Assembly: GCA_947626225.1 (NCBI GenBank)
Contig: CANQRH010000005.1
Coordinates: forward strand, 1-64,000
Origin: Candidatus Gastranaerophilales bacterium
GTDB lineage: Bacteria; Cyanobacteriota; Vampirovibrionia; Gastranaerophilales; Gastranaerophilaceae
DNA length: 64,000 bases
Direction of reading: 5' to 3'
Shown: positions 1 through 64,000 of the stretch, one piece after another
How positions within the stretch are numbered: the stretch's first letter is position 1
How the letters are laid out: each line of letters opens with the position of its first letter
Notes under the pieces: generated by a model
Database searches by the model: none
Told to the model about the DNA's origin: nothing
The model's input: the letters and a program-made list of their open reading frames with translations, nothing else
Program-made: the position numbers and the translations under genes

Positions 1-27
1 AAACTCCTGCTAACTTGTAGCAGGAGA
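1..27 (-). terminator. Rho-independent terminator, cut by window edge
   Basis: A perfect 8-bp stem (CTCCTGCT / AGCAGGAG) with a short loop is seen. Read on the minus strand it is followed by TTT at the window edge, where the U-tract would continue. An equivalent hairpin with a full U-tract lies at the same relative place downstream of the paralogous surface gene at 44628-46484, so this is probably the terminator of the gene at 482-2221. Confidence 0.6.
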
Positions 28-481
28 GGAATGATATGTTAAGCCTACCGCTTACGCGGAGCTTAAGTTGAATGAGATTTTTCCCCCTCTCCGTTGATTA
101 ATGAAAAATATCAACGGTAAAGGTTTGTGGTTTGTTTTCCCGTGCGAAGCACCGTAACGAACCTAATAACTACTAACTTAATAACTTAGTAACTTTTAAT
201 AGCCTTTATGCCTCCGGCGGGTGCTACGCGCACTGCGGTCGCTTTTTCGGAAAAGCGACATAAACCGCCGACACACTACGTTCACTAATAACTTGTAAGT
301 TCAACTTGAAACAGGCAAACTCGCTTTGCTCAAACAATGCCTGTTTTTGCAGTTTGTTTCACTAACAAGTTATTGTTCACTCCGCGACAGTCGGGTTTTT
401 TATATCCCGTTCACTTTTCATTTCTGTGCGAAGCACCGTAACGAACCTAATAACTTAATAACTATTAACTTAGTAACTTTA
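28..481. repeat. Intergenic repeat-rich 3' region of the surface protein gene
   Basis: No convincing gene is seen here. A unit beginning GTGCGAAGCACCGTAACGAA and running into AATAACT/TAACTTA-type direct repeats occurs twice (about 141-199 and 425-480). Related copies occur at about 44510-44623, downstream of the paralogue. A stem AAACAGGCA (about 310-318) / TGCCTGTTT (about 337-345) followed by T residues could act as a plus-strand terminator. The block appears to be a long, repetitive 3' untranslated region shared by the two paralogous surface genes. Confidence 0.55.
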
Positions 482-2221
482 TCAATGTACAGACTTATGT
501 TCCAACGCATCCAAGCGCTGATTAATTCGTTTTTGTTCCGTTTGCACCTGTTTTAGTGTTTCTGTGAGTTCGGAAACTTTGCGGTCTAATTCTTTTACCG
601 CATTGACTAATGTATAGATGATGTCATCTATACGGATTGTTAAGAACCCGTCAGTGCCTTTTTTGACGGCATCGGGAAGGATTTTTTGAAGTTCTTGTGC
701 TATGATACCGACTCTGGGTTCTTTGTTTTCATCTTTTTTGAAGGTGAAGTCGTAGACTTTTATTTGACGGATTTTGTCAAGTCCTGATTTATTTTCACCT
801 TTAATATATTTCAGACGTTTGTCAGATGTGACATTTGTACCGTTTGCTTTAAGTGTTTTAGACACTTCAAGTGTTCCGGGGATTTTAACATTATGATCTT
901 TATAACCTAATACAAACTCATAATCACTTTTTGCTTCCGCATGATAGCCGATTGCAACAGAATACTTACCGCTTGCTACTGCGGAATAGGGCAGACGCGT
1001 ATTCCCATCAGGCATATATACAAAAGAATCATTTGTACATATTACAATAGCATATTTCCCTGTAGCTTGTGCATAACGGCCTATTGCTACAGAATAATCA
1101 CCGGTTGCTTTAGCGCCTCCTAATGCAAGAGAGTACTGACCGCTGGCTGTTGTCTGTACACTCTTATAATAACTATCGATACCTATTGCTAAAGAATTGT
1201 ATGCTGTTGCTTTTGAATAATTACCTATCGCAATACTGTTTTCACCGGTAACTTCGTTTTCCATACCTATCGCCATAGAAAACGTCCTTCCTGATACTGA
1301 ATTCTCCTGACCAAATGCATAGCAAGTACCCGTATCATACTGTGAACTTAATGCTGTGGTATTTTCATTCCCAACAACTATAGATCTATATCCGTTTAAT
1401 TCATTATAGCTACCTAATACATGGCTTCCGCCATTTCCAACAGTATTCTGCCGGCCAAGCAGATAACTCTCGTTTCCGGTATTAATTGTATTATTAATAC
1501 CTATTATAGCTCCATATGCTTGTTTTTGAGAAGTAGTACCGCTTCCTAATACGGACATACTATTACCTATTACCTTATTATGCTGTCCAACTACGTATGC
1601 ATCTTTCACGGTATTTTGGTTTCCAAATACTCGACCACCACCGTCTAATGTATTTTCATATCCGACTACAGCAGACCGATAGCCCATTCCGGTATTTTCA
1701 AAACCAATAGATATGCCGCCGGATGTTCTTCCTACAGAATCGGCAGGTGTATCGCCAAGTATAATCCCCTTATAACTAAGGCCAAATTGACTGTTTCCAC
1801 CAAAGTCCATCATATCTAAACGGGTGCTACCATTAGAATTTTTAAATAAAATATCGGCTTTATCATCTTTCCCCTTATTGATAATCAGCATCGCATCGCC
1901 GTCATCTTCTTCGGCTGCGGTTTGACCTATCATGTTTCTTGATGCCTGAGAATAAGCATCAGTATCAGAACCTTCAACCCATTTCCACGGATTGTTATCT
2001 TCCTGCGGTGCGGCAGCTTCACCCGCTTTTAATGCCTGATCGGCTTTTATCCTCGTTGTAATCATTGGCGCCATCGCAGCCAAAACTATACTCATAATGA
2101 GCATGACTACCATCATTTCGGCAAGCGAAAAAGCACCCGATGTATATAGATTTTTGGTTAATCCTTTTTGAAAGTAAAAATTTGTACTGTGTTTTTTACC
2201 GTAAATTAAATTTTTTGTCAT
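482..2221 (-). CDS. Pilin-like N-terminus / YadA-head / S74 chaperone surface protein (copy 1)
   Basis: This is a 579-residue modular protein. Residues 31-55 are a type IV pilin-like segment (FSLAEMMVVMLIMS...) with Glu at +5, behind a 30-residue leader; the residue before the expected cleavage point is Ala, not the usual Gly. Residues about 150-450 carry repeated AIGxxN/AIGxxSxA motifs typical of YadA/haemagglutinin head beta-rolls. From residue 466 (SDKRLK) comes a Peptidase_S74 intramolecular chaperone, with the Ser and Lys five residues apart that form the self-cleavage dyad in that family, ending in a coiled coil. There is no outer-membrane beta-barrel anchor, so it is not a classical trimeric autotransporter. 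Known S74 proteins trimerise and then cleave off the chaperone, so a trimeric pilus-linked fibre is inferred. A paralogue is at 44628-46484. Confidence 0.8.
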   Translation of the reverse strand: MTKNLIYGKKHSTNFYFQKGLTKNLYTSGAFSLAEMMVVMLIMSIVLAAMAPMITTRIKADQALKAGEAAAPQEDNNPWKWVEGSDTDAYSQASRNMIGQTAAEEDDGDAMLIINKGKDDKADILFKNSNGSTRLDMMDFGGNSQFGLSYKGIILGDTPADSVGRTSGGISIGFENTGMGYRSAVVGYENTLDGGGRVFGNQNTVKDAYVVGQHNKVIGNSMSVLGSGTTSQKQAYGAIIGINNTINTGNESYLLGRQNTVGNGGSHVLGSYNELNGYRSIVVGNENTTALSSQYDTGTCYAFGQENSVSGRTFSMAIGMENEVTGENSIAIGNYSKATAYNSLAIGIDSYYKSVQTTASGQYSLALGGAKATGDYSVAIGRYAQATGKYAIVICTNDSFVYMPDGNTRLPYSAVASGKYSVAIGYHAEAKSDYEFVLGYKDHNVKIPGTLEVSKTLKANGTNVTSDKRLKYIKGENKSGLDKIRQIKVYDFTFKKDENKEPRVGIIAQELQKILPDAVKKGTDGFLTIRIDDIIYTLVNAVKELDRKVSELTETLKQVQTEQKRINQRLDALEHKSVH

Positions 2222-2373
2222 ACAAAATCAGCCCTTTCATATTATATTTTTTAAATTTTATGATGTAATAAATATATTATTATATATATTAAGGCTATTT
2301 GTCAAGTTAATTAGCCCTGTTACATCATTTAATATATAATAATCATTTTATAGTTTTTCTTATAGAGGCATAT

Positions 2374-2688
2374 ATGTTAGATGTTAAAAAATTGCTTGGA
2401 AAAAGAATCCAAGAAATTCGCAAGGAGAAGTGTATCTCTCAAGAAGCTTTGGCTGAGTTAATCGGTATTGAACCAAATAATTTAAGCCGAATCGAAAACG
2501 GAAGAAGCTATCCTTCCCCCGAAAATTTAGCAAAAATTGCCGATGCTCTCAATGTATCGGTTGATAAACTCTATTTCTTTTGTCATCACAAAAATTTTAA
2601 TGATATAAAAATTGAAATTACAAATGCCCTTAATGATGAAAAATTTGCCCGAATGCTTTATAAATTTTATACCCTTATAAAAGAATAA
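2374..2688 (+). CDS. XRE-family transcriptional regulator
   Basis: This 104-residue protein carries a Cro/C1-type helix-turn-helix at about residues 9-63, with the typical order SQEALAELIG...NNLSRIENGRSYPSPENLAKIADAL. The rest is a short C-terminal helix, so no ligand or enzymatic domain is seen. It is divergent from the surface protein gene at 482-2221, across a 152-bp AT-rich gap that holds a nested inverted repeat (TGATGTAA at 2261-2268 with TTACATCA at 2320-2327). The gene ends in a shared terminator. Regulation of the neighbouring surface gene is an inference from this arrangement; the fold is clear. Confidence 0.85.
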   Translation: MLDVKKLLGKRIQEIRKEKCISQEALAELIGIEPNNLSRIENGRSYPSPENLAKIADALNVSVDKLYFFCHHKNFNDIKIEITNALNDEKFARMLYKFYTLIKE

Positions 2689-2708
2689 AACCGGCTTTTA
2701 CCGGTTTT
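2687..2708. terminator. Bidirectional terminator
   Basis: A perfect stem AAAACCGG (2687-2694) / TTTT-ended CCGGTTTT (2701-2708) with a 6-base loop lies between the stops of the convergent genes at 2374-2688 and 2712-3041. It has A-rich and T-rich flanks, so it can serve both strands. Confidence 0.8.
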
Positions 2709-2711
2709 AAT

Positions 2712-3041
2712 TTATCTTCCGTATGAGAATGAACTTTGAATATTTTTATCACGCATTGCAACTGCTGATTCGTATTCTGTTTCTATCATCTTGAGTCTTA
2801 CATTATATTGGGCTAATTGAGCATCCAGTTTTTGTTCAAGAACTTTCAATTTCGCAACACGCTGTTGTAAAAGTTTTGTTGTCGGAGATTCGGGACTATA
2901 ATCGTTTCCGACTGCCATCAAATCACTCACTGATTGCGATAACCCCATTTTCGACTGAGTAATCAGTGTTATTTTGTACTCCAAGTCAAGCCTTGCTTGT
3001 TGAAGATACATTACTCTGATTTGTGATACAAGTAATCCCAT
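2712..3041 (-). CDS. Small coiled-coil protein, SQxR/NIxS family
   Basis: This 109-residue, almost all-helical protein has no signal peptide or membrane segment. The N-terminus (MGLLVSQIR...L...EY) and C-terminus (KNIQSSF) match those of the 416-residue protein at 4324-5574 and, more weakly, the 110-residue protein at 20090-20422, so the three look like a paralogous family. The start has a good ribosome site (AAAGGAAA). It lies 11 bases after the gene at 3053-3325 and probably shares its transcript. No function is recognised. A long helix pair bracketing a variable middle is reminiscent of filament or hook-type export substrates, but that is conjecture. Confidence 0.7.
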   Translation of the reverse strand: MGLLVSQIRVMYLQQARLDLEYKITLITQSKMGLSQSVSDLMAVGNDYSPESPTTKLLQQRVAKLKVLEQKLDAQLAQYNVRLKMIETEYESAVAMRDKNIQSSFSYGR

Positions 3042-3052
3042 TTTAATTTCCT

Positions 3053-3325
3053 TTATCTGGTTTCGTTGAGATTGTTACCCCTTAAAAATGTGTGTTGATT
3101 ATTTTCTGCAATCAACTGTTCCATTTTCTGAAACTGATGGCGGTGATAATTCAATCTGTATTGCGCCATTTTTCGTTTCTTGTTCATTGTCAAAAACTCT
3201 TTGATACCTTCCACAAAAGAATTTGACATTGATTTTAAAGGGTTTTTCCTTATCAGGAAGTTTTTTGAATATATTAAAAAGTCCATCAACCTTTTTATAT
3301 TCATCTCTAAAGTATCACGAAGCAT
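3053..3325 (-). CDS. Hypothetical basic helical protein
   Basis: This 90-residue, Lys/Arg/His-rich protein (pI clearly basic) is not recognised. A strong ribosome site (AAGGAG, about 5 bases before ATG) and tight spacing to the next gene (11 bases) support expression. It is predicted helical, with no signal peptide and no metal-binding motif. It may be the first gene of a two-gene unit with the coiled-coil protein at 2712-3041, since a terminator at about 3483-3508 separates it from the upstream genes. Confidence 0.6.
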   Translation of the reverse strand: MLRDTLEMNIKRLMDFLIYSKNFLIRKNPLKSMSNSFVEGIKEFLTMNKKRKMAQYRLNYHRHQFQKMEQLIAENNQHTFLRGNNLNETR

Positions 3326-3482
3326 TTTTCTCCTTACACTTTAGACCTACATGTATATTAAAACATCGGGTATAAAATAATTGCCTTTTAACGTAATATT
3401 TTATTAACATGTCTTAATATTTCAATCTAAAGTTTTTTTATATATATCGGATTAAATCCGATAAACTTTAATAAAATTAAAA

Positions 3483-3508
3483 AACTTGTAAACAATTGTT
3501 TACAAGTT
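3483..3508 (-). terminator. Rho-independent terminator overlapping a stop codon
   Basis: A perfect 26-base palindrome (AACTTGTAAACA / TGTTTACAAGTT) contains the stop codon of the gene at 3500-4315. On the minus strand it is followed by TTTTTTAATTTTATT. A second palindrome, ATCGGATT-A-AATCCGAT, lies about 20 bases further downstream (about 3447-3463) and may be a back-up stem or an operator for the gene at 3053-3325. Confidence 0.75.
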
Positions 3509-4315
3509 CTGAATAGCTTTGCTGTCGCTTTCTATTGACTCTTTGAGCATTTTCTTTACGACATCGCCCTGCGTATCAAGCATTTTGCATACGGTTTCAA
3601 TGTTTCTTACTTTATTGGAAAGTATTGTATCGGCGTTTGCCGTGATGTTTCCCGTAACATTTTGATAAGCCGCAAGTGCTGCCGAAGTTGTACCCTGCAT
3701 CAAATTACCCATTACTAAGGCGGGAAGCCCGAATTCTCCCAAATACGGCGCCGCAGCCTGCATTATACCGCCCCAGCCCGATATTATACCCGCAACGGGC
3801 AACACAAGATTTTTCATCGAAAATCCGTAACCGTTTGCAGCTCCCAAGCCGTACGCCGCTGCACTTGCAACGTCCGCAATTCCGCCTATACCTGATGCAA
3901 AACCCGTGGGAGTTCCCGATGTGCCCCAGCCGTTTACTATTGATGCCGCACCGCCTGTTGCAAAACCGTTTAATCCCCATGATATCGGTGCCGCACCGCC
4001 GGGAAATCCCGAATAATTGTATAAAGAATCAAGCCCGAAAGATGAACCTCCGTTAAACGGTGAACTGTAAGATGTTCCCGGAACGTTCATAGATTCTGAT
4101 GCGCCGAATACGGTTGAAAATGCCGATGGCGAAAGTAAACTTGCCAGATTGTATAAAAATCCGCCGGTGGCTTCAAACCCGGTTCCCATACCGCTTCCGG
4201 ATACGGTTAAATCCCGCAGCTTGTCATAAGTTTCCCATAATTGAGCTTTTGCATCGGAGCCTGCTGAGCTGAATTTGTTTGCTATTACCAGATAACTGTC
4301 ATTTTTATATGCCAT
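3500..4315 (-). CDS. Gly/Ala-rich hypothetical protein
   Basis: This 271-residue protein is not recognised. A short polar N-terminal helix (residues 1-40) is followed by a long Gly/Ser/Ala-rich middle (about 41-215) with many aromatic residues and some hydrophobic stretches (LVLPVAGIISGWGGI), then a helical C-terminus (about 220-271). There is no Sec signal. It sits 8 bases downstream of the 416-residue coiled-coil protein, has a GAGG ribosome site, and is certainly co-transcribed with it. The low-complexity Gly/Ala composition flanked by helices suggests a structural or exported protein rather than an enzyme; this is inference. Confidence 0.65.
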   Translation of the reverse strand: MAYKNDSYLVIANKFSSAGSDAKAQLWETYDKLRDLTVSGSGMGTGFEATGGFLYNLASLLSPSAFSTVFGASESMNVPGTSYSSPFNGGSSFGLDSLYNYSGFPGGAAPISWGLNGFATGGAASIVNGWGTSGTPTGFASGIGGIADVASAAAYGLGAANGYGFSMKNLVLPVAGIISGWGGIMQAAAPYLGEFGLPALVMGNLMQGTTSAALAAYQNVTGNITANADTILSNKVRNIETVCKMLDTQGDVVKKMLKESIESDSKAIQNL

Positions 4316-4323
4316 AAAAACCT

Positions 4324-5574
4324 CTATTCAAATGTTTTAAATGTTGATTCAATATTCTTATCAATAACCTTTTTGACTGCTTCCATTTCGGTTTGGAGTG
4401 CTTCCTGCTCGGTATCAAGCTGTCTTAATCTGAGTTCAAGCGTTCTGTCCTGTTCCTGAATTTTCTTGGTTTTTGCGTTGATATCAGCTATTCTCTTTTC
4501 ATAAACCTGCATATCATAATTATACTGGTTCATTGCATCTTCATAAGCCGCTTCATCGGTTATCGTTTCCGTGCTCAAAGCGTAAGTTGCGCTGTTGTCT
4601 TCGAATCTTATTGATTGCGGACGTCCGGATTCATCCAAATCCACAAACGCTTTTTGCTGTAATTCGATTTTGGTTTTAATGTCCTGAGCATAGTATTGTC
4701 TTAATTTATTCTGATTTTCGGTCGGTTTGGTCGGATCCGGAGCACTGTCTGCGGAAGCTCTTAAATCTTCTAAAGTCGCAAAATATGTCTGCCCTTGAAA
4801 TTCCCAAGTATAAATATTTTCCGAAGTTGCTATGCCTTCTGCGGGAAACTCTTTGCAAATCTGTTCATAAGCAGCTTTCATCGTGGAGTCGGTCGGATCG
4901 TATGCGTGAACTTCAGCGTTCCCGACATATGCCGGAACATCTTGCTTTATAGTGTAATTTACCAAATCTTTTTTGCCGTCCGAAGCATTTTTTAAACTCG
5001 TCAGGTCCGTGAAATAAATTTTCCCGTCATCTCCGGTGTATGTATAAACATTTTCAACTTCAATTTTTGCAAAATCCGGATAATCCTTTAATATTCTGCC
5101 GTAATCCTGTTTCATCTGTTCATTCGTAGGATCATATTTTGTTACGGGCTGACCGTTTACGGTGTAATTTTCATCATCAGTTTTCTCAACCTGCTCTTTC
5201 GGTACGGTTCCTTTTTCCGCACGCGTATCAAAAGCTACCTGAGGATTGGTTTTTAGGCTCATAATTCCCGTAAATACATCTGAATAATGATAATGCGTTA
5301 TTAAATAGTTGTATCCGTCCGGATCATTAATTAACTCGGACATGTTGGAAATTGTTTCCGTATTAAGCCCGTCCTGATATGAATATTGAAGTGTTGTAAA
5401 GTCCTGAGTGCTCGGTGCTGTCGGAACTTCCAGCGCAAGTAAGTCATTAAAAGTGTTTGCACTCTGATTTGCCAGTGCCGTACGCGCTTGGTTTACCTGC
5501 TGTCCTTCATATTCTACGTTGGTTTTTCTTGCCGTCAAGCCTAAATATCTGGCTTGTGATGCTGCCATACCCAT
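4324..5574 (-). CDS. Coiled-coil SQxR/NIxS family protein with a duplicated central domain
   Basis: In this 416-residue protein, residues 1-48 (MGMAASQARYLGL...EYEGQQVNQAR) and 335-416 (long heptad helix ending KNIESTF) bracket a variable insert. The insert contains a tandem repeat: residues about 145-197 and 223-273 both read YDPT...MK..Y..I.K.(Y/F)P...ENxYT...G..YF..L..L. No signal peptide is present. The helix-insert-helix plan resembles flagellin or hook-filament proteins in layout, not in recognised sequence. It has a strong ribosome site (GAGGAG) and heads the minus-strand run with the gene at 3500-4315. Relatives in this window are at 2712-3041 and 20090-20422. The function is unknown. 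Confidence 0.7.
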   Translation of the reverse strand: MGMAASQARYLGLTARKTNVEYEGQQVNQARTALANQSANTFNDLLALEVPTAPSTQDFTTLQYSYQDGLNTETISNMSELINDPDGYNYLITHYHYSDVFTGIMSLKTNPQVAFDTRAEKGTVPKEQVEKTDDENYTVNGQPVTKYDPTNEQMKQDYGRILKDYPDFAKIEVENVYTYTGDDGKIYFTDLTSLKNASDGKKDLVNYTIKQDVPAYVGNAEVHAYDPTDSTMKAAYEQICKEFPAEGIATSENIYTWEFQGQTYFATLEDLRASADSAPDPTKPTENQNKLRQYYAQDIKTKIELQQKAFVDLDESGRPQSIRFEDNSATYALSTETITDEAAYEDAMNQYNYDMQVYEKRIADINAKTKKIQEQDRTLELRLRQLDTEQEALQTEMEAVKKVIDKNIESTFKTFE

Positions 5575-5759
5575 GGAGTTATCTCCTCTTATTACTACCT
5601 GTTTCCTTTATAATTATGTTTTTTATAAAGTCAACATTACCTCTATTCATTATACGGTATTAATTTATAAATATATATGTCAAATCGAAAAAATCATTCG
5701 TTTGCAGTAGACAACAGGAAATTTTCTGACGAATCAAATTTTTATATTATTATATTTAC

Positions 5760-6608
5760 ATGCAAAAAAACTATCAAAAAATTGCGGATTTGTTTAAATA
5801 TGAATTAAATCAAGTCAGAGAACTTGTTACGGAAGATTTGGAGTTTGAAGAACCTTTAAAATCAAAGGTTTTGGAATTTTTAAATGCGCCTTCCAAACAT
5901 ATAAGACCGTTAGTATCTTTTTTATACCTAAAGATGACCGGCGGAAATATTGACGACAAACAGATTTTATATCAATCGGCAATCGAACTTGTTCATAATG
6001 TTTCACTAATCCATGACGATGTTATAGATGAAAGTGACGTAAGACGCGGAATTAAGACAATAAACAGCGTAAGCGGAAATAAACTTGCGGTTATTGCGGG
6101 CGATTATCTTTTGTCTAAAGCTCTTGATAAAGTCTTGCTGCTTGAATGCCCTCAAATTACCGCAATGCTCTCCGATACCCTAAAAGTTATGACACAAGGC
6201 GAAATTGCACAGCTGGCATGCAGATTTAAAATTCCGAATATTGATGAATATATTAAAAAATCCGCCGAAAAAACCGCAAAACTTTTTGAAACGGCTGTCT
6301 GCGGCAGTTTACTCATTGCAAAATCGAAGTTTGACGGGGATGAATTTGCATACAATTTCGGCACGGCTTTTCAAATTCGTGATGATTTAATTAACTGCAA
6401 AACGGTCAAAACCGATATTGCGGAAGGAATTTATACCGCACCGGTTATATTTTCAAACTCTGTTAATATAAATAATGACGGTATTGAAAAAACTCGTTCT
6501 TTGTTAAATAATTACATAGAAAAAGCTGTTAAAGCTATTGAAAAATTTGATGATAATGAATATAAAGCTTCACTGAAAGAGCTTTTGGAACTTATGAAAG
6601 ATGAATAA
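5760..6608 (+). CDS. Polyprenyl diphosphate synthase
   Basis: This all-trans isoprenyl diphosphate synthase condenses isopentenyl diphosphate with an allylic diphosphate. At 282 residues it is shorter than typical long-chain synthases (about 320). The first Asp-rich motif is DDVID at 86-90, followed by DVRRG. The second is DDLIN (208-212), where the last Asp of DDxxD is Asn. Lys46 and Arg49 in the KHIRP segment fit IPP binding. It is followed by lepB with an 8-base overlap, so the two form an operon. The chain length of the product cannot be read from the sequence; a quinone side chain or undecaprenyl-type carrier precursor is likely. Confidence 0.85.
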   Translation: MQKNYQKIADLFKYELNQVRELVTEDLEFEEPLKSKVLEFLNAPSKHIRPLVSFLYLKMTGGNIDDKQILYQSAIELVHNVSLIHDDVIDESDVRRGIKTINSVSGNKLAVIAGDYLLSKALDKVLLLECPQITAMLSDTLKVMTQGEIAQLACRFKIPNIDEYIKKSAEKTAKLFETAVCGSLLIAKSKFDGDEFAYNFGTAFQIRDDLINCKTVKTDIAEGIYTAPVIFSNSVNINNDGIEKTRSLLNNYIEKAVKAIEKFDDNEYKASLKELLELMKDE

Positions 6609-7248
6609 AGTAAAAGAATTTTACCAAAAATTAAAAGATAATTATATGAAATTAAATCCCATGCTTCGCGAAACCGTTGAAACCGTTGTTTTTGTCGTTG
6701 TAATGGTTATTATAATAAGATTTTTTATAGGAGAAATCCGCTGGATACCCTCAGCTTCAATGAATCCCACACTGATTGAAGGTGACCGAATTGTCGTGGA
6801 ACGCTTTTCAAGGTTTTATAAGACACCCGAACGCGGTGATATTATGGTCTTTTATCCCCCGTTTGAAAAACTTTCCAATACTCCATGGCGTGTATTTTCC
6901 CGATTGACCGGATTTTTCTGCAAAGATGTCGCATACATTAAACGCGTAATCGGAATGCCGGGTGACAAATTTGAAATTAAAACCGATTCAACCGGAAAAA
7001 GTACGGTTTATATTAACGATGAGCCGCTTGTTGAATCTTATATTAAGAGTGAATATTATGACAAACCCTGTAACAGTGATATGATTTGCGGGCCGATTGT
7101 AATTCCCGAACATAAATATTTAATGATGGGCGACAACAGAGGTAATTCATACGACGGCCGCTGGTGGGGATTTCTTCCCGAAGACAGATTTATCGGCAGA
7201 GCCGTATTTCTTTTCTGGCCTCTGAACAGAATAAGAATTTTTCACTAA
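6601..7248 (+). CDS. lepB: Signal peptidase I
   Basis: This membrane-anchored serine protease removes Sec and Tat signal peptides on the outer face of the inner membrane. It has 215 residues with a single N-terminal membrane segment (about 26-45). Box B has the catalytic Ser53 in PSASMNP. Box D has the general base Lys114 in YIKRVIGMPGD. Box E is GDNRGNSYDGR, with WWGF following. The start overlaps the polyprenyl synthase gene by 8 bases. Its stop overlaps the convergent gene at 7245-7631 by 4 bases. Confidence 0.93.
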   Translation: MNKVKEFYQKLKDNYMKLNPMLRETVETVVFVVVMVIIIRFFIGEIRWIPSASMNPTLIEGDRIVVERFSRFYKTPERGDIMVFYPPFEKLSNTPWRVFSRLTGFFCKDVAYIKRVIGMPGDKFEIKTDSTGKSTVYINDEPLVESYIKSEYYDKPCNSDMICGPIVIPEHKYLMMGDNRGNSYDGRWWGFLPEDRFIGRAVFLFWPLNRIRIFH

Positions 7249-7631
7249 GCCAATAAATGATAATATTTCATGTAATCGCTCATAATCTGTGAGCTTGTTG
7301 CATCGGCAAAAGTTTCTTTTAATTTTTGGTCACTGTCGGTTTTGGCGGAATTTTCCACTTTTTGATTTTCGTCATTTTTGGGTGCACTTTGCTGTGCTTT
7401 TTGCTGCTGTTCTATTTCATTAACATATTCTTCAACGGTAGTTTGAATTTCTTTCATTTTTGCAACATCACCCGCATAAGAGCCGGTGGATTCTATTCCG
7501 TTTTCGGCAAATTCCTTTAAAATCTGCTCCCATTCATTATAGTTTGTAACGGAAGTACCCTGCGCCTGTGCTTGTGCCTGCGCTTTTCTTAATTCGTCTT
7601 CCGATTCTATACCGTCAACTCTTATAGACAT
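7245..7631 (-). CDS. Hypothetical hydrophilic protein with Gln-rich helices
   Basis: This 128-residue protein is not recognised. It is highly charged and Gln/Lys/Glu-rich, with an AQAQAQAQ run near residue 18, predicted helices, and a disordered middle (about 75-105). No signal peptide or membrane segment is seen. The start has a good ribosome site (CGGAGAAA). The C-terminal segment (ATSSQIMSDYMKYYHLLA) is the only hydrophobic patch. It converges on lepB and stands alone as a transcription unit. Confidence 0.6.
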   Translation of the reverse strand: MSIRVDGIESEDELRKAQAQAQAQGTSVTNYNEWEQILKEFAENGIESTGSYAGDVAKMKEIQTTVEEYVNEIEQQQKAQQSAPKNDENQKVENSAKTDSDQKLKETFADATSSQIMSDYMKYYHLLA

Positions 7632-8190
7632 TGTATTTCTCCGATTTCTCTCTTAAATATATTAAGTATATTATTCCCGGAGAATTTCAAAAAATATAAA
7701 AATTGTAAAAAAAGTTAATAATTAGTTTGATGTTGAGTCAGCCAGTAGGTCGGATTTACTAATCCGCCAAAAAGGTAAAACGCGATTTGGATAATCAAGA
7801 TGTTGGGATGGTAATCCCAACCTACCGTGGAGAGCCTTGTTAATGATCATGATGTTGGGATCGTAATCCCGACATCATGCATAGAGCTTTGTTAATAATT
7901 AAGATGTTGGGTAGTAACACCAACTTACTGTTGCTGCCCGAAAAACCTTTGTTTAATTAAAAATAAAATAATTAAAAATATTAAGAAAAATTTACAAAAA
8001 ACCTGAAAGTTACATTAAATAACCTTTTTTAACAATCAAGTATTTATTGAAACTGTGCCTTTATTACAAAAACAATTAAAAATCTTTTTCATTTTTTTAG
8101 ACTAAATCATGTCAAAACTGCTTGCAATTGAGTTTTTTGCAAGTATCATTATTTTTATAGTGGAAAACACTGGTCGAAAAAGGAAATCAC
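7632..8190. other. Long intergenic region upstream of infA
   Basis: No gene is seen. It holds the promoter side of the gene at 7245-7631, a cluster of hairpin-forming repeats (7729-7927, listed separately), an AT-rich stretch, and the leader of the ribosomal operon. The leader contains a hairpin CTTGCAA (8121-8127) / TTGCAAG (8137-8143) about 50 bases before infA. This hairpin could be part of a promoter or attenuator; no clean -35/-10 pair could be fixed. Confidence 0.5.
7729..7927. repeat. Tandem 52-bp hairpin repeats (REP-like)
   Basis: Units starting GATGTTG begin at 7729, 7799, 7851 and 7903; the last three are spaced exactly 52 bases apart. Each holds an inverted repeat, such as GTTGGGAT-ggta-ATCCCAAC and GATGTTGGGAT-cgta-ATCCCGACATC. 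In the second the outer arms still pair although bases differ from the first copy, which suggests selection on the stem. The first unit is diverged (CGGATT-tact-AATCCG). Confidence 0.7.
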
Positions 8191-8406
8191 ATGTCAAAAG
8201 ACGTAATTGAATTAGAAGGAACTATTCTAGAAGCTATGCCTAACGCTATGTTCAGGGTAAAGCTTGAAAATGACCATGAAATTTTGGCTCATATATCGGG
8301 AAAAATCAGAAAGAATTTTATCAGGATTTTGCCCGGCGACAGAGTAAAAGTTGAAATGACTCCGTATGATTTAAGCAGAGGCAGAATTACCTTCAGATTA
8401 AAGTAA
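8191..8406 (+). CDS. infA: Translation initiation factor IF-1
   Basis: IF-1 binds the ribosomal A site with IF-2 and IF-3 during initiation. It has 71 residues, the normal length, as a single S1/OB-fold domain with typical motifs [56 protein letters not shown]. The ribosome site is AAAGGAAA before the ATG. It is the first gene of the infA-rpmJ-rpsM-rpsK-rpsD-rpoA-rplQ-truA-rplM-rpsI run, whose order matches the downstream half of the conserved spc/alpha/L13 clusters. Confidence 0.97.
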
Positions 8407-8437
8407 AATCTCACGAAATAAAATAAAGGAAAGAAAA

Positions 8438-8551
8438 ATGAAAACAAGATCATCAGTAAAACCTATGTGTGACAAATGCAAGGTTATTAAAAGAAAAGGC
8501 AGAGTTGCCGTAATTTGTGAAAACCCTAAACACAAACAAAGACAGGGTTAA
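8438..8551 (+). CDS. rpmJ: 50S ribosomal protein L36
   Basis: This short 37-residue gene is typical of L36. It has the conserved zinc-ribbon pattern of Cys12, Cys15, Cys28 and His33 ([14 protein letters not shown]...[13 protein letters not shown]). The Cys/His-type (zinc-binding) form is retained. An AAAGGAAAG ribosome site precedes the ATG, 31 bases after infA. It is placed between infA and rpsM as in most bacteria. Confidence 0.95.
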
Positions 8552-8671
8552 GTTGAATTGACGGACTTTAAAAGCGGTCAATGGTGAGGAAGTATTTATC
8601 CCTCATACCCAAAAAAATCTAACAACCGGCGGAACTTTTTCCGCACAAAGCCAAGAAAGGAAAATATAAAA
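8552..8671 (+). promoter_or_regulatory. Structured rpmJ-rpsM spacer (candidate ribosomal-protein leader)
   Basis: Three successive stems fill this 120-base gap: TTGAC (8558-8562) / GTCAA (8577-8581); GGTGAGG (8583-8589) / CCTCATACC (8601-8609); and a perfect GCGGAA (8629-8634) / TTCCGC (8639-8644). Elsewhere in the operon gaps are mostly 10-75 bases. The stems are seen directly; a regulatory role in ribosomal protein autogenous control is an inference. Confidence 0.4.
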
Positions 8672-9043
8672 ATGGCAAGATTATCAGGGGTTGATTTACC
8701 CCGTAACAAGAGAATGGAAGTTGCATTGACCTATATCTACGGTATAGGCCCTACAAGAGCAAAAAAAATTCTTGAAGCTTCCAAAATTTCACCGGATTTG
8801 AGAACGGATGATTTGACAGATGAAGATATCAAATTATTGAGAAACGAACTTGCAAACTACCATATTGAAGGTGATTTGCGCCGTGAAGTTTCAATGAATA
8901 TCAAACGTTTGCAGGAAATCGGTTCATACAGAGGACTGCGCCACAAACGCAATCTGCCCTGCCGCGGACAAAGAACAAAAACAAATGCAAGAACAAGACG
9001 CGGTAAAAAAGGCTTGGCTATAACCAAGAAGAAAACAGCATAA
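8672..9043 (+). CDS. rpsM: 30S ribosomal protein S13
   Basis: S13 is a head protein of the small subunit that contacts 16S rRNA, the P-site tRNA and the L5 bridge. It has 123 residues, the usual length. Seen are the N-terminal [24 protein letters not shown] (helix-hairpin-helix entry), the central coiled coil, and the basic tail [24 protein letters not shown] that reaches the P site. The ribosome site is AAGAAAGGA. It is followed by rpsK after 24 bases. Confidence 0.97.
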
Positions 9044-9067
9044 CAATTAACATAAAGGAAAACAAAA

Positions 9068-9454
9068 ATGGCAAGACCGGTAAAAACTAAGAAAAAAGAA
9101 AAAAAGAATGTATTGCAGGGTGTTGTACATATTCAATCAACCTTTAACAATACAATCGTTACATCTACCGACACTCAAGGTAATGCTATTGCTTGGGCAA
9201 CTGCCGGAGCTTCGGGTTTCAAAGGTGCCAGAAAAGGTACTCCGTTTGCAGCCCAATCAGCAGCCGAATCGGTAGCAAAAAAATCAATCGACCAAGGTAT
9301 GAAAAAAGTTGAAGTTCATATCAAAGGCCCCGGCTCAGGCAGAGAAACTGCTATAAGAGCTATTCAGGCAGCAGGTTTGGAAATTACTCTTATAAAAGAC
9401 GTAACTCCTATTCCTCACAACGGCTGCCGTCCGCCCAAGAAAAGAAGGGTATAA
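9068..9454 (+). CDS. rpsK: 30S ribosomal protein S11
   Basis: S11 is a platform protein of the small subunit near the E site. It has 128 residues with the family motifs [63 protein letters not shown] and the basic end [13 protein letters not shown]. The N-terminal extension is Lys-rich. The ribosome site is AAAGGAA. It lies in the rpsM-rpsK-rpsD-rpoA series. Confidence 0.97.
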
Positions 9455-9463
9455 CGTACAATG

Positions 9464-9509
9464 GCGGGGGCTTGCTTTGAAGCCAAAAAGCAAACCGAAG
9501 ATGCCCCGC
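9464..9509 (+). promoter_or_regulatory. Stem-loop in the rpsD leader (candidate S4 autoregulatory element)
   Basis: In the 74-base gap before rpsD, GCGGGGGC (9464-9471) pairs with GCCCCGC (9503-9509), and inside it TTGCTTT pairs with AAAGCAA. It ends about 20 bases before the rpsD start, next to the ribosome site. S4 is a known translational autoregulator in several bacteria; its use here is an inference from the position. The hairpin lacks a U-tract, so it is not a terminator. Confidence 0.4.
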
Positions 9510-9528
9510 AAAAGAAAAGGAGAAAATA

Positions 9529-10131
9529 ATGGCAAGATATACAGGACCTACAAACAAATTATTCAGAAATAAGAAAGTTAATGATCTTTCTAACAGAAAA
9601 TTAACAGCTTCAATGCGCCAGAATGCTTCAGGTCAGCACGGTGCCGTCAGAAAGAAACTTTCGGAATATGCAATTCACTTGGCTGAAAAACAAAAAATCA
9701 GATTTACTTATCTGGTAAGTGAAAAGCAATTTGCAAAATATTACGTTGAAGCCGCAAGAAGAAAAGGCGTTACGGGTACTATTTTGCTTCAAATTTTGGA
9801 ATCAAGACTTGACAATGTATTGTTCAGAGCGGGTCTTGGTATTACCCGTAAACAGACAAGACAGATTGTTAACCACGGTCATGTTCTTGTTAACGGTAAA
9901 AAAGTTGATATTCCTTCATTCCTTGTAAAAGCGGGTGATGTCATTACTATCAAATCAAGAAGTCAGGCTTTTTTGAAAAGCGTTACCGACTTGATTGATA
10001 TGGCTTGCGCTCCGGCATGGATGACAATTGATAAAGATGCTTTGAAAATCACATTCGACAGAATTCCCGAAAGAGAAGAACTTGATCCTGATTTCAAAGA
10101 ACAGCTTGTAATTGAGTACTACTCTAAATAA
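9529..10131 (+). CDS. rpsD: 30S ribosomal protein S4
   Basis: S4 is a primary 16S rRNA binding protein that nucleates assembly of the 30S body. It has 200 residues, the usual size. The N-terminal domain begins MARYTGPTNKLFRN and lacks the zinc-binding Cys set found in some S4 proteins. The S4 RNA-binding domain is at about 90-150 (RLDNVLFRAGLGITRKQTRQIVNHGHVLVNGKKVDIPS). The ribosome site is AAAAGGAGAAA. A structured leader precedes it. Confidence 0.96.
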   Translation: MARYTGPTNKLFRNKKVNDLSNRKLTASMRQNASGQHGAVRKKLSEYAIHLAEKQKIRFTYLVSEKQFAKYYVEAARRKGVTGTILLQILESRLDNVLFRAGLGITRKQTRQIVNHGHVLVNGKKVDIPSFLVKAGDVITIKSRSQAFLKSVTDLIDMACAPAWMTIDKDALKITFDRIPEREELDPDFKEQLVIEYYSK

Positions 10132-10181
10132 CGTAAGTTATATTTTATATATCGTTATACAAAAAACTCAGGAGATAAAAA

Positions 10182-11147
10182 ATGGAATTAAAAATTAAAA
10201 ATGTTAATACAACAACAAGTTCTGACGGTTCACAGTACGGTAAATTCGTAATCGAACCGCTGGAAAAAGGTTTTGGTACTACAATCGGAAACTCTTTAAG
10301 ACGAGTTCTTCTTTCCAGCCTTGAAGGAACAGCTGTTACTTCCGCAAGAATTGAAGGTATTACTCACGAATACACTGCAATTCCCGGTGTACTGGAAGAT
10401 GTTATTGATGTAATGCTTAACCTCAAAGGATTGGTTGTAAAAACTGATTCCAAAGAACCTCAACATTTAAGAATAGATGTTGACCGCCCCGGAGCTGTTC
10501 TCGCAAGCGACATTCAGCTTCCCGCAGGAGTTAAAGTAGTTAACCCCGACTGGCTGATTTGTACTGTTGCTGACGGCGGAAGCTTCCACGCTGACATCGT
10601 TGTTGAAACGGGAAAAGGCTATGTGGCAAATGATGTTCCCAGAGATTCCAAAGGTGTTTCAATCGATGTATTGCCTATTGATGCAACATTTATGCCTATC
10701 AAACGCGTAAGCTACACGGTTGAAAATACCCGTGTCGGTGATTCAATCGATTTTGATAAATTGACTTTGGAAATTTGGTCAAACGGTTCCATCGATGTTA
10801 CAAACGCTTTGAGTCAAGCTTCAAACTTGTTAATCGAACACTTTATGCAGATTGCATCAATTACGGGACAGCCTGTTGCGGCTATCGCGGCAGCTGCAGA
10901 AGAAAGCGAAGAAGATGATTCCGATGCTCCCACAATGACTATTGAAGAATTGGAACTTTCAGTCAGAGCATACAACTGCTTGAAACGTGCAAGCATCAAT
11001 TCTATGTCTGAATTGTTGAAAAAATCGGAACACGATTTATTGAATATCAAAAACTTTGGTAAAAAATCTTCCGATGAAGTTATTGAAAGACTTCACCACT
11101 TTGGTTTAGACCTTGCTCCAAACCCTGAAACGGAAGAAGAAGTATAA
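10182..11147 (+). CDS. rpoA: RNA polymerase subunit alpha
   Basis: This is the alpha subunit, whose dimer is the scaffold for core polymerase assembly. It has 321 residues. The N-terminal assembly domain has KFVIEPLEKGFGTTIGNSLRRVLLSSLEG. An acidic linker (AAEESEEDDSDAP, about 240-252) is followed by the C-terminal domain that contacts activators and UP elements (ELSVRAYNCLKRASINSMSELLKKSEHDLLNIKNFGKKSSDEVIERL). The ribosome site is AGGAG. It is followed by rplQ after 21 bases. Confidence 0.97.
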   Translation: MELKIKNVNTTTSSDGSQYGKFVIEPLEKGFGTTIGNSLRRVLLSSLEGTAVTSARIEGITHEYTAIPGVLEDVIDVMLNLKGLVVKTDSKEPQHLRIDVDRPGAVLASDIQLPAGVKVVNPDWLICTVADGGSFHADIVVETGKGYVANDVPRDSKGVSIDVLPIDATFMPIKRVSYTVENTRVGDSIDFDKLTLEIWSNGSIDVTNALSQASNLLIEHFMQIASITGQPVAAIAAAAEESEEDDSDAPTMTIEELELSVRAYNCLKRASINSMSELLKKSEHDLLNIKNFGKKSSDEVIERLHHFGLDLAPNPETEEEV

Positions 11148-11168
11148 TAATATAAGGAAATAACAAAA

Positions 11169-11597
11169 ATGAGACACCAAACTAAAAAACATACGTTATC
11201 AAAAGCAAAGGATCAAAGAGATGCTTTGTTGAGATCTTTGGCGACCGAACTTTTTGTATATGGTGAAATCAAAACAACTATGGCAAGAGCAAAAGCTTTG
11301 AAACCATACGCTGAGGAGATTATCACACTTGCAAAAAAAGGTGATTTACACGCACGTCGTCAGGCGGCTAAATTCATATTTGACAAAGAAACAGGCAAAT
11401 TTATGGATTTGGCTACAGGTGAAGTTTTTGATGCACCTTCCGCTGACAAGAAATTGGCAAGCGAAACTGTTTTGAGAAAACTTTTCACCGTTATAGGTAA
11501 AAAGTATACCGACCGCCAGGGCGGATATACAAGAATTTTCAGACTTCCTCCCAGACGCGGAGATGCTTCTGAAATGGCTTTAATCCAGTTGGTATAA
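11169..11597 (+). CDS. rplQ: 50S ribosomal protein L17
   Basis: L17 lies near the exit of the peptide tunnel. It has 142 residues. The family N-terminus MRHQTKKHTLSKAKDQRDALLRSLATELFVYG is present, with a 20-25 residue insert around residues 60-85 (HARRQAAKFIFDKETGKFMDLATGEVF) compared with the shortest L17 proteins (about 116-127). The core end FTVIGKKYTDRQGGYTRIFRLPPRRGDASEMALIQLV is canonical. Its stop overlaps the truA start by one base. Confidence 0.95.
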   Translation: MRHQTKKHTLSKAKDQRDALLRSLATELFVYGEIKTTMARAKALKPYAEEIITLAKKGDLHARRQAAKFIFDKETGKFMDLATGEVFDAPSADKKLASETVLRKLFTVIGKKYTDRQGGYTRIFRLPPRRGDASEMALIQLV

Positions 11598-12373
11598 TGC
11601 GATACATACTTAAAGTCCAATATATCGGAAAAAATTATGCCGGAAGCCAAATACAGTTTAAAAACGGCGTAGAAACGGAAACTCCGACCATACAGGGCGA
11701 ATTGGAAAAAGCTATAAGTACATTGATAACAGACCGCAGAAATACGGCTGAAAATAAAAACCGACACTTTAAAACAGTCTTTTCCGGAAGAACCGATAAA
11801 GGAGTTAATTCCCTCGGACAGGTTATTCATTTTGATTGTGATGAACATATTGTTGCTTCAAAGTTTGTCTATCAGTTGAATGAAATTCTGCCTTCCGACA
11901 TATCGGTCAGCGATTTGAAAACGGTTGATGACGGTTTTCATGCTCAAAAAAGTGCAAAACGAAGGCATTACAGGTATGTTTTTATTAACAGAAAATGTAA
12001 AAATGCTTTTGACGGTGATTTGATGAGGGTGAAATTTGAAGTTGACGTGAAAAGAATGCAAAAAGCTTTGGATTATTTACTTGGCGAGCATGATTTTTCA
12101 AGTTTCAAAAGCTCCGGAACGCTGAACCCGAGCAAAGTCTGTTTTATTGAAAATGCTCAGGTGCAAAAACTTGAGGATAAAGTAATTATTGATATTACGG
12201 GAAACAGGTTTCTCTATAATATGGTAAGAACTATTGTCGGTACGCTCCTTGAGATAGAGGGGCATAACTTACCCGCGGAACATATGAAACAGGTACTTGA
12301 TGCCCGTGACAGAACAAAAGCGGGGCAAACCGTCAGCCCTTACGGGTTGACATTGACAGAAGTAGAATACTAA
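11597..12373 (+). CDS. truA: tRNA pseudouridine(38-40) synthase
   Basis: TruA makes pseudouridine at positions 38-40 of the tRNA anticodon stem. It has 258 residues. The catalytic Asp lies in [19 protein letters not shown] at about residues 56-74. Other family motifs seen are [35 protein letters not shown] and [19 protein letters not shown]. It overlaps rplQ by one base (TAATG) and is followed by rplM, an order also common in Cyanobacteria. Confidence 0.95.
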
Positions 12374-12395
12374 AAAATATAAAATGGAGAAAAGC

Positions 12396-12833
12396 ATGAA
12401 AACATATTCGGCAAAACCTCTTGAAGTTGAAAGAAAATGGTATCTGATTGATGCCGAAGGGGAAATCCTCGGAAGATTAGCAGTCAGAGTTGCCAATATT
12501 TTGAGAGGAAAAAACAAACCCGAATATACACCTAACGTTGATACAGGTGATTTCGTAATCGTTATCAATGCTGACAAGGTTCAGGTATCGGGTAAAAAAG
12601 AAACAGATAAAATTTATTATCACCACACCGGTTATCCGGGCGGTTTGAAAAGTGCTACCGTAAAAGAATTGCGTGAAAAAGATGCAAGACTTTTGATTGA
12701 AAAAGCGGTAAAAGGCATGTTACAGCATAATACATTAGGCGATACTCAATTTACAAAATTGAAAGTCTACAACGGTTCTGAACATCCTCATGCCGCACAA
12801 AAACCAATCGTGTTAGAAAAGGAGGCTAAATAA
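12396..12833 (+). CDS. rplM: 50S ribosomal protein L13
   Basis: L13 is an early-assembly protein of the large subunit. With the start at 12396 it has 145 residues, normal for the family. This ATG is preceded by GGAGAAA, whereas an in-frame ATG at 12384 has no ribosome site. Motifs are [29 protein letters not shown], the [18 protein letters not shown] segment, and the C-terminal [26 protein letters not shown]. It is coupled to rpsI by a one-base stop/start overlap. Confidence 0.95.
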
Positions 12834-13228
12834 TGGCAGATAAAGAAATTATGGCTACAGGCAGAAGAAAAACCTCTATCGCGGTTGTAAAACTTGTAAA
12901 AGGTAAAGGCAGAATATTTGTTAACGGTAAAACTTTGAAGAACTATATCGGAAACAGACCTGCTATAGAAATGCTCGTTTACAGACCTCTTGTTTTAACT
13001 GACAATCAGGAAAAATATGATGTCAAAGTTAAAGCCGTAGGCGGCGGTGTTGTCGCACAATGCGGAGCTATCAGACACGGTATTTCAAGAGCACTTGTAA
13101 AAGCCAACGAAGAATATAAAAACGTGTTACGTTTGGAAGGACTTTTAACTCGCGATCCGCGTGTTAAAGAACGTAAAAAATACGGCCGCAAACGTGCAAG
13201 AAAACGTTTTCAATTCTCAAAACGTTAA
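12833..13228 (+). CDS. rpsI: 30S ribosomal protein S9
   Basis: S9 is a head protein whose C-terminal tail touches the P-site tRNA. It has 131 residues with ATGRRKTSIAVVKLVKGKGRIFVNGK, GGGVVAQCGAIRHGISRALV and the tail GLLTRDPRVKERKKYGRKRARKRFQFSKR, ending in the conserved SKR. A strong GGAGG site lies inside the end of rplM. It is the last gene of the ribosomal run and is followed by a strong terminator. Confidence 0.97.
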   Translation: MADKEIMATGRRKTSIAVVKLVKGKGRIFVNGKTLKNYIGNRPAIEMLVYRPLVLTDNQEKYDVKVKAVGGGVVAQCGAIRHGISRALVKANEEYKNVLRLEGLLTRDPRVKERKKYGRKRARKRFQFSKR

Positions 13229-13234
13229 TCAAAC

Positions 13235-13266
13235 AAAAAGACCGATTTATTATCGGTCTTTTTTTA
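13235..13266 (+). terminator. Rho-independent terminator of the ribosomal operon
   Basis: A stem AAAGACCGAT / ATCGGTCTTT with a 5-base loop (13237-13261) is followed by a run of T residues, 7 bases after rpsI. It marks the end of the transcription unit that begins at infA. Confidence 0.9.
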
Positions 13267-13376
13267 TTGCACTGTGTTTCGGAAAATGCGACATTATCGG
13301 CGAAAAAGTTTAAAAATTCTTTTAAATGATTTACAACAAATTAATTTTGTAATAAAATACCGGCAGGAGGGGCAAA

Positions 13377-15851
13377 ATGCAAATATCATTAAACTGGCTT
13401 AACGAATTTGTTGATTTATCGGATATAGAAGTTGAAAGGATTGCTCATGAGCTTACTATGAGCGGATTGGAAGTTGAGGCTGTCGAGGAGGTAAGACCTA
13501 AATTTACTGACATTAAGACTGTAAGAATTGAAAAAATTTCTAATCACCCCAATTCCGATCATCTTCATCTTGTCACTGTAAATACCGGTGACGCTTTAAA
13601 GACGGTAGTTTGCGGAGCGCAAAATATTCTGGAAGGTCAGATTGTCCCTTATGCATCCGTAGGTTCAAAGGTTTTAGACAGAAAAACAGGCGAACTTTTC
13701 ACGCTTACTCCTGCCGTTATACGCGGAGTGGAATCTCAAGGAATGCTTTGTTCCGATGATGAACTCGGTGTTGCCGAAAGAAATTATCAGGAAGAAGACG
13801 GGATTTTAATTCTTAACCGCATTTTTCCGGATGTTAAAGTCGGGGTTGATGTTGAAAAAGTTCTCGGGTTTGAAAAGGATTATGTACTTTATGTTGCCCC
13901 GACTGCAAACCGCGGGGATGAAATGTCCGTTATCGGTGTTGCAAGAGAGTTAAGCGCTATTTTTGACAAGCCGTTAAAATTTTCTCCGCTTGAAAGTACA
14001 AGAGATTTGAAAACAGACAAATTCAAAGTGGAAATTATTGATGAAGATGTTTGCAAATATTATTCTATCGGAATTTTAAAGGATGTAAAAATTAAACCGT
14101 CACCCGAATGGATGCAAAAAAGACTGGTTTCATCAGGTGTGCGGGCTATAAATAACATTGTGGATATTACAAATTATGTCATGCTGGAATACGGAACACC
14201 TTTTCACGCCTTTGATTCCGATAAACTTGACGGCTATTTGTGTGTCAGACGCGCAAAAGAAGGAGAAAAGATAGTTACACTTGACAGTGTTGAAAGAGTT
14301 TTAACAACCGATAGCGTTCTTATTGCAGACAGAGAAAAAGGGGTTTGTCTTGCGGGTGTGTTTGGCGGCGAAAATTCCGAGATTGACGATAATACAAAAA
14401 ATATTGCACTTGAAGCAGCGTATTTTACTCCGCAAAGCAACAGAAAATCCGCAAGAAGTGTCGGTTACCGTTCCGAAGCCTGCGCAAGATTTGAACGCGG
14501 GGTTGATATAGAAGCTATCAAACCTGCTTTAATGCGTGCAATGCAGTTAATGGTTGAGCTTGCCGATGCAAAAATTGAAGGAGTTGTTGAAGCAGGTATA
14601 AACAAACTTGAACCCGTTGAAATTACTTTGAGATATGCTCAGATAAAAAGAATGCTGGGTTGTGAGATTGCTCATGAAAAATGTATTTCAATTCTTGAAA
14701 ACCTCGGGTTTAAAAATCTGGGCGGAAACGATGCGGCAGTGAAATTTTTGGTTCCTTCTTTCAGGGTTAATGATGTTACAAGAGAGATTGATTTAATTGA
14801 AGAAATAGCAAGAATTAACGGTTATGACAAAATTACACCGACTTTGCCCGAAAAAAATCATATCCCTGAAATTACACAGGAAGAAAAAGTCCTCCGAAAA
14901 GTTAATGAGCTGATGATTTCATCGGGACTTGACGAGATTATGACATCTTCGCTTATCGGAAAATCTTTGCTTGACAAATTTTCAATATCATTTGATGCGG
15001 AAAAAGCCGTATATGTTAAAAATCCGGCAAGCGAAGAATATTCAATGCTCAGACAAACTCTTGATGCAAGCGTATTGAACTGTTTGAAATACAATTTCGA
15101 TAACGGTCAAAAGAATTTTTGGGCTTATGAAATCGGTAAAACATATGTCAAAACCGCTGAAGCCGATGAAAAAAATACCGGTGTGAAAGAAACGCAAGTT
15201 CTTGCAGGCGTTCTGAGCGGCGATATTCAAAATTCAAAATGGCAGACGGGTGACGAATTGGATTTTTATACGGTTAAAGGTCTTACGGATAAATTGTTTA
15301 AAGAACTCGGGATTGAAAAACGTATCAAACTCGTTTCACCGGATAAGTCAGGGTTGAATCTTACGATTTTGCACCCGTATAAGTCGGCAGTTGTAATGCT
15401 TTTGGGCCAGAAACCAAAACCTGTCGGATATTACGGACAAATCCATCCGATATTGAGAGATAAGTTGAAATTAAATCAGGAAGCTTATTTGTTCAACATT
15501 GATTTGGATGAAATAATTTCTGTTGTGAAAGAGCAGACTCCCAGATATAAGAAATTACCTCAATTTCCTGAAGTTCGCCGTGATTTGGCTTTTGTAATAA
15601 ATGAAGAGGTAAGCTTTGATGATATACAAAAAGTTATTAAAGGTTCAGTTCAGCAAAATATTTTCAAAGGATGTGAAGTTTTTGACGTTTATCAGGGCGA
15701 AAATATTGAAAAAGGGTTTAAAAGCCTTGCTTTTCGCATAAAAATGCAGGATGAAGGTTCGACCTTAACCGATGAAGTTATTGAACATCAAATGTCAAAT
15801 GTTCGGGCAAAACTTCAAAAAACTTATTCGGAAATCAGTTTCCGTGAATAG
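13377..15851 (+). CDS. pheT: Phenylalanine-tRNA ligase beta subunit
   Basis: This is the beta subunit of the alpha2beta2 PheRS that charges tRNA-Phe. It has 824 residues, full length. Visible domains are the N-terminal MQISLNWLNEFVDL and an EMAP/OB tRNA-binding domain (about 40-150, ending with IRGVESQGMLCSDDELG). These are followed by the B3/B4 editing domain (about 210-380), a B5 DNA-binding-fold domain (about 410-480), the catalytic-like core, and the C-terminal FDX-ACB domain (from about 730). The ribosome site is GGAGG. No pheS is adjacent in this window, so the pair is split or pheS is elsewhere. Confidence 0.96.
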   Translation: MQISLNWLNEFVDLSDIEVERIAHELTMSGLEVEAVEEVRPKFTDIKTVRIEKISNHPNSDHLHLVTVNTGDALKTVVCGAQNILEGQIVPYASVGSKVLDRKTGELFTLTPAVIRGVESQGMLCSDDELGVAERNYQEEDGILILNRIFPDVKVGVDVEKVLGFEKDYVLYVAPTANRGDEMSVIGVARELSAIFDKPLKFSPLESTRDLKTDKFKVEIIDEDVCKYYSIGILKDVKIKPSPEWMQKRLVSSGVRAINNIVDITNYVMLEYGTPFHAFDSDKLDGYLCVRRAKEGEKIVTLDSVERVLTTDSVLIADREKGVCLAGVFGGENSEIDDNTKNIALEAAYFTPQSNRKSARSVGYRSEACARFERGVDIEAIKPALMRAMQLMVELADAKIEGVVEAGINKLEPVEITLRYAQIKRMLGCEIAHEKCISILENLGFKNLGGNDAAVKFLVPSFRVNDVTREIDLIEEIARINGYDKITPTLPEKNHIPEITQEEKVLRKVNELMISSGLDEIMTSSLIGKSLLDKFSISFDAEKAVYVKNPASEEYSMLRQTLDASVLNCLKYNFDNGQKNFWAYEIGKTYVKTAEADEKNTGVKETQVLAGVLSGDIQNSKWQTGDELDFYTVKGLTDKLFKELGIEKRIKLVSPDKSGLNLTILHPYKSAVVMLLGQKPKPVGYYGQIHPILRDKLKLNQEAYLFNIDLDEIISVVKEQTPRYKKLPQFPEVRRDLAFVINEEVSFDDIQKVIKGSVQQNIFKGCEVFDVYQGENIEKGFKSLAFRIKMQDEGSTLTDEVIEHQMSNVRAKLQKTYSEISFRE

Positions 15852-15859
15852 GAGAAAAT

Positions 15860-16504
15860 ATGAGAAAATTCTTACTTTTGATTGGGATAATTCTGTTTGG
15901 TACAATGCGGGGTTTATGTTCGGATATAGTTCCCGAATATGTCAGTATCAAGTATAATAACACGCTTGGACTTTATCAGGCACCCAATGAGATTGTTTTA
16001 TACAAAGAACCTGATGAAGCTTCCGCTATTGTCCACAGTATAAGCTGGATAGGTGAAAAAATTTTCCCCGATACCGTCAAGGCGCAAAACCTCTTTGTCG
16101 TTCAGCTTCCTTTAAAAAATCTCGGTTTTCTGGCTGTTTATGATGAAACGGAAGATTGGGTTGAAGTTATTTATAACAATGCAACAGGCGCTAAAGGCTG
16201 GATGAAAAAGGACGATCCTTATAAATTTATGAGCTGGATTATGTTTTATAATATGTACGGCAGAAAATACGGCTTATCTTTGTTAAAAGAAGCACCTGAA
16301 AGTGCAAAAGATATACATATTTCACCCGATGATAAATCAAAAAACATCGGTACGATAAATATGCCTCAAAAGATTAATTTAACCGCAATTAGGGGGAATT
16401 GGGCCCTTGTGAGTGTGTTTGATATTGACAGAACCCCTAAAACAGGTTATATCAGATGGCGTTCCGATGAAGGAGTTAAATATTACTTTCCTGCGGTAAA
16501 ATAA
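15860..16504 (+). CDS. Exported SH3-like hypothetical protein
   Basis: In this 214-residue protein, residues 1-20 form a Sec signal peptide (MRKFLLLIGIILFGTMRGLCS), with no lipobox beyond a possible Cys at 20. The mature part has two beta-rich segments (about 45-115 and 150-205) with patterns such as VEVIYNNATGAKGWMKKDD and RGNWALVSVFD...TGYIRW, typical of bacterial SH3-like folds that bind peptidoglycan or peptides. It starts 8 bases after pheT with a GGAG site and so is co-transcribed. The exact family is not recognised. Confidence 0.65.
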   Translation: MRKFLLLIGIILFGTMRGLCSDIVPEYVSIKYNNTLGLYQAPNEIVLYKEPDEASAIVHSISWIGEKIFPDTVKAQNLFVVQLPLKNLGFLAVYDETEDWVEVIYNNATGAKGWMKKDDPYKFMSWIMFYNMYGRKYGLSLLKEAPESAKDIHISPDDKSKNIGTINMPQKINLTAIRGNWALVSVFDIDRTPKTGYIRWRSDEGVKYYFPAVK

Positions 16505-16685
16505 TCAGAGCGCTTTCTCACTGCTTTGGGTAATTATAAATTTATCGGTATTTTATTTTCCGTTGGTTTAAGGATTGACTTTTAACAATTCGGGTACAGT
16601 CTGTTTACATTCCGAAAAAAATACTCGACATATAATTTTGTTTATTATAAAATCGTGCTGAAATATAAATAGAAAAGGAGAAAAC

Positions 16686-17192
16686 ATGCAGGTTATATTA
16701 AAAAAAGACGTACAAAACCTTGGTGAAGCCGGCGATATCGTTAATGTAAAAGACGGTTATGCCAGAAACTTCCTGCTTCCTCAGTCATTTGCGGAAGCTG
16801 CCACTAAAGGTGCTCTGGAAAACAGAGAAAAAAATCTTGCCAGAATTAAGGCAAAACAAGAAAAATTACACGCCGAAGCATTAGAAAAAGCTAAGAAAAT
16901 TGAATCATTCGGAACTCTTGAGCTTTCCGCCAAAGCCGGTGAATCCGGAAAATTGTTCGGTACAATTACAACCAAAAAATTGACGGAAGAACTTCAAGCT
17001 AAATCAGGTGTTGAAGTAGACAGAAAAAATGTTTCTTTGAATGCTCCGATTAACAAAATCGGTGAATATACAATGCTTATCAAATTAACATCTAAAGTTA
17101 AATGCGAATTGAAAGTTGTTGTTACCGCATCGGAAGTTCTTAAAGAATCTATTGAAGAAGAAGTTCAAGAACCCGAAACAGTTGAAGAATAG
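16686..17192 (+). CDS. rplI: 50S ribosomal protein L9
   Basis: L9 has an N-terminal domain that binds 23S rRNA and a C-terminal domain held away on a long helix. It has 168 residues. The N-terminal signature MQVILKKDVQNLGEAGDIVNVKDGYARNFLLPQ is present, followed by the Lys/Glu-rich helix (about 42-75) and the C-domain, with an acidic tail (ESIEEEVQEPETVEE) longer than usual. The ribosome site is AAGGAG. It has its own upstream gap (16505-16685, TATAAT at 16631-16636). The next gene starts 8 bases after its stop. Confidence 0.95.
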   Translation: MQVILKKDVQNLGEAGDIVNVKDGYARNFLLPQSFAEAATKGALENREKNLARIKAKQEKLHAEALEKAKKIESFGTLELSAKAGESGKLFGTITTKKLTEELQAKSGVEVDRKNVSLNAPINKIGEYTMLIKLTSKVKCELKVVVTASEVLKESIEEEVQEPETVEE

Positions 17193-17199
17193 GTGCGAT

Positions 17200-18258
17200 T
17201 TGACACTGGAATGTCTTGCAATAGGCTCATTGCCTCAAAAAAATATCGATGATGCTATGCAACTTGTAAAAGAGAACTTTGCAGATATTCCGTTTTGGCC
17301 TCAACTCGTAAAAATCAGTAAGAACGAAGACATGCTTGTCCAATTTTTGGAGAATATGCCTTCGTTTTCTTATGAAGGAGATAAAAATTTCTTTGACAGT
17401 GAAAGCGAAGAATTTTATGAAGGTCTGGAACAATTTTTCAGCGATTATGAAAAGATAATTGAAGATATTAACTGTGAAGAAATTGAACGTTATGCAATAA
17501 AATCATCAATAGCATTTGAGAAATTTTTGGATTTCGTAAAAGAGACGAAACCGCGTTATGCAAAGGGGCAGGTTGTCGGAGCCTTCACTTTGGCGGGATA
17601 TTTAACTGACAGGTCCGGCAAAGCAGCTCTTTTTGACGAAACTTTAAGGGATATTATAGTTAAAACACTTACTATTAAGGCATTATGGCAGGTTTATAAA
17701 ATCAAAAAAGCAAGTGAAAACACTGTTCCGATAATTTTCATTGATGAACCGTCCATATCTCAGCTAGGTACATCTGCATATATTACAATTTCTAAAGATG
17801 ATGCGGTTGAAATGATAAAATCCGTATCCGATGCCGTTAAAAAATTCGGCGGTATAAGTGCGGTACATTGCTGCGGAAAATGTGACTGGACAGTTCCTGT
17901 CAGGGCAGGTGTAAACATAATCAATATGGATGCGTACGGTTATGCCAAAAATTTGAGTTTGTTCGGAGCTGATGTGGAAGAATTTTTGAAATCGGGCGGA
18001 AAAATTGCCTGGGGTATAATACCGACATTGAATGCCGATGCACTTGCCTGTGCCGATGTGGAAGAAATGGTCTGCGTATTTGACAAAGCTGTAAAATATT
18101 TGACCAAAAAGGGTATTGATGAGAAAATTATTATTGAAAATTCGCTTATAACACCGTCATGCGGTGCGGGAGCTTTAAGCGAAAGTCTTGCCGAAAAGGC
18201 TATGAAGTTGACAAAGCAGTTGTCGGAGAGTTTAAAAGAAAGGTATTATGACATTTAA
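17200..18258 (+). CDS. Core (folate-independent) methionine synthase, MesB-like
   Basis: This MetE/UroD-superfamily methyltransferase has 352 residues and lacks the folate-binding N-terminal half of MetE. Motifs are GSLPQKN and DIPFWPQL near the N-terminus, IDEP (181-184), HCCGKC (His223, Cys225) and TPSCGAG (Cys321). His-x-Cys plus a distant Cys are the zinc ligands of MetE; the Glu ligand seems replaced by Asp in INMDAYGY (Asp244). Folate-independent core synthases of anaerobes (MesB) are thought to take methyl from CFeSP. CooC-like, folD and CFeSP-like genes follow. The TTG start at 17200 is chosen because AGGTG lies before it, and an earlier start would run into rplI. It overlaps the next gene by 11 bases. 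A UroD-like corrinoid methyltransferase with another acceptor is the alternative. Confidence 0.72.
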   Translation: MTLECLAIGSLPQKNIDDAMQLVKENFADIPFWPQLVKISKNEDMLVQFLENMPSFSYEGDKNFFDSESEEFYEGLEQFFSDYEKIIEDINCEEIERYAIKSSIAFEKFLDFVKETKPRYAKGQVVGAFTLAGYLTDRSGKAALFDETLRDIIVKTLTIKALWQVYKIKKASENTVPIIFIDEPSISQLGTSAYITISKDDAVEMIKSVSDAVKKFGGISAVHCCGKCDWTVPVRAGVNIINMDAYGYAKNLSLFGADVEEFLKSGGKIAWGIIPTLNADALACADVEEMVCVFDKAVKYLTKKGIDEKIIIENSLITPSCGAGALSESLAEKAMKLTKQLSESLKERYYDI

Positions 18259-18994
18259 GTTAGCGGTAACGGGAAAAAGCGGGAGCGGTAAGACAACGGT
18301 TGCAAAAGCCTTTATGAGAATTTTTCAGGAATATTTTCCCGAAAAATCAATTCTGCTGTTTGATAATGATTTAACCGGAGAACTCGGACACAGTTTCGGA
18401 CTGGATATAAGAAATACAATTTACGGTATCAGAAGCGGGAAACACGAATATAAAACGGGGATTCCCGAAGGAATGTCAAAGCAGGAGTTTGTCGAATGGG
18501 CAATGGAAGATATTGTTGTTTCACTTTATGACAATGTTGATATTATTGTTTCATGGTTCGTTGGTTCAAAGGATTGCAGATGCCCTATAACCGGGCAAAT
18601 TAATGATGCCGTATTAAAGCTCATTGACAGGTATGACATTGTAATTTTTGATTGCGAGTTTGATTTAAAATATTTAAATCAGCTTGTTGATACGGATATT
18701 GATACAACATTGATTGTTGCAAATCCGACGGAAGAAAGTGCACATTTGGCAAAGCGTATTGAAGAATTTAGTGCAAAATATTCGGCAGGCACTCAGCTTG
18801 GCGTTGTTTTAAATAAGGTGGATAATACAAATCTGCCTTCGGTTTATGAACTTTTGAAACGGTTTGATTTGGATGTTTTAGGGGTTATACCGATTGATAA
18901 CAATGTGCATCCCATGGAGAGAGAATCCAAAATAATACAGGATGCCATAAAACAGTTTTATTTCAGGTTAAACCTTCCGCAAATCAGGGAGTAA
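18248..18994 (+). CDS. CooC-like P-loop ATPase
   Basis: This 248-residue SIMIBI-class ATPase has a P-loop at residues 9-17 (GKSGSGKTT), a switch-like DNDLTGELG, and Asp-based IVIFDCEFD as Walker B. A CxC motif lies at Cys110-Cys112 followed by Pro (KDCRCPITGQ). CooC proteins, which deliver nickel to CO dehydrogenase, carry a CxC at the dimer interface, and this is the main reason for the call. The gene overlaps the MesB-like gene by 11 bases and precedes folD by 3 bases. No CODH gene is in this window, so the client may be the corrinoid iron-sulfur protein (for example cluster loading or reductive activation); that is inference. Confidence 0.75.
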   Translation: MTFKLAVTGKSGSGKTTVAKAFMRIFQEYFPEKSILLFDNDLTGELGHSFGLDIRNTIYGIRSGKHEYKTGIPEGMSKQEFVEWAMEDIVVSLYDNVDIIVSWFVGSKDCRCPITGQINDAVLKLIDRYDIVIFDCEFDLKYLNQLVDTDIDTTLIVANPTEESAHLAKRIEEFSAKYSAGTQLGVVLNKVDNTNLPSVYELLKRFDLDVLGVIPIDNNVHPMERESKIIQDAIKQFYFRLNLPQIRE

Positions 18995-18997
18995 AAA

Positions 18998-19837
18998 ATG
19001 GCTGTAATTTTAGACGGAAAAAAATTAAGAGATAAAATATTTGAGCAATTGGCATTGAAAATTGAAAAAATGCCTGTAAAACCGACACTTGCCGTAATTC
19101 TTGCGGGTGATGACGGTGCAAGCAAGATTTATGTGAATAACAAAAGAAAATCCGCTCAAAAACTCGGGATAAATTCCGTTGTTTATGAATATCCGTCTGA
19201 TGTGAGCGAAACGGAACTTCTTAATAAAATAGATGAACTTAATCGGGACAAATCCGTGAACGCCGTTTTGGTACAGCTTCCGCTTCCGAAACATATTGAT
19301 AAATTTAAAATAATTAATGCTATATCGCCGATAAAGGATGTCGACGGCTTGACCGTATACAACAGCGGAAAACTTTTTACCGGTGAAAAGCCTTACGTAT
19401 ATCCGTGTACTCCTAAAGGAATACTTTTACTTTTGGACGAATACGGGATAGAGATAGAAGGCAGGCATGCCGTTGTTATCGGTCGCTCAAATCTTGTCGG
19501 AAAACCTGCCGCACAAATGCTTTTGCGGCGTAATGCCACGGTAACAATGTGCAGCAGTTATACAAAAAATCTTGCAGACATAACAAAAACTGCTGATATT
19601 TTGGTTTCAGCAGTAGGAAAAAGTATTGTAGGGGAAAATTATATTAAATCTGATTGTGTTGTTGTTGATGTTGGAATTTTTAAAGGAGATGACGGGAAAA
19701 CCCGCGGTGACGTAAATTTCGATAGTGTTTCAAAGTCCGTTTCATATATAACACCTGTTCCCGGGGGTGTCGGCCCGATGACGATTGCATCTTTAATGCT
19801 GAATACCGTCGAATTGTTTGAAAAACAGCAGTTGTAA
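18998..19837 (+). CDS. folD: Methylene-THF dehydrogenase / methenyl-THF cyclohydrolase
   Basis: FolD is a bifunctional NADP-dependent enzyme that interconverts 10-formyl-, methenyl- and methylene-tetrahydrofolate. It has 279 residues, the usual size. Motifs seen are YVNNKRKSAQKLGI (catalytic Lys and Tyr region), VQLPLPKH, KDVDGLTVYNSGKL, the Rossmann GRSNLVGKPAAQML, and the C-terminal TPVPGGVGPMTIASLMLNTVE. It is 3 bases after the CooC-like gene, in a unit with the MesB-like methyltransferase, which places folate one-carbon supply next to methyl transfer. Confidence 0.95.
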   Translation: MAVILDGKKLRDKIFEQLALKIEKMPVKPTLAVILAGDDGASKIYVNNKRKSAQKLGINSVVYEYPSDVSETELLNKIDELNRDKSVNAVLVQLPLPKHIDKFKIINAISPIKDVDGLTVYNSGKLFTGEKPYVYPCTPKGILLLLDEYGIEIEGRHAVVIGRSNLVGKPAAQMLLRRNATVTMCSSYTKNLADITKTADILVSAVGKSIVGENYIKSDCVVVDVGIFKGDDGKTRGDVNFDSVSKSVSYITPVPGGVGPMTIASLMLNTVELFEKQQL

Positions 19838-19929
19838 ATATAAGCTTGGAGTAATCTCCAAAATATATTGTCGGTATATTTATTCTCCGACAGGGAGAAG
19901 TCATCTTGCCTGTTACTGCTATTACCTGT

Positions 19930-20109
19930 AAAGTATATGCATACTCCGGGGCGAATAAGCAGGCTTCGCCTGTTTTTTGCATTTTCTCGAAAGTATATGC
20001 ATACTTCGGGGTGAAGGAGTAGGCTTTGCCTATTTTCTGCATTTCCTCTAAAGTATTTGCATACTCCGGGGTGGAGGAGTAGGCTATGCCTACCCGCCGA
20101 GCAGTTGAA
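19930..20109. repeat. Three tandem 60-bp repeats
   Basis: Units start at 19930, 19990 and 20050, exactly 60 bases apart. Each holds AAAGTATATGCATACTCCGGGG (with small changes), then GGAGTAGGCTTTGCCT, a short palindrome. A more diverged unit may precede them at about 19870. Unit length is a multiple of three, so reading frames stay open through them on the minus strand. The last unit overlaps the 3' end of the gene at 20090-20422. There is no spacer diversity, so this is not a CRISPR array. Confidence 0.75.
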
Positions 20110-20422
20110 GCTGACAAGCAGATTTGATGTTGTCTTTGACAAGGTTTTTCAAACTTGATATTTCGTTTTCAATCAAACTTATCTGTGAGTCAAGCGAATC
20201 TTGTCTGGTTTCCAAGTAGGATTCTTCTCTTTGTAATGCGATGTAGTTCGGATCATCTTCCAAATCTCCGGAGCTGTCATCATCGTCATACAATTGTGCA
20301 ATGTCTCCCATTTGTCTGGTAACATAGTTACATCTGCTCATTACCAGAGTTTGTTCGAATTGCAGCTGGCTTTTTTGAAGTGTGAATAAGTTCTTCTGTG
20401 CGTCAATTGCTAAAAAAGTCAT
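20090..20422 (-). CDS. Small coiled-coil protein, SQxR/NIxS family (diverged copy)
   Basis: This 110-residue helical protein without signal peptide has a long N-terminal helix (MTFLAIDAQKNLFTLQKSQLQFE), an acidic break (DDDDSSGDLEDDP, about 45-57) and a second heptad helix ending LKNLVKDNIKS. The layout and the terminal DNIKS resemble the proteins at 2712-3041 and 4324-5574. The start has a strong GGAGAG site. The stop lies inside the 60-bp tandem repeats. It sits against the direction of folD and ftsH and separates the MesB-like block from the CFeSP-like block. No function is recognised. Confidence 0.6.
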   Translation of the reverse strand: MTFLAIDAQKNLFTLQKSQLQFEQTLVMSRCNYVTRQMGDIAQLYDDDDSSGDLEDDPNYIALQREESYLETRQDSLDSQISLIENEISSLKNLVKDNIKSACQLQLLGG

Positions 20423-20602
20423 CTCGTTCTCTCCTTATTTTTATAAGTTGCTCTTACACATGTAAAGTAATTTGAGATTTCAGGATTTCACGTTTAATAT
20501 TTTTTGTTACATTTCGTAATATATAATCAAAAACAGTATTATTACGACTATTTATTTTTTATTGATTTTAAGTTATAATACGGAAAAAAGAGAGGTAATT
20601 TA

Positions 20603-22492
20603 ATGAATAAAAGTCAATCTGCAGGAATGTATATTGTTTTGGGTATAGTAATACTTTTGTTTGTATCATCGGTATTTCTGTCTTCGCCTGCAACAAAAAC
20701 GGAAGAAATATCCTATTCCAATTTTTTGGAAAGACTGGATAAAGGAGAGTTTTCAAAAGTAGAAAAAGCTGAAGACTTTTTGATTGCTGTTCCTAAAAAT
20801 CAGCCGGAACAAAAGACTGTTACCCCTACCGTTAACAATCCTTTCGGTGTTCCGGAAACACAGGCTCCCGTTTTACGTTACAAGGTTTTGACACCCGTAT
20901 ATGATCCTGATTTGATGAAAAGACTTGATGCTTCAAAAGCGGATGTACAGATGACTCGTGCCGCAGATTCATCAAAGGCTCTGGGTAATTTGTTAAGTTA
21001 TCTTCTGCTTCCGATATTATTTATAGTATTTTTGTTGATAATGGCAAAAAGTGTTCAGGCAGGCGGTACTCAAGCTATGTCTTTCGGCAAGAGCAAAGCA
21101 AAAATGCTTCTTGACAGTAAAGTAAAAACCACGTTTAAAGATGTTGCCGGTATCGATGAGGAAAAGAAAGAGTTGGAAGAAATAGTCGACTTTTTGAAAA
21201 ACGGCGACAAATATATAAGATTAGGTGCTAAAATCCCCAAAGGTGTACTCCTTGTGGGGCCTCCGGGAACGGGTAAAACATTAATGGCAAAAGCTGTTGC
21301 GGGTGAAGCCGGTGTTCCGTTCTTTTCAATCAGCGGTTCCGATTTTGTGGAGATGTTTGTCGGTGTCGGTGCCAGTCGTGTAAGAGATTTGTTTGAACAG
21401 GCAAAAAAACATCAGCCCTGTATTATATTTATCGACGAAATTGATGCTGTGGGACGTCAGCGCGGAGCCGGTTTGGGCGGAGGTCATGATGAGCGTGAAC
21501 AAACATTAAACCAGCTGCTTGTAGAAATGGACGGTTTTGATGAAAATACAAATATTATTGTAATTGCGGCAACTAACAGACCGGATATTCTTGATAATGC
21601 GCTTTTAAGACCGGGAAGGTTTGACAGACAAATTTATATTAATGCTCCCGATGTCAGAGGCAGAGAACAAATTCTGAAAGTACATGCAAAAAATAAAAAA
21701 CTTGATGATGAAGTTGATTTGAAAACACTTGCAAAACGAACCCCCGGATTTACCGGTGCCGATTTGCAAAATTTACTGAATGAAGCAGCTTTGCTTGCGG
21801 CAAGAAATAACAAAGATAAAATCTATATGGATGATATTGATAATTCAATTGACAGAGTTATTGCAGGTATTGAAAAGAAAAGCAAAGTTATGACTGACGA
21901 GGATAAAGAGCTTACATCATATCACGAAGTCGGGCATGCGCTTTTGGCAAGGCTTTTAAAAGATGCGGATGACCTTCACAAAGTTTCCATAATTCCGCGC
22001 GGATACGCTCTGGGCGTAACTTGGACAAAGCCGAAAGATGAAAAGGTTCACACGAGTAAAGCAAAACTTCTGGCACAGATTACCGTGTCGCTCGGCGGAC
22101 GTGCCGCGGAAGAAATTGTTTACGGTAAAGATAAAATAAGTACGGGTGCTTCTCAAGACCTTGTAAATGTTACCAATATTGCAAGGAAAATGGTTACCGC
22201 ATGGGGCATGTCAGAAAAGCTCGGAAATATGGCTTACGGCAAAAATCAGGAAAATGTGTTTATGGGCAGAGATTTCGGGCACCAGAGAGATTATTCCGAA
22301 CAGGTTGCCTATGAAATTGATGAAGAAATGAAACGTATTGTCGATGAAAAATACAAAGAAGCCAAAAAATTACTTTCGGATAACAGAGATATGCTTGAGG
22401 CTATATCAAAAGAACTTCTTGACAAAGAAACCCTTGATGATACCGAATTCAGCGAAATAATGAGCAGGGTGGAAGGTGAAAGAAACAGTTAA
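20603..22492 (+). CDS. ftsH: ATP-dependent zinc metalloprotease FtsH
   Basis: FtsH is a membrane-bound AAA+ protease for quality control of membrane and regulatory proteins. It has 629 residues. There are two membrane segments (about 9-28 and 131-150), then AAA Walker A GPPGTGKT, Walker [12 protein letters not shown], the SRH with [18 protein letters not shown], and the zinc site HEVGH in the peptidase domain. The ribosome site is GAGAGG. The CFeSP small-subunit-like gene begins inside its last 17 bases, an odd partner that implies co-transcription. Confidence 0.97.
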
Positions 22493-23108
22493 ATACATTC
22501 TCTGTGAAGATGATAAAGATTGCGATATCCTATGTTTAAAATTTGATAATGCGGAAGGGGCAAGTGAAAAGTTAAAAGAAATTCTTCCGCACGTTGATAA
22601 ACCGCTTATGATTAGAGGCTGCGGTGTTGACGGGGTTGATGCCGTTCTTCTTCCCGAGCTTATGAATGTCCTTGACAGACCTTGTATTATAGGGATTGTT
22701 AATGAGAACAATTACAAAAGTATTATTCCGCCTGCGGTGAGAGGCGGACATACCGTTATTATCCGAACACCGATTGATATTAACCTCGCAAAAGAAATGA
22801 ATATACTCGCATCAGAGCTTGGGTTGGAAAATGTAATTATAGACACGGATATAGGCGGTTTGGGTTACGGCTTTGAATACGGATACAGTATTATGGAAAA
22901 GATAGGACTTGAGGATGACAAATATCTGAATAAACCAATGATTTCTTTTGCCGTAGAAGAAACGATGAAAACCAAAGAAGCCCGCGAAAACGCTCAAAAT
23001 GCCTTGTTCATGGAAATAGCCGCAGCTTCGGCGGTAAAAGCAGCCGGTGCAAGTTATATCGTAATGCACTCGAAAGAAGCTTTGAAAGCCATGAAAGGAC
23101 TTGAATAA
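22476..23108 (+). CDS. Corrinoid iron-sulfur protein small subunit-like (AcsD/CdhD), short form
   Basis: At 210 residues it is about 100 shorter than acetogen AcsD (about 310). What remains is the TIM-barrel core: NENNYKSI, RTPIDINLAKEMNIL, the highly conserved DTDIGGLGYGFEYGYSIMEKI (residues about 125-145) and the C-terminal helix with GASYIVMHSKEAL. The N-terminal strand region of the family is absent. GTG is the likely start, inside the end of ftsH with GGTGGAAG before it. It is joined to the next gene by a one-base overlap (TAATG). In CFeSP the small subunit caps the cobamide of the large subunit. A role in methyl carriage for methionine synthesis is inferred. Confidence 0.8.
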   Translation: MKETVKYILCEDDKDCDILCLKFDNAEGASEKLKEILPHVDKPLMIRGCGVDGVDAVLLPELMNVLDRPCIIGIVNENNYKSIIPPAVRGGHTVIIRTPIDINLAKEMNILASELGLENVIIDTDIGGLGYGFEYGYSIMEKIGLEDDKYLNKPMISFAVEETMKTKEARENAQNALFMEIAAASAVKAAGASYIVMHSKEALKAMKGLE

Positions 23109-24229
23109 TGGAACTTTCAGGACTTCAAATTTTTAAATATCTTCCCGCATCAAAGAAACTTGAACATACAAACTGCAAGGAGTGCGGTTTTCCTACTTGT
23201 ATGGCATTTTCGCTTATGCTTGCCAAGCATAAAACAGATATTTCAAAATGTCCTTATGCCCCTGAAGAATTGTGTGAAATATACGAACACAGCACAAAAC
23301 AGCCGCAAAAAACAGTGGAAATATGCGGGTTAAAAATCGGCGGAGAAAACGTGCTTTACAGGCATGAAAAGACCTTTGTCAATCGAACGGTAATGGCTGT
23401 AGTTATTGATATGGCAGAACCTGATTGGAAAGAAAAATTTCGTCGGGCAAAAGATTTTGAAATAAAATGCGTTAATGATATTTTAAAAGTTGATTTGTTT
23501 ATTATCAAAAACGGAACTTTGCCGTCAGATGTGCCGTCGGTTACTTATGAGGAATACAAAAAGCTTCCTCTTATTGAAATTCAAGATGAAGATTTTGAAA
23601 AAACTTCCCGAAGACTAATTGAAATCCGTAAAAAAGCGGTGCTTGAAAAAGATGAAACCTATTCAAATCCGGCTTGTGTTTATTTTCATAAAACCGATAA
23701 TTTGAAAACTCTTTGCGCAAAAGCTTCTTATTACATCTGTAAATATGCAAACATGCTTGTATTTGAAGATTTTGATGCGAGTATGTTTTTGGCTTTAATG
23801 ATTTTAAGACAAAATATTTTTACCGATCCGCAAAGACCTTTGCAAGTTGAGGGCGGAATTTATGAATTTAATAATCCTGATGAAAAATCACTTGTTTTTA
23901 TGACAACAAATTTTGCGCTTACGTTTTTTGCCGTAGCCAACGAACTTGAAAGTTTGGACGTTCCTTCGTATCTGGTGGTTATTCCTGCTGACGGTATGAG
24001 TGTTTTGACGGCATGGTCATCGGAAAAGCTCACCGTAAAGAGCATCGCAAATGCCCTTAAAAAATTCGATTTTGAAAAGAAAATCAAAACGCGCGATATA
24101 ATAATTCCCGGACTTCTTGCCCATATGAAAGAGGAACTTGAAGAAGAACTAAAAGGTTTCAGAATTATTGTGGGGACTGTTCATGCTTATGAAACAAAAG
24201 ATTTTGTCCGCAAATTTACTCAGGTATAA
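23108..24229 (+). CDS. Corrinoid iron-sulfur protein large subunit-like (AcsC/CdhE), short form
   Basis: This 373-residue protein compares with about 445 for AcsC. The N-terminal [4Fe-4S] domain is intact (Cys23, Cys26, Cys31, Cys48; TNCKECGFPTCMAF...KCPY) and so are the LYRHEKTF segment, the RQNIFTDPQRPLQVE segment and the C-terminal corrinoid-binding region (TTNFALTFFAV, IPADGMSVLTAW, IIIPGLLAHMKEELEEEL). The middle of the TIM barrel is shortened. The family's large subunit carries cobamide and a low-potential cluster for its reactivation. It is translationally coupled to the small subunit-like gene and ends the unit. Confidence 0.82.
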   Translation: MELSGLQIFKYLPASKKLEHTNCKECGFPTCMAFSLMLAKHKTDISKCPYAPEELCEIYEHSTKQPQKTVEICGLKIGGENVLYRHEKTFVNRTVMAVVIDMAEPDWKEKFRRAKDFEIKCVNDILKVDLFIIKNGTLPSDVPSVTYEEYKKLPLIEIQDEDFEKTSRRLIEIRKKAVLEKDETYSNPACVYFHKTDNLKTLCAKASYYICKYANMLVFEDFDASMFLALMILRQNIFTDPQRPLQVEGGIYEFNNPDEKSLVFMTTNFALTFFAVANELESLDVPSYLVVIPADGMSVLTAWSSEKLTVKSIANALKKFDFEKKIKTRDIIIPGLLAHMKEELEEELKGFRIIVGTVHAYETKDFVRKFTQV

Positions 24230-24322
24230 ATTCTATAGTTATTAAATATAATGAAGTTTAATATGGATTGTCAAGTCACAAATTGACAGGAAGATTTAGC
24301 GGATTTTTTTGTATTTTTTATT

Positions 24323-25108
24323 TCAGATGATTTTTGCGTATGAAAGGAAGTAATCGGATATAATATTAACCAACATCGGCAAAATCCAAATCATTATTGC
24401 CGCACCAAGTACGGGTTTAAACAGAAAGCTTAACTGGAAAACGTTTACCTGAGGAGCGGTTTTTGAAATTACCCCGAGAATAATATCCTGACCTAATGTC
24501 GCAAGCAATACGGGTGAGGCTATTTGCAATCCCATATACAATACATTCGAGGACAAATCAACCAGATAATCAAGGTTTACAAGCTCCGTTAACGGGATTA
24601 TTGTCGCATCAAGTGCAAATATATCAAAACTGTGTATAAATGCCTGCAAAAGCCAGTAAATTCCCCCTAACTGGATAAAAATTATTATTCCGAGAAGTGA
24701 AAAACATTTTCCGACAATAGATACCTGTGAAGATGTTGTCGGATCCAATACCATTGCGGATGAAAGTCCCATCTGCATATTTACCATATCTCCGCCCGCT
24801 TCTATTGCCATAAGTATTAGTTGTGCAATATAGCCTATCATGGCACCTACAACCATATTTAATAAAATAGACAGCACAAAAGAATCTTTAATTATGGTCA
24901 CATCGGGTTTTACCGTACAGGTTAACACTATTGTCATTAAAAGTGCCAGTGCAACTTTTATTGTTCCGGGCATTTCTTTTCTGTTAAATACGGGTGCAAA
25001 TCTGAAAAAACCGAGTACTCTGGCAAATATAAATATTCCCGCCCCCAAATAGGCATTGAGCATGGGAAACATTTTCATTAACTCTGCAATTATATCGTCC
25101 ATAAGCAC
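24323..25108 (-). CDS. fliR: Flagellar export apparatus protein FliR
   Basis: FliR is an inner-membrane component of the flagellar type III export gate, forming the helical FliP5-FliQ4-FliR1 core. It has 261 residues, the usual length, with about six hydrophobic segments. Family motifs are ARVLGFFRFAPVFNRKEMPGTIKVALALLMT and QLILMAIEAGGDMVNMQMGLSSAMVLDP, plus ASPVLLATLGQDIILGVISKTAPQVNVFQLSFLFKP. It is the last gene of the minus-strand fliM/N-O-P-Q-R unit, which continues from pilus genes upstream. Confidence 0.92.
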   Translation of the reverse strand: MLMDDIIAELMKMFPMLNAYLGAGIFIFARVLGFFRFAPVFNRKEMPGTIKVALALLMTIVLTCTVKPDVTIIKDSFVLSILLNMVVGAMIGYIAQLILMAIEAGGDMVNMQMGLSSAMVLDPTTSSQVSIVGKCFSLLGIIIFIQLGGIYWLLQAFIHSFDIFALDATIIPLTELVNLDYLVDLSSNVLYMGLQIASPVLLATLGQDIILGVISKTAPQVNVFQLSFLFKPVLGAAIMIWILPMLVNIISDYFLSYAKII

Positions 25109-25159
25109 CCTGCTGTTGTTTTACATTTCTCTGCGTAATATAGTTTTCTTGTCATTTTT

Positions 25160-25651
25160 TTATGTTCTGTTAAGTATTGTATTGGTTTCAACAAAATCCG
25201 GTCTCGGCATCGGAGTTCTGGGGCTGGGAAGGTATTTCATTTTTTGTTGATTATCTATAAACGGAACTTTGCCCGGATTTTTCATAATTTCATTTATTGT
25301 AGGTGTGACGTTGAATTTGTCGCTCATTTCTTTTTCAAAAGGAGATGTGTATTTATAATAATTGGAAGGAAGAGCGTATGAATCATTTTTTGAAACGAGG
25401 TTAAAAGCAATTGCCATTCCGTCATTGACAAATCCTTTTAAGAGGTTTATAAAACCTATTCCGCCTATTACAATTACGAGGAACACGCCGAGAATTTTAG
25501 GTGCCGCTGCAATTGTCTGTTCCTGAACCTGTGTTACAGCCTGCAAAATACCTACAACCAAACCTATACCCGCCGCAACAAGTACGCACGGCATTGATAT
25601 CGTGAGCATTAATAAAAATCCTTTTGCTAAATATTCTACTAAAACTTCCAT
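25160..25651 (-). CDS. fliQ: Flagellar export protein FliQ with long C-terminal extension
   Basis: Residues 1-88 are an ordinary FliQ with two membrane helices (VLVEYLAKGFLLMLTISMPCVLVAAGIGLVVGILQAVTQVQEQT ... FLVIVIGGIGFI). FliQ normally ends there (about 89 residues), but this protein runs on to 163 residues. The polar tail is rich in Pro, Asn and Tyr (SNYYKYTSPFEKEM ... LPSPRTPMPRPDF). The frame has no break, so a fused extra segment or read-through of an old spacer is seen, not a frameshift. FliQ tails face the periplasm or gate, so interaction with export partners is possible. Genes fliP and fliR flank it. Confidence 0.88.
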   Translation of the reverse strand: MEVLVEYLAKGFLLMLTISMPCVLVAAGIGLVVGILQAVTQVQEQTIAAAPKILGVFLVIVIGGIGFINLLKGFVNDGMAIAFNLVSKNDSYALPSNYYKYTSPFEKEMSDKFNVTPTINEIMKNPGKVPFIDNQQKMKYLPSPRTPMPRPDFVETNTILNRT

Positions 25652-25660
25652 TGTTTAACC

Positions 25661-26302
25661 TCAATTATAACTTGTGACAAGCCCCTGAACAATTAACGCC
25701 CATCCGTCCACGGCTATAAATATCAGCAGTTTAAACGGCAGCGATATAATAGTCGGCGACAGCATAAACATACCCAGTGCAAGCAAAATGTTTGCAACCA
25801 CAAGGTCTAACACGATGAACGGTACAAATATTATAAATCCGATTTCAAATGATGTTTTGAGTTCGCTTATAATAAATGCGGGTGCTATCTGCCAAATTGT
25901 TAGTTCATCAGGGGATTTTGGCGCTTCACCCTTTGACATCTCGACAAAGAAAGCTAAATCACTTTCCCTTGTCTGCTTCATCATAAATTCTTTTAACGGC
26001 TTTGAACCCTCGTTTACCGCTTCAATTATATTTTGATTTTGTTGGTACGGAATTGAGCCGAATTCATACATTTTCTGGAATGTTGAACCCATTGTATAAA
26101 AAGTTAAAATCATTGCCAATCCTATGATTACCAATGACGGGGGAACCTGCTGGGTGCCAAGAGCGGTTTTTAACATTGAAAATACGATGACAAATCTTAA
26201 AAAACTTGTCATACAGCAAAAAACCAGCGGTAACAATGAAAATAATGTCATTACCAGCAGCATTTGTATTACGGGATTTAAATCTTTTAATACTGTGTCC
26301 AT
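25661..26302 (-). CDS. fliP: Flagellar export apparatus protein FliP
   Basis: FliP is the main pore-forming subunit of the export gate. It has 213 residues, shorter than many flagellar FliP proteins (about 245) because no cleavable signal peptide is present. Motifs are SFLRFVIVFSMLKTALGTQQVPPSLVIIGLAMILTF, the periplasmic segment about 85-140, then LKTSFEIGFIIFVPFIVLDLVVANILLALGMFMLSP. It lies one base downstream of the FliO-like gene and 9 bases before fliQ. Confidence 0.94.
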   Translation of the reverse strand: MDTVLKDLNPVIQMLLVMTLFSLLPLVFCCMTSFLRFVIVFSMLKTALGTQQVPPSLVIIGLAMILTFYTMGSTFQKMYEFGSIPYQQNQNIIEAVNEGSKPLKEFMMKQTRESDLAFFVEMSKGEAPKSPDELTIWQIAPAFIISELKTSFEIGFIIFVPFIVLDLVVANILLALGMFMLSPTIISLPFKLLIFIAVDGWALIVQGLVTSYN

Positions 26303-26303
26303 T

Positions 26304-26660
26304 CTAATTCCTTATATTATTAATTATGTTTTTAAAAACTTTTTTACTTTCTTTTTTCATTTGAAAATCAATTATATCAGGCAAATCATCGATTTTTGAA
26401 TCAATTTTTTTATTATCATCGTCCAGTTTTGAGATTAAACAAGTTCTGTCAACATCGGATGCGACAAGAAATTTTTCTTCACCTGCTCTGATTACATAAA
26501 GGTTTTTACGCGGCGCAAGATTAATGCAGTCCTCAACATTTAAAAATTTGGATTTTGAAGATGCTCCGGCTGAAAAATTCTTGTATACAATGACGGCAAG
26601 AAAAATAATTCCCACCATTGCGGTTGTATAAACTATAAAATTAATAAGATATCCGCTCAT
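26304..26660 (-). CDS. fliO: FliO-like flagellar biosynthesis protein
   Basis: FliO helps assemble FliP rings and is specific for flagellar systems. This 118-residue protein has one membrane helix (about 7-27) and a cytoplasmic FliO signature (CINLAPRKNLYVIRAGEEKFLVASD, residues about 47-70), followed by a Lys/Asp-rich tail. Its position directly before fliP is the usual one. Its presence argues that the export genes are flagellar and not an injectisome. Confidence 0.82.
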   Translation of the reverse strand: MSGYLINFIVYTTAMVGIIFLAVIVYKNFSAGASSKSKFLNVEDCINLAPRKNLYVIRAGEEKFLVASDVDRTCLISKLDDDNKKIDSKIDDLPDIIDFQMKKESKKVFKNIINNIRN

Positions 26661-26668
26661 AATCCCTC

Positions 26669-27850
26669 CTAAATATCTTCATCTTCAAGTTCAAAGTCGC
26701 TGTAATCAAATTCTTCTTCTTCATCTTTAGTTTCCGGAGCCTGCTGTTCTTCCTGCTGTTGCGGCTGATTTTCTTCCGTAACTGCCGTTTCTTCCGAAGC
26801 GGCAGTCTCGACAGCGTCTGTCTCCTGAATTTCTTCATCCAAACTTTCTTTACCGGGTGCTATTACTTCTTCCACTTTTACTCCGTAGCGATCATTTACA
26901 ATTACAAGTTCGCCTCTTGCAACCGCTTTATCTTCTACCCTCAACGTGATTTTATTGTCATATATGGATGTAAGATCAACAACAAGACCTTCTTCAATGT
27001 TTTTCAGTTCGCCGAGCGAAATTTTAACCGTATCAAATTGGGCGCTCATTTCAACTTCAATTGTGTCCCAAAGTTTAGCGTTACTGTCCATATCTTCTTC
27101 TCCTTCATTTTCGTTAAACGGCATAACTAATCCCAAATTAGGATTAATTTTTATATCTGTTTCGTAATCTTTAAATTTCAATCTCATACGGGTGCTGTCA
27201 CTGTTATCAAACACGACAACATCGCCTGTTTCAATATTTTTAATATCTATGAGTTTAAATTTTGTTGTTCCGGCTACTATTGTTACGTCAATCATACTGG
27301 ACTTAAAATTATCGTTTGTAAATTTTTCCCCTTTTGCGGTAACAATTTCAGGTTTCAAAAGTACTTCCGGAAGGGTTATAATAAATTTTGAAACAGTATT
27401 GGTATCAATATCTTTCAATAGGTATGTAAGATGTACAACGTCAAAATTCGTCCGTTTCAATGTCGGGGGAGCGGGAGATATATTTTTTGATATCAGATTG
27501 TACATATAATCATTGAAAGATGTTATGATTTTTGCTTCCAAATCCGTAAGTTTGTTTAGATTAAACCTTGAATTAGGCTTGCCCAAAGCTCTGTCCAATA
27601 TTGTGCTTATTGTTTTTTCGGAGCTTCTGAAAAATATATCATGATTTTTATCAATCATTATTTTTGTAACAAAATAAGAATCCTTATCCATTAACGGATT
27701 TATATTTTTGCTTACTCCTAAGAGAATAAATTGTAATCCGGGCAGGAAAAATTCATCACCGGCGTTCTGCACAAGCGGTGTGTAAGCCTTTGAAAACCAG
27801 TCGTACTGCGTATACAACTCTTTATTGTCCGGTGAGTTAATATCTGTCAT
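26669..27850 (-). CDS. FliM/FliN-type switch protein with two SPOA domains
   Basis: In this 393-residue protein, residues 1-180 resemble a diverged FliM/FliY-type middle domain (no CheC motif is clearly seen). Residues about 185-245 are a weak first SPOA domain. Residues 260-330 are a good FliN-type SPOA domain (WDTIEVEMSAQFDTVKISLGELKNIEEGLVVDL...GELVIVNDRYGVKVEEVI). A Glu/Gln-rich acidic tail follows (331-393). Two SPOA domains in one chain recall SctQ of injectisomes and SPOA heterodimers of FliM-FliN. With FliO next to it, a C-ring protein that merges FliM and FliN roles is most likely. It starts the flagellar set, 94 bases after pilC. Confidence 0.75.
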   Translation of the reverse strand: MTDINSPDNKELYTQYDWFSKAYTPLVQNAGDEFFLPGLQFILLGVSKNINPLMDKDSYFVTKIMIDKNHDIFFRSSEKTISTILDRALGKPNSRFNLNKLTDLEAKIITSFNDYMYNLISKNISPAPPTLKRTNFDVVHLTYLLKDIDTNTVSKFIITLPEVLLKPEIVTAKGEKFTNDNFKSSMIDVTIVAGTTKFKLIDIKNIETGDVVVFDNSDSTRMRLKFKDYETDIKINPNLGLVMPFNENEGEEDMDSNAKLWDTIEVEMSAQFDTVKISLGELKNIEEGLVVDLTSIYDNKITLRVEDKAVARGELVIVNDRYGVKVEEVIAPGKESLDEEIQETDAVETAASEETAVTEENQPQQQEEQQAPETKDEEEEFDYSDFELEDEDI

Positions 27851-27944
27851 CTACCCTTCCCCATAATTCACAATAAAGTATTTAGAAAAACTGCACATCA
27901 ATCATTTAATGGATATTTTTCAAAAATCAATTTTTTTGTGTGAA

Positions 27945-29171
27945 TTAATCCTGAAGATAGGATTGGAACAAAGGCAGGTAAAGTGCCAAAGCTAATGTTA
28001 ATACGATACTTCCTATTACGATAAGCATTAGCGGCTCAATCATTTTTGTCATTGTATCAATTATGGTATCAAGCTTTTTATCAATGAATACCGTTGCCTG
28101 TAAAAGCATATCGCCCAGACGGCCTGATTGTTCTCCCGTTGCAATCATAAACAGTATCATCTTAGGCATTATGTGAGTTGAACGCAATGCAATGGATAAA
28201 TGCTGTCCTTGCTGAACTTTTAAAGTTGCACCTTCAATTTTTGTTTTCAATGTATGGTTTGTTAAAGTGAGATTTGAAAGGTACAGACATTCAATAATAG
28301 GAACACCCGCATCATAAGCGACCTGTAATACAGCAGTAAAGTTTGCAAAGTTGCCGAACTGTATTAAATCAGACAGCAAAGGTATCTTTAAAACCCAATC
28401 ATCAATTTTCTTTTTACTCGGTTCCCAATGAAGTAAGAAAGAAATTGAACCTACAACCGAACCGAGCATCAACGGAACCAAAAACCAATATGTTTTCAAG
28501 AATACGCCTGCACTCATTAAAGTTGCCGTAATCCAGGGGAGTTCTTTTCCCATGCCGTCAAACATTTCTTTAAATACAGGGAATACAAACATCAACATTA
28601 TAAGTACGATGATTGTTGCAAGGAATATTACAAAGCACGGATACATCAATGTTCCGATTACTTTGCTTCTGATATTTGACTGTTTGGTTAAAAGTTCCAA
28701 AAGACGCTGCAGAGTTTTTTCCAATTCACCTGAATCTTCTCCGGCTTTTACAAGACCTATATATATTTGACCGAATTGTTCGGGATATCTTGATATGGTA
28801 TCCGCAAATGTAGCCCCGCCCATAATCATACGACGCAATTCTTTTGCAACAAGTCTTACTTTTAGTTTTGCGGCATCATTTTCAATAAACATTAATGATT
28901 CAATTATCGGGATACCTGATTGCGCAAGAATCTGCATTGTTGAAGTAAAATCAATTCTATCCTGAAGTCCGAGTTTTTTAAGTTTCCCCGGTTTCAATGC
29001 AAGAGTTTCATCTTCCTTGATATCATTTTTCCCTTTTTCTTCATAAACTTTTGTAGGAAGAAAACCCAAATCACGTATGGCGCCTCTTGCTTCTCTCAGA
29101 TTGCCGGCTTCAATTTTCCCTTTAACAATATCTTTATTATTTTTTAAAGCTATATAATTATATATTGTCAT
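27945..29171 (-). CDS. pilC: Type IV pilus inner-membrane platform protein PilC (GspF family)
   Basis: PilC is a platform protein that links the assembly ATPase to the growing pilus. It has 408 residues with two T2SSF domains (about 70-195 and 275-400), each with the cytoplasmic helix bundle, and three membrane segments (about 170-195, 222-245, 380-402). Motifs include ILAQSGIPIIESL and TGEQSGRLGDML. It follows pilB by 9 bases. The family also serves type II secretion; pilin-like genes in the window favour a pilus. Confidence 0.92.
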   Translation of the reverse strand: MTIYNYIALKNNKDIVKGKIEAGNLREARGAIRDLGFLPTKVYEEKGKNDIKEDETLALKPGKLKKLGLQDRIDFTSTMQILAQSGIPIIESLMFIENDAAKLKVRLVAKELRRMIMGGATFADTISRYPEQFGQIYIGLVKAGEDSGELEKTLQRLLELLTKQSNIRSKVIGTLMYPCFVIFLATIIVLIMLMFVFPVFKEMFDGMGKELPWITATLMSAGVFLKTYWFLVPLMLGSVVGSISFLLHWEPSKKKIDDWVLKIPLLSDLIQFGNFANFTAVLQVAYDAGVPIIECLYLSNLTLTNHTLKTKIEGATLKVQQGQHLSIALRSTHIMPKMILFMIATGEQSGRLGDMLLQATVFIDKKLDTIIDTMTKMIEPLMLIVIGSIVLTLALALYLPLFQSYLQD

Positions 29172-29180
29172 TTTATCTTC

Positions 29181-31190
29181 CTACTCATTAACCAAACCGA
29201 GAACTCTGACAAATTCATCTATGGTTGTTTCTCCGTTAAGAATATGATTAATACACGATTGATGAAGTGTTCTCATACCTTGTCTTATTGCAGCTTCTTC
29301 AATTTCCAAATCATGTGAGCGTTCAGCGATAAGTTTTTTGATTTCTTTATTAATCATCATGATTTCGAAAATACCCAGACGTCCTTTATAACCGGTAAAG
29401 TCACATTTGTTGCATCCTTTTGCACGGTATATGGGCTTTTTCATAAATTCATGAATATCATCCTCGTTTGCTATGATTTTTCTTGCTTCATCATGTGATG
29501 CAAAGTATTCTTCTTTACATTCATCGCAAAGTTTTCTTACCAAACGTTGTGCAATTACGCCGGTAAGGGTTGAGGATACCAAGTAATCTTTTGCACCCAT
29601 TTCAATTAAACGTGTAACGGTTGCGGCCGCCGAGTTTGTGTGGACGGTACTTAAAACCAAGTGACCGGTTAATGCCGCGGATATTGCGATTTCAAGTGTT
29701 TCGTAGTCACGGATTTCACCGACAAGTATAATATCGGGGTCCTGTCTTAATATGGCTCTCATACAGGATGCAAATGTAATTCCCGCTTTCGGGTTTATCT
29801 GCGACTGGTTGATACCTTCCAATTTTATTTCTATAGGATCTTCAATTGTGGTTATGTTTACGTATTCTTCATTTAAGCTTTTCAAAACCGAATAAAGCGT
29901 AGTTGTTTTACCTGAACCGGTTGGCCCGGAAGTAAGAATGATACCGTTAGGGCAGCTTACCATTTTTTTAATTTTTTCAATATCTTCTTCGGTACCGCCT
30001 AATAAATTAATATTTCTGTCTGCCGCATTAAGGCTGACTGCAGGAGCCAGAATACGGATAACAACTTTTTCTTTCCCTGATACGGGAAGTGTGTTTATAC
30101 GAAAGTCATAAGATTCGTTTTTATATTTAAGCGAGAACGTACCGTCCTGGGGACGTCGGTGTTCTGCGATATTCATTCTTGCCATGACCTTAAAACGGGC
30201 AATAACCGAGCTTTCCGCTTTTGGCGGAATATCAAGAACTTTTTGAAGCATGCCGTCTTTTCTGTATCGAACTATATAACCTGAGAGTCTGGGCTCAATA
30301 TGGATATCGGATGCTTTAAGATTGATGGCGTTGGTAATAATTTGATTAACAAATTTTGCAACCGAACCTGTGGAATCTTTCAGCTGTTTTTCAACCATAT
30401 CAGCGAGAGATTCTTCAATTTCAAGTTCTTCTGTTTCAACTTCAATTTGGCTGATGATTTTTTCGGTTTCTTTTTTCTGTTCACTGAAGTACATTTCAAG
30501 AGAGTTAGTGAACTCGTAATGTGTCATCAGCATTTGTTTTGGATTTTGTCCTGTCAGATAAATGATTTCTTTTAATACATCAGGTTTGACAGGTGACAAA
30601 ACACCGAGAATAAGCGTTTTACCGTCGGAAGATATCGGGATAACGCCGTTTGCTCTGATAAAGTCCTCAGGCAGAATTTTTATAAACTTATCTTGAGATG
30701 CCAATTGCTCGGGAGTTACCAAATCATAACCCGTTTGCATATGAAGGATTTCTTTTAACTGGTCAAGAGTGATAAATCCGAGTTTAAATAAAGTCGAACC
30801 GATGGGTATTTTCTGTCTTTTACTTTCCGCAAGAGCCTGTAACAGCTGTACATCATTTATATAGCCTTTTTGTACAAGTAATTCACCGAGTTTGATTTGT
30901 CCCGATGTTACGTTGTTTGTACCGCTATGCTCTTTTTCTTCTTTTAATGATGCAATTAAATCAGACAAATCCTGATCGGGAACTTGAATAAATTTGATTT
31001 GCTGCGGAAATATATTTTTTAATTTCGAGTTAATCAGGTCTTTATCGGACGAAGTATTTATTGCCACAAACAGAAAATTATCTTTTACACTAATTGGAAC
31101 AAAGTGATATTGTTCCATTAGTGTATTCTCTACCTTATTAAGCAGCTGTAGATTTACGCTGTTTTTTAATCTGTTTAGTATTTCGTTCAT
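29181..31190 (-). CDS. pilB: Type IV pilus assembly ATPase PilB (GspE family)
   Basis: PilB is a hexameric cytoplasmic ATPase that powers pilin polymerisation. It has 669 residues. An N-terminal T2SSE_N/MshEN-type region occupies about 90-230, and the linker is followed by the ATPase core with Walker A GPTGSGKTTTLYSVL, the Asp box DPIEIKLEGINQSQINPKAG, Walker B RAILRQDPDIILVGEIRD and the His box. A zinc-binding tetracysteine is formed by CDEC and CNKC around residues 565-610. It sits between pilQ (5 bases) and pilC (9 bases). Confidence 0.94.
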   Translation of the reverse strand: MNEILNRLKNSVNLQLLNKVENTLMEQYHFVPISVKDNFLFVAINTSSDKDLINSKLKNIFPQQIKFIQVPDQDLSDLIASLKEEKEHSGTNNVTSGQIKLGELLVQKGYINDVQLLQALAESKRQKIPIGSTLFKLGFITLDQLKEILHMQTGYDLVTPEQLASQDKFIKILPEDFIRANGVIPISSDGKTLILGVLSPVKPDVLKEIIYLTGQNPKQMLMTHYEFTNSLEMYFSEQKKETEKIISQIEVETEELEIEESLADMVEKQLKDSTGSVAKFVNQIITNAINLKASDIHIEPRLSGYIVRYRKDGMLQKVLDIPPKAESSVIARFKVMARMNIAEHRRPQDGTFSLKYKNESYDFRINTLPVSGKEKVVIRILAPAVSLNAADRNINLLGGTEEDIEKIKKMVSCPNGIILTSGPTGSGKTTTLYSVLKSLNEEYVNITTIEDPIEIKLEGINQSQINPKAGITFASCMRAILRQDPDIILVGEIRDYETLEIAISAALTGHLVLSTVHTNSAAATVTRLIEMGAKDYLVSSTLTGVIAQRLVRKLCDECKEEYFASHDEARKIIANEDDIHEFMKKPIYRAKGCNKCDFTGYKGRLGIFEIMMINKEIKKLIAERSHDLEIEEAAIRQGMRTLHQSCINHILNGETTIDEFVRVLGLVNE

Positions 31191-31195
31191 GGTTT

Positions 31196-33070
31196 TTATA
31201 GTGTATCAATATTTCTGATAGAATCTTCGTTATCTGTTATGATTTTCGGTGTAAGCATAATAACCATTTCAGATTTAGATTTGGAACTTACGGTACTTCT
31301 GAACAATGCACCGATTAAAGGTACATCGCCAAGGAAAGGAACTTTGTGAATGGTTTTTGATTCACGTTCCTGAATCATACCTGCGATTACAAGAGTTTCA
31401 CCGTCTTTTATTCTTATGTTTTTCAAATCGAGGTTTCTGTGGCTTAACAGAGTCGCAGCTTTATACTGTACTCTTTGACCTTCCACTTCTTCTTCACCGT
31501 CAACCTGACCGATTTCCGTAGAATATTCGGGTACGATATTTAATGTGACATAACCGTCAGGGCTGATAAACGGCATAATTGACAGTGTAACACCCTGATC
31601 ATCCGCTATGTTGTATTCTCTGGTTACAACCGTACCGCCTGTTGATGTAGATGAATCAATTTCTACACTTTCCAGATAATCCTGAGTTACTTCAATAACC
31701 GATTCCATTCCGTTGGTTATTATAATTCTCGGATTTACGACAACTCGTCCCTTGCCGTTTTGAATAAGATAATTGATTGCATAAGCAATGTTTAACGGCC
31801 CTGAGAATCTGCTTACGTTGTAAGCGGAACTTTCACCTTCGCTGGTTCTGGTTGAAGAGAAACCGTTGCCTTTAAAGAATATAGGATGTAAGGGATCGGT
31901 ATAAGTCGATTGACCGTCAAATGTTGCCGAGAAAGAATTACTTACAACAGTCCAAGAGTTAGTCAACTCTTTAGAACCTTGTTCGGTCAATTCAACTATT
32001 GAAACTTCAAGGTAAGCTTGCGGCTGTTTTTTATCGGTTTGCGCAATAAAGTCTTTTATCATTTCAAGCTGTTGATCGGAACCGCCCAGTATGTTTATTG
32101 TACCGAGCTGCGCATAATAAGCTACGGACAGATTTTGCAATCCGAGCGATGCGATATTTCCGTTCATTTTACCGTCAAGCGTACAAGCTACAGTACCTGC
32201 GTTCAGTTGAACTTCCGAAGCACTGCCTCCGCCGCTTCCGCCGGAAAATCCGTTGCTTCTGCCGGAACTTGAACCGTAAAAATCATCCGATGATGATGAC
32301 CTTGCAGCACCTGTCATAACTCCCGCAGCACCGCCTGTAGATGTGCCGGTAGTTGAACCCGTTGACGGTAAAAGCATTTTACATATCATGTCTGCCATTT
32401 CGGCAGGGGTGGTATGATTAACTTTGAATGTTGTAGTTTTCGGTTTCATATCAAATTTGTCAACGATTTTTTTTGCAATCGCAACATCGTTTTTTGAACC
32501 GAATACGATTAATTCATTTGTAACGGGATTGGTTGTAACTATTTCGGAGTTTGATAATCCCGGTTTATTCATTGAATATATGTTTTTGTTTAAGAAATCA
32601 GCTATAGCAGATGCACTTACATATTTTACGGGTATAAGCGTCATATCCTGTTTGGAAAAATTAAACCCTTGTGCGCCTGATTTTGCAACAATAATTGTTT
32701 TTCCGTCCTCAACTACGTAATTAAGGTCATTGATACTCATTACCATATCAAAAGCAGTATTTAAAGGAACATCAACCAAATCCAGCGTAACCGTTCCCTC
32801 AACTGAATTATGGAAGATTATATTCATTCCCGCTTTATCCGCAAACAGTCTTAAAACTTGTTTTACATCGGAATCTCTCATGCTCATGCTTATCGGATTT
32901 GTATTTGTGATATAACTTACATCACCTTTAAGTTTAAGCGAGTATTCATTCTGCGTATCACGCAGCTGCGGTTTGATTTCATTTTCCATTGAAAATGCCG
33001 CTAAGTTCGGTAAACTAAACAGTGTTAATAATGTTGTTGCAATAATTTTTTTTGAAATGTTATTTTTCAT
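31196..33070 (-). CDS. pilQ: Type IV pilus secretin PilQ (GspD family)
   Basis: PilQ is the outer-membrane secretin channel, which indicates a diderm cell. It has 624 residues. A signal peptide lies at about 1-26. The N-domain at about 58-125 has the PilQ pattern ISMSMRDSDVKQVLRLFADKAGMNIIF. A second N-domain at about 135-235 is followed by a Ser/Gly linker (about 245-285) and the secretin domain, with the signature VPFLGDVPLIGALFR and a short C-terminal end. The linker between N-domains is longer and more Ser/Gly-rich than usual. The upstream gene is PilP-like. Confidence 0.93.
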   Translation of the reverse strand: MKNNISKKIIATTLLTLFSLPNLAAFSMENEIKPQLRDTQNEYSLKLKGDVSYITNTNPISMSMRDSDVKQVLRLFADKAGMNIIFHNSVEGTVTLDLVDVPLNTAFDMVMSINDLNYVVEDGKTIIVAKSGAQGFNFSKQDMTLIPVKYVSASAIADFLNKNIYSMNKPGLSNSEIVTTNPVTNELIVFGSKNDVAIAKKIVDKFDMKPKTTTFKVNHTTPAEMADMICKMLLPSTGSTTGTSTGGAAGVMTGAARSSSSDDFYGSSSGRSNGFSGGSGGGSASEVQLNAGTVACTLDGKMNGNIASLGLQNLSVAYYAQLGTINILGGSDQQLEMIKDFIAQTDKKQPQAYLEVSIVELTEQGSKELTNSWTVVSNSFSATFDGQSTYTDPLHPIFFKGNGFSSTRTSEGESSAYNVSRFSGPLNIAYAINYLIQNGKGRVVVNPRIIITNGMESVIEVTQDYLESVEIDSSTSTGGTVVTREYNIADDQGVTLSIMPFISPDGYVTLNIVPEYSTEIGQVDGEEEVEGQRVQYKAATLLSHRNLDLKNIRIKDGETLVIAGMIQERESKTIHKVPFLGDVPLIGALFRSTVSSKSKSEMVIMLTPKIITDNEDSIRNIDTL

Positions 33071-33085
33071 ATCTGCTCCTGATTA

Positions 33086-33805
33086 TTATCTTTTATTAAA
33101 TGCATTTTTATTACCGCCGAATTTATTTTGCAGATTGGAAACCGTGTTAAAATGTATTTCTCCGTCCGCAAACAGCTCTCCGACTCCCGCTTTATATACG
33201 TTAGCACCGTTCTGTACGGTAACCGTATCACGTCCGATGGACAAAATTTTATAACCGTTGACAACATCTCCGGTTCTTACAAGATAATCCGAATCAGCAA
33301 TTTTTATGATTGCGGAAGGATTATGACTGTCATACATGATTCCTGAAACTTTTGTAGTTATAACATCCGTAGCGGTGGGGTCAACCGTAATTGATTCAGG
33401 CGGAGGCACCAAGTCATAAGATGCTTTATAATCAATTCCTTCAAGCGAACCGCTGCTTTGATAATTCCCGTAAGGAAGAAAAGGATCCGCCCTGCCTAAA
33501 TCTTCAACGGACATTGATACCATTTTGTTTGAATTTTTGGAAGTATCATCCGGAGCTATTGCGGCATTTACGCCGTCATCACCGACATTAACGGTATCTT
33601 GGTATTCATCCGCTACAATTTCTTCGGATTCGGCAGGTAATGAAGCTTCCGGTTGTTCGGTATTATTTTTGGTGCAGCCGGTTACCGCAAATATTATGAC
33701 GAATAAAACCAGTACACCAACTATACAAAGTTTTCTGTTTAATGTCCAAAAGTTATCGACATTATTTTCTTCATTAAACCTGTTTATAAAACTCTTACTC
33801 AACAT
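33086..33805 (-). CDS. PilP/GspC-like pilus protein
   Basis: This 239-residue protein has a single membrane segment at about 28-44 (LCIVGVLVLFVIIFAVTGC), a disordered acidic stretch to about 90, then a compact beta domain (about 145-215). The domain reads VSGIMYDSHNPSAIIKIADSDYLVRTGDVVNGYKILSIGRDTVTVQNG, the pattern of the PilP/GspC homology region that touches secretin N-domains. Cys45 after the hydrophobic segment might be a lipid site (VTGC), so a lipoprotein with a long leader is an alternative. It is 15 bases upstream of pilQ and opens the pilus unit. Confidence 0.75.
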   Translation of the reverse strand: MLSKSFINRFNEENNVDNFWTLNRKLCIVGVLVLFVIIFAVTGCTKNNTEQPEASLPAESEEIVADEYQDTVNVGDDGVNAAIAPDDTSKNSNKMVSMSVEDLGRADPFLPYGNYQSSGSLEGIDYKASYDLVPPPESITVDPTATDVITTKVSGIMYDSHNPSAIIKIADSDYLVRTGDVVNGYKILSIGRDTVTVQNGANVYKAGVGELFADGEIHFNTVSNLQNKFGGNKNAFNKR

Positions 33806-33968
33806 GCTATCCTTTATTGAAACTGTATTATTCTGTTATATTATATAGAAATTTGTTTTTACTCGTATCAGCTATTTAGTGTATTTAATTATAAATTAAG
33901 ACACGATAACAATCTCAATCTTAACATAACTTTGTTATTATGGCAAATAGTAAAAAATTCGTTAACGG

Positions 33969-34826
33969 TTATTGAAAATTATTGGTAATAGTATAAATAT
34001 ATTCAAGTATTTGATCAAAATAATTTAAATCGGAATTACCGTCAAGAACCAAATCCGCAAATTCACGGCATGGTATAACATATTTTCTTCCCGCAGATAT
34101 CAAATATTTCCATTGTTTAAGAGCATTCTTCTTATTCTGATTTCTTTCAGCTTCCGCCCGCTTTATAAAGCGTTCACGTCTTATGTCTTCCTGCGTTTCA
34201 ATGTAAATTTTCACATCAAATATATCTTTAACATTTCTATACATAGTCGCGATTCCTTCAACCACAACTATTTTATTTGATGAAATTTTCTGAGCTTTCG
34301 GAATGGAAATTCCCGTTCCGTTAGGAACATATTTCGGAGCCATAACATCTTGACCTTGGGATAATGTTTGCAAATCTTCAATAAGCAAATCAAGCTGGAA
34401 ATTTTCCGGAGCATCGATGTCATAGCCGTTATCCGTTAGGTTATCAAAGCTTCCGTATTTTTTAATCAAATCTGATATGTCATTAAAATAGTTATCCGTA
34501 CTCAAAACGCATACCGGCATATTTAATTGCCCGATAACATTTTGAATTTCTTTACATATTGTTGACTTGCCCGAGGCGGATTCTCCGGTAATTCCTATTA
34601 GTAAACGCTTGGACGGATTGTTAATTAATCTTTTTGTAAAATTTGAAATAAATGCGGGGTTTACATCCTTGAATACGGGGTTTTCACGTTTTTTATCAAA
34701 AGCCAAAATTTGTTTGAATTTTGCCTGAAGATAAAATGCCAAAAGTTCTCTGCCTGTCTTGGAATTGAAGTCCGGTTTTAGGATTTTATCGTCAGAATTT
34801 AATTCTTTATCTATAAGTAATTGCAT
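33969..34826 (-). CDS. Uridine kinase-like P-loop kinase
   Basis: This 285-residue protein belongs to the uridine kinase/phosphoribulokinase superfamily. The P-loop is GESASGKST (81-89), followed by VCVLSTDNYFND (substrate Asp/Tyr), YDIDAPENFQLDLL, APKY, and VVVEGIATMY (Walker B region). The Arg-rich lid is RRERFIKRAEAERNQ. An 80-residue N-terminal extension of unknown role precedes the kinase. The start at 34826 is chosen because the N-terminus of longer forms is non-conserved-looking and hydrophobic. Uridine/cytidine kinase (udk) is the nearest activity; phosphorylation of another small molecule is possible. Confidence 0.75.
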   Translation of the reverse strand: MQLLIDKELNSDDKILKPDFNSKTGRELLAFYLQAKFKQILAFDKKRENPVFKDVNPAFISNFTKRLINNPSKRLLIGITGESASGKSTICKEIQNVIGQLNMPVCVLSTDNYFNDISDLIKKYGSFDNLTDNGYDIDAPENFQLDLLIEDLQTLSQGQDVMAPKYVPNGTGISIPKAQKISSNKIVVVEGIATMYRNVKDIFDVKIYIETQEDIRRERFIKRAEAERNQNKKNALKQWKYLISAGRKYVIPCREFADLVLDGNSDLNYFDQILEYIYTITNNFQ

Positions 34827-34941
34827 TTTAATTTTCCGCTTTGTAATCGTTATAATACATGAGAAAAAATTTTTTTGCCAGCAATTGCAAAAATTTAACA
34901 AAACTTTTTATTTTTTTATGGAGTTTTTAAATACTTATAAT

Positions 34942-34971
34942 TTGACTGTATGTTATTTTTTATAGTATAAT
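34942..34971 (+). promoter_or_regulatory. Sigma-70-type promoter of the NfnA/ETF unit
   Basis: TTGACT (34942-34947) and a consensus TATAAT (34966-34971) are separated by 18 bases. Initiation would fall at about 34978, about 12 bases before the ATG at 34990, which leaves room for the GGGAAGGG ribosome site only. This rules out the in-frame TTG at 34972 as a start. Confidence 0.75.
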
Positions 34972-34989
34972 TTGCGGGAAGGGATTATT

Positions 34990-35835
34990 ATGGGATATAA
35001 AATATTATCAAAAAAAGAGCTTTGCCCCAATCAATTTGAAATGGTGATTGATGCTCCTCATGTTGTCAGAAATGCAAAAGCGGGACAATTTATAATATTT
35101 CGTACTGACGAAAACAGTGAAAGAGTACCGTTAACGATTGCTGATGCGGATGTTGAAACCGGCAGACTCACTATTGTATTTATGGCGGTCGGATTTTCAA
35201 CAAAAAAACTTGCCCGATTGAATGTTGGGGATGAAATTCGTGATATAGCCGGGCCTTTGGGAAAACCCACACATATAAAAAAATACGGCACGGTAGTATG
35301 TGTTGCCGGCGGATACGGAGCTGCACCTTGTTATCTTATTGCCAAAGCATTTAAAGATGCGGGCAACAAAGTTTATATGATAATGGGTGCAAGAAATAAA
35401 GATTTTATTTTCTGGCAGGAAAAGATGAAAGGTGCCTGCACGGAATTATTTGTTACGACAGATGACGGAACAACAGGTGAAAAAGGTTTTGTTACACAGG
35501 TTCTTGAACGTTTGATAAAACGGGAAAAAATAGATTATGTTATAGCCGTGGGACCAATGCCGATGATGAGAGCAGTGGCGGATTTAACTCGTGATAAAGA
35601 GATTTATACTGAAGCCAGCATGAATCCGATTATGGTTGACGGAACCGGAATGTGCGGTGCATGCCGTGTAACCGTCGGCGGAGAAACAAAATTTGCCTGT
35701 GTTGACGGACCTGATTTTGATGCTCATAAAGTTGATTTTGATGAAGTTATTAATCGTACCAAAATATACAAAGATCAGGAAAGAAAACGTGATGAAAATT
35801 GCAATTTATTAAAAAAAGGAGAAATTCATGCCTAA
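34990..35835 (+). CDS. Ferredoxin:NADP oxidoreductase alpha-type FAD/NAD-binding subunit (NfnA)
   Basis: This 281-residue protein is of the sulfide dehydrogenase/dihydroorotate dehydrogenase electron-transfer type. It has a ferredoxin reductase-like FAD domain with AGQFIIFR and RVPLTIAD, an NAD domain with CVAGGYGAAPCYLIAKAF, and a C-terminal [2Fe-2S] loop with MCGACRVTV...FACVDGPDFDAHKVDFDE. In NfnAB this subunit splits NADPH electrons between NAD and ferredoxin. The NfnB partner is not in this window. The ATG at 34990 has a strong GGGAAGGG site. It overlaps the small Cys-rich gene by 8 bases and leads into etfBA. Confidence 0.85.
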   Translation: MGYKILSKKELCPNQFEMVIDAPHVVRNAKAGQFIIFRTDENSERVPLTIADADVETGRLTIVFMAVGFSTKKLARLNVGDEIRDIAGPLGKPTHIKKYGTVVCVAGGYGAAPCYLIAKAFKDAGNKVYMIMGARNKDFIFWQEKMKGACTELFVTTDDGTTGEKGFVTQVLERLIKREKIDYVIAVGPMPMMRAVADLTRDKEIYTEASMNPIMVDGTGMCGACRVTVGGETKFACVDGPDFDAHKVDFDEVINRTKIYKDQERKRDENCNLLKKGEIHA

Positions 35836-36001
35836 AGAAATACCGTTTTGCCCGTTATTAAGCGCAGGTTGTGACATTGACAAAGTTTGTACTCTCGACA
35901 GATGTGCCTGGTTTTTACCAAGCATAAAAAAGTGTTCATTATATATGCTTGCATACAACGCTTTGCTTGATACCAATGCAAAACAAAAAGCAAAAGGATA
36001 A
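35828..36001 (+). CDS. Small Cys-rich protein between NfnA and EtfB
   Basis: This 57-residue protein has five cysteines (8, 15, 21, 26, 36) in about 29 residues and a lysine-rich tail. A strong AAAAAAGGAG site lies inside the end of the NfnA gene, the start overlaps it by 8 bases, and etfB begins 3 bases after the stop, so it is almost surely translated. The spacing (C-x6-C-x5-C-x4-C-x9-C) does not match a ferredoxin that is recognised. A metal or Fe-S binding role beside two electron-transfer flavoproteins is inferred. Confidence 0.7.
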   Translation: MPKEIPFCPLLSAGCDIDKVCTLDRCAWFLPSIKKCSLYMLAYNALLDTNAKQKAKG

Positions 36002-36004
36002 AAA

Positions 36005-36784
36005 ATGAAAATTATTGTCTGCATTAAACAGGTCCCTGACACAACCGATATAAAGTGGACGGAAAACAATACAATTCAGCGTGAAGGAGTCGAAAGTATT
36101 TTGAACCCTTACGATGAATATGCACTTGCTGAAGCTCTTGCTTTAAAAGAAAAATCGGATGATGTTGAAATAACTGCACTTACAATGGGGCCTTTGCAGG
36201 CTGAAGGTATGTTGAAAAGAGCGATAGCTTTGGGCTGTGACAGAGCTGTACTGCTTTCGGATAAGAAATTTGCGGGCGCCGATACTTATGCAACAGGTAA
36301 AACTCTTGCACAGGCTATAAAATCAAAGCTTTCCGATTATGATTTAATTTTGTGCGGACAATTTGCAACGGATGGTGATACTGCGCAAACAGGCCCGAGT
36401 ATTGCCGAAAAGCTTCAAATCCCTCAGATAACATTTGTAAAAGAAATCTCAAAATGCGACGGGAATTGTATTTACGCAAAACGAGAAATTGAGGAAGGAA
36501 TTGAAACCATGAAAGTTGAACTTCCGGCTTTGATTTGCGTGTTGAAAAACAATAATGAACCGCCCCGTCCGACAATAAACGGGAAGAAAAAAGCACAAAA
36601 TTATAAAGCCGAAATATATTCTCTTGATGATATCGGTTTAAATCCCGAAGAAGCAGGCTTAAAAGGTTCACCGACTTATGTCAGCCGTGCGTTCCGTCCG
36701 GAACATAACACAGGAAAATGCATTATGTGTAAGGATTGCAATGATTTCTGCCTTAAATTAAAAGAGTTTGGGGGGCTGTCATGA
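36005..36784 (+). CDS. etfB: Electron transfer flavoprotein beta subunit with Cys4 tail
   Basis: This 259-residue protein has the usual EtfB N-terminus (KIIVCIKQVPDT) and NPYDEYALAEALALKE, then the AMP/FAD-binding loop DGDTAQTGPSIAEKLQIPQITFV. The C-terminus carries CIMCKDCNDFC (Cys239, 242, 245, 249), a C-x2-C-x2-C-x3-C arrangement that could hold a [4Fe-4S] cluster and is not part of standard EtfB. Its stop overlaps the etfA start by four bases (ATGA). In bifurcating systems EtfB holds the bifurcating FAD; whether this one bifurcates cannot be told from the sequence. Confidence 0.9.
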   Translation: MKIIVCIKQVPDTTDIKWTENNTIQREGVESILNPYDEYALAEALALKEKSDDVEITALTMGPLQAEGMLKRAIALGCDRAVLLSDKKFAGADTYATGKTLAQAIKSKLSDYDLILCGQFATDGDTAQTGPSIAEKLQIPQITFVKEISKCDGNCIYAKREIEEGIETMKVELPALICVLKNNNEPPRPTINGKKKAQNYKAEIYSLDDIGLNPEEAGLKGSPTYVSRAFRPEHNTGKCIMCKDCNDFCLKLKEFGGLS

Positions 36785-37770
36785 AAAGTATTCTGCTTTA
36801 TGCCGAGGTTACTAAAGAAAATTATTTACATACCGTGCTTTTTGAGCTTGCTTATAAGGCGCAGGAGCTTGCGGCAAAGCTTGATAATGCGGAAGTCAAT
36901 GCTCTTATAATTTGTAAAAAAGGTATGACGGAGCTGTATAAAGAAGCATTTATTAATTCGGGATTTGATAAGGTTTATGCGGTTGAAGATAACAGGCTTA
37001 CTCACTACTCAACCGAGTTTTACTCAAAAATAGCATCGGATGTTATAAAAGAAGTTAAGCCGGATATTGTTTTGATAGGTGCAACAACGCAGGGACGTGA
37101 TATAGCACCGAGGATTTCATCATCCTTGCATACGGGGCTTACGGCAGATTGTATAAGTCTTGATATAAACGATAAAGGACAGCTTGCCGCAACACGTCCA
37201 ACATTTGGCGGAAAACTTATGGCGACTATTTTGTGCAAGACACTTCCTCAAATGGCGACTGTCAGACCGAAAGTGTTCAAACCCGCCCCCGAAAATATTG
37301 TTAAAAACACCGAGTTTATATATATAAAACCTGAAATTGACGGTATAAACAGAAAAACCGAGTTTATTGATTTTGTAAAAAGTCTTAATACTTCAATAAA
37401 TGAGCTTGACAGCGCAAGTATAATTGTAGCGGGCGGAAAGGGACTTAAAAATGAAGCGGGATTTCGGCTCTTGAAGAACTTTGCGGATGCAATCGGCGCA
37501 TCAGTCGGAGCAACCAGAGGGGCTGTCGATATGGGTTTGGCATCGGCGGATATTCAAATAGGTCAGACCGGAAAAACTGTTTCACCTAAATTATATATAG
37601 CATGCGGGATTTCGGGTGCTATTCAGCATATTGTCGGTATGAATGACAGTGACAAAATTATGGCTGTTAATATTGATGAAAACGCTCCGATTTTTGAAGT
37701 TTGCGACTGCGGGATAGTCGGAGATGCGTTTGAAGTGCTTCCGAAATTAACGGAAATGCTCCGCGGTTGA
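36781..37770 (+). CDS. etfA: Electron transfer flavoprotein alpha subunit
   Basis: EtfA has an N-terminal ETF domain (about 1-190) and a C-terminal FAD-binding domain. It has 329 residues. The FAD signature is GRDIAPRISSSLHTGLTADC in the N-part, and the C-terminal FAD domain has VAGGKGLKNEAGFRLL, VGATRGAVDMGL, QIGQTGKTVSPKLYIACGISGAIQH and the final NIDENAPIFEVCDCGIVGD. No ferredoxin domain is fused to it. It is coupled to etfB by a four-base overlap and is followed by tlyA after 31 bases. Confidence 0.93.
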   Translation: MKSILLYAEVTKENYLHTVLFELAYKAQELAAKLDNAEVNALIICKKGMTELYKEAFINSGFDKVYAVEDNRLTHYSTEFYSKIASDVIKEVKPDIVLIGATTQGRDIAPRISSSLHTGLTADCISLDINDKGQLAATRPTFGGKLMATILCKTLPQMATVRPKVFKPAPENIVKNTEFIYIKPEIDGINRKTEFIDFVKSLNTSINELDSASIIVAGGKGLKNEAGFRLLKNFADAIGASVGATRGAVDMGLASADIQIGQTGKTVSPKLYIACGISGAIQHIVGMNDSDKIMAVNIDENAPIFEVCDCGIVGDAFEVLPKLTEMLRG

Positions 37771-37801
37771 TTTTAATACTTTTATCTGCTAATTTTGGGT
37801 T

Positions 37802-38608
37802 ATGAAAGAAAGATTGGACAAGTACCTTACGGATTTGGGCTATTTTGATACAAAAAGTAAAGCATCATCGGCTATTCTTGCTGGACATGTAAAAATTAAC
37901 GATGAATATATAACCAAAGCAGGATTTCAGATTAATACTTCAAAAGAGTATAATATATCGGTAAAATCCATGCCGTACGTTTCAAGGGGCGGTTTTAAAC
38001 TTAAAAAAGCCCTTGATGCCTTTAATTTCACTCCTAAAGACAGAATTTGCTTTGATGCGGGCGCATCAACAGGCGGGTTTACCGACTGTCTGCTGCAAAA
38101 CGGTGCTAAATTTGTTTATTCGGCCGATGTCGGATACGGACAGCTTGATTGGAAGATCCGTTGTGATAGCCGTGTAAAAACCATTGAACGAACAAACCTG
38201 AAAATCTGCACTTACAATGACATTTACGATGAAGATGAACTGCCTGCGGATTTGCTCGTGAGTGATTTGTCATTTATTTCGCTTACAAAAGTACTTCCGA
38301 ATTTGAAAAAACTTTTAAAACCCGACTTTAATGAAATGATATGCCTTATAAAACCTCAATTTGAGGCAGGTAAAGAAAAAGTTGAAAAAGGCGGGGTTGT
38401 CAGAGATAAAAAGGTTCATAAAGAAGTTATTGAAAATGTTATCAATTGTGCAAAATCATTAAACTATACGGTTAAGGGACTGACATATTCGTCAATTAAA
38501 GGGCCTTCGGGCAATATTGAATATCTGATTTATATTTCAACCGATATGGCTGATGAAAATTATGATATCGGGGCTGCGGCAGATGAAGCCTTTGCGGTCT
38601 TAAATTGA
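37802..38608 (+). CDS. tlyA: TlyA-family rRNA methyltransferase
   Basis: TlyA proteins methylate 2'-O of rRNA cytidines; some were called haemolysins. This 268-residue protein has an N-terminal S4 RNA-binding domain (RLDKYLTDLGYFDTKSKASSAILAGHVKINDEYITKAG) and a FtsJ-like Rossmann methyltransferase with DAGASTGGFTDCLLQNGAKFVYSADVGYGQL, SDLSFISLTKVLPNL and LIKPQFEAGKEKVEKGGVVRD. The ATG is preceded by TTTTGGGTT only, so the ribosome site is weak. Confidence 0.92.
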   Translation: MKERLDKYLTDLGYFDTKSKASSAILAGHVKINDEYITKAGFQINTSKEYNISVKSMPYVSRGGFKLKKALDAFNFTPKDRICFDAGASTGGFTDCLLQNGAKFVYSADVGYGQLDWKIRCDSRVKTIERTNLKICTYNDIYDEDELPADLLVSDLSFISLTKVLPNLKKLLKPDFNEMICLIKPQFEAGKEKVEKGGVVRDKKVHKEVIENVINCAKSLNYTVKGLTYSSIKGPSGNIEYLIYISTDMADENYDIGAAADEAFAVLN

Positions 38609-38720
38609 AATGTTAACAGTTATAAAGCAAATTATTGTATTTATAATTCTTAAAACATGTTCATGTTACAATTCTGTTATTAAAATGTTGATTATTCTGT
38701 AAGAAAAGGAGAAAAAAATT

Positions 38721-41381
38721 ATGACAGAAAAACGCGTTTGGTTATTCAGAGAAGGTAACGCCGATATGCGCAATTTGCTTGGCGGAAAAGGTGCAAACCT
38801 TGCTGAAATGACTAATTTGGGACTTCCCGTACCTCCGGGATTGACAATAACAACAGAAACTTGTATGGATTACATCAATCACGGCAATACAATGCCTGCC
38901 GGTTTGATGGACGAAGTTAAAACAGCATTGAAAGATGTTGAAAATCAGACCGGTAAAAAATTCGGTGACAGCCAAAATCCTCTTTTGGTTTCGGTTCGTT
39001 CAGGCGCAAGACTTTCTATGCCCGGTATGATGGAAACTATTCTTAACCTCGGTTTGAACGATGAAACCGTTGAAGCAATGATTAAATTAACAAATAACCC
39101 GAGATTTTGCTATGATTCTTACAGAAGATTTTTGACGATGTTCGGATCCGTTGCTTGGGATATGGACAGACAAAAATATTTTGAATCCGAAGTTGAAAAA
39201 GTTAAAGCGCGCGAAGGCGTTAAAGAAGATACAAAAGTTTCCGCGGAAGGCTGGAAATCCTTAATTCCCGTTTACAAAAACGTTATTAAAGAAGTTACGG
39301 GTAAAGAATTCCCGCAGGATCCTTATGTACAGCTTCAAGAAGCTATTGAAGCCGTATTCAGATCCTGGAATATTCCCCGTGCGGTTGCTTACAGAAATAT
39401 GAATAAAATTGACCATAATTTCGGTACTGCGGTAAACGTACAAACCATGGTATTCGGAAATATGGGAGATGATTGTGCTACTGGTGTTTCGTTCACAAGA
39501 AATCCTGCAACGGGCGAAAATAAGTTCTATGGTGAATATCTTACAAATGCTCAGGGCGAAGACGTTGTTGCCGGTATCAGAACTCCGAAACCTATTGCGG
39601 AATTGGAAAATGAAATGCCGGATTTGTACAGACAGTACGTTGATATTGCAAAGAAACTTGAACTCGGATATAAAGATGTTCAGGATATGGAATTTACCAT
39701 TGAAAAAGGTAAATTATGGATATTGCAGACAAGAAACGGTAAAAGAACAGCCGCTGCAGCTATAAGAATTGCGGTTGAAATGGAAAAAGAAGGAATTATT
39801 ACGAAAGAAAGAGCTATTCAGCTTGTTGATCCTTATACCGTTAACCAAATTCTGCTTCCCTGCTTTGATGCCAAAGCAATGGATTCCGCTCACAAGATTT
39901 GTACCGGTGTAAATGCATCTCCCGGTGCGGCTGTAGGTAAAATCGTATTTGATACGGAAGAAGCAGCTCAAAGAGGCGAAGCGGGCGAAAAAGTTATTTT
40001 GGTTCGTGTTGAAACCTGTCCTGATGATATTCATGGTATGGCTGTTTCTCAGGGTGTATTGACGCTCAGAGGCGGTGCAACTTCTCACGCGGCTGTTGTT
40101 GCGAAAGGCATGGGAAAACCCTGCGTTTCGGGATGTGAAGATTTGAAAATTGATCTTGCAAATGAAACTTTGACAGGCTGTGACGGAACAGTTTACCGTA
40201 AGAATGACGTTATCTCGCTTGACGGCGGAAAAGGTATCGTAATGGAAGGTGCAGTTCAGCTTGTTGAAGCAAAAATTGACGATAACTGGAATACATTCTT
40301 CGGATGGGTTAACGAAATTAAGAGATTAAAAGTTGAAGCTAATGCCGATACCCCCAAAGACATTGAAAATGCTCTTAAATTCGGTGCTGAAGGTGTAGGT
40401 CTTTGCAGAACGGAACACATGTTCATGGATCCTGAAAGACTTCCTTGGGTTCAGAAAATGATTATTGCGGGAACTCCGGAAGCAAGAAAAGAAGCGCTTT
40501 CAAAACTTCTCCCGATGCAGTATTCAGACTTCTATGCAATGTTTAAAGCATTGGGCGACAAGCCTTTGACGGTCAGACTGCTTGATCCTCCTTTACATGA
40601 ATTTCTTCCTTCCAAAGAAGATTTGATTGCGGAAGTTGCAACTTTGAAAGCGTTGGGCAAAGATTACAAGGAAAAAGAAGAATTACTTCACGTAGTTGAA
40701 GGGTTGTCCGAAGCAAACCCGATGATGGGCTTGAGAGGATGCCGTCTGGGATTAACCTATCCTGAAATCAACGAAATGCAGGTAAGAGCTATTTTTGAAG
40801 CTTGCTGTGATTTGAAACGTGAAGGTGTTGCCGTAAAACCGTGGGTTATGATACCTTTAATCGGTCACGTAAACGAGCTCAAAGTTGCAAAAGACATTTT
40901 GGTTCGTGTTGCAAGAGAAGTAATGGTTCAAAAAGGTGTCGAAGTTGAATACAAATTCGGTACTATGATTGAAATTCCGCGTGCGGCATTAACGGCTGAC
41001 GAAATTGCGGAATATGCGGAATTCTTCTCATTCGGAACGAATGACTTAACTCAGATGACATTCGGATATTCAAGAGATGATGCGGAAGGCAAATTCCTCA
41101 ACCGTTATGTCGAACAGAAAATTCTTTTGTCCAATCCGTTTGAAACACTTGATACAAAAGGCGTAGGACAGTTAATTGAAATGTCTATGGAAAAAGGTAA
41201 ATCAGTTAATTCTTCGCTTGTCGGCGGTGTTTGCGGTGAACACGGCGGAGATCCTGATTCTGTCAAATTCTGCGACAAAATCGGCTTGAACTACGTATCT
41301 TGCTCGCCTTACAGAATCCCGCAGGCAAGACTTGCGGCTGCTCAGGCGGTTGTGGAATCGAAAAAACTTGCTCACGTGTAA
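38721..41381 (+). CDS. ppdK: Pyruvate, phosphate dikinase
   Basis: PPDK interconverts pyruvate, ATP and phosphate with PEP, AMP and pyrophosphate. It has 886 residues, full length for the bacterial form. The N-terminal nucleotide-binding domain has KGANLAEMTNLGLPVPPG and SVRSGARLSMPGMMETILNLG. The phosphohistidine domain has GGATSHAAVVAKGMGKPCVSGC. The C-terminal PEP/pyruvate barrel has GLCRTEHMF, NPMMGLRGCRLG, FSFGTNDLTQMTFGYSRDD and GGVCGEHGGDP. In anaerobes it serves pyrophosphate-linked glycolysis or gluconeogenesis. The ribosome site is AAAGGAG. Confidence 0.97.
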   Translation: MTEKRVWLFREGNADMRNLLGGKGANLAEMTNLGLPVPPGLTITTETCMDYINHGNTMPAGLMDEVKTALKDVENQTGKKFGDSQNPLLVSVRSGARLSMPGMMETILNLGLNDETVEAMIKLTNNPRFCYDSYRRFLTMFGSVAWDMDRQKYFESEVEKVKAREGVKEDTKVSAEGWKSLIPVYKNVIKEVTGKEFPQDPYVQLQEAIEAVFRSWNIPRAVAYRNMNKIDHNFGTAVNVQTMVFGNMGDDCATGVSFTRNPATGENKFYGEYLTNAQGEDVVAGIRTPKPIAELENEMPDLYRQYVDIAKKLELGYKDVQDMEFTIEKGKLWILQTRNGKRTAAAAIRIAVEMEKEGIITKERAIQLVDPYTVNQILLPCFDAKAMDSAHKICTGVNASPGAAVGKIVFDTEEAAQRGEAGEKVILVRVETCPDDIHGMAVSQGVLTLRGGATSHAAVVAKGMGKPCVSGCEDLKIDLANETLTGCDGTVYRKNDVISLDGGKGIVMEGAVQLVEAKIDDNWNTFFGWVNEIKRLKVEANADTPKDIENALKFGAEGVGLCRTEHMFMDPERLPWVQKMIIAGTPEARKEALSKLLPMQYSDFYAMFKALGDKPLTVRLLDPPLHEFLPSKEDLIAEVATLKALGKDYKEKEELLHVVEGLSEANPMMGLRGCRLGLTYPEINEMQVRAIFEACCDLKREGVAVKPWVMIPLIGHVNELKVAKDILVRVAREVMVQKGVEVEYKFGTMIEIPRAALTADEIAEYAEFFSFGTNDLTQMTFGYSRDDAEGKFLNRYVEQKILLSNPFETLDTKGVGQLIEMSMEKGKSVNSSLVGGVCGEHGGDPDSVKFCDKIGLNYVSCSPYRIPQARLAAAQAVVESKKLAHV

Positions 41382-41398
41382 AACATGAGTTAAGCTAT

Positions 41399-41432
41399 AA
41401 AAAAGCGGAGTTTTTAAAACTTCGCTTTTTTT
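41399..41432. terminator. Bidirectional terminator after ppdK
   Basis: AAAAGCGGAGTTTT (41401-41414) pairs with AAAACTTCGCTTTT (41416-41429) with a nearly absent loop and is followed by T residues. It lies between the convergent stops of ppdK and the Ycf45-like gene, with A-rich and T-rich sides serving both strands. Confidence 0.85.
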
Positions 41433-43032
41433 AACGGAAATCTTTTCCGCCGACAATCCTCAAATGGCGGTTGCTGCCTTCTCCGACGGATTTGCTTGTC
41501 ATATTGTGCTGTTCCACCAGTTCATGTTGCAGTTTTCTGATATGTTGATTTTGCGGGGTAAGTTCGACAAGCTCGGCTCCTGCAAGGATTTTGTTTATTG
41601 CATCTTTGGCTTCATCCAGTGCGCGTTCGGTATCATCGTAATATCCGTATAAAGTTTGCGAGGTTTCAACGATATCGAGAGCTTCTTTCAATACTTTTTG
41701 AATTTGTGCCATAGAATTTGTTTTTACGTAAAATACCTGAAGCCTGTAGTCGTTTGCGGTGCTCAAGACTTTAGCGCCGCCTTTTGCGAAGTTTTTATGT
41801 GCAATAACAATGTCGGCGTCCTCGATATTTCGTGTAATTTCAGCGTTCAAATCCAAGCGCTCAATAACTTTTTCGACAATCGTTCTGGAAACGGCGTAAA
41901 GATAAACTTTTTTAAACCCTTTAACTTCTTCGACATATTTTTGTCTGGAAAAAGAGAATTTAAGGCTTTCATTAGGTTCTATTTTCTTTTCAAGCCTGTT
42001 AATTTCTTCGGGAATACTTTTAAGCGGAGTTTCTTCTTTAACTTCCGTTTCGTAGGTTTTGTCAACTTTTCTTATTTCCGGTCTAATGGGCCATCCTCTG
42101 AGGATGTAATCTACCGCTTCTGCGGTGTCTTTGTAAACCGCAAGGGTATTTCTGTCAAGAATTTCAATCACAACATCAAAAGTAGGTTGTTTTTCGCGTT
42201 CAAGGACTGTTTTTTGAGAAGCTCTGCGTTTTGCCTCATCATCTCCGAGAGTAACGGATTGAATACCGCCGACCAAATCGGATAAAGTCGGGTTTTTGAT
42301 TAAATTTTCAAGGCTGTTACCGTGGGCGGTTGCAATGAGCATAACTCCTCTTTCCGCAATAGTTCTGGCAGCTTGGGCTTCGGCTTCGGTTCCGATTTCG
42401 TCAACTACAATAACTTCGGGGGTGTGGTTTTCAACGGCTTCAATCATAATATCTTTTTGAAATTCCGGTTGAGTAACCTGCATACGGCGGGCATGTCCGA
42501 TTGCGGGGTGGGGTGTATCGCCGTCACCTGCAATTTCGTTTGAGGTATCGACAATAACAACACGTTTGCCTAATTCGTCTGCTACAAGGCGTGAAATTTC
42601 TCTTAATTTAGTTGTTTTACCGACGCCCGGTCTGCCTAAAAACAGAATACTTTTGTTCATAAGGCAAATATCTTTGATGCAGGCGATAGTACCGGTAACG
42701 ACTCTGCCTATACGGCAGGTAAGTCCGATGATTTTACCTTGGCGATTTCTTATCGCGCTGATTCTGTGGAGTGTTCCGGGGATACCGGAGCGGTTGTCGG
42801 AAGTAAATTCCTGCAAGCGCGAAGTTATAAAATCTATATCATTATCTGATACAAATTCTTCTCCCAAATAATCTATTTTTCCGCCCGCATGTCTGATTTC
42901 GGGGGTTCTGCCAATATCAAGAACGATTTCTATAACATCTTCCATATTATCGTAAGAGATGTATTTTTTTACCTTTTCGGGCAAGACCTCAATTAAGCGG
43001 TCCAAATCGTTGTGAAATTGCAGGTTGCTCAT
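41431..43032 (-). CDS. Ycf45-like R3H domain AAA ATPase
   Basis: This 533-residue protein has an AAA-type ATPase core with Walker A LGRPGVGKTTKLREISRLV (about residues 132-150), VIVVDEIGTEAEAQAARTIAERGVMLIATAHG (Walker B and sensor), then a linker region and a C-terminal R3H-like nucleic-acid binding segment (LQHELVEQHNMTSKSVGEG...RHLRI). It matches the single-stranded nucleic acid binding R3H protein family known in Cyanobacteria and plastids as Ycf45, and related to SpoIIIAA-type ATPases. The family supports a cyanobacterial-lineage origin. The function is poorly known; RNA or DNA binding with ATP hydrolysis is expected. Confidence 0.85.
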   Translation of the reverse strand: MSNLQFHNDLDRLIEVLPEKVKKYISYDNMEDVIEIVLDIGRTPEIRHAGGKIDYLGEEFVSDNDIDFITSRLQEFTSDNRSGIPGTLHRISAIRNRQGKIIGLTCRIGRVVTGTIACIKDICLMNKSILFLGRPGVGKTTKLREISRLVADELGKRVVIVDTSNEIAGDGDTPHPAIGHARRMQVTQPEFQKDIMIEAVENHTPEVIVVDEIGTEAEAQAARTIAERGVMLIATAHGNSLENLIKNPTLSDLVGGIQSVTLGDDEAKRRASQKTVLEREKQPTFDVVIEILDRNTLAVYKDTAEAVDYILRGWPIRPEIRKVDKTYETEVKEETPLKSIPEEINRLEKKIEPNESLKFSFSRQKYVEEVKGFKKVYLYAVSRTIVEKVIERLDLNAEITRNIEDADIVIAHKNFAKGGAKVLSTANDYRLQVFYVKTNSMAQIQKVLKEALDIVETSQTLYGYYDDTERALDEAKDAINKILAGAELVELTPQNQHIRKLQHELVEQHNMTSKSVGEGSNRHLRIVGGKDFR

Positions 43033-43188
43033 TTTCTTTACTGCCTTTCATGAAAATGTGTGGCGTTTCGCACTGCGAAAAACTTTATATTTTCAATCTG
43101 CTCTATATATATTATACCACTTTTTTCAAATTTTCCCATCAATCATAAGTATTACGTTGATAGTAAATTTACATAACTTTACAAAACG

Positions 43189-44016
43189 TTAAACGCCTGC
43201 TACAGGCGGTAAATCTATACTTTTAAGTCGTTGTTCGATTCTGCGGTACCATTTCAAGTGTTGTTTAAACAGGATATTATAATTTCCGACATTACCTTGG
43301 GAAATATCGGCGGACAAATCGTCGCAAGCTTGTGTTAAAGCTTTTTCGAGAGAATGGGATAGTTGTTTTCTGTCGGGAATAATATTGTCTTTATTAAATT
43401 CGATACGCTGACCGAATTTAACGACTACTTCCGGTCTGTTATCTCTGAAGAAGCAATAATCAATTGCGACCGGTACGAGGTTAACTTTCCCGTATTTTTT
43501 AACTGCATTTTGGGCGATATAAGCGAGTCCCGTTTGGAATTCAATCGGTCTGAAACGGGGCGGTCTGATAATTCCTTGGGGGAAAATAAAAAGTAAATTT
43601 CTCAAATCGCCGATTACTTCAACTGAATATTGTAAAGCTTTCATGGCGGATTGGGGGGATTTTTTATTAACGGAGAAACCTCCTCCGCGTCTTAACAGTG
43701 GGAATCTGTTAAGTTCTTCAATCATGAGTCTGATTTCTTTGTGAAAAATTCTGTGTGAAATATTGTAAAGAACTATACCGTCCCACCAGTTGGAATGTGG
43801 TGCGAAAAAGATAGTCGGCACATTGGTATCGCCGTCAAAATAGTTTTCCGCATCTTTGTATCTGAAAGCGTAAAATCTGTTTTGGAGCATATTAAAGAAA
43901 AACATACTTGCAACCCAAAGCCAGAACTTGCTTGTTTTAGCGGGTTTAAATTTTTCCGCTTTATTGCGAAGTTTTGTAGGCGGGATGTCAGAATATAAAT
44001 GTTCCTCAGTTACCAT
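43189..44016 (-). CDS. Lysophospholipid acyltransferase (PlsC-like)
   Basis: This 275-residue protein belongs to the acyl-CoA/ACP glycerophosphate acyltransferase superfamily. The catalytic block I is PHSNWWDG (His and Asp four residues apart in HxxxxD), block II is GGGFSVNK and block III is FPQGIIRPPR (variant of FPEGT, Gln for Glu). A hydrophobic segment near residues 28-45 would anchor it to the inner membrane. A role in phospholipid or glycolipid acylation is expected; substrate position cannot be told. It is 156 bases upstream of the Ycf45-like gene. Confidence 0.82.
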   Translation of the reverse strand: MVTEEHLYSDIPPTKLRNKAEKFKPAKTSKFWLWVASMFFFNMLQNRFYAFRYKDAENYFDGDTNVPTIFFAPHSNWWDGIVLYNISHRIFHKEIRLMIEELNRFPLLRRGGGFSVNKKSPQSAMKALQYSVEVIGDLRNLLFIFPQGIIRPPRFRPIEFQTGLAYIAQNAVKKYGKVNLVPVAIDYCFFRDNRPEVVVKFGQRIEFNKDNIIPDRKQLSHSLEKALTQACDDLSADISQGNVGNYNILFKQHLKWYRRIEQRLKSIDLPPVAGV

Positions 44017-44330
44017 AAGATAATTCTACTCCGTTAAGGGAAAATATCAAATATTGGGATAAATAATTTTAAGAAAAATTACAAATAAGTTTACGGTTTT
44101 CCTGCCCGCATTAAAAGTTTATGCTCGTGCCTCTGCGTAAGGGTAAAACAGATATCTAAAGTATGAAAGATTGTTAACATAATAAATATCCTGCTCGCGT
44201 TAAACGGCAACGCTCACAATTCAACGAAAGCTCAACGCTTCCGTTGATGCTTGTTCCTCGCTATGCTCGTGCCTCTGCGAGAGGATAAAACGGATGTATG
44301 AAGTATGAAAGATTGTTGACGCAGGGGGTA
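44017..44330. repeat. Intergenic region with 58-bp direct repeats
   Basis: No gene is seen. A unit of about 58 bases (TATGCTCGTGCCTCTGCG...AAGTATGAAAGATTGTTRAC) occurs at about 44120-44178 and again at 44262-44319, about 142 bases apart. Between them lies a palindromic stretch around CAACGAAAGCTCAACGCTTCCGTTG. The area separates the minus-strand acyltransferase promoter from the terminator of the surface protein gene. Confidence 0.6.
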
Positions 44331-44364
44331 AAAAAAAAGAAAACTCCCGTCTGGAAGACGGGAG
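44331..44364 (-). terminator. Rho-independent terminator of surface gene copy 2
   Basis: The stem is CTCCCGTCT (44344-44352) / AGACGGGAG (44356-44364) with loop GGA. On the minus strand it is followed by a TTTTCTTTTTTTT tract. It lies about 260 bases after the stop of the gene at 44628-46484, so the message has a long repetitive 3' untranslated part, as with the copy at the left window edge. Confidence 0.9.
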
Positions 44365-44627
44365 AGGAATGTTTTAAGCATACCGCTTACGCGGAGCCTA
44401 AGTTGAATGAGAAATCTTTATATCCTCTCCTGTTGGGAGAGGGTTAATAACCTTTTTGCCTCCGGCGGGTGCTGCGCACACCGCGGTCGTTTTTTTTATA
44501 TTCCGTTCGCACAGCGAACCGTAATGAACTTCCTAACTATTAACTTAATAACTTACTAACTTCTTTATTCCGTGCGAAGCACCGATAAGAACTTAGTAAC
44601 TACTAACTTAATAACTTATTAACTTTA
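44365..44627. repeat. Repeat-rich 3' region of surface gene copy 2
   Basis: No gene is seen. Segments shared with 28-481 include AAGCATACCGCTTACGCGGAGC, GCCTCCGGCGGGTGCT, GTGCGAAGCACCG and the TAACTTAATAACTTA direct repeats leading to the stop codon. The shared order of these blocks behind both paralogous genes indicates that the duplicated unit includes the 3' untranslated region. Confidence 0.7.
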
Positions 44628-46484
44628 TCAATGTACAGACTTATGTTCCAACGCATCCAAGCGCTGATTAATTCGTTTTTGTTCCGCTTGAACCTGTTTT
44701 AAGGTTTCTGTGAGTTCGGAAACTTTGCGGTCTAATTCTTTTACCGCATTGACTAAAGTATAGATGATGTCATCTATACGGATTGTTAAGAACCCGTCAG
44801 AGCCTTTTTTGACGGCATCGGGAAGGATTTTTTGAAGTTCTTGTGCTATGACGCCGACTCTGGGTTCTTTGTTTTGGTCTTTTTTGAAGGTGAAGTTGTA
44901 GACTTTCATTTGACGGATTTTGTCAAGTCCTGATTTATTTTCACCTTTAATATATTTCAGACGTTTGTCTGATTCGACTGCGGTGCCGTTTACGGTAAGT
45001 GTTTTTGATACGGTGAGTGTTCCGGGTATTTGGACATTATGCTTGTCACAGCCTAAAGCGAAATCATAGTCTTTTTTTGCTTCCGCATAATAGCCAATCG
45101 CAACAGAACGCTCACCACGTGCATGTGCGGTAGAATCGGCAGCACAGAGAGAATAACTACCGGATATTGCTAAAGATTCTTTGCCATTGGCACTTGCTCC
45201 GCCTATTGCAACAGCATAATCACCCGTTGTCATAGACCCATACCCTATTGCAGTAGAATAATCTCCCCATGCGTTTGCCGTAGAATAATTGGTGTTATAA
45301 GTGTCATAATAATTACCGGATATTGCTAAAGCTGCTACGCCACTAGCATCTCCTGCACCTATTGCAACAGAATAATTATCGTTCGCTTTTGCATTACGCC
45401 CTATTGCCATAGAATAATCACTTATTGCAGTTGAACCAAGATTACTCTCACTGACACCTATTGCTAAAGAGTATTTTCCTTTCGCTTGTGAATTTATGCC
45501 TATTGATGTACTACCGGTAGCGGTCGCTTTATTTTGATAACCTATTGCCGAAGAATAGACGGCTGATACTTCATTTTTGTAACCAAATGCATAGCTTCTG
45601 GTTTCATTAGTACCTGTTACGGTATTTGAATGTCCTAGAGCCATGGTGAAATTACCGCTTAATGTATTTGATGTCCCAAATGCATGAACCGGGTCACCGT
45701 CACCTGTATTACTACTACCAAATAGATAACACTGTCCGGTATTAGCATTATTATAATAACCTATTGCAATATTATTCCACGAATATGATTTTATAGTGTT
45801 CTTCTCGCCCAATGCATATCCTTTTTTTAATTCATTAGAGTAGCCAATTGCTCCTGAAAAACTGTCACTAACGGTATTAGAGTATCCAATTGCAATAGAA
45901 TAATCCTCATTTATTGTATTTTCATAGCCGAGTATTAAGGAACCCCTGACGCCACTATCCACCGCCATAGTATTACCAAAACCGATAGACATACCGCCGC
46001 CTGTTTTTCGAAAACCTGTAGTTGTATTGCCGATTATAAGACCACTTAGAGTAGCATAAGAGCCACTTGACCACATATCTATACGACCAATAATACCTTT
46101 AGAATTCTTAAACAAAATATTGTCTTTATCATCTTTCCCCTTATTAAAAATCAGCATCGCATTGCCGTCATCTTCTCCTGCTTCGGTTTGACCAATCATG
46201 TTTCTTGAAGCCTGAGAATAAGCGTCAGTATCAGAACCTTCAACCCATTTCCACGGATTGTTATCTTCCTGCGGTGCGGAAACTGCACCCGCTGCTTTCA
46301 CGGCCTGATCGGCTTTTATCCTCGTCGTAATCATCGGCGCCAGTGCGGCAAGAACTATACTCATTATGAGCATGACTACCATCATTTCCGCAAGCGAAAA
46401 TGCAGAGGAATTTTTATCCGTCTTCTTATCGGGCAAAATCACATTTTGCCGACAATATTGCACTTTTAATTCATTCTTCTCCAT
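44628..46484 (-). CDS. Pilin-like N-terminus / YadA-head / S74 chaperone surface protein (copy 2)
   Basis: This 618-residue protein has the same plan as the gene at 482-2221: a 28-residue leader ending in Ala, the pilin-like segment FSLAEMMVVMLIMS, a shared neck (QEDNNPWKWVEGSDTDAYSQ), a longer and different set of YadA-like head repeats (about 150-500), and an S74 chaperone starting at SDKRLK with the Ser/Lys dyad. The last 114 residues are almost identical to copy 1, while the head repeats differ clearly. The conserved ends with a variable middle are typical of surface proteins under diversifying exchange. A small HTH-like gene is divergent from it. Export by the pilus machinery in this window is inferred. 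Confidence 0.8.
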   Translation of the reverse strand: MEKNELKVQYCRQNVILPDKKTDKNSSAFSLAEMMVVMLIMSIVLAALAPMITTRIKADQAVKAAGAVSAPQEDNNPWKWVEGSDTDAYSQASRNMIGQTEAGEDDGNAMLIFNKGKDDKDNILFKNSKGIIGRIDMWSSGSYATLSGLIIGNTTTGFRKTGGGMSIGFGNTMAVDSGVRGSLILGYENTINEDYSIAIGYSNTVSDSFSGAIGYSNELKKGYALGEKNTIKSYSWNNIAIGYYNNANTGQCYLFGSSNTGDGDPVHAFGTSNTLSGNFTMALGHSNTVTGTNETRSYAFGYKNEVSAVYSSAIGYQNKATATGSTSIGINSQAKGKYSLAIGVSESNLGSTAISDYSMAIGRNAKANDNYSVAIGAGDASGVAALAISGNYYDTYNTNYSTANAWGDYSTAIGYGSMTTGDYAVAIGGASANGKESLAISGSYSLCAADSTAHARGERSVAIGYYAEAKKDYDFALGCDKHNVQIPGTLTVSKTLTVNGTAVESDKRLKYIKGENKSGLDKIRQMKVYNFTFKKDQNKEPRVGVIAQELQKILPDAVKKGSDGFLTIRIDDIIYTLVNAVKELDRKVSELTETLKQVQAEQKRINQRLDALEHKSVH

Positions 46485-46502
46485 ATCATTCTCCTTTAAA
46501 AT

Positions 46503-46544
46503 AATTAAAAGTATTATTTTATTTATAAAAGTATACTTTTAATT
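46503..46544. promoter_or_regulatory. Palindromic operator-like sites between surface gene 2 and HTH gene
   Basis: AATTAAAAGTAT (46503-46514) is mirrored by ATACTTTTAATT (46533-46544), and AAAAGTATACTTTT (46527-46540) is itself a perfect palindrome, giving three AAAAGTAT half-sites. They sit in the divergent 121-bp gap next to a gene with a small HTH-like fold. A role as its operator is inference. Confidence 0.5.
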
Positions 46545-46605
46545 ATGCAACAATTCTTTTAATATGTCAAACCGATAATGATATTAAAGATATAATTTAT
46601 TTATT

Positions 46606-46839
46606 ATGCACTCCGTTGTTTACGAAAAAATTGACTCCCGCAAAGAAGTGAAAATCATGCTTTCCAAAAAGGCTTGGACGATGAAAGTACTTGCGGAAAA
46701 ACTTTCTCAAATCAGCGGAAAATATTACTCTCCGCAAAATTTGAATTACCGTTTGGCGCAAAACAAACTTAAACTTTATGAAATGGGGTTCATTTGCCAG
46801 ATATTGGGGTTTAAAATGGAATTTACAGAAGTTCGTTAG
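46606..46839 (+). CDS. Small HTH-like DNA-binding protein
   Basis: This 77-residue protein has the pattern KKAWTMKVLAEKLSQISGKYYSPQNLNYRLAQNKLKLYEMGFICQILGFKMEF. This fits a minimal Cro/C1-like helix-turn-helix with a recognition helix around SPQNLNYRL, as in small phage-type regulators. TATAAT lies at 46591-46596, so the message would be almost leaderless for the ATG at 46606; a second in-frame ATG at 46657 is a possible start with AAAGAAGTG before it. It is divergent from the surface gene and convergent (17-base overlap) with the next gene. Its target is unknown. Confidence 0.6.
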   Translation: MHSVVYEKIDSRKEVKIMLSKKAWTMKVLAEKLSQISGKYYSPQNLNYRLAQNKLKLYEMGFICQILGFKMEFTEVR

Positions 46840-47065
46840 ATTTAAAATAATCGCAGATTAAAACTTTTTTACGCGGAAGCAAATTTTTTATACTCTCTAC
46901 GAATTTGTTTTTGCTTAAATTTTCCAATTCTTTTTTTAATATTGCTTTTTCCAAAACCGCTTTATTATACAAATCGGAGCATACCGAACTTTTGTCCGCG
47001 TGCTCTTTCAATTTCGCTACCTGTATTTCTTTTTCTCTCAATGATTTAATCAGTTCTTTTTTCAT
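46823..47065 (-). CDS. Hypothetical small coiled-coil protein
   Basis: This 80-residue, Lys/Glu-rich helical protein has a coiled coil over about residues 3-55 and a short hydrophobic end. No signal peptide or membrane segment is seen, and it is not recognised. Its 3' end overlaps the HTH-like gene by 17 bases in convergent orientation. The upstream AAAGAGGT ribosome site (before ATG at 47065) supports expression. Confidence 0.5.
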   Translation of the reverse strand: MKKELIKSLREKEIQVAKLKEHADKSSVCSDLYNKAVLEKAILKKELENLSKNKFVESIKNLLPRKKVLICDYFKSNELL

Positions 47066-47127
47066 AAAACCTCTTTCACTATAGAATATGACTTTTTGTT
47101 AAAATATAAATCGACTTTTTAGTTGAT

Positions 47128-47682
47128 TTAAACATTTGCGGTCGACAAATCATATTCATAGCCTATTTTTAACGCTTTTATGTTAAGAGGAAGAAGATTT
47201 TTTCTGTGCTCGGGAATGACCGTATCAAGAGCTTTTTCAAGTGATTGCAAATCCAAAAGCCCGCTTGCCGAAGCCAAAATTCCTAATGCAAGTATATTAG
47301 CTATCTTTACATTGCCGGTACATTCTTCCGCCATTTGAGTGATTGGCGCAAATACATAATTTATATCATTTCTCGTTTTAACTTTTTTTGCCAAAGAAGT
47401 GTTAACAATTATTGTTCCGCCTTTCGATACCATCGGAGTGAATTTGTCAAATGATGCCTGATTTAGCGTGATTATAAAATCCGAAGTGTCATCTTGAACA
47501 CTTCCTATCTGTTCATCAGACATTTTTACGGAACAATTGACCGTACCGCCGCGCATTTCAGCCCCGTATGAAGGATACCATGTTACATTTTTGTCCGCAT
47601 GCATAAAGGCATTTGCAAGAACTTCACCCGCAAGCAATACTCCCTGTCCGCCAAATCCCGCAATTAAAAAAGATTTTTCCAT
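47128..47682 (-). CDS. 2-oxoacid:ferredoxin oxidoreductase gamma subunit
   Basis: This 184-residue gamma chain of the Vor/Kor-type enzyme starts EKSFLIAGFGGQGVLLAGEVLANAF, the family signature, and continues with YPSYGAEMRGGTVNCSVKMSD. It is the last gene of a four-gene minus-strand unit (ferredoxin, alpha, beta, gamma), starting 3 bases after the beta-chain stop. The enzyme converts a 2-oxoacid and CoA to acyl-CoA, CO2 and reduced ferredoxin. Branched-chain 2-oxoacids are the likely substrate from the alpha chain. Confidence 0.93.
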   Translation of the reverse strand: MEKSFLIAGFGGQGVLLAGEVLANAFMHADKNVTWYPSYGAEMRGGTVNCSVKMSDEQIGSVQDDTSDFIITLNQASFDKFTPMVSKGGTIIVNTSLAKKVKTRNDINYVFAPITQMAEECTGNVKIANILALGILASASGLLDLQSLEKALDTVIPEHRKNLLPLNIKALKIGYEYDLSTANV

Positions 47683-47685
47683 AGC

Positions 47686-48435
47686 TTATCCTTCCGTTAC
47701 GTCTTTATATATCCCCGGTTTGAATACGGGCATCATTTCATTTCTTACACGCTCATGAGCTTTGTCCGGCGACATTTTCCAGTTTGTCGGGCAGGTCGAT
47801 AAAATTTCCACAAACCCGAAGCCCAGACCCTTCAACTGTACTTCAAAAGCCTTCTTAATCGCCTGTTCGGCTTTTCTGATATTGGCAACGGTGTCAAGCG
47901 AAACCCTCGCCGAAAAAGCCGTGCCGTCACACAATGCAATGTGTTCGGCTATTTTAATCGGATAACCGTAGTATTCACGGTTTCTTCCCGTTGGCGAAGT
48001 CGTGGTTTTCTGCCCTAAAAGAGTTGTCGGCCCCAATTGTCCGCCCGTCATACCGTAAGTTGTATTGTTTATGCATATAGCACTGATATTTTCACCCCTG
48101 AGTGCCGCATGCATGCTCTCCGCAAGACCTATTGATGCAAAATCGCCGTCTCCCTGATAAGTAAAAACAAATTTATCCGGACATGCCCGTTTTATCCCCG
48201 TAGCTTCCGCCACTGCCCTGCCGTGCGGCGCTTCAACAGAATCCACATTGATAAAATCATACAAAGTAACCGAACACCCTACGGATGCCGCAAGAATTGT
48301 TTTTTCCCGCAGATTTAGTTCATCAATAACTTTTGCCACCAATCTTACTGCCACACCGTGATCACAGCCCGGACAGAAGGAAAATTTTGCATTTTTTCTG
48401 ATTGAATCAGGTACTTTAAAAACTTGTACTGCCAT
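47686..48435 (-). CDS. 2-oxoacid:ferredoxin oxidoreductase beta subunit (TPP-binding)
   Basis: This 249-residue beta chain carries the thiamine diphosphate site (YQGDGDFASIGLAESMHAALRGENISAICINNTTYGMTGGQ) and an N-terminal CPGCDHG, where the Cys residues are typical of the KorB/VorA class. The start at 48435 is chosen because TTGAGG lies six bases before it; a further upstream TTG would lie inside that ribosome site. The gene overlaps the alpha chain by 20 bases. Confidence 0.93.
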   Translation of the reverse strand: MAVQVFKVPDSIRKNAKFSFCPGCDHGVAVRLVAKVIDELNLREKTILAASVGCSVTLYDFINVDSVEAPHGRAVAEATGIKRACPDKFVFTYQGDGDFASIGLAESMHAALRGENISAICINNTTYGMTGGQLGPTTLLGQKTTTSPTGRNREYYGYPIKIAEHIALCDGTAFSARVSLDTVANIRKAEQAIKKAFEVQLKGLGFGFVEILSTCPTNWKMSPDKAHERVRNEMMPVFKPGIYKDVTEG

Positions 48436-49492
48436 TGTATACCTCAATTTGTCTTACTATTTCATCGGGTGAAGGCGGTATGCCGACCGGTTTATTTATC
48501 AATTCTACGGGCACTTTGCCGTTTACGGCAAGTTTTACGTCATTTATCATCTGTCCCATGTTTACTTCAACCGATATAAACTGTTTTGCCGTTGATGCCA
48601 ATTCGTTAATCCTTTTATGCGGGAACGGGAATAAAGTTACGGGCCTTAAAAGTCCGGCTTTTATACCTTTTTCCCTGCATTTTTTTACGGCAATTTTAGC
48701 GTTCCTTGCCGTACTTCCGAAACTTACCAAAACAATGTCTGCATCTTCGGTTTTGTATTCTTCCCATTCGGTTTCGTTTTCTTCTATAATTCTGTATTTG
48801 TCATACAATTTTTTCAAAAATTCGCATCTGTCTTGTGCTAAAGGTGCATATGAACGGATAATTCTGCCGTCTCTGCCTTTTGCACCCGTTAATGCCCATC
48901 CGCTGTTGTCGATTTCGGGATACGGATATTTTTTAAATTCCACAGGCTCCATCATTTGCCCGAGCATGCCGTCCGCAAGCAAAACAGTCGGATTTTTATA
49001 TTTGTGTGCGAGATAAAACGCTTTGTATGTCAAATCCGCACATTCCTGCACGGTTGAAGGAGCAAGGACAATCAGTTTGTAATCCCCGTCACCTCCGCCT
49101 TTCGTGGATTGGAAATAATCTCCCTGCGAAGGATAAATATTGCCGAGCCCCGGACCTCCGCGCATTACGCTTACAAGCACAACCGGTAATTCGTCCGCTG
49201 ATGCATAAGACAAGGCTTCCTGCATCAATGCTACCGCACACGATGACGATGATGTCATGGCTTTTACACCCGTTGATACGGCACCAATTACCATATTAAT
49301 AGCCGCAAGCTCGCTTTCCGCCGAAACATAAGCCCGTTTAAGCTCCTGCATTTTCCCGCTCATAAACTCTCCGATTTCACTCTGCGGGGTAATCGGATAC
49401 CCGAAATAACACTGACAGCCTGCCATTACAGCTGCATTAGCTATTGCATAATTCCCTTTTGTTAAAATTTTCTTACCCGTAAGGCATTCCAT
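48416..49492 (-). CDS. vorB: 2-oxoacid:ferredoxin oxidoreductase alpha subunit, VorB-type
   Basis: This 358-residue alpha chain has motifs KGNYAIANAAVMAGCQCYFGYPITPQSEIGEFM, ESELAAINMVIGAVSTGVKAMTSSSS, SVMRGGPGLGNIYPSQGDYFQSTKGGGDGDYKLIVLAPS and DGMLGQMMEPV, which follow VorB (branched-chain 2-oxoacid) closely. KorA (2-oxoglutarate) is the alternative. It is preceded by the ferredoxin subunit (4 bases) and overlaps the beta gene. Confidence 0.92.
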   Translation of the reverse strand: MECLTGKKILTKGNYAIANAAVMAGCQCYFGYPITPQSEIGEFMSGKMQELKRAYVSAESELAAINMVIGAVSTGVKAMTSSSSCAVALMQEALSYASADELPVVLVSVMRGGPGLGNIYPSQGDYFQSTKGGGDGDYKLIVLAPSTVQECADLTYKAFYLAHKYKNPTVLLADGMLGQMMEPVEFKKYPYPEIDNSGWALTGAKGRDGRIIRSYAPLAQDRCEFLKKLYDKYRIIEENETEWEEYKTEDADIVLVSFGSTARNAKIAVKKCREKGIKAGLLRPVTLFPFPHKRINELASTAKQFISVEVNMGQMINDVKLAVNGKVPVELINKPVGIPPSPDEIVRQIEVYNGSTSF

Positions 49493-49496
49493 AGAT

Positions 49497-49709
49497 TTAT
49501 CCTTTATATACTTCCGTTATTGCTAAATCAGGGCATCTTTGCGCACACATTGCACAACCGAGACATTCGCCTTTTTCATCACAAAATTCTACAATTTTAT
49601 TTCCGAGTGCGTTGGTTGTTTCCGATATCTTTATGAGCTTTTTCGGACATTCATCCATACATAAATAGCATGCCTTACATCTATCCCTGTCTATAGTAAT
49701 ATAACTCAT
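49497..49709 (-). CDS. Ferredoxin-like delta subunit of the 2-oxoacid oxidoreductase
   Basis: This 70-residue protein has two [4Fe-4S] motifs, CKACYLCMDECPK and CLGCAMCAQRCPD, the delta chain pattern. It starts the oxidoreductase unit and passes electrons from the TPP centre to ferredoxin. The ribosome site is AAAGGGAG. It stands four bases upstream of the alpha gene. Confidence 0.94.
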   Translation of the reverse strand: MSYITIDRDRCKACYLCMDECPKKLIKISETTNALGNKIVEFCDEKGECLGCAMCAQRCPDLAITEVYKG

Positions 49710-49795
49710 TTAATTCTCCCTTTGGACAATATTATATCACCTAATAAATTTCATACATGATTATCTTTACATTTGTAATATATTTCTCTTAATGT

Positions 49796-49825
49796 TTGCA
49801 TTGTTTTGTATTATTCTGCTAAAAT
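49796..49825 (+). promoter_or_regulatory. Possible promoter of the giant coiled-coil gene
   Basis: TTGCAT (49796-49801) and TAAAAT (49820-49825) are 18 bases apart, followed by an AGGAAAGTGAAG ribosome site region before the ATG at 49864. Both boxes match the sigma-70 consensus only in part. Confidence 0.4.
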
Positions 49826-49863
49826 TATTATAGTGGGATATTTTTAGGAAAGTGAAGAAGAAT

Positions 49864-52800
49864 ATGCAGACAGTAGATGAAATTGCGGAAATACTTAATC
49901 GGCTTCAAGAGGAGTCCGAAATTAATACGGCTAACCTTGAAAAAGTGCTGGCGGGAATTAACAGTAAACTTGAGTTATTAACGGATGAAAATATGAGTTC
50001 CGATTTAATCAAGATTTATATTACCGAGATTAAAAATCTTATTAACGACAAGAATGACGATGTCTTAACAAAACTCGTTAATGTCGATGAATATTTGAAA
50101 AATTTAACCGCAGATGCCGAAGAAAAATCCGATCGGTTTAAAGAATTGTACTCCGCCGTCGAGAATAACGGATTTAATTTTACCGCAGAAATATCTTCAC
50201 TCAGAGATGAACTCAAACAAAGCGCGGAAGCTCAGATAAATAACATTGCCAAAGTGACCGGAAATGTTGACGGTTTGTCCGAAAAAGTTTCTGACTTGGA
50301 AAAAACTTTTAACGATAATTCAAAATCCAACTTTGAAAATCTTAAATCCGTTATGGAAATTTCTTCCGATGATTTTAAAAACCGTTTTGAAAAACTTGAA
50401 AAAGATTATGCCGCAATAGTTACCATTGAAGATTTCGCTAATTTTAAACAGGATTTTGCGGATTTTCTTCAAAAAATTCTTGATAATGCAAATGTTCTTC
50501 ACCTGAATTCCGATACAAATAAAGAGCAAATTATTGCTATTCTTGAAAAAATTAATACACTCGATTACAACGGCGATTTCAAAAATATAGCCGATAGTAT
50601 AAGTGAATTTAAAACTCTTTTTGAAGATAATTCAAAAATGAACTTTCAAAATATTATCGACAGGATTAACGGTATAAAGGCTGAAATTTGCGGTCGATTG
50701 ACCGATGATGCGGAAGCTGACAACTCAAAATTTGAAAAATTAAGCGATGAAATAAGCAATATTGCCGAAAATGTTTCTTATTTGAAAGATTTTTCATCGA
50801 AAAATTCGGTCGAAACACTTGAAAATATCTCAAAAGAACTCTCACAAACCGCTGAAAACATAAGTAACAGCGTCAATACAAATTCCGAATTAAATTTCGG
50901 ACAGTTAAAAACATCTCTTGAAGCTGTCGGAAATCAAATCAATGACTTAAAAGAAGATTTCGCAAAAAATAATGATGCCAATGTTTTCAGTATTTCATCA
51001 GGCTTTGAAAACGTAAAAAATTCTTTTGATAACGTATTTTCAATGCTCAACGTTATGTCGGAATCTCCCGAAAAAGTTATCGGTGAAATTAAAAATCTTT
51101 CAGCTGATTTGGAAGAACTCAAAAACGGAATTCAGGGATATATGTCCGATTCTGTTCACCGTGTTTTTGATTCGGTAAGTGAAATTTCCGTAAAAGTTGA
51201 TTCTATTGCGGAAAGCGGAAATGAAAGCAGAGAAAATTTGAAAAATGAATTATTTTCACTTGTTTCGGATTTAAAAACCGCAATTAATGAAGGATTTTCT
51301 CAAGTTCATGACGGTGATGAGCTTCAAGTATCCGCAGTTAAGAGTGTTTCCGAAAATCTGACGGAATTGAGATCGCTGGTCAGTGAAGCTTTTGGTAATA
51401 TAAAAGAATATTTTGAGCGTCTTGGTGAAATAGGCAAAGATGACAGTCTTGCGGAAAAACTTTTGAATTTGGAATCATTGGTTGTTCACAGCAGTGAAGA
51501 ATATGAGAATAAAGTCGAGCTTTTGCAGTCTAAACTTTCCGAATTCAGCCGTATTGTCGAAAGTAATGCTTCGGATTCGGAGGATAAAATTTCTTCTTCT
51601 TTTGAAGAAGTTTTGCGCTTGAGAGACGGTTTAACGATTGCGCATGAAAATATCAAGTCTTTGAAGGTAATGACGGAAGAAAAATTCTCGGAAGTTTCCG
51701 CAGTAATTGATGCCGGAATTGAAAATATTGTATTTAATACAAACGCTATTAATGAAGCTATATCGGGCGGTACGGCATTCGGTGAAAATTTGGTATCCGT
51801 AGAAAATAAATTGGAGACTTTACAGGATGCGGTTGCCGAATTGAAAAATGACAGCTCATTAAAAAATAATGATATTTTAAATGCGTTTGATGAAAAAATC
51901 TCATTATTAAAAGAGGCTTTGGGTGAGCTTAATGCGGATATTTGTAATTCTTTGGGATACAAAGCGGAAGAAATTATCGGAGCGTTTGAAAATATTAAAT
52001 CCGAATTAAATAATCTTGCAAACTTTGATTTTAACAATATGGAAAATGAAATTCAGGCTATGCTTGAAAACTCTTTTGAAGGCTTCAGTGATGAAATTTC
52101 CGCATCGGTTTCGGAGAGTTCGGCCGCACTTGCGGGAATTGAAGTTTTGTTTAAAGAAACGCTGAATAAATTGAGTGCTATTGAAGAATGTGTTACCGAA
52201 AAACTTCAAAATAATTTGCAGCTTTTAAATGTAGCGCTTGAATCAGGTGTAAAAGATGTTAAAACCGCTTTTGAAGATAAATTGGAAAATACTTTGAATG
52301 TAATTTCAAGCAACAATACGGATATCTCAAATGTTATTTCGGATTTGAAACAGGAAATTTCGGCAAAATTTGATATTGTATTCACAAACAGTAATATAAC
52401 AAATGTAAAAAGTGATGAAATTTCCAAAAATATTAACGAATTGTGCAGAGAGCTTAAAAACTATATTATTTCTGCAAGTCAAACAATTATTGAAAAATTA
52501 TACAAACCTCAAACGGATGAAACTCTCGGGCTTATAAATCAAAAACTCGATATCATAGCATCAGATTCCGTTTCGGAGCAAATGCATGAAAGATTTGATG
52601 AATTGTCGCTCAAAGACAGTGAAGTTATAAATTCACTTGAGGAAATTTCCGGTAATATGGAAAAACTGTCGCTTGACAGTACCGTATTAAACGGGGCAAT
52701 AAGTGATTTGGGCGGTAAATTGGATAAATTTGTTGAGGACGGCAATAATACAAATTTATCCGTAAATATGCTGAATGAAAAATTGGATAAAATATCTGAA

Positions 52801-54342
52801 AACAGCAGTAAAACAATTTCTTATGTTGAAAAAATAGGCGAAAAAATTGACAGTACCGTATTAAACGAGGCAATAAGTGATTTGGGCGGTAAATTGGATA
52901 AATTTGTTGAGGACGGCAATAATACAAATTTATCCGTAAATATGCTGAATGAAAAATTGGATGAAATATCTGAAAACAGCAGTAAAACAATTTCTTATAT
53001 TGAAAAAATAGGTGAAAAAATTGACGGTACCGATAAAGGAAATGGTGATACCGATTTATTAAGTGAAAAATTGGACAGCGTTTCCGAAAGTAACGTTCAA
53101 ATAGCGGAAATTCTTTCCGCCTTAAATTCAAAAGTTGATATTTTATCTTCCGATGATGCCGTTCTTAATCTTAACGATGAAATTGACGATTTAAAAGATA
53201 TTATATTTGAACAACGCAAGTTCTTTGAATCTGTTTCCGATGAAAAAGCGGAAGCTATTGACAAATACCTGCGCGATGTTCTTATGAAGCTTGAAAATGT
53301 TGATTTGGAAAAGAGTTCGGAAGACATCAAAGAAAAAATTATCAGTGCAATAAATACTCTTGCCGAAAATATTACTTTTGTTGAAGAATCGGAAAACATT
53401 AAAGAATTTGTTGAAGAAAAAACTGATGAAATTAATTTCAATCTCGGAGAGGTTCAAAAGCAGTTGAAGCTTTTGTCAAATCCGGTTGATGATTTTGATT
53501 ATTCATACAGCCTGCAGGACGTTGAGTCGGATATAGCAAAGTTAAGACTTGCTATTAACAATATCCCCGCAATGAAATTTGAAGATTTGTCGGATGATGT
53601 CAAAAATATTCTTAATTCCGTGGAAATATTGGAAAACAACCTTCCGCATGACAAAATAACGGATTTGAAAAATGAGGTTGAAAAACTCAGTGATGATATT
53701 ATCAGCGTAAGCACAAGAACTAACAAGATACTTCTTTCTACTGATGAAACATACAAAGATGTTCAAGACAGCTTGATTAATTTCTCAAATATGCTTTATG
53801 ATTTGCAGGAAAAAGCTGAAAAACTCGGAAGTATCGAAGAACTTCAAAATATTGAAAGAAAAGTTGATTATCTGCATTCAATGGCTGCGGAAGCCGCTAA
53901 TGCCGATAAAATGTTCCACAAAGTTATGATGTATCTGGGTGAATGGATTGATTCCACCACCGGGAATATTTCATCTATTTCGGATAAAACCGCTCAAATT
54001 GCACAAATTGCAAACGGTTTGAGTGAGTTGAAAGATGCGATACCGTCTCAATCGTCAATTGTTGACGGCGTAAAAGAAATAATCCCCGACAATACTGCGG
54101 TATTTGAAGAATTAAAGAATATGCTGCCGGATAACAGCGAAATTGTAAATTGTCTCGAAGTAAAATTTGAAAAGCAGGAAGAACGCATTGACAGACTTGA
54201 GATGCAATTAGAAAAAATTCTCGGCAAGCTTGAAGAAAAAGAAAATAAATCAGTTAACAGGAAAATTGACAAAATCGAGAAAATGTTATCAGGATTCAGT
54301 GCAAGTATAGAAAAGCTGGCTTCTTATGTTGATGAAGAATAA
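49864..54342 (+). CDS. Giant coiled-coil protein
   Basis: This protein of about 1,492 residues is Glu/Lys/Ser/Asn-rich and almost wholly heptad helix, with recurrent LxxxLxxIxxxI spacing and no signal peptide, membrane segment or recognised enzymatic domain. A 58-residue unit (LDKFVEDGNNTNLSVNMLNEKLD...) is present twice in tandem (DNA 52676-53023). The start at 49864 is chosen because the in-frame GTG at 49852 lies within the purine-rich ribosome site. The downstream GlcD-type gene starts inside its last 17 bases. Chromosome-segregation, cytoskeletal or cell-surface scaffold roles are all possible; the sequence does not decide. Confidence 0.75.
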   Translation: MQTVDEIAEILNRLQEESEINTANLEKVLAGINSKLELLTDENMSSDLIKIYITEIKNLINDKNDDVLTKLVNVDEYLKNLTADAEEKSDRFKELYSAVENNGFNFTAEISSLRDELKQSAEAQINNIAKVTGNVDGLSEKVSDLEKTFNDNSKSNFENLKSVMEISSDDFKNRFEKLEKDYAAIVTIEDFANFKQDFADFLQKILDNANVLHLNSDTNKEQIIAILEKINTLDYNGDFKNIADSISEFKTLFEDNSKMNFQNIIDRINGIKAEICGRLTDDAEADNSKFEKLSDEISNIAENVSYLKDFSSKNSVETLENISKELSQTAENISNSVNTNSELNFGQLKTSLEAVGNQINDLKEDFAKNNDANVFSISSGFENVKNSFDNVFSMLNVMSESPEKVIGEIKNLSADLEELKNGIQGYMSDSVHRVFDSVSEISVKVDSIAESGNESRENLKNELFSLVSDLKTAINEGFSQVHDGDELQVSAVKSVSENLTELRSLVSEAFGNIKEYFERLGEIGKDDSLAEKLLNLESLVVHSSEEYENKVELLQSKLSEFSRIVESNASDSEDKISSSFEEVLRLRDGLTIAHENIKSLKVMTEEKFSEVSAVIDAGIENIVFNTNAINEAISGGTAFGENLVSVENKLETLQDAVAELKNDSSLKNNDILNAFDEKISLLKEALGELNADICNSLGYKAEEIIGAFENIKSELNNLANFDFNNMENEIQAMLENSFEGFSDEISASVSESSAALAGIEVLFKETLNKLSAIEECVTEKLQNNLQLLNVALESGVKDVKTAFEDKLENTLNVISSNNTDISNVISDLKQEISAKFDIVFTNSNITNVKSDEISKNINELCRELKNYIISASQTIIEKLYKPQTDETLGLINQKLDIIASDSVSEQMHERFDELSLKDSEVINSLEEISGNMEKLSLDSTVLNGAISDLGGKLDKFVEDGNNTNLSVNMLNEKLDKISENSSKTISYVEKIGEKIDSTVLNEAISDLGGKLDKFVEDGNNTNLSVNMLNEKLDEISENSSKTISYIEKIGEKIDGTDKGNGDTDLLSEKLDSVSESNVQIAEILSALNSKVDILSSDDAVLNLNDEIDDLKDIIFEQRKFFESVSDEKAEAIDKYLRDVLMKLENVDLEKSSEDIKEKIISAINTLAENITFVEESENIKEFVEEKTDEINFNLGEVQKQLKLLSNPVDDFDYSYSLQDVESDIAKLRLAINNIPAMKFEDLSDDVKNILNSVEILENNLPHDKITDLKNEVEKLSDDIISVSTRTNKILLSTDETYKDVQDSLINFSNMLYDLQEKAEKLGSIEELQNIERKVDYLHSMAAEAANADKMFHKVMMYLGEWIDSTTGNISSISDKTAQIAQIANGLSELKDAIPSQSSIVDGVKEIIPDNTAVFEELKNMLPDNSEIVNCLEVKFEKQEERIDRLEMQLEKILGKLEEKENKSVNRKIDKIEKMLSGFSASIEKLASYVDEE
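52676..53023 (+). repeat. Tandem 174-bp in-frame duplication inside the coiled-coil gene
   Basis: The two copies start at about 52676 and 52850, 174 bases (58 codons) apart, and are almost identical at DNA level (both contain AGTACCGTATTAAAC and TTTGTTGAGGACGGCAATAA). Such a recent duplication keeps the frame and lengthens the coiled coil. Copy number may vary between strains. Confidence 0.85.
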
Positions 54343-55705
54343 ACTGATTTATGACTTAAAAAAAGAAGCATGCGAAGTATTATCCTCTAAAGAGGAGTGC
54401 TACGCTTATGCTCAGGATGCACTTAATCAAAAGCAAATTAAAAGTATTCCTGATGCTGTGGTGTTTGTAAAAGATGCCGAAGAAGTGCAGAGAATAGTCA
54501 AAACGGCACGAAAATACAAAACTCCCGTAATCTGCAGGGGAGCCGGGACAAATGTTGTCGGAGCATGCACCGTTCAACACGGCGGGATTATATTGAATTT
54601 TTCCAAAATGAATAAAATAATATCAATAAACCCCGAAAATATGACTGCAACTGTTCAACCGGGGGTTGTTCTGGGGGATTTGCAAAAGGAAGCTGAAAAA
54701 CTCGGACTTTTTTATCCGCCTGATCCGTCAAATCTTTCCGTATCAACTGTCGGCGGAAGTATTGCACAAAATTCCGGCGGTGCAAAGTCTTTTAAATACG
54801 GAACTACTAAAGATTACGTTCTGGATTTAAAAGTGGTAACCGCAAAGGGTGAATTTCTTAAAACAGGCTCAAATACCATCAAAAATTCAACCGGATATAA
54901 TCTCACATCAATTTTTACCGGCTCTGAAGGAACGCTCGGAATAATCGTTGAGGCGGTTTTGAAACTTATTCCTAAACCCGAAAGCAAGAAAGTTTTAACC
55001 GCATACTTTGATTCGGTAAAAAATTCGGTAAAAGCTGTTAATGCGATAATTGAACACAGAATTTTCCCCGCATCAATAGATTTTATGGATAAAAACGCAA
55101 TTCAAACAGTCGAAAAGTTTTATCCCGCCAACCTTTTGACGGATAAAGAAGCTCTGCTTTTGATTGAAATTGACGGATTTGAATGCTCAATGGATTATCA
55201 GGAAAAAGTTATAAAAGATATTTTAAAATCCTGTTCTGCCGTTGAGATACGTTCTTCGCATAATGATGAAGAATATGAAAAAATCCTTACCGCACGCCGA
55301 TCTTCAATGGCTTCATGCGCAAAATTAAAACCAAATGTTACCACCGATGATGTAATAGTTCCGAGGGAAAATCTTGACAAGCTTGTTTCCGGAATAAATT
55401 CCGTCTGCAAAAAATATTCGCTTGATGTCTGTATGATAGGGCATGTCGGTGACGGGAGCGTTCACCCTCAAATTCCGATTGATTACAATGATGAGGATGA
55501 ATATAACCGCTATAAACTTGCCAAATCGGAGATATACGACTTAACGGCAAAACTTGGCGGAATACTGTCGGGAGAACACGGTATAGGTGCGGAAAAACGC
55601 GCTCATATTCATAAAGTTGTAAATGCCGCCGCACTTGATTATATGCGTCAAATTAAAAAAACGCTTGATCCCGATAATATTCTCAATCCTTACAAAATAT
55701 TCTGA
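54326..55705 (+). CDS. FAD-linked oxidase, GlcD/LctD type
   Basis: This 459-residue flavoprotein of the vanillyl-alcohol oxidase/PCMH family has an FAD domain with RGAGTNVVGACTVQHGGIILNFSKMNKI, FYPPDPSNLSVSTVGGSIAQNSGGA and TGYNLTSIFTGSEGTLGIIVEA. The C-terminal FAD-oxidase domain has IGHVGDGSVHPQIPID and LGGILSGEHGIGAEKR. Family members oxidise glycolate, D-lactate or 2-hydroxyglutarate. LctD, which works with EtfAB, is of this type, but no etf genes are adjacent. It is coupled by a 17-base overlap to the giant coiled-coil gene. Confidence 0.88.
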   Translation: MLMKNKLIYDLKKEACEVLSSKEECYAYAQDALNQKQIKSIPDAVVFVKDAEEVQRIVKTARKYKTPVICRGAGTNVVGACTVQHGGIILNFSKMNKIISINPENMTATVQPGVVLGDLQKEAEKLGLFYPPDPSNLSVSTVGGSIAQNSGGAKSFKYGTTKDYVLDLKVVTAKGEFLKTGSNTIKNSTGYNLTSIFTGSEGTLGIIVEAVLKLIPKPESKKVLTAYFDSVKNSVKAVNAIIEHRIFPASIDFMDKNAIQTVEKFYPANLLTDKEALLLIEIDGFECSMDYQEKVIKDILKSCSAVEIRSSHNDEEYEKILTARRSSMASCAKLKPNVTTDDVIVPRENLDKLVSGINSVCKKYSLDVCMIGHVGDGSVHPQIPIDYNDEDEYNRYKLAKSEIYDLTAKLGGILSGEHGIGAEKRAHIHKVVNAAALDYMRQIKKTLDPDNILNPYKIF

Positions 55706-55706
55706 T

Positions 55707-56498
55707 ATGGACAAAAGAGAGCTTATAAAATACTTTAAATCATTGGGATTGTCGGTGCATACCGCAACAAAAGCACGCGGTCATCAGGGATTTTTCCTGA
55801 AAAATCGTATTGATATTTCCAAAAATATTCCGGAAAATAAAGTTGAACAAACTTTAGTTCATGAATTTGCACACTACATTCATTCAAAATTGGAACCTGA
55901 TATGAACAGAACGGGCGGAACATTAGAGGTATTGTTCGGCGGCGGTGATTTTTTTGACGAGCTTGTAAAGGTTACAAATTTTACGGATGAAAATTCTTTA
56001 TGCGTAAAACTTTATGAACATAAAGACAGGGTAAAAGCTCAGATAAATGCCTGTGAAAAGATTATTAAAAAGTATTATCCGAAATTTCAAAGGACAAAAA
56101 AGTTTAAAGAATTTGCCAAATACATAAAAAAATCCGATGCACGCTATCTTTTAAAATATGACAGAGTAAAGCTGATTAAAGGCGGGATATTCAAAAAAAC
56201 GACAAAGTTCTATGCAATTGACAACATAGAGCAAGATTTTCCTGATATGCCGGAAGCGTTTTGTGCATACATAAGGCTGCAATCATTGCGCAAAAAGCAG
56301 TCAAGAATTACCGCTCGTATATCAAGGTATAAAAAGTATTATCAAAAGCCTGCCGAACTTTTTGCCAGACTGGTTGAAGGGCTGTATATCGACATGGAAC
56401 GGACGAAAGCAATTGCACCAAATGTAACAAGTCGTTTTTTTGAACTGTTAAACGACGGGTATTATATGGAACTGAAAAATATATTGATGCAGAAATGA
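55707..56498 (+). CDS. Putative zinc metallopeptidase-like protein
   Basis: This 263-residue protein has HEFAHYIHSKLE (HExxH at about residues 53-57), following the segment VEQTLVHE, like small gluzincin/ImmA-type peptidases. The rest is basic and helical with no signal peptide. A third zinc ligand cannot be identified with confidence. The start at 55707 is one base after the upstream stop (TGATATGG), so it is translationally linked to the flavoprotein gene. The substrate is unknown. Confidence 0.6.
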   Translation: MDKRELIKYFKSLGLSVHTATKARGHQGFFLKNRIDISKNIPENKVEQTLVHEFAHYIHSKLEPDMNRTGGTLEVLFGGGDFFDELVKVTNFTDENSLCVKLYEHKDRVKAQINACEKIIKKYYPKFQRTKKFKEFAKYIKKSDARYLLKYDRVKLIKGGIFKKTTKFYAIDNIEQDFPDMPEAFCAYIRLQSLRKKQSRITARISRYKKYYQKPAELFARLVEGLYIDMERTKAIAPNVTSRFFELLNDGYYMELKNILMQK

Positions 56499-56528
56499 TA
56501 TTTAATTGTAACAATTAGTTTACAAAAT

Positions 56529-56556
56529 TTTACAAAGCCCGAAACCCTTATATAAT
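56529..56556 (+). promoter_or_regulatory. Promoter upstream of the pentanucleotide repeat
   Basis: TTTACA (56529-56534) and TATAAT (56551-56556) are 16 bases apart. The expected start of transcription is about 56563, inside the GATAG repeat, which places the repeat at the very 5' end of the message for the gene at 56668-58029. Confidence 0.55.
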
Positions 56557-56560
56557 CCCT

Positions 56561-56585
56561 GATAGGATAGGATAGGATAGGATAG
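56561..56585. repeat. Pentanucleotide repeat (GATAG)5
   Basis: Five perfect GATAG units lie between a TATAAT box and the gene at 56668. Units of five do not keep frame and are prone to slippage. A seven-codon reading frame begins just after it at 56596 (ATGCCAACTTTG...). A change in repeat number would alter the 5' untranslated region or the start of transcription. Confidence 0.9.
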
Positions 56586-56667
56586 GTGTCATACTATGCC
56601 AACTTTGAAAAATTTTTGAACTGCTTGTTTTTATATAAATAAGAGAGTATAAAATCGAGGACTGACT

Positions 56668-58029
56668 ATGGTTCAAATCAACGTTTCAAACGGACAAGGT
56701 GTAACACAAGCTATTGCATCAAAGTTGAATATGTCGGCAAGTGATTGCAAAAAGGTTGATATTTCTATTTGGAATCAGGTTATGTCGGAAGTTAAAAATG
56801 CTCAAGCCCAAGGCAATAATATTTACTCCGGCGGAGAAGATACAAATAAAATAGCGTATAACGGAGGTAATAATAACTGGAAAACAGATTTTAAAACACA
56901 AACCGGTGTATTTGAGATAGCTGAAAATTTTTGGAATAAAATAGTTGAACTTTTAACGGGAAAACCGGCCGTCACAAATACAAGCAAAGTTCAAAGTACA
57001 GAAAATGTTAAAGATGTAAAAGCCGTTAGTAATGTAAATTTAACTGATCAGACCGAAGCTGTTCCGTCAGAAAAATTAAAAACCGATGTTCAAAATGCTC
57101 AAAAAGTATTAAACGATAATCTAAAAAATATGAGCAGTACTGATTTACGGGAAATTGGAATATCAGAAGCAAAACGTGACAGATTAATAGGCTATATTAA
57201 CAATATTCATTATGAAGATGAAAAATACGGTTCTGCTCAGGCAAAAAAAGATGCAATTTGGGTAAGTACCTCGGCAAGTTATTCTTCACCTGAGGATATG
57301 ATTAAACTTTTGGTTCACGAAGCAAATCATTGTGACGAAAATTATTTATTTGAACATCCCGAAATGAGTGATAACACTGATACCCGACACAGAGATTCAG
57401 AAGGAAATCCGGTGAGCGGAGTAAGAATAAACACAATTGAGGAAGAAAAAATGTGTGAAAGAACGGCACTTTTAACTACGGCAAAACTTATGGATAAAGG
57501 TGTATTATCGGGAAATTATGCCCCTTACACACCGCCGCCGCAATTTAGGGCCGCAGGAGAAGATTTGTCGAAATATTCGGTTACTAATTATTTGAAAGAT
57601 CGCACACAGCTGGAAAACGACTTGAACGGCTGGATTTTAAGGTCTTATCCCGGAGTTGTTGAGAATTTGTCCGGTGATGTGACTATACGTCACATGGGGC
57701 AGGAAAAAGGTCTTGATATCAAATCGGGCGATGTTGTAAAAATTGGCGATAAATCATACACAATAGGCGAAAAAGGTTTATATCTTTCGGCAATGGGAAG
57801 AACTACAGCTTGCCAGTTAGCAGAGTTTGATTCAAGCGGAAATTCAAAAGGTATTGCCGGTAATATTGTATTTGACGGAATGGAGCCTTCGCAAAATGAG
57901 CTGCAATCATTATACGGTTACGGAAACTTTGTAAAGCAAAACGATGACGGTTCTTTTGTTATGAATACAAATAATACCCCCGTTCAAATTATAAGGAATG
58001 GTGAGGTAATTTATAACGGTCATAATTAG
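56668..58029 (+). CDS. Hypothetical HExxH protein with conserved N-terminal module
   Basis: In this 453-residue protein, residues 1-100 (MVQINVSNGQGVTQAIASKLNMS...NNIYSGGEDTN) form a module without a Sec signal peptide. Residues about 205-220 hold LLVHEANHCDENYLFEHPEM (HExxH) and a downstream Glu region (TIEEEKMCERTALL) that could supply the third zinc ligand, so a gluzincin-like peptidase is likely. A C-terminal beta-rich part (about 320-453) has RHMGQEKGLDIKSGDVVKIGDKSYTIGEKGLYL. It stands alone behind the GATAG repeat. Its stop overlaps the convergent spmB gene by four bases. Confidence 0.65.
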   Translation: MVQINVSNGQGVTQAIASKLNMSASDCKKVDISIWNQVMSEVKNAQAQGNNIYSGGEDTNKIAYNGGNNNWKTDFKTQTGVFEIAENFWNKIVELLTGKPAVTNTSKVQSTENVKDVKAVSNVNLTDQTEAVPSEKLKTDVQNAQKVLNDNLKNMSSTDLREIGISEAKRDRLIGYINNIHYEDEKYGSAQAKKDAIWVSTSASYSSPEDMIKLLVHEANHCDENYLFEHPEMSDNTDTRHRDSEGNPVSGVRINTIEEEKMCERTALLTTAKLMDKGVLSGNYAPYTPPPQFRAAGEDLSKYSVTNYLKDRTQLENDLNGWILRSYPGVVENLSGDVTIRHMGQEKGLDIKSGDVVKIGDKSYTIGEKGLYLSAMGRTTACQLAEFDSSGNSKGIAGNIVFDGMEPSQNELQSLYGYGNFVKQNDDGSFVMNTNNTPVQIIRNGEVIYNGHN

Positions 58030-58556
58030 AACATCCAATTGCAAACCGCAATTGCACAAACAATTCCGATGAAATCCGCAAGCAATCCGACCAAAAGCGC
58101 ATAACGCAGTTTTGAAATCCCGATTGCACCGAAATAAACAGCCAGTACATAAAATGTTGTTTCGCTTGAACCTACCATGACAGCGGAAAGTTTTGTCGCA
58201 TAATCGTCAGGTCCGAGGTTGTTTGCAATATCGGAAAATACTCCGAGTGCCGCAGAGCCCGATAATGACCTTACTATCATTAAAGGAATTGTGTCCGCAG
58301 GAATATTAAAATGAGAAAGCACAGGTGCAAAAAGATTTTCGATTGATTCTATAATTCCCGATGCTCTGAACATTGATATTGCAACTATTATCGCAACCAA
58401 GTACGGGATAATGTTTACCGCAACTTTAAACCCGTCTTTTGCACCGTCCGTAAATGTTTCATACAAAGGAACTCTTTTAAACAAGCCCGTTGTCAAAATT
58501 AACAGAATTATAAAAGGTAAAGCCCATAAAGAGATGAAATCCATTACACCGTTCAC
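58026..58556 (-). CDS. spmB: Spore maturation protein B-like (nucleoside recognition domain)
   Basis: This 176-residue polytopic membrane protein has the Gate/nucleoside recognition pattern LVAIIVAISMFRASGIIESIENLFAPVLSHFNIPADTIPLMIVRSLSGSAALGVFSDI and VMVGSSETTFYVLAVYFGAIGISKLRYALLVGLLADFIG. It is paired with spmA (4-base overlap). SpmA and SpmB are needed for spore core dehydration in Bacillus, but the pair is also found in non-spore formers, where the role is unknown. Confidence 0.87.
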   Translation of the reverse strand: MNGVMDFISLWALPFIILLILTTGLFKRVPLYETFTDGAKDGFKVAVNIIPYLVAIIVAISMFRASGIIESIENLFAPVLSHFNIPADTIPLMIVRSLSGSAALGVFSDIANNLGPDDYATKLSAVMVGSSETTFYVLAVYFGAIGISKLRYALLVGLLADFIGIVCAIAVCNWMF

Positions 58557-59182
58557 AGTTTCACCTCAACTTTCTCCTCTTTTGCACGAGTTTTGGCGAG
58601 TTTTTGAGGCATCCATAATTTTTGAAAAATTTTTGCCAGTAATATTGCACTTATGAAAGCTATTGATGTCACAAGAAGTGTCGGAGCTATAATTTCCGTC
58701 GGGTTTTTGTACCCTATACCTATCAAAACAGCAATTACGGCTGCAGGTATAAGCTGAAAACCTGCCGTATTCATAGCCAGAAACATGCACATAGCATTTG
58801 ATGCGGATGTCTTATCGACATTATATTTCTGCATTTCTTCCATTGCTTTTATTCCTATTGGGGTAGCGGCATTGGTTAATCCTAAAGCATTTGCGGAAAA
58901 GCTCATTGCCACATCGCCTGCTGCGGGACTGTCCTGCGGAATTTCATTAAATAATCTTTTTGTAACCGGCTTGATAATTCTTGCAATAACTTCTACAAGC
59001 CCGCACTTTTCGGCAATTTTCATCATCCCGAGCCAAAATGCCATAATTCCGATAAGCGAAAATGCAACCTTTACGGATAATTCGGCACCGGTCAGAATAG
59101 AGTTTACAACCTCAGGCAGTTTGCCGTTTACCGCCCCCGCAATTATTGAAATTACTATCAAAAAATAGAAGATGTAATTCAT
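58553..59182 (-). CDS. spmA: Spore maturation protein A-like (nucleoside recognition domain)
   Basis: This 209-residue membrane protein has the pattern AFSLIGIMAFWLGMMKIAEKCGLVEVIARIIKPVTKRLFNEIPQDSPAAGDVAMSFSANALGLTNAATPIGIKAMEEMQ, the SpmA signature. Its stop overlaps the spmB start by four bases, as in other genomes. No sporulation genes are in the window. A transporter or channel function is inferred from the family. Confidence 0.87.
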   Translation of the reverse strand: MNYIFYFLIVISIIAGAVNGKLPEVVNSILTGAELSVKVAFSLIGIMAFWLGMMKIAEKCGLVEVIARIIKPVTKRLFNEIPQDSPAAGDVAMSFSANALGLTNAATPIGIKAMEEMQKYNVDKTSASNAMCMFLAMNTAGFQLIPAAVIAVLIGIGYKNPTEIIAPTLLVTSIAFISAILLAKIFQKLWMPQKLAKTRAKEEKVEVKL

Positions 59183-59293
59183 AAAACGATTAAAACATTA
59201 AACGCGGATTAAGTCAATGTTAAACAGAACAATACCTTACGAAAAGACGTTACACAGATTCTTTTAAATATTCCGGCAAAAAAATTCTATGGA

Positions 59294-59884
59294 TTAGTGT
59301 CTGTGGGGATGATTAGGTCTGTAATCCGGTCTGTAATTGTGGTTATGATGCGGAGGCATAGGATTATGATAAGGTTTCATAAATAAATACATTAAACCCA
59401 TAAAATTGTTTAACTTCCTTGCCTCTATATAATCATTCATAATTTCTTTATATTCCTTGTAATTAATGGTTTCATCGTCAGAATTATAATCATTATCGTC
59501 ATTATATAAAGAAGAAATTATATTAAAGCTGTTATATGTTTTTTGTGCCTGATAAGAATTGTATGGTATCATATTAAATCTGTTCCAATTTTTGGCTTCG
59601 GTTCTTAAAACCTCTTTGGCGGAGATTTCGCCGTTATGGTTAATATCAAGTTCGTTGAAAACTTCTTTCATGGATTTGTTATAATCAAAATTACTTAAAT
59701 TCCCGACAACAAAGCAATCAGGTACGTTAATCGTTGTTTGATAAGGATTGGGATATAATATCTGTGCATCAGCTTCTTGTACTGCTACAGGCGATGCGGC
59801 GATTGCCATTGCAGCTGCGGCTGCTTTAAATTTATTTGTCTTTTTGCCCGTAAAATCCTGATAACTTATTGCTCCGATTTTCAT
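59294..59884 (-). CDS. EF-hand protein with unusual N-terminal leader
   Basis: In this 196-residue protein, residues 1-18 (MKIGAISYQDFTGKKTNK) precede an alanine-rich hydrophobic segment (KAAAAAMAIAASPVAVQEADAQ), which looks like an extended signal peptide with cleavage near ADAQ. The mature part has a calcium-type EF-hand loop DINHNGEISAKE, and a weaker acidic loop about 30-45 residues later (DNDYNSDDETINYKEY). The C-terminus is His/Pro-rich (PPHHNHNYRPDYRPNHPHRH) and may bind metal. No close family is recognised. Confidence 0.7.
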   Translation of the reverse strand: MKIGAISYQDFTGKKTNKFKAAAAAMAIAASPVAVQEADAQILYPNPYQTTINVPDCFVVGNLSNFDYNKSMKEVFNELDINHNGEISAKEVLRTEAKNWNRFNMIPYNSYQAQKTYNSFNIISSLYNDDNDYNSDDETINYKEYKEIMNDYIEARKLNNFMGLMYLFMKPYHNPMPPHHNHNYRPDYRPNHPHRH

Positions 59885-59964
59885 AATATTAAACTCCTGC
59901 TTTTTCTAATATTAAATCAATGAATAAAAATTTTTGTCAGTATGTTAAAAAAGTTTTACAATTT

Positions 59965-60573
59965 CTATGTCAAATCGTTATATTTGAATGAATTGTATCC
60001 TTCTATGTTATAGCTTGCATCTATTCCCTTCATATAAATCTCTCTGTCATTAATATTTTCCGTTAATGCATTTTTTAAAATCTCTTTGATTTCAATATTT
60101 TTAATCGGGCTGCGTTCCATTGCAAGCAAATAATCATATTTATCAATACTGTTCCAATCGACAACCTTATTAAGTTCTTTTTTGAAAATTAAATCGAGCC
60201 AAATTCTCATACTCCGGCCGTTACCTTCTCTGAAAGGGTGTGCAATATTCATTTCAACATATTTTTCAATAATTTCGTCAAAAGTTGACTGCGGCATTCT
60301 ATCAATATTTTTAATTGCTGCTTCAAGATACATTACGGGAGCAAAACGGAAGTTTCCCTTAGCTATGTTAACCGTTCTGATTTTCCCCGCAAAATCATAT
60401 ATTTCATCAAATAAATACTTGTGAATTTTTGAAAGTGTTTCAAATGTCCCGGCTTCTGACTTATCTAAAAGACCTTTTTCAAAGAGTTCATAGGCTTTCT
60501 TTTTACTTATTCGTTCTTCTTCTCTTGCAAGTTCAGCAGAATTTTCTATTCCGAGTTTGTTTTCTAAAACCAT
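59965..60573 (-). CDS. fic: Fic-family AMP-transferase (class III, auto-inhibited)
   Basis: This 202-residue protein has the Fic active-site loop HPFREGNGR (112-120, His112 catalytic), with the preceding flap region about residues 65-80. It modifies Tyr, Ser or Thr hydroxyls with AMP from ATP. The C-terminal helix has SYNIEG (Ser187, Glu191, Gly192), the S-x-x-x-E-G inhibition motif in the C-terminal position of class III Fic proteins such as NmFic. No separate antitoxin gene is needed in that class. Its own promoter region lies after the terminator at 60591-60617. Confidence 0.87.
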   Translation of the reverse strand: MVLENKLGIENSAELAREEERISKKKAYELFEKGLLDKSEAGTFETLSKIHKYLFDEIYDFAGKIRTVNIAKGNFRFAPVMYLEAAIKNIDRMPQSTFDEIIEKYVEMNIAHPFREGNGRSMRIWLDLIFKKELNKVVDWNSIDKYDYLLAMERSPIKNIEIKEILKNALTENINDREIYMKGIDASYNIEGYNSFKYNDLT

Positions 60574-60590
60574 ATAGTAATTATATCATA

Positions 60591-60617
60591 AAAAAGGGCA
60601 GGTTATAAAACCTGCCC
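60591..60617 (-). terminator. Rho-independent terminator of the acetyl-CoA synthetase gene
   Basis: The stem GGGCAGGTT (60596-60604) / AACCTGCCC (60609-60617), with a 4-base loop, lies 28 bases after the stop of the acetyl-CoA synthetase gene. On the minus strand it is followed by TTTTTT and then TATAAT-like bases that may start the fic transcript. Confidence 0.88.
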
Positions 60618-60644
60618 GAGTTTTGTTTTAACGTTTTAACGCAA

Positions 60645-62825
60645 TTACTTTCCGCAGCTTGTGCAAGTGCAGTTAAGTTCACCGCATCCGCATTTACAGC
60701 TTAAAGCTTCTTGAGCTTCTTCAAGTCTTACCTTGATACGTCCGTCAACTGCGATACCTTCACCGGTTGTTTCAGAAATTAACAACGGGTTAATATCGAG
60801 TTCGTCAATGAATTTGTAATCGCTGACGAGCTGTGAAAGTCTGAGTAAAGTTTCCTGAATTTGACTGATTTGAGCCGGTTTAGTACCTCTTGCACCTTCC
60901 AACAGCTTGTATGCCTTAACTGATTTAATCATGTCTTCGGCATCGACATCGGTTAACGGCGCAATTCTGAATGTTACGTCTTTCATAACTTCAACAAACA
61001 CACCGCCTAAGCCGAACATCATCATCGGACCGTATTGCGGATCTGTTGCGATACCGCAAACCATTTCGCGTGAGCCTTTTACCATTTCCTGAATGATTAC
61101 GCCTTCCAAGCCGTCAAGAAGTCCTTTAGCTTCCAATCTTTCAAGAAGTCCTTTGTATTCCCTTCTCAACTGTTCTTCGGATTTAATGTTAACAACAACA
61201 CCGCCTACATCGGTTTTGTGAGAAGTAGTTTTTGATGTCATTTTCATAACAACAGGATAACCGATTGAGTTTCCGAGGTTTACAACTTCTTCTTCATTTG
61301 TTGCAAGTCCGTATTTGCATGCTCTGATACCGTATGCCTGCAATACATCTATACTTTCAAGAGTTGTAAGCTGTGCTCTGCCTTCGGAAATTGATTTTTT
61401 GATTATGCTTTCAACTTTTTCTCTGTCAACGTCATAGCAGGGGATTTTGCCTTGCGGTCTTTCCTGCCAAATTCTTTGCTGATTGAGTCTGTTAAATCCG
61501 TCAGCTGCCTGTTCAGCGTACATAAAGAACGGCATATTAACATCCATATCTGAAAGTTTTGAGAAGAAATCGTTTGTCGTCATAAATACGCCGATAACAG
61601 GTTTTTGCGGGTATTGAGCTTTAATTTCCATAACTGCTTTTGCAACATCAATATCTTTCAAGCCCAAAAACGGTAAGTAAATTACCATAATCATATCAAC
61701 GTTTTCATCAGCTATAACCGTTTCTAAAGTTTGTTTGTAGTGTTCAATGGGAGCTGATGCAATCATATCAATCGGGTTTTTAACCGAAGCTGCGGACGGT
61801 AAGAAACTTCTCAATTTTTCTTTTGTCGAATCGGAAATTTTAGCCATTTGCATGCCGTATTCGCAAACCGCGTCAGTTGCCATAATTCCGGGGCCGCCGG
61901 AGTTTGTGATAATTGCAACTCTGTCACCTTTCGGTATCGGGCAGTTAGCAAAAACTTTTGCCGTTGCAAAGAGGTTTTCAAGTGAAAATTCTCTTATAAC
62001 GCCTGATTGATTAAGTAATGCAGCCGCCGCTTTATCCGCTCCTGCCAAAGAACCGGTGTGAGAAGATGCCGCAGAAGCACCTGCTGCGGAACGTCCCGAT
62101 TTCAATGCCAAAATCGGTTTTTTCTTGGTCACGCGTGATGCCAAACGTCTGAAATTTGACGGATTTTGGATTGATTCCATATAAAGAAGAATTTGTTGAA
62201 CATCATCTTCATTTTCCCAGTATTCAATTGCAGTTTCAGCGTTAACGTCAGCCTGATTACCGATTGAAATGAATTGTGCAAAACCTAAGTTGAGGTCTTT
62301 CAAGATATTCAAAATACCGCCGCCTAACGCACCTGATTGAGATACAAAACCGATGTTTCCTCTTTCGGGTAAAGATTCCGCAAAACAGCCGTCCATTCTG
62401 ATGTCGGGATGAGTATTTACAACACCCAAGCAGTTAGGACCTACACATCTCATGCCGTATTCTTTTACTTTTGCAAGTAATTGTCTTTCGGCTTCGGCAC
62501 CTTCAGCGCCTGTTTCTTTAAAGCCTGCGGTGATTATACACAAACCTTCAATGCCTTTTGCGTGGCATTGATCGATTGTATCAAGTACAAATTTTGCATT
62601 AACAACAATAATTGCCAAATCAACATCACCGGGGATTTCACCAACCGATGTGTAAGCCTGTAATCCTTCGATAATTCCGCCTTTAGGGTTAACAGGGTAA
62701 ATCTTACCGTTGAATTTGTACTCTTGGAGTCTTTTCATAATGTCGGAACCGATTGTATGTTCCTTTGTTGATGCACCGATAACCGCTATTGATTTCGGTT
62801 TCATGATTTTGTCTAAATTACTCAT
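60645..62825 (-). CDS. Acetate-CoA ligase (ADP-forming), fused alpha-beta
   Basis: This enzyme converts acetyl-CoA, ADP and Pi to acetate, CoA and ATP, which gives ATP by substrate-level phosphorylation. The 726-residue single chain has an N-terminal CoA-binding alpha part (AVIGASTKEHTIGSDIM...), with the phosphohistidine in SSHTGSLAGA (His256). The beta part is a C-terminal ATP-grasp domain (from about 505; YPVVMKMTSKTTSHKTDVGGV, IQEMVKGSREMVCGIATDPQYGPMMMFGLGGVFVE). Residues 709-726 form a Cys-rich tail (Cys710, 712, 714, 719, 721, 724) not usual in the family. Another acyl-CoA could be the substrate. Confidence 0.9.
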   Translation of the reverse strand: MSNLDKIMKPKSIAVIGASTKEHTIGSDIMKRLQEYKFNGKIYPVNPKGGIIEGLQAYTSVGEIPGDVDLAIIVVNAKFVLDTIDQCHAKGIEGLCIITAGFKETGAEGAEAERQLLAKVKEYGMRCVGPNCLGVVNTHPDIRMDGCFAESLPERGNIGFVSQSGALGGGILNILKDLNLGFAQFISIGNQADVNAETAIEYWENEDDVQQILLYMESIQNPSNFRRLASRVTKKKPILALKSGRSAAGASAASSHTGSLAGADKAAAALLNQSGVIREFSLENLFATAKVFANCPIPKGDRVAIITNSGGPGIMATDAVCEYGMQMAKISDSTKEKLRSFLPSAASVKNPIDMIASAPIEHYKQTLETVIADENVDMIMVIYLPFLGLKDIDVAKAVMEIKAQYPQKPVIGVFMTTNDFFSKLSDMDVNMPFFMYAEQAADGFNRLNQQRIWQERPQGKIPCYDVDREKVESIIKKSISEGRAQLTTLESIDVLQAYGIRACKYGLATNEEEVVNLGNSIGYPVVMKMTSKTTSHKTDVGGVVVNIKSEEQLRREYKGLLERLEAKGLLDGLEGVIIQEMVKGSREMVCGIATDPQYGPMMMFGLGGVFVEVMKDVTFRIAPLTDVDAEDMIKSVKAYKLLEGARGTKPAQISQIQETLLRLSQLVSDYKFIDELDINPLLISETTGEGIAVDGRIKVRLEEAQEALSCKCGCGELNCTCTSCGK

Positions 62826-62839
62826 TTCTTATCCTTTCT

Positions 62840-63463
62840 TTAATATCCGTTTTGTATCCATTCTCTTACCCTGAATTTTGCACCGTAAGTGTTTGCAATT
62901 TGTTCGCATTTTTCAAGGTTTATATGTCTGCCTTTGTAGCCTTCAACTATGCTCATTACTGTTGGAATACCTTCATCTTGGCAGGCTTTTGTAAAATTTT
63001 TCATCTCTGTATAAGCACCTTCAAATTTCGGCTTTGAAAGTTCATTGTATTCGCTTTCATTTTCACCGTTAAGACTTACGGAAAATTCATCAACGAGTCC
63101 TTTAAGTTCGGGTACAACGTTTCGTTTATAAATATAGTTTGCGTGTCCGTTTGTATTGACGCGGATTTTCACATTGGGGTGGGCAATTTTAATTTGTTTT
63201 GCGGTTTCTTTAAGAACTTCAAGTTTCATCATCGGTTCGCCGTAACCGCAGAATATAACTTCATTTGACGGATTTTCGGCATAAAGTTTTTCAAACTGTT
63301 CAATAACGTTTTTTGCCGTTGCATTTTCATTATCGAGCCACAAAGTCTGTCCGACAACATCGTCTTTATCGTTTCTAAGGCAGAATATACAGTCGTTTGT
63401 ACACATATTAGTCAAATTAATATAAATTTTACCGTCTAATAAATATGCTAAAGTGTTTGCCAT
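62840..63463 (-). CDS. Radical SAM protein (TatD-associated-like)
   Basis: This 207-residue protein has the radical SAM cluster motif CTNDCIFC (Cys21, Cys25, Cys28), then FCGYGEPMMKLEVL (GGE-like), INTNGHAN, and a C-terminal VVEGYKGRHINLEKC. Such short radical SAM proteins, linked in some genomes to TatD, lack the extra cluster domain of SPASM enzymes. It is 14 bases upstream of the acetyl-CoA synthetase gene and on the same strand, so it may share the transcript. The reaction is not known. Confidence 0.8.
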   Translation of the reverse strand: MANTLAYLLDGKIYINLTNMCTNDCIFCLRNDKDDVVGQTLWLDNENATAKNVIEQFEKLYAENPSNEVIFCGYGEPMMKLEVLKETAKQIKIAHPNVKIRVNTNGHANYIYKRNVVPELKGLVDEFSVSLNGENESEYNELSKPKFEGAYTEMKNFTKACQDEGIPTVMSIVEGYKGRHINLEKCEQIANTYGAKFRVREWIQNGY

Positions 63464-63521
63464 GACTAGCCTTTCAATAACAGAATTATTACACGCACAA
63501 AAAACATTTACAAGTATTTTA

Positions 63522-64000
63522 TCAGTTTACTTTTTCAATCACTCCGCCGCCGAGAACTTTGTCATTATCGTAGATTACTACAGACTGACCTAATGCAATG
63601 GATTTCTGGTAATCGTCAAAAATAACTTCAATGCCGTCATCAATAAGTTTTACGGTAACGTCTGCAGGCTGCTGGGTTGAACGGATTTTTGCCTGTGCTT
63701 TGAATTCTTTTTTTTCGGGCGGAATTATCCAGTTTAAATTCCCTGCTGACAGAGATTTTTTGAAAGTTTTTTCCGCAGGCCCGACGACAACTTCATTTGC
63801 CTCTTTATTCAAAGAAAGCACGTATAAGGGTTCGGTTGAAGAAATTCCGAGTCCTTTTCTCTGGCCGATTGTGTAATTCCAAATTCCTTTATGTGTGCCT
63901 AAAATTTTTCCCTCGGTGTTTACAATATTTCCTTCTTTTTCGCTTATGCCGAGAAGTTCATTATAATCTCCGTCATAAAAATCCTGACTGTCAGGCTTTT
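63522..64000 (-). CDS. mnmA: tRNA 2-thiouridylase MnmA, C-terminal part (cut by window edge)
   Basis: The 159 codons seen are the C-terminal part. KPDSQDFYDGDYNELLGI aligns with the usual ESQ-x-ICF-x-GDY segment, then come NYTIGQRKGLGISSTEPLYVLSLN and the C-terminal barrel to GGGVIEKVN. MnmA thiolates U34 of tRNA-Glu, -Gln and -Lys. The catalytic Cys of the ICF segment is missing here (SQDFYDGDY), as also seen in some other bacterial MnmA proteins. The start is beyond the window. It is 58 bases upstream of the radical SAM gene. Confidence 0.9.
   Translation of the reverse strand, partial: KPDSQDFYDGDYNELLGISEKEGNIVNTEGKILGTHKGIWNYTIGQRKGLGISSTEPLYVLSLNKEANEVVVGPAEKTFKKSLSAGNLNWIIPPEKKEFKAQAKIRSTQQPADVTVKLIDDGIEVIFDDYQKSIALGQSVVIYDNDKVLGGGVIEKVN

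Follow-up and report, generated by a model that had tools for sequence, protein, structure and literature searches.

The window, meaning here the whole 64,000-nucleotide stretch that was analysed, lies at the beginning of contig C5 in a genome of 1.59 Mb (G000), and its proteins have their nearest named relatives in Candidatus Gastranaerophilales / Melainabacteria metagenome-assembled genomes. As an earlier note on this DNA had proposed, three open reading frames on the minus strand encode proteins (416, 109 and 110 residues) that resemble one another beyond chance. They lie in the window together with the genes of an export gate, as follows:

2712..3041, minus strand: 109-residue core-form member, a predicted helical hairpin (residues 2-45 / 53-108) without a middle
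3053..3325, minus strand: 90-residue protein, gene 1 of a two-gene operon with the 109-residue member
3445..3470, minus strand: sigma-28-type promoter-like site, TAAAGTTT-N10-TCCGATA, 119 bp before the gene at 3053-3325
3500..4315, minus strand: Gly/Ala-rich hydrophobic protein of 271 residues, 8 bp after the gene for the 416-residue member
4324..5574, minus strand: 416-residue member with predicted N-helix (2-46), beta-rich variable middle and C-helix (341-415); orthologues in other genomes
20090..20422, minus strand: 110-residue divergent member adjoining a folD-like gene
24323..25108, minus strand: FliR, export gate (PF01311, 4.5e-53)
25160..25651, minus strand: FliQ, export gate (PF01313, 7e-18)
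25661..26302, minus strand: FliP, export gate (PF00813, 1e-68)
26304..26660, minus strand: FliO (PF04347, 1e-5)
26669..27850, minus strand: FliM/FliN C-terminal-domain protein of 393 residues (PF01052, 6.5e-21)

The 271-residue protein matched no known family, and its arrangement with the 416-residue gene is kept in genomes G018 and G014. Near the window's first position, at 482-2221, a type IV pilin-like N-terminus is combined with YadA-head repeats and an endosialidase-chaperone (Peptidase_S74) domain.

BLASTP of the 109-residue against the 416-residue protein gave a match at each end (E = 7e-5 and 2e-4), and end profiles built from paralogues matched the 2712-3041 product with E values of 7e-4 (N-terminal) and 3e-6 (C-terminal). 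The 20090-20422 product scored 19.8 bits (E = 2e-5), the best of 500 shuffles reaching 8.1 bits, and its probable orthologue in a relative occupies the equivalent position beside a folD-like gene. The N-terminal motif that had been assigned to all three proteins is missing from that encoded at 20090-20422, which begins MTFLAIDAQ and counts as a divergent member only.

All three proteins are related as claimed, the third distantly, and the family is larger than the three: at least 12 members are encoded in the window's own genome (nine long, two small and one further, divergent one of 153 residues at C3:286545). When 60 N-terminal and 75 C-terminal residues were compared among the nine long members, the ends were alike in 36/36 pairs (E < 1e-3) and the middles in 6/36. 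The variable middle is thereby confirmed; the upper limit of 290 residues given for it earlier does not hold, since the longest middles in this genome have about 545 residues. Among 28 orthologues of the 416-residue protein, mean column conservation was 0.98 in the N-terminal end, 0.72 in the middle and 0.96 in the C-terminal end. Family members are dispersed through the genome, outside the type-B operon described below, which counts against the reading favoured in the end. One long member (L055:8913-10559) lies directly downstream of terminase- and portal-like phage genes.

Cargo proteins would be expected to have middles with no relationship from one subgroup to another, as is the case here (alike in 6 of 36 pairs); together with the dispersal of the genes, this suits a reading in which the proteins are secreted effectors or adhesins, with the ends providing an export signal and chaperone binding, without polymerisation, and the variable middles acting as the active domains. 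Against such a role stand a core form that has no middle whatever and is kept at 109 residues in several copies, and the near invariance of both ends, which is more readily explained by packing than by a cleavable or N-terminal signal. We regard effectors or adhesins as an unlikely account of the family, though one to be taken seriously.

Members from three further families of the class (f9, f14 and f15) have no middle, and those read are 109 residues long, with one of 111. The 2712-3041 protein matched a profile of 109-residue members from other orders at 5e-43, its own row being included in that profile, and its alignment to those members is almost free of gaps, with an identity of about 30%. 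Because f9, f14 and f15 members lack middles and the 2712-3041 protein aligns in this way, the 109-residue hairpin is taken as the core form and the middles as insertions, which are largest in Gastranaerophilales. At the level of sequence comparison, a predicted helical-hairpin core of 109 residues is shown to be kept across orders, with unrelated middle domains inserted in Gastranaerophilales.

In the window's genome, a TAAAGTTT-N11/12-GCCGATAA site stands 36-47 bp before the start of eight of the nine long paralogues. A strict form of the site, TAAAG[AT]TT-N11/12-GCCG, was observed 12 times in 281 kb against 0.4 expected. Counted over all loci, with the 416-residue group left out, the site preceded 18 of 31 long members (58%) and 26 of 1226 other open reading frames (2%; Fisher 2e-20). 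Operons of the 3053-3325/2712-3041 type, encoding the 90- and 109-residue proteins, carry the site 119-133 bp upstream of the start in 26 of 35 orthologous cases. The strict pattern misses relatives in which the -10 element reads GTCGATAA. The 416-residue group and the 109-residue genes of other orders are mostly without a sigma-28-type site, a point against the reading favoured below. A similar site is found at the type-B rod operon in genome G044. The sequence of these sites is the consensus that marks late flagellar genes for sigma-28 (FliA). A sigma factor of the SigF/FliA class, closest to SigF, is present in the approximately 43% of the genome that was read.

Sigma-28-type sites also stand on the genes for a 719-residue protein with RHS-repeat and weak EF-hand matches (L272:2841), a 139-residue protein (L066:13831) and an HD-domain protein (L055:10783), which are possible further members of the regulon. 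That non-axial genes, for HD-domain and EF-hand/RHS-like proteins, share this type of site is a further point in favour of effectors or adhesins.

The earlier note had also placed a flagellar export apparatus in the window. fliO-P-Q-R are indeed encoded there, as part of a second, type-B system and not of an ordinary flagellum. FlhA proteins of the order fall into two well separated clades, with a support of 99 for the type B clade. Type A FlhA (about 850-890 bits to PF00771) adjoins FliPQR and FlhB and occurs in genomes that usually have flagellin as well; type B FlhA (about 695-740 bits) occurs throughout the order, and FliI splits into the same two types. All 35 genomes of family f1 that were searched as near relatives have FlhA, with type B as the sole full-length class, and Flagellin_N matched in none of them; PF00669 likewise had no match in the window's own genome. 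Some other f1 genera carry type A as well.

The type-B operon, separate from the canonical flagellum, reads flgF-flgG-flgB-flgC-SLT-fliE-fliF-X-fliH-flhA, with SLT encoding a transglycosylase, followed in one genome by fliI, and its order is largely kept in families f6, f7 and f9. In the window's genome the operon is split into fliE-fliF-X-fliH-flhA, flgC-flgB-flgG-flgF, fliI and the fliO-P-Q-R group of the window. FlhA, FliP, FliQ, FliR, FliI, FliH, FliF, FliE and rod proteins are all present among the components of the apparatus, and FlhB was not located in the roughly 43% of G000 that was read. Gene X (L261:9191-10363, L050:8051-9070) keeps its position between fliF and fliH, where FliG would be expected; the copies scanned for a FliG torque domain, among them those of G000 and G045, yielded no Pfam match to FliG. 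At about 175 kb on contig C3 of G000 (L049:9112-10572) a stand-alone protein of 486 residues resembles the cytoplasmic domain of FlhA (FHIPEP positions 309-653); most genomes of the order encode a counterpart of comparable length, and it may be a platform of its own on which export substrates dock.

In 240 genomes of the class, the family was found in 163 and FlhA homologues in 186, and every credible family match fell in a genome with FlhA homologues. The earlier note had named as refuting evidence an occurrence of the family in related genomes lacking any flagellar or type III export genes; no credible case emerged, the family being nested within the FlhA-positive genomes. The sole match in an FlhA-less taxon (G129) was a 36-residue stretch with a stop and was rejected as a fragment. 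Each of the five taxa with the family that were checked (f1, f6, f9, f14 and f15) has type-B FlhA. FlhA in f10, f11 and f12 lies outside the type-B clade, and there the family is absent even with the core profile, which returned nothing credible from 29 genomes of families f8 and f10-f13 (best E = 0.07). Two genomes, G132 and G233, have the family together with FlhA C-terminal-like matches only (best 3e-48 and 1e-47); an assembly gap is the likely reason for the missing full FlhA. Part of the co-distribution may be explained by one shared ancestry instead of function. The close linkage of the 416-residue gene to flhA in its own genus (11-13 kb) was set aside as evidence because it is not seen in f9, where the members are dispersed.

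Searches of the members against Pfam, NCBIfam and PDB sequences returned no relative, only weak coiled-coil noise, and none of the members scanned matched a flagellin family in Pfam or NCBIfam. Profile comparison by hhalign gave probabilities under 1% to relatives' flagellin and FlgL profiles and no homology to flagellin, FlgL, FlgK, FlgE or rod proteins, these profiles being small. A FliJ/SctO-like stalk was rejected on an hhalign probability of 4% and the wrong copy number, an hhalign match to FlhA spanning 12 columns was an alignment-tail artefact, and a WXG100-like identity found no Pfam match. Phage origin was rejected, as the lone match to a phage record is probably a mislabelled bacterial contig and a scan of viral contigs found no relative. 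That record, MW495066.1 ('Microcystis phage MaAM05', 274 kb; L078), encodes SecDF, AcpS, ScpA, ScpB and Smc in addition to a family member, and is apparently a contig of a Gastranaerophilales chromosome under a wrong label. No paper in the literature searched describes a second FlhA system or the coiled-coil family, which we regard as previously unnamed.

The helices and the beta-rich middle listed above for the 416-residue protein come from an AlphaFold2 model with a mean pLDDT of 87, and the hairpin of the 109-residue protein was modelled in the same way. Foldseek alone gave no significant match for either model. After VIA-align re-ranking, flagellar axial chains (FliD, hook-junction/cap, flagellin, rod and hook) made up most of the best 23 rows for the 416-residue model at Z 6.2-9.9, the leading ones at 7.5-9.9, where values of 8-10 are middling for helical proteins and below the trustworthy level for long helices; the top row was an unrelated axonemal coiled coil (Z 10.2). 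The axial neighbours of this model support the reading as flagellar substrates without proving it. The best Foldseek rows for the 109-residue model were the IpaB coiled coil and YscO, every E value lying above 0.02.

The 109-residue model is a generic hairpin with PspA, prefoldin, Rad50, IpaB and YscO among its neighbours. This generic shape, the lack of a signal peptide reported in the earlier note and a sigma factor closest to SigF, which is not flagellum-specific, would all be compatible with a coiled-coil or scaffold family of the cytoplasm whose link to motility genes is no more than a common regulon. We consider such a family distinctly improbable, given its nesting in FlhA-positive genomes and its beta-rich or long inserts (up to about 545 residues), which stand between paired helices, diverge fast and look surface-exposed.

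The plan and the promoter class are also shared with flagellins, and the best structural neighbours are mostly axial proteins, as would be the case if the members were homologues and not analogues, in other words true flagellins or hook-associated proteins that have diverged strongly. The members scanned showed no flagellin match in Pfam or NCBIfam and no PDB sequence match, the hhalign values to relatives' flagellin and FlgL were those given above, and flagellins coexist with the coiled-coil family in other families of the order; true homology appears very unlikely. The earlier proposal of flagellin-like export substrates, made from the protein plan, is partly supported: distribution, promoters, structural neighbours and the flagellin-less apparatus argue in its direction. 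Homology to flagellin or hook-junction proteins is undetectable.

We favour the reading, at a probability of roughly 0.6, that the family members serve as late substrates for a second flagellar type III apparatus (type B), one without flagellin, in Gastranaerophilales and some related orders. They would probably be filament-like subunits. A FliA/SigF-type sigma factor would transcribe the family genes late, and the FlhA/FliPQR gate would export their products through a FlgB/C/F/G-like rod. The helical ends could then pack into an axial polymer that leaves the middle domains on its outside, in the manner of flagellin D0/D1 and its outer domains, and the outcome would be a short or decorated surface filament replacing the rotating flagellin filament.

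Like flagellin (FliC) and hook-associated proteins, the family has conserved N- and C-terminal helices and an outer domain that is variable or absent; it also has sigma-28-type promoters and occurs in genomes with a flagellar gate, as they do. Minimal flagellins consist of the helical core only (PMC10256154). In contrast to flagellin and hook-associated proteins, to which no sequence homology was detected, the family has a 109-residue core and many dispersed paralogues, and occurs where flagellin is absent. The 109-residue helical hairpin is also like injectisome needle, translocator and stalk proteins (SctF, IpaB, YscO/SctO). In contrast to these, the family has several to a dozen copies per genome and long insertions, and the type-B apparatus has flagellar rods and FliE, unlike injectisomes.

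More tentatively, and with the odds somewhat against it, these observations may describe a second flagellum-derived, sigma-28-controlled organelle of Gastranaerophilales and related orders that is without flagellin or a recognisable FliG, its filament being built from a new family not homologous to flagellin, with a 109-residue two-helix core into which unrelated surface domains were inserted many times. Incomplete sets of flagellar genes have been reported for Melainabacteria, MEL.A1 among them, and taken as flagellum loss or reduction (PMC3787301, PMC4040986). In contrast, the remaining FlhA here forms a separate clade and occurs beside the canonical flagellum in other families. For these common gut bacteria, the present results point to an old, conserved second apparatus with late proteins of its own, instead of decay. 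If the family does form filaments, it would be a flagellin-like fibre made from an unrelated subunit; such a fibre would lack flagellin as an immune signal, and its variable surfaces could meet the host or other microbes.
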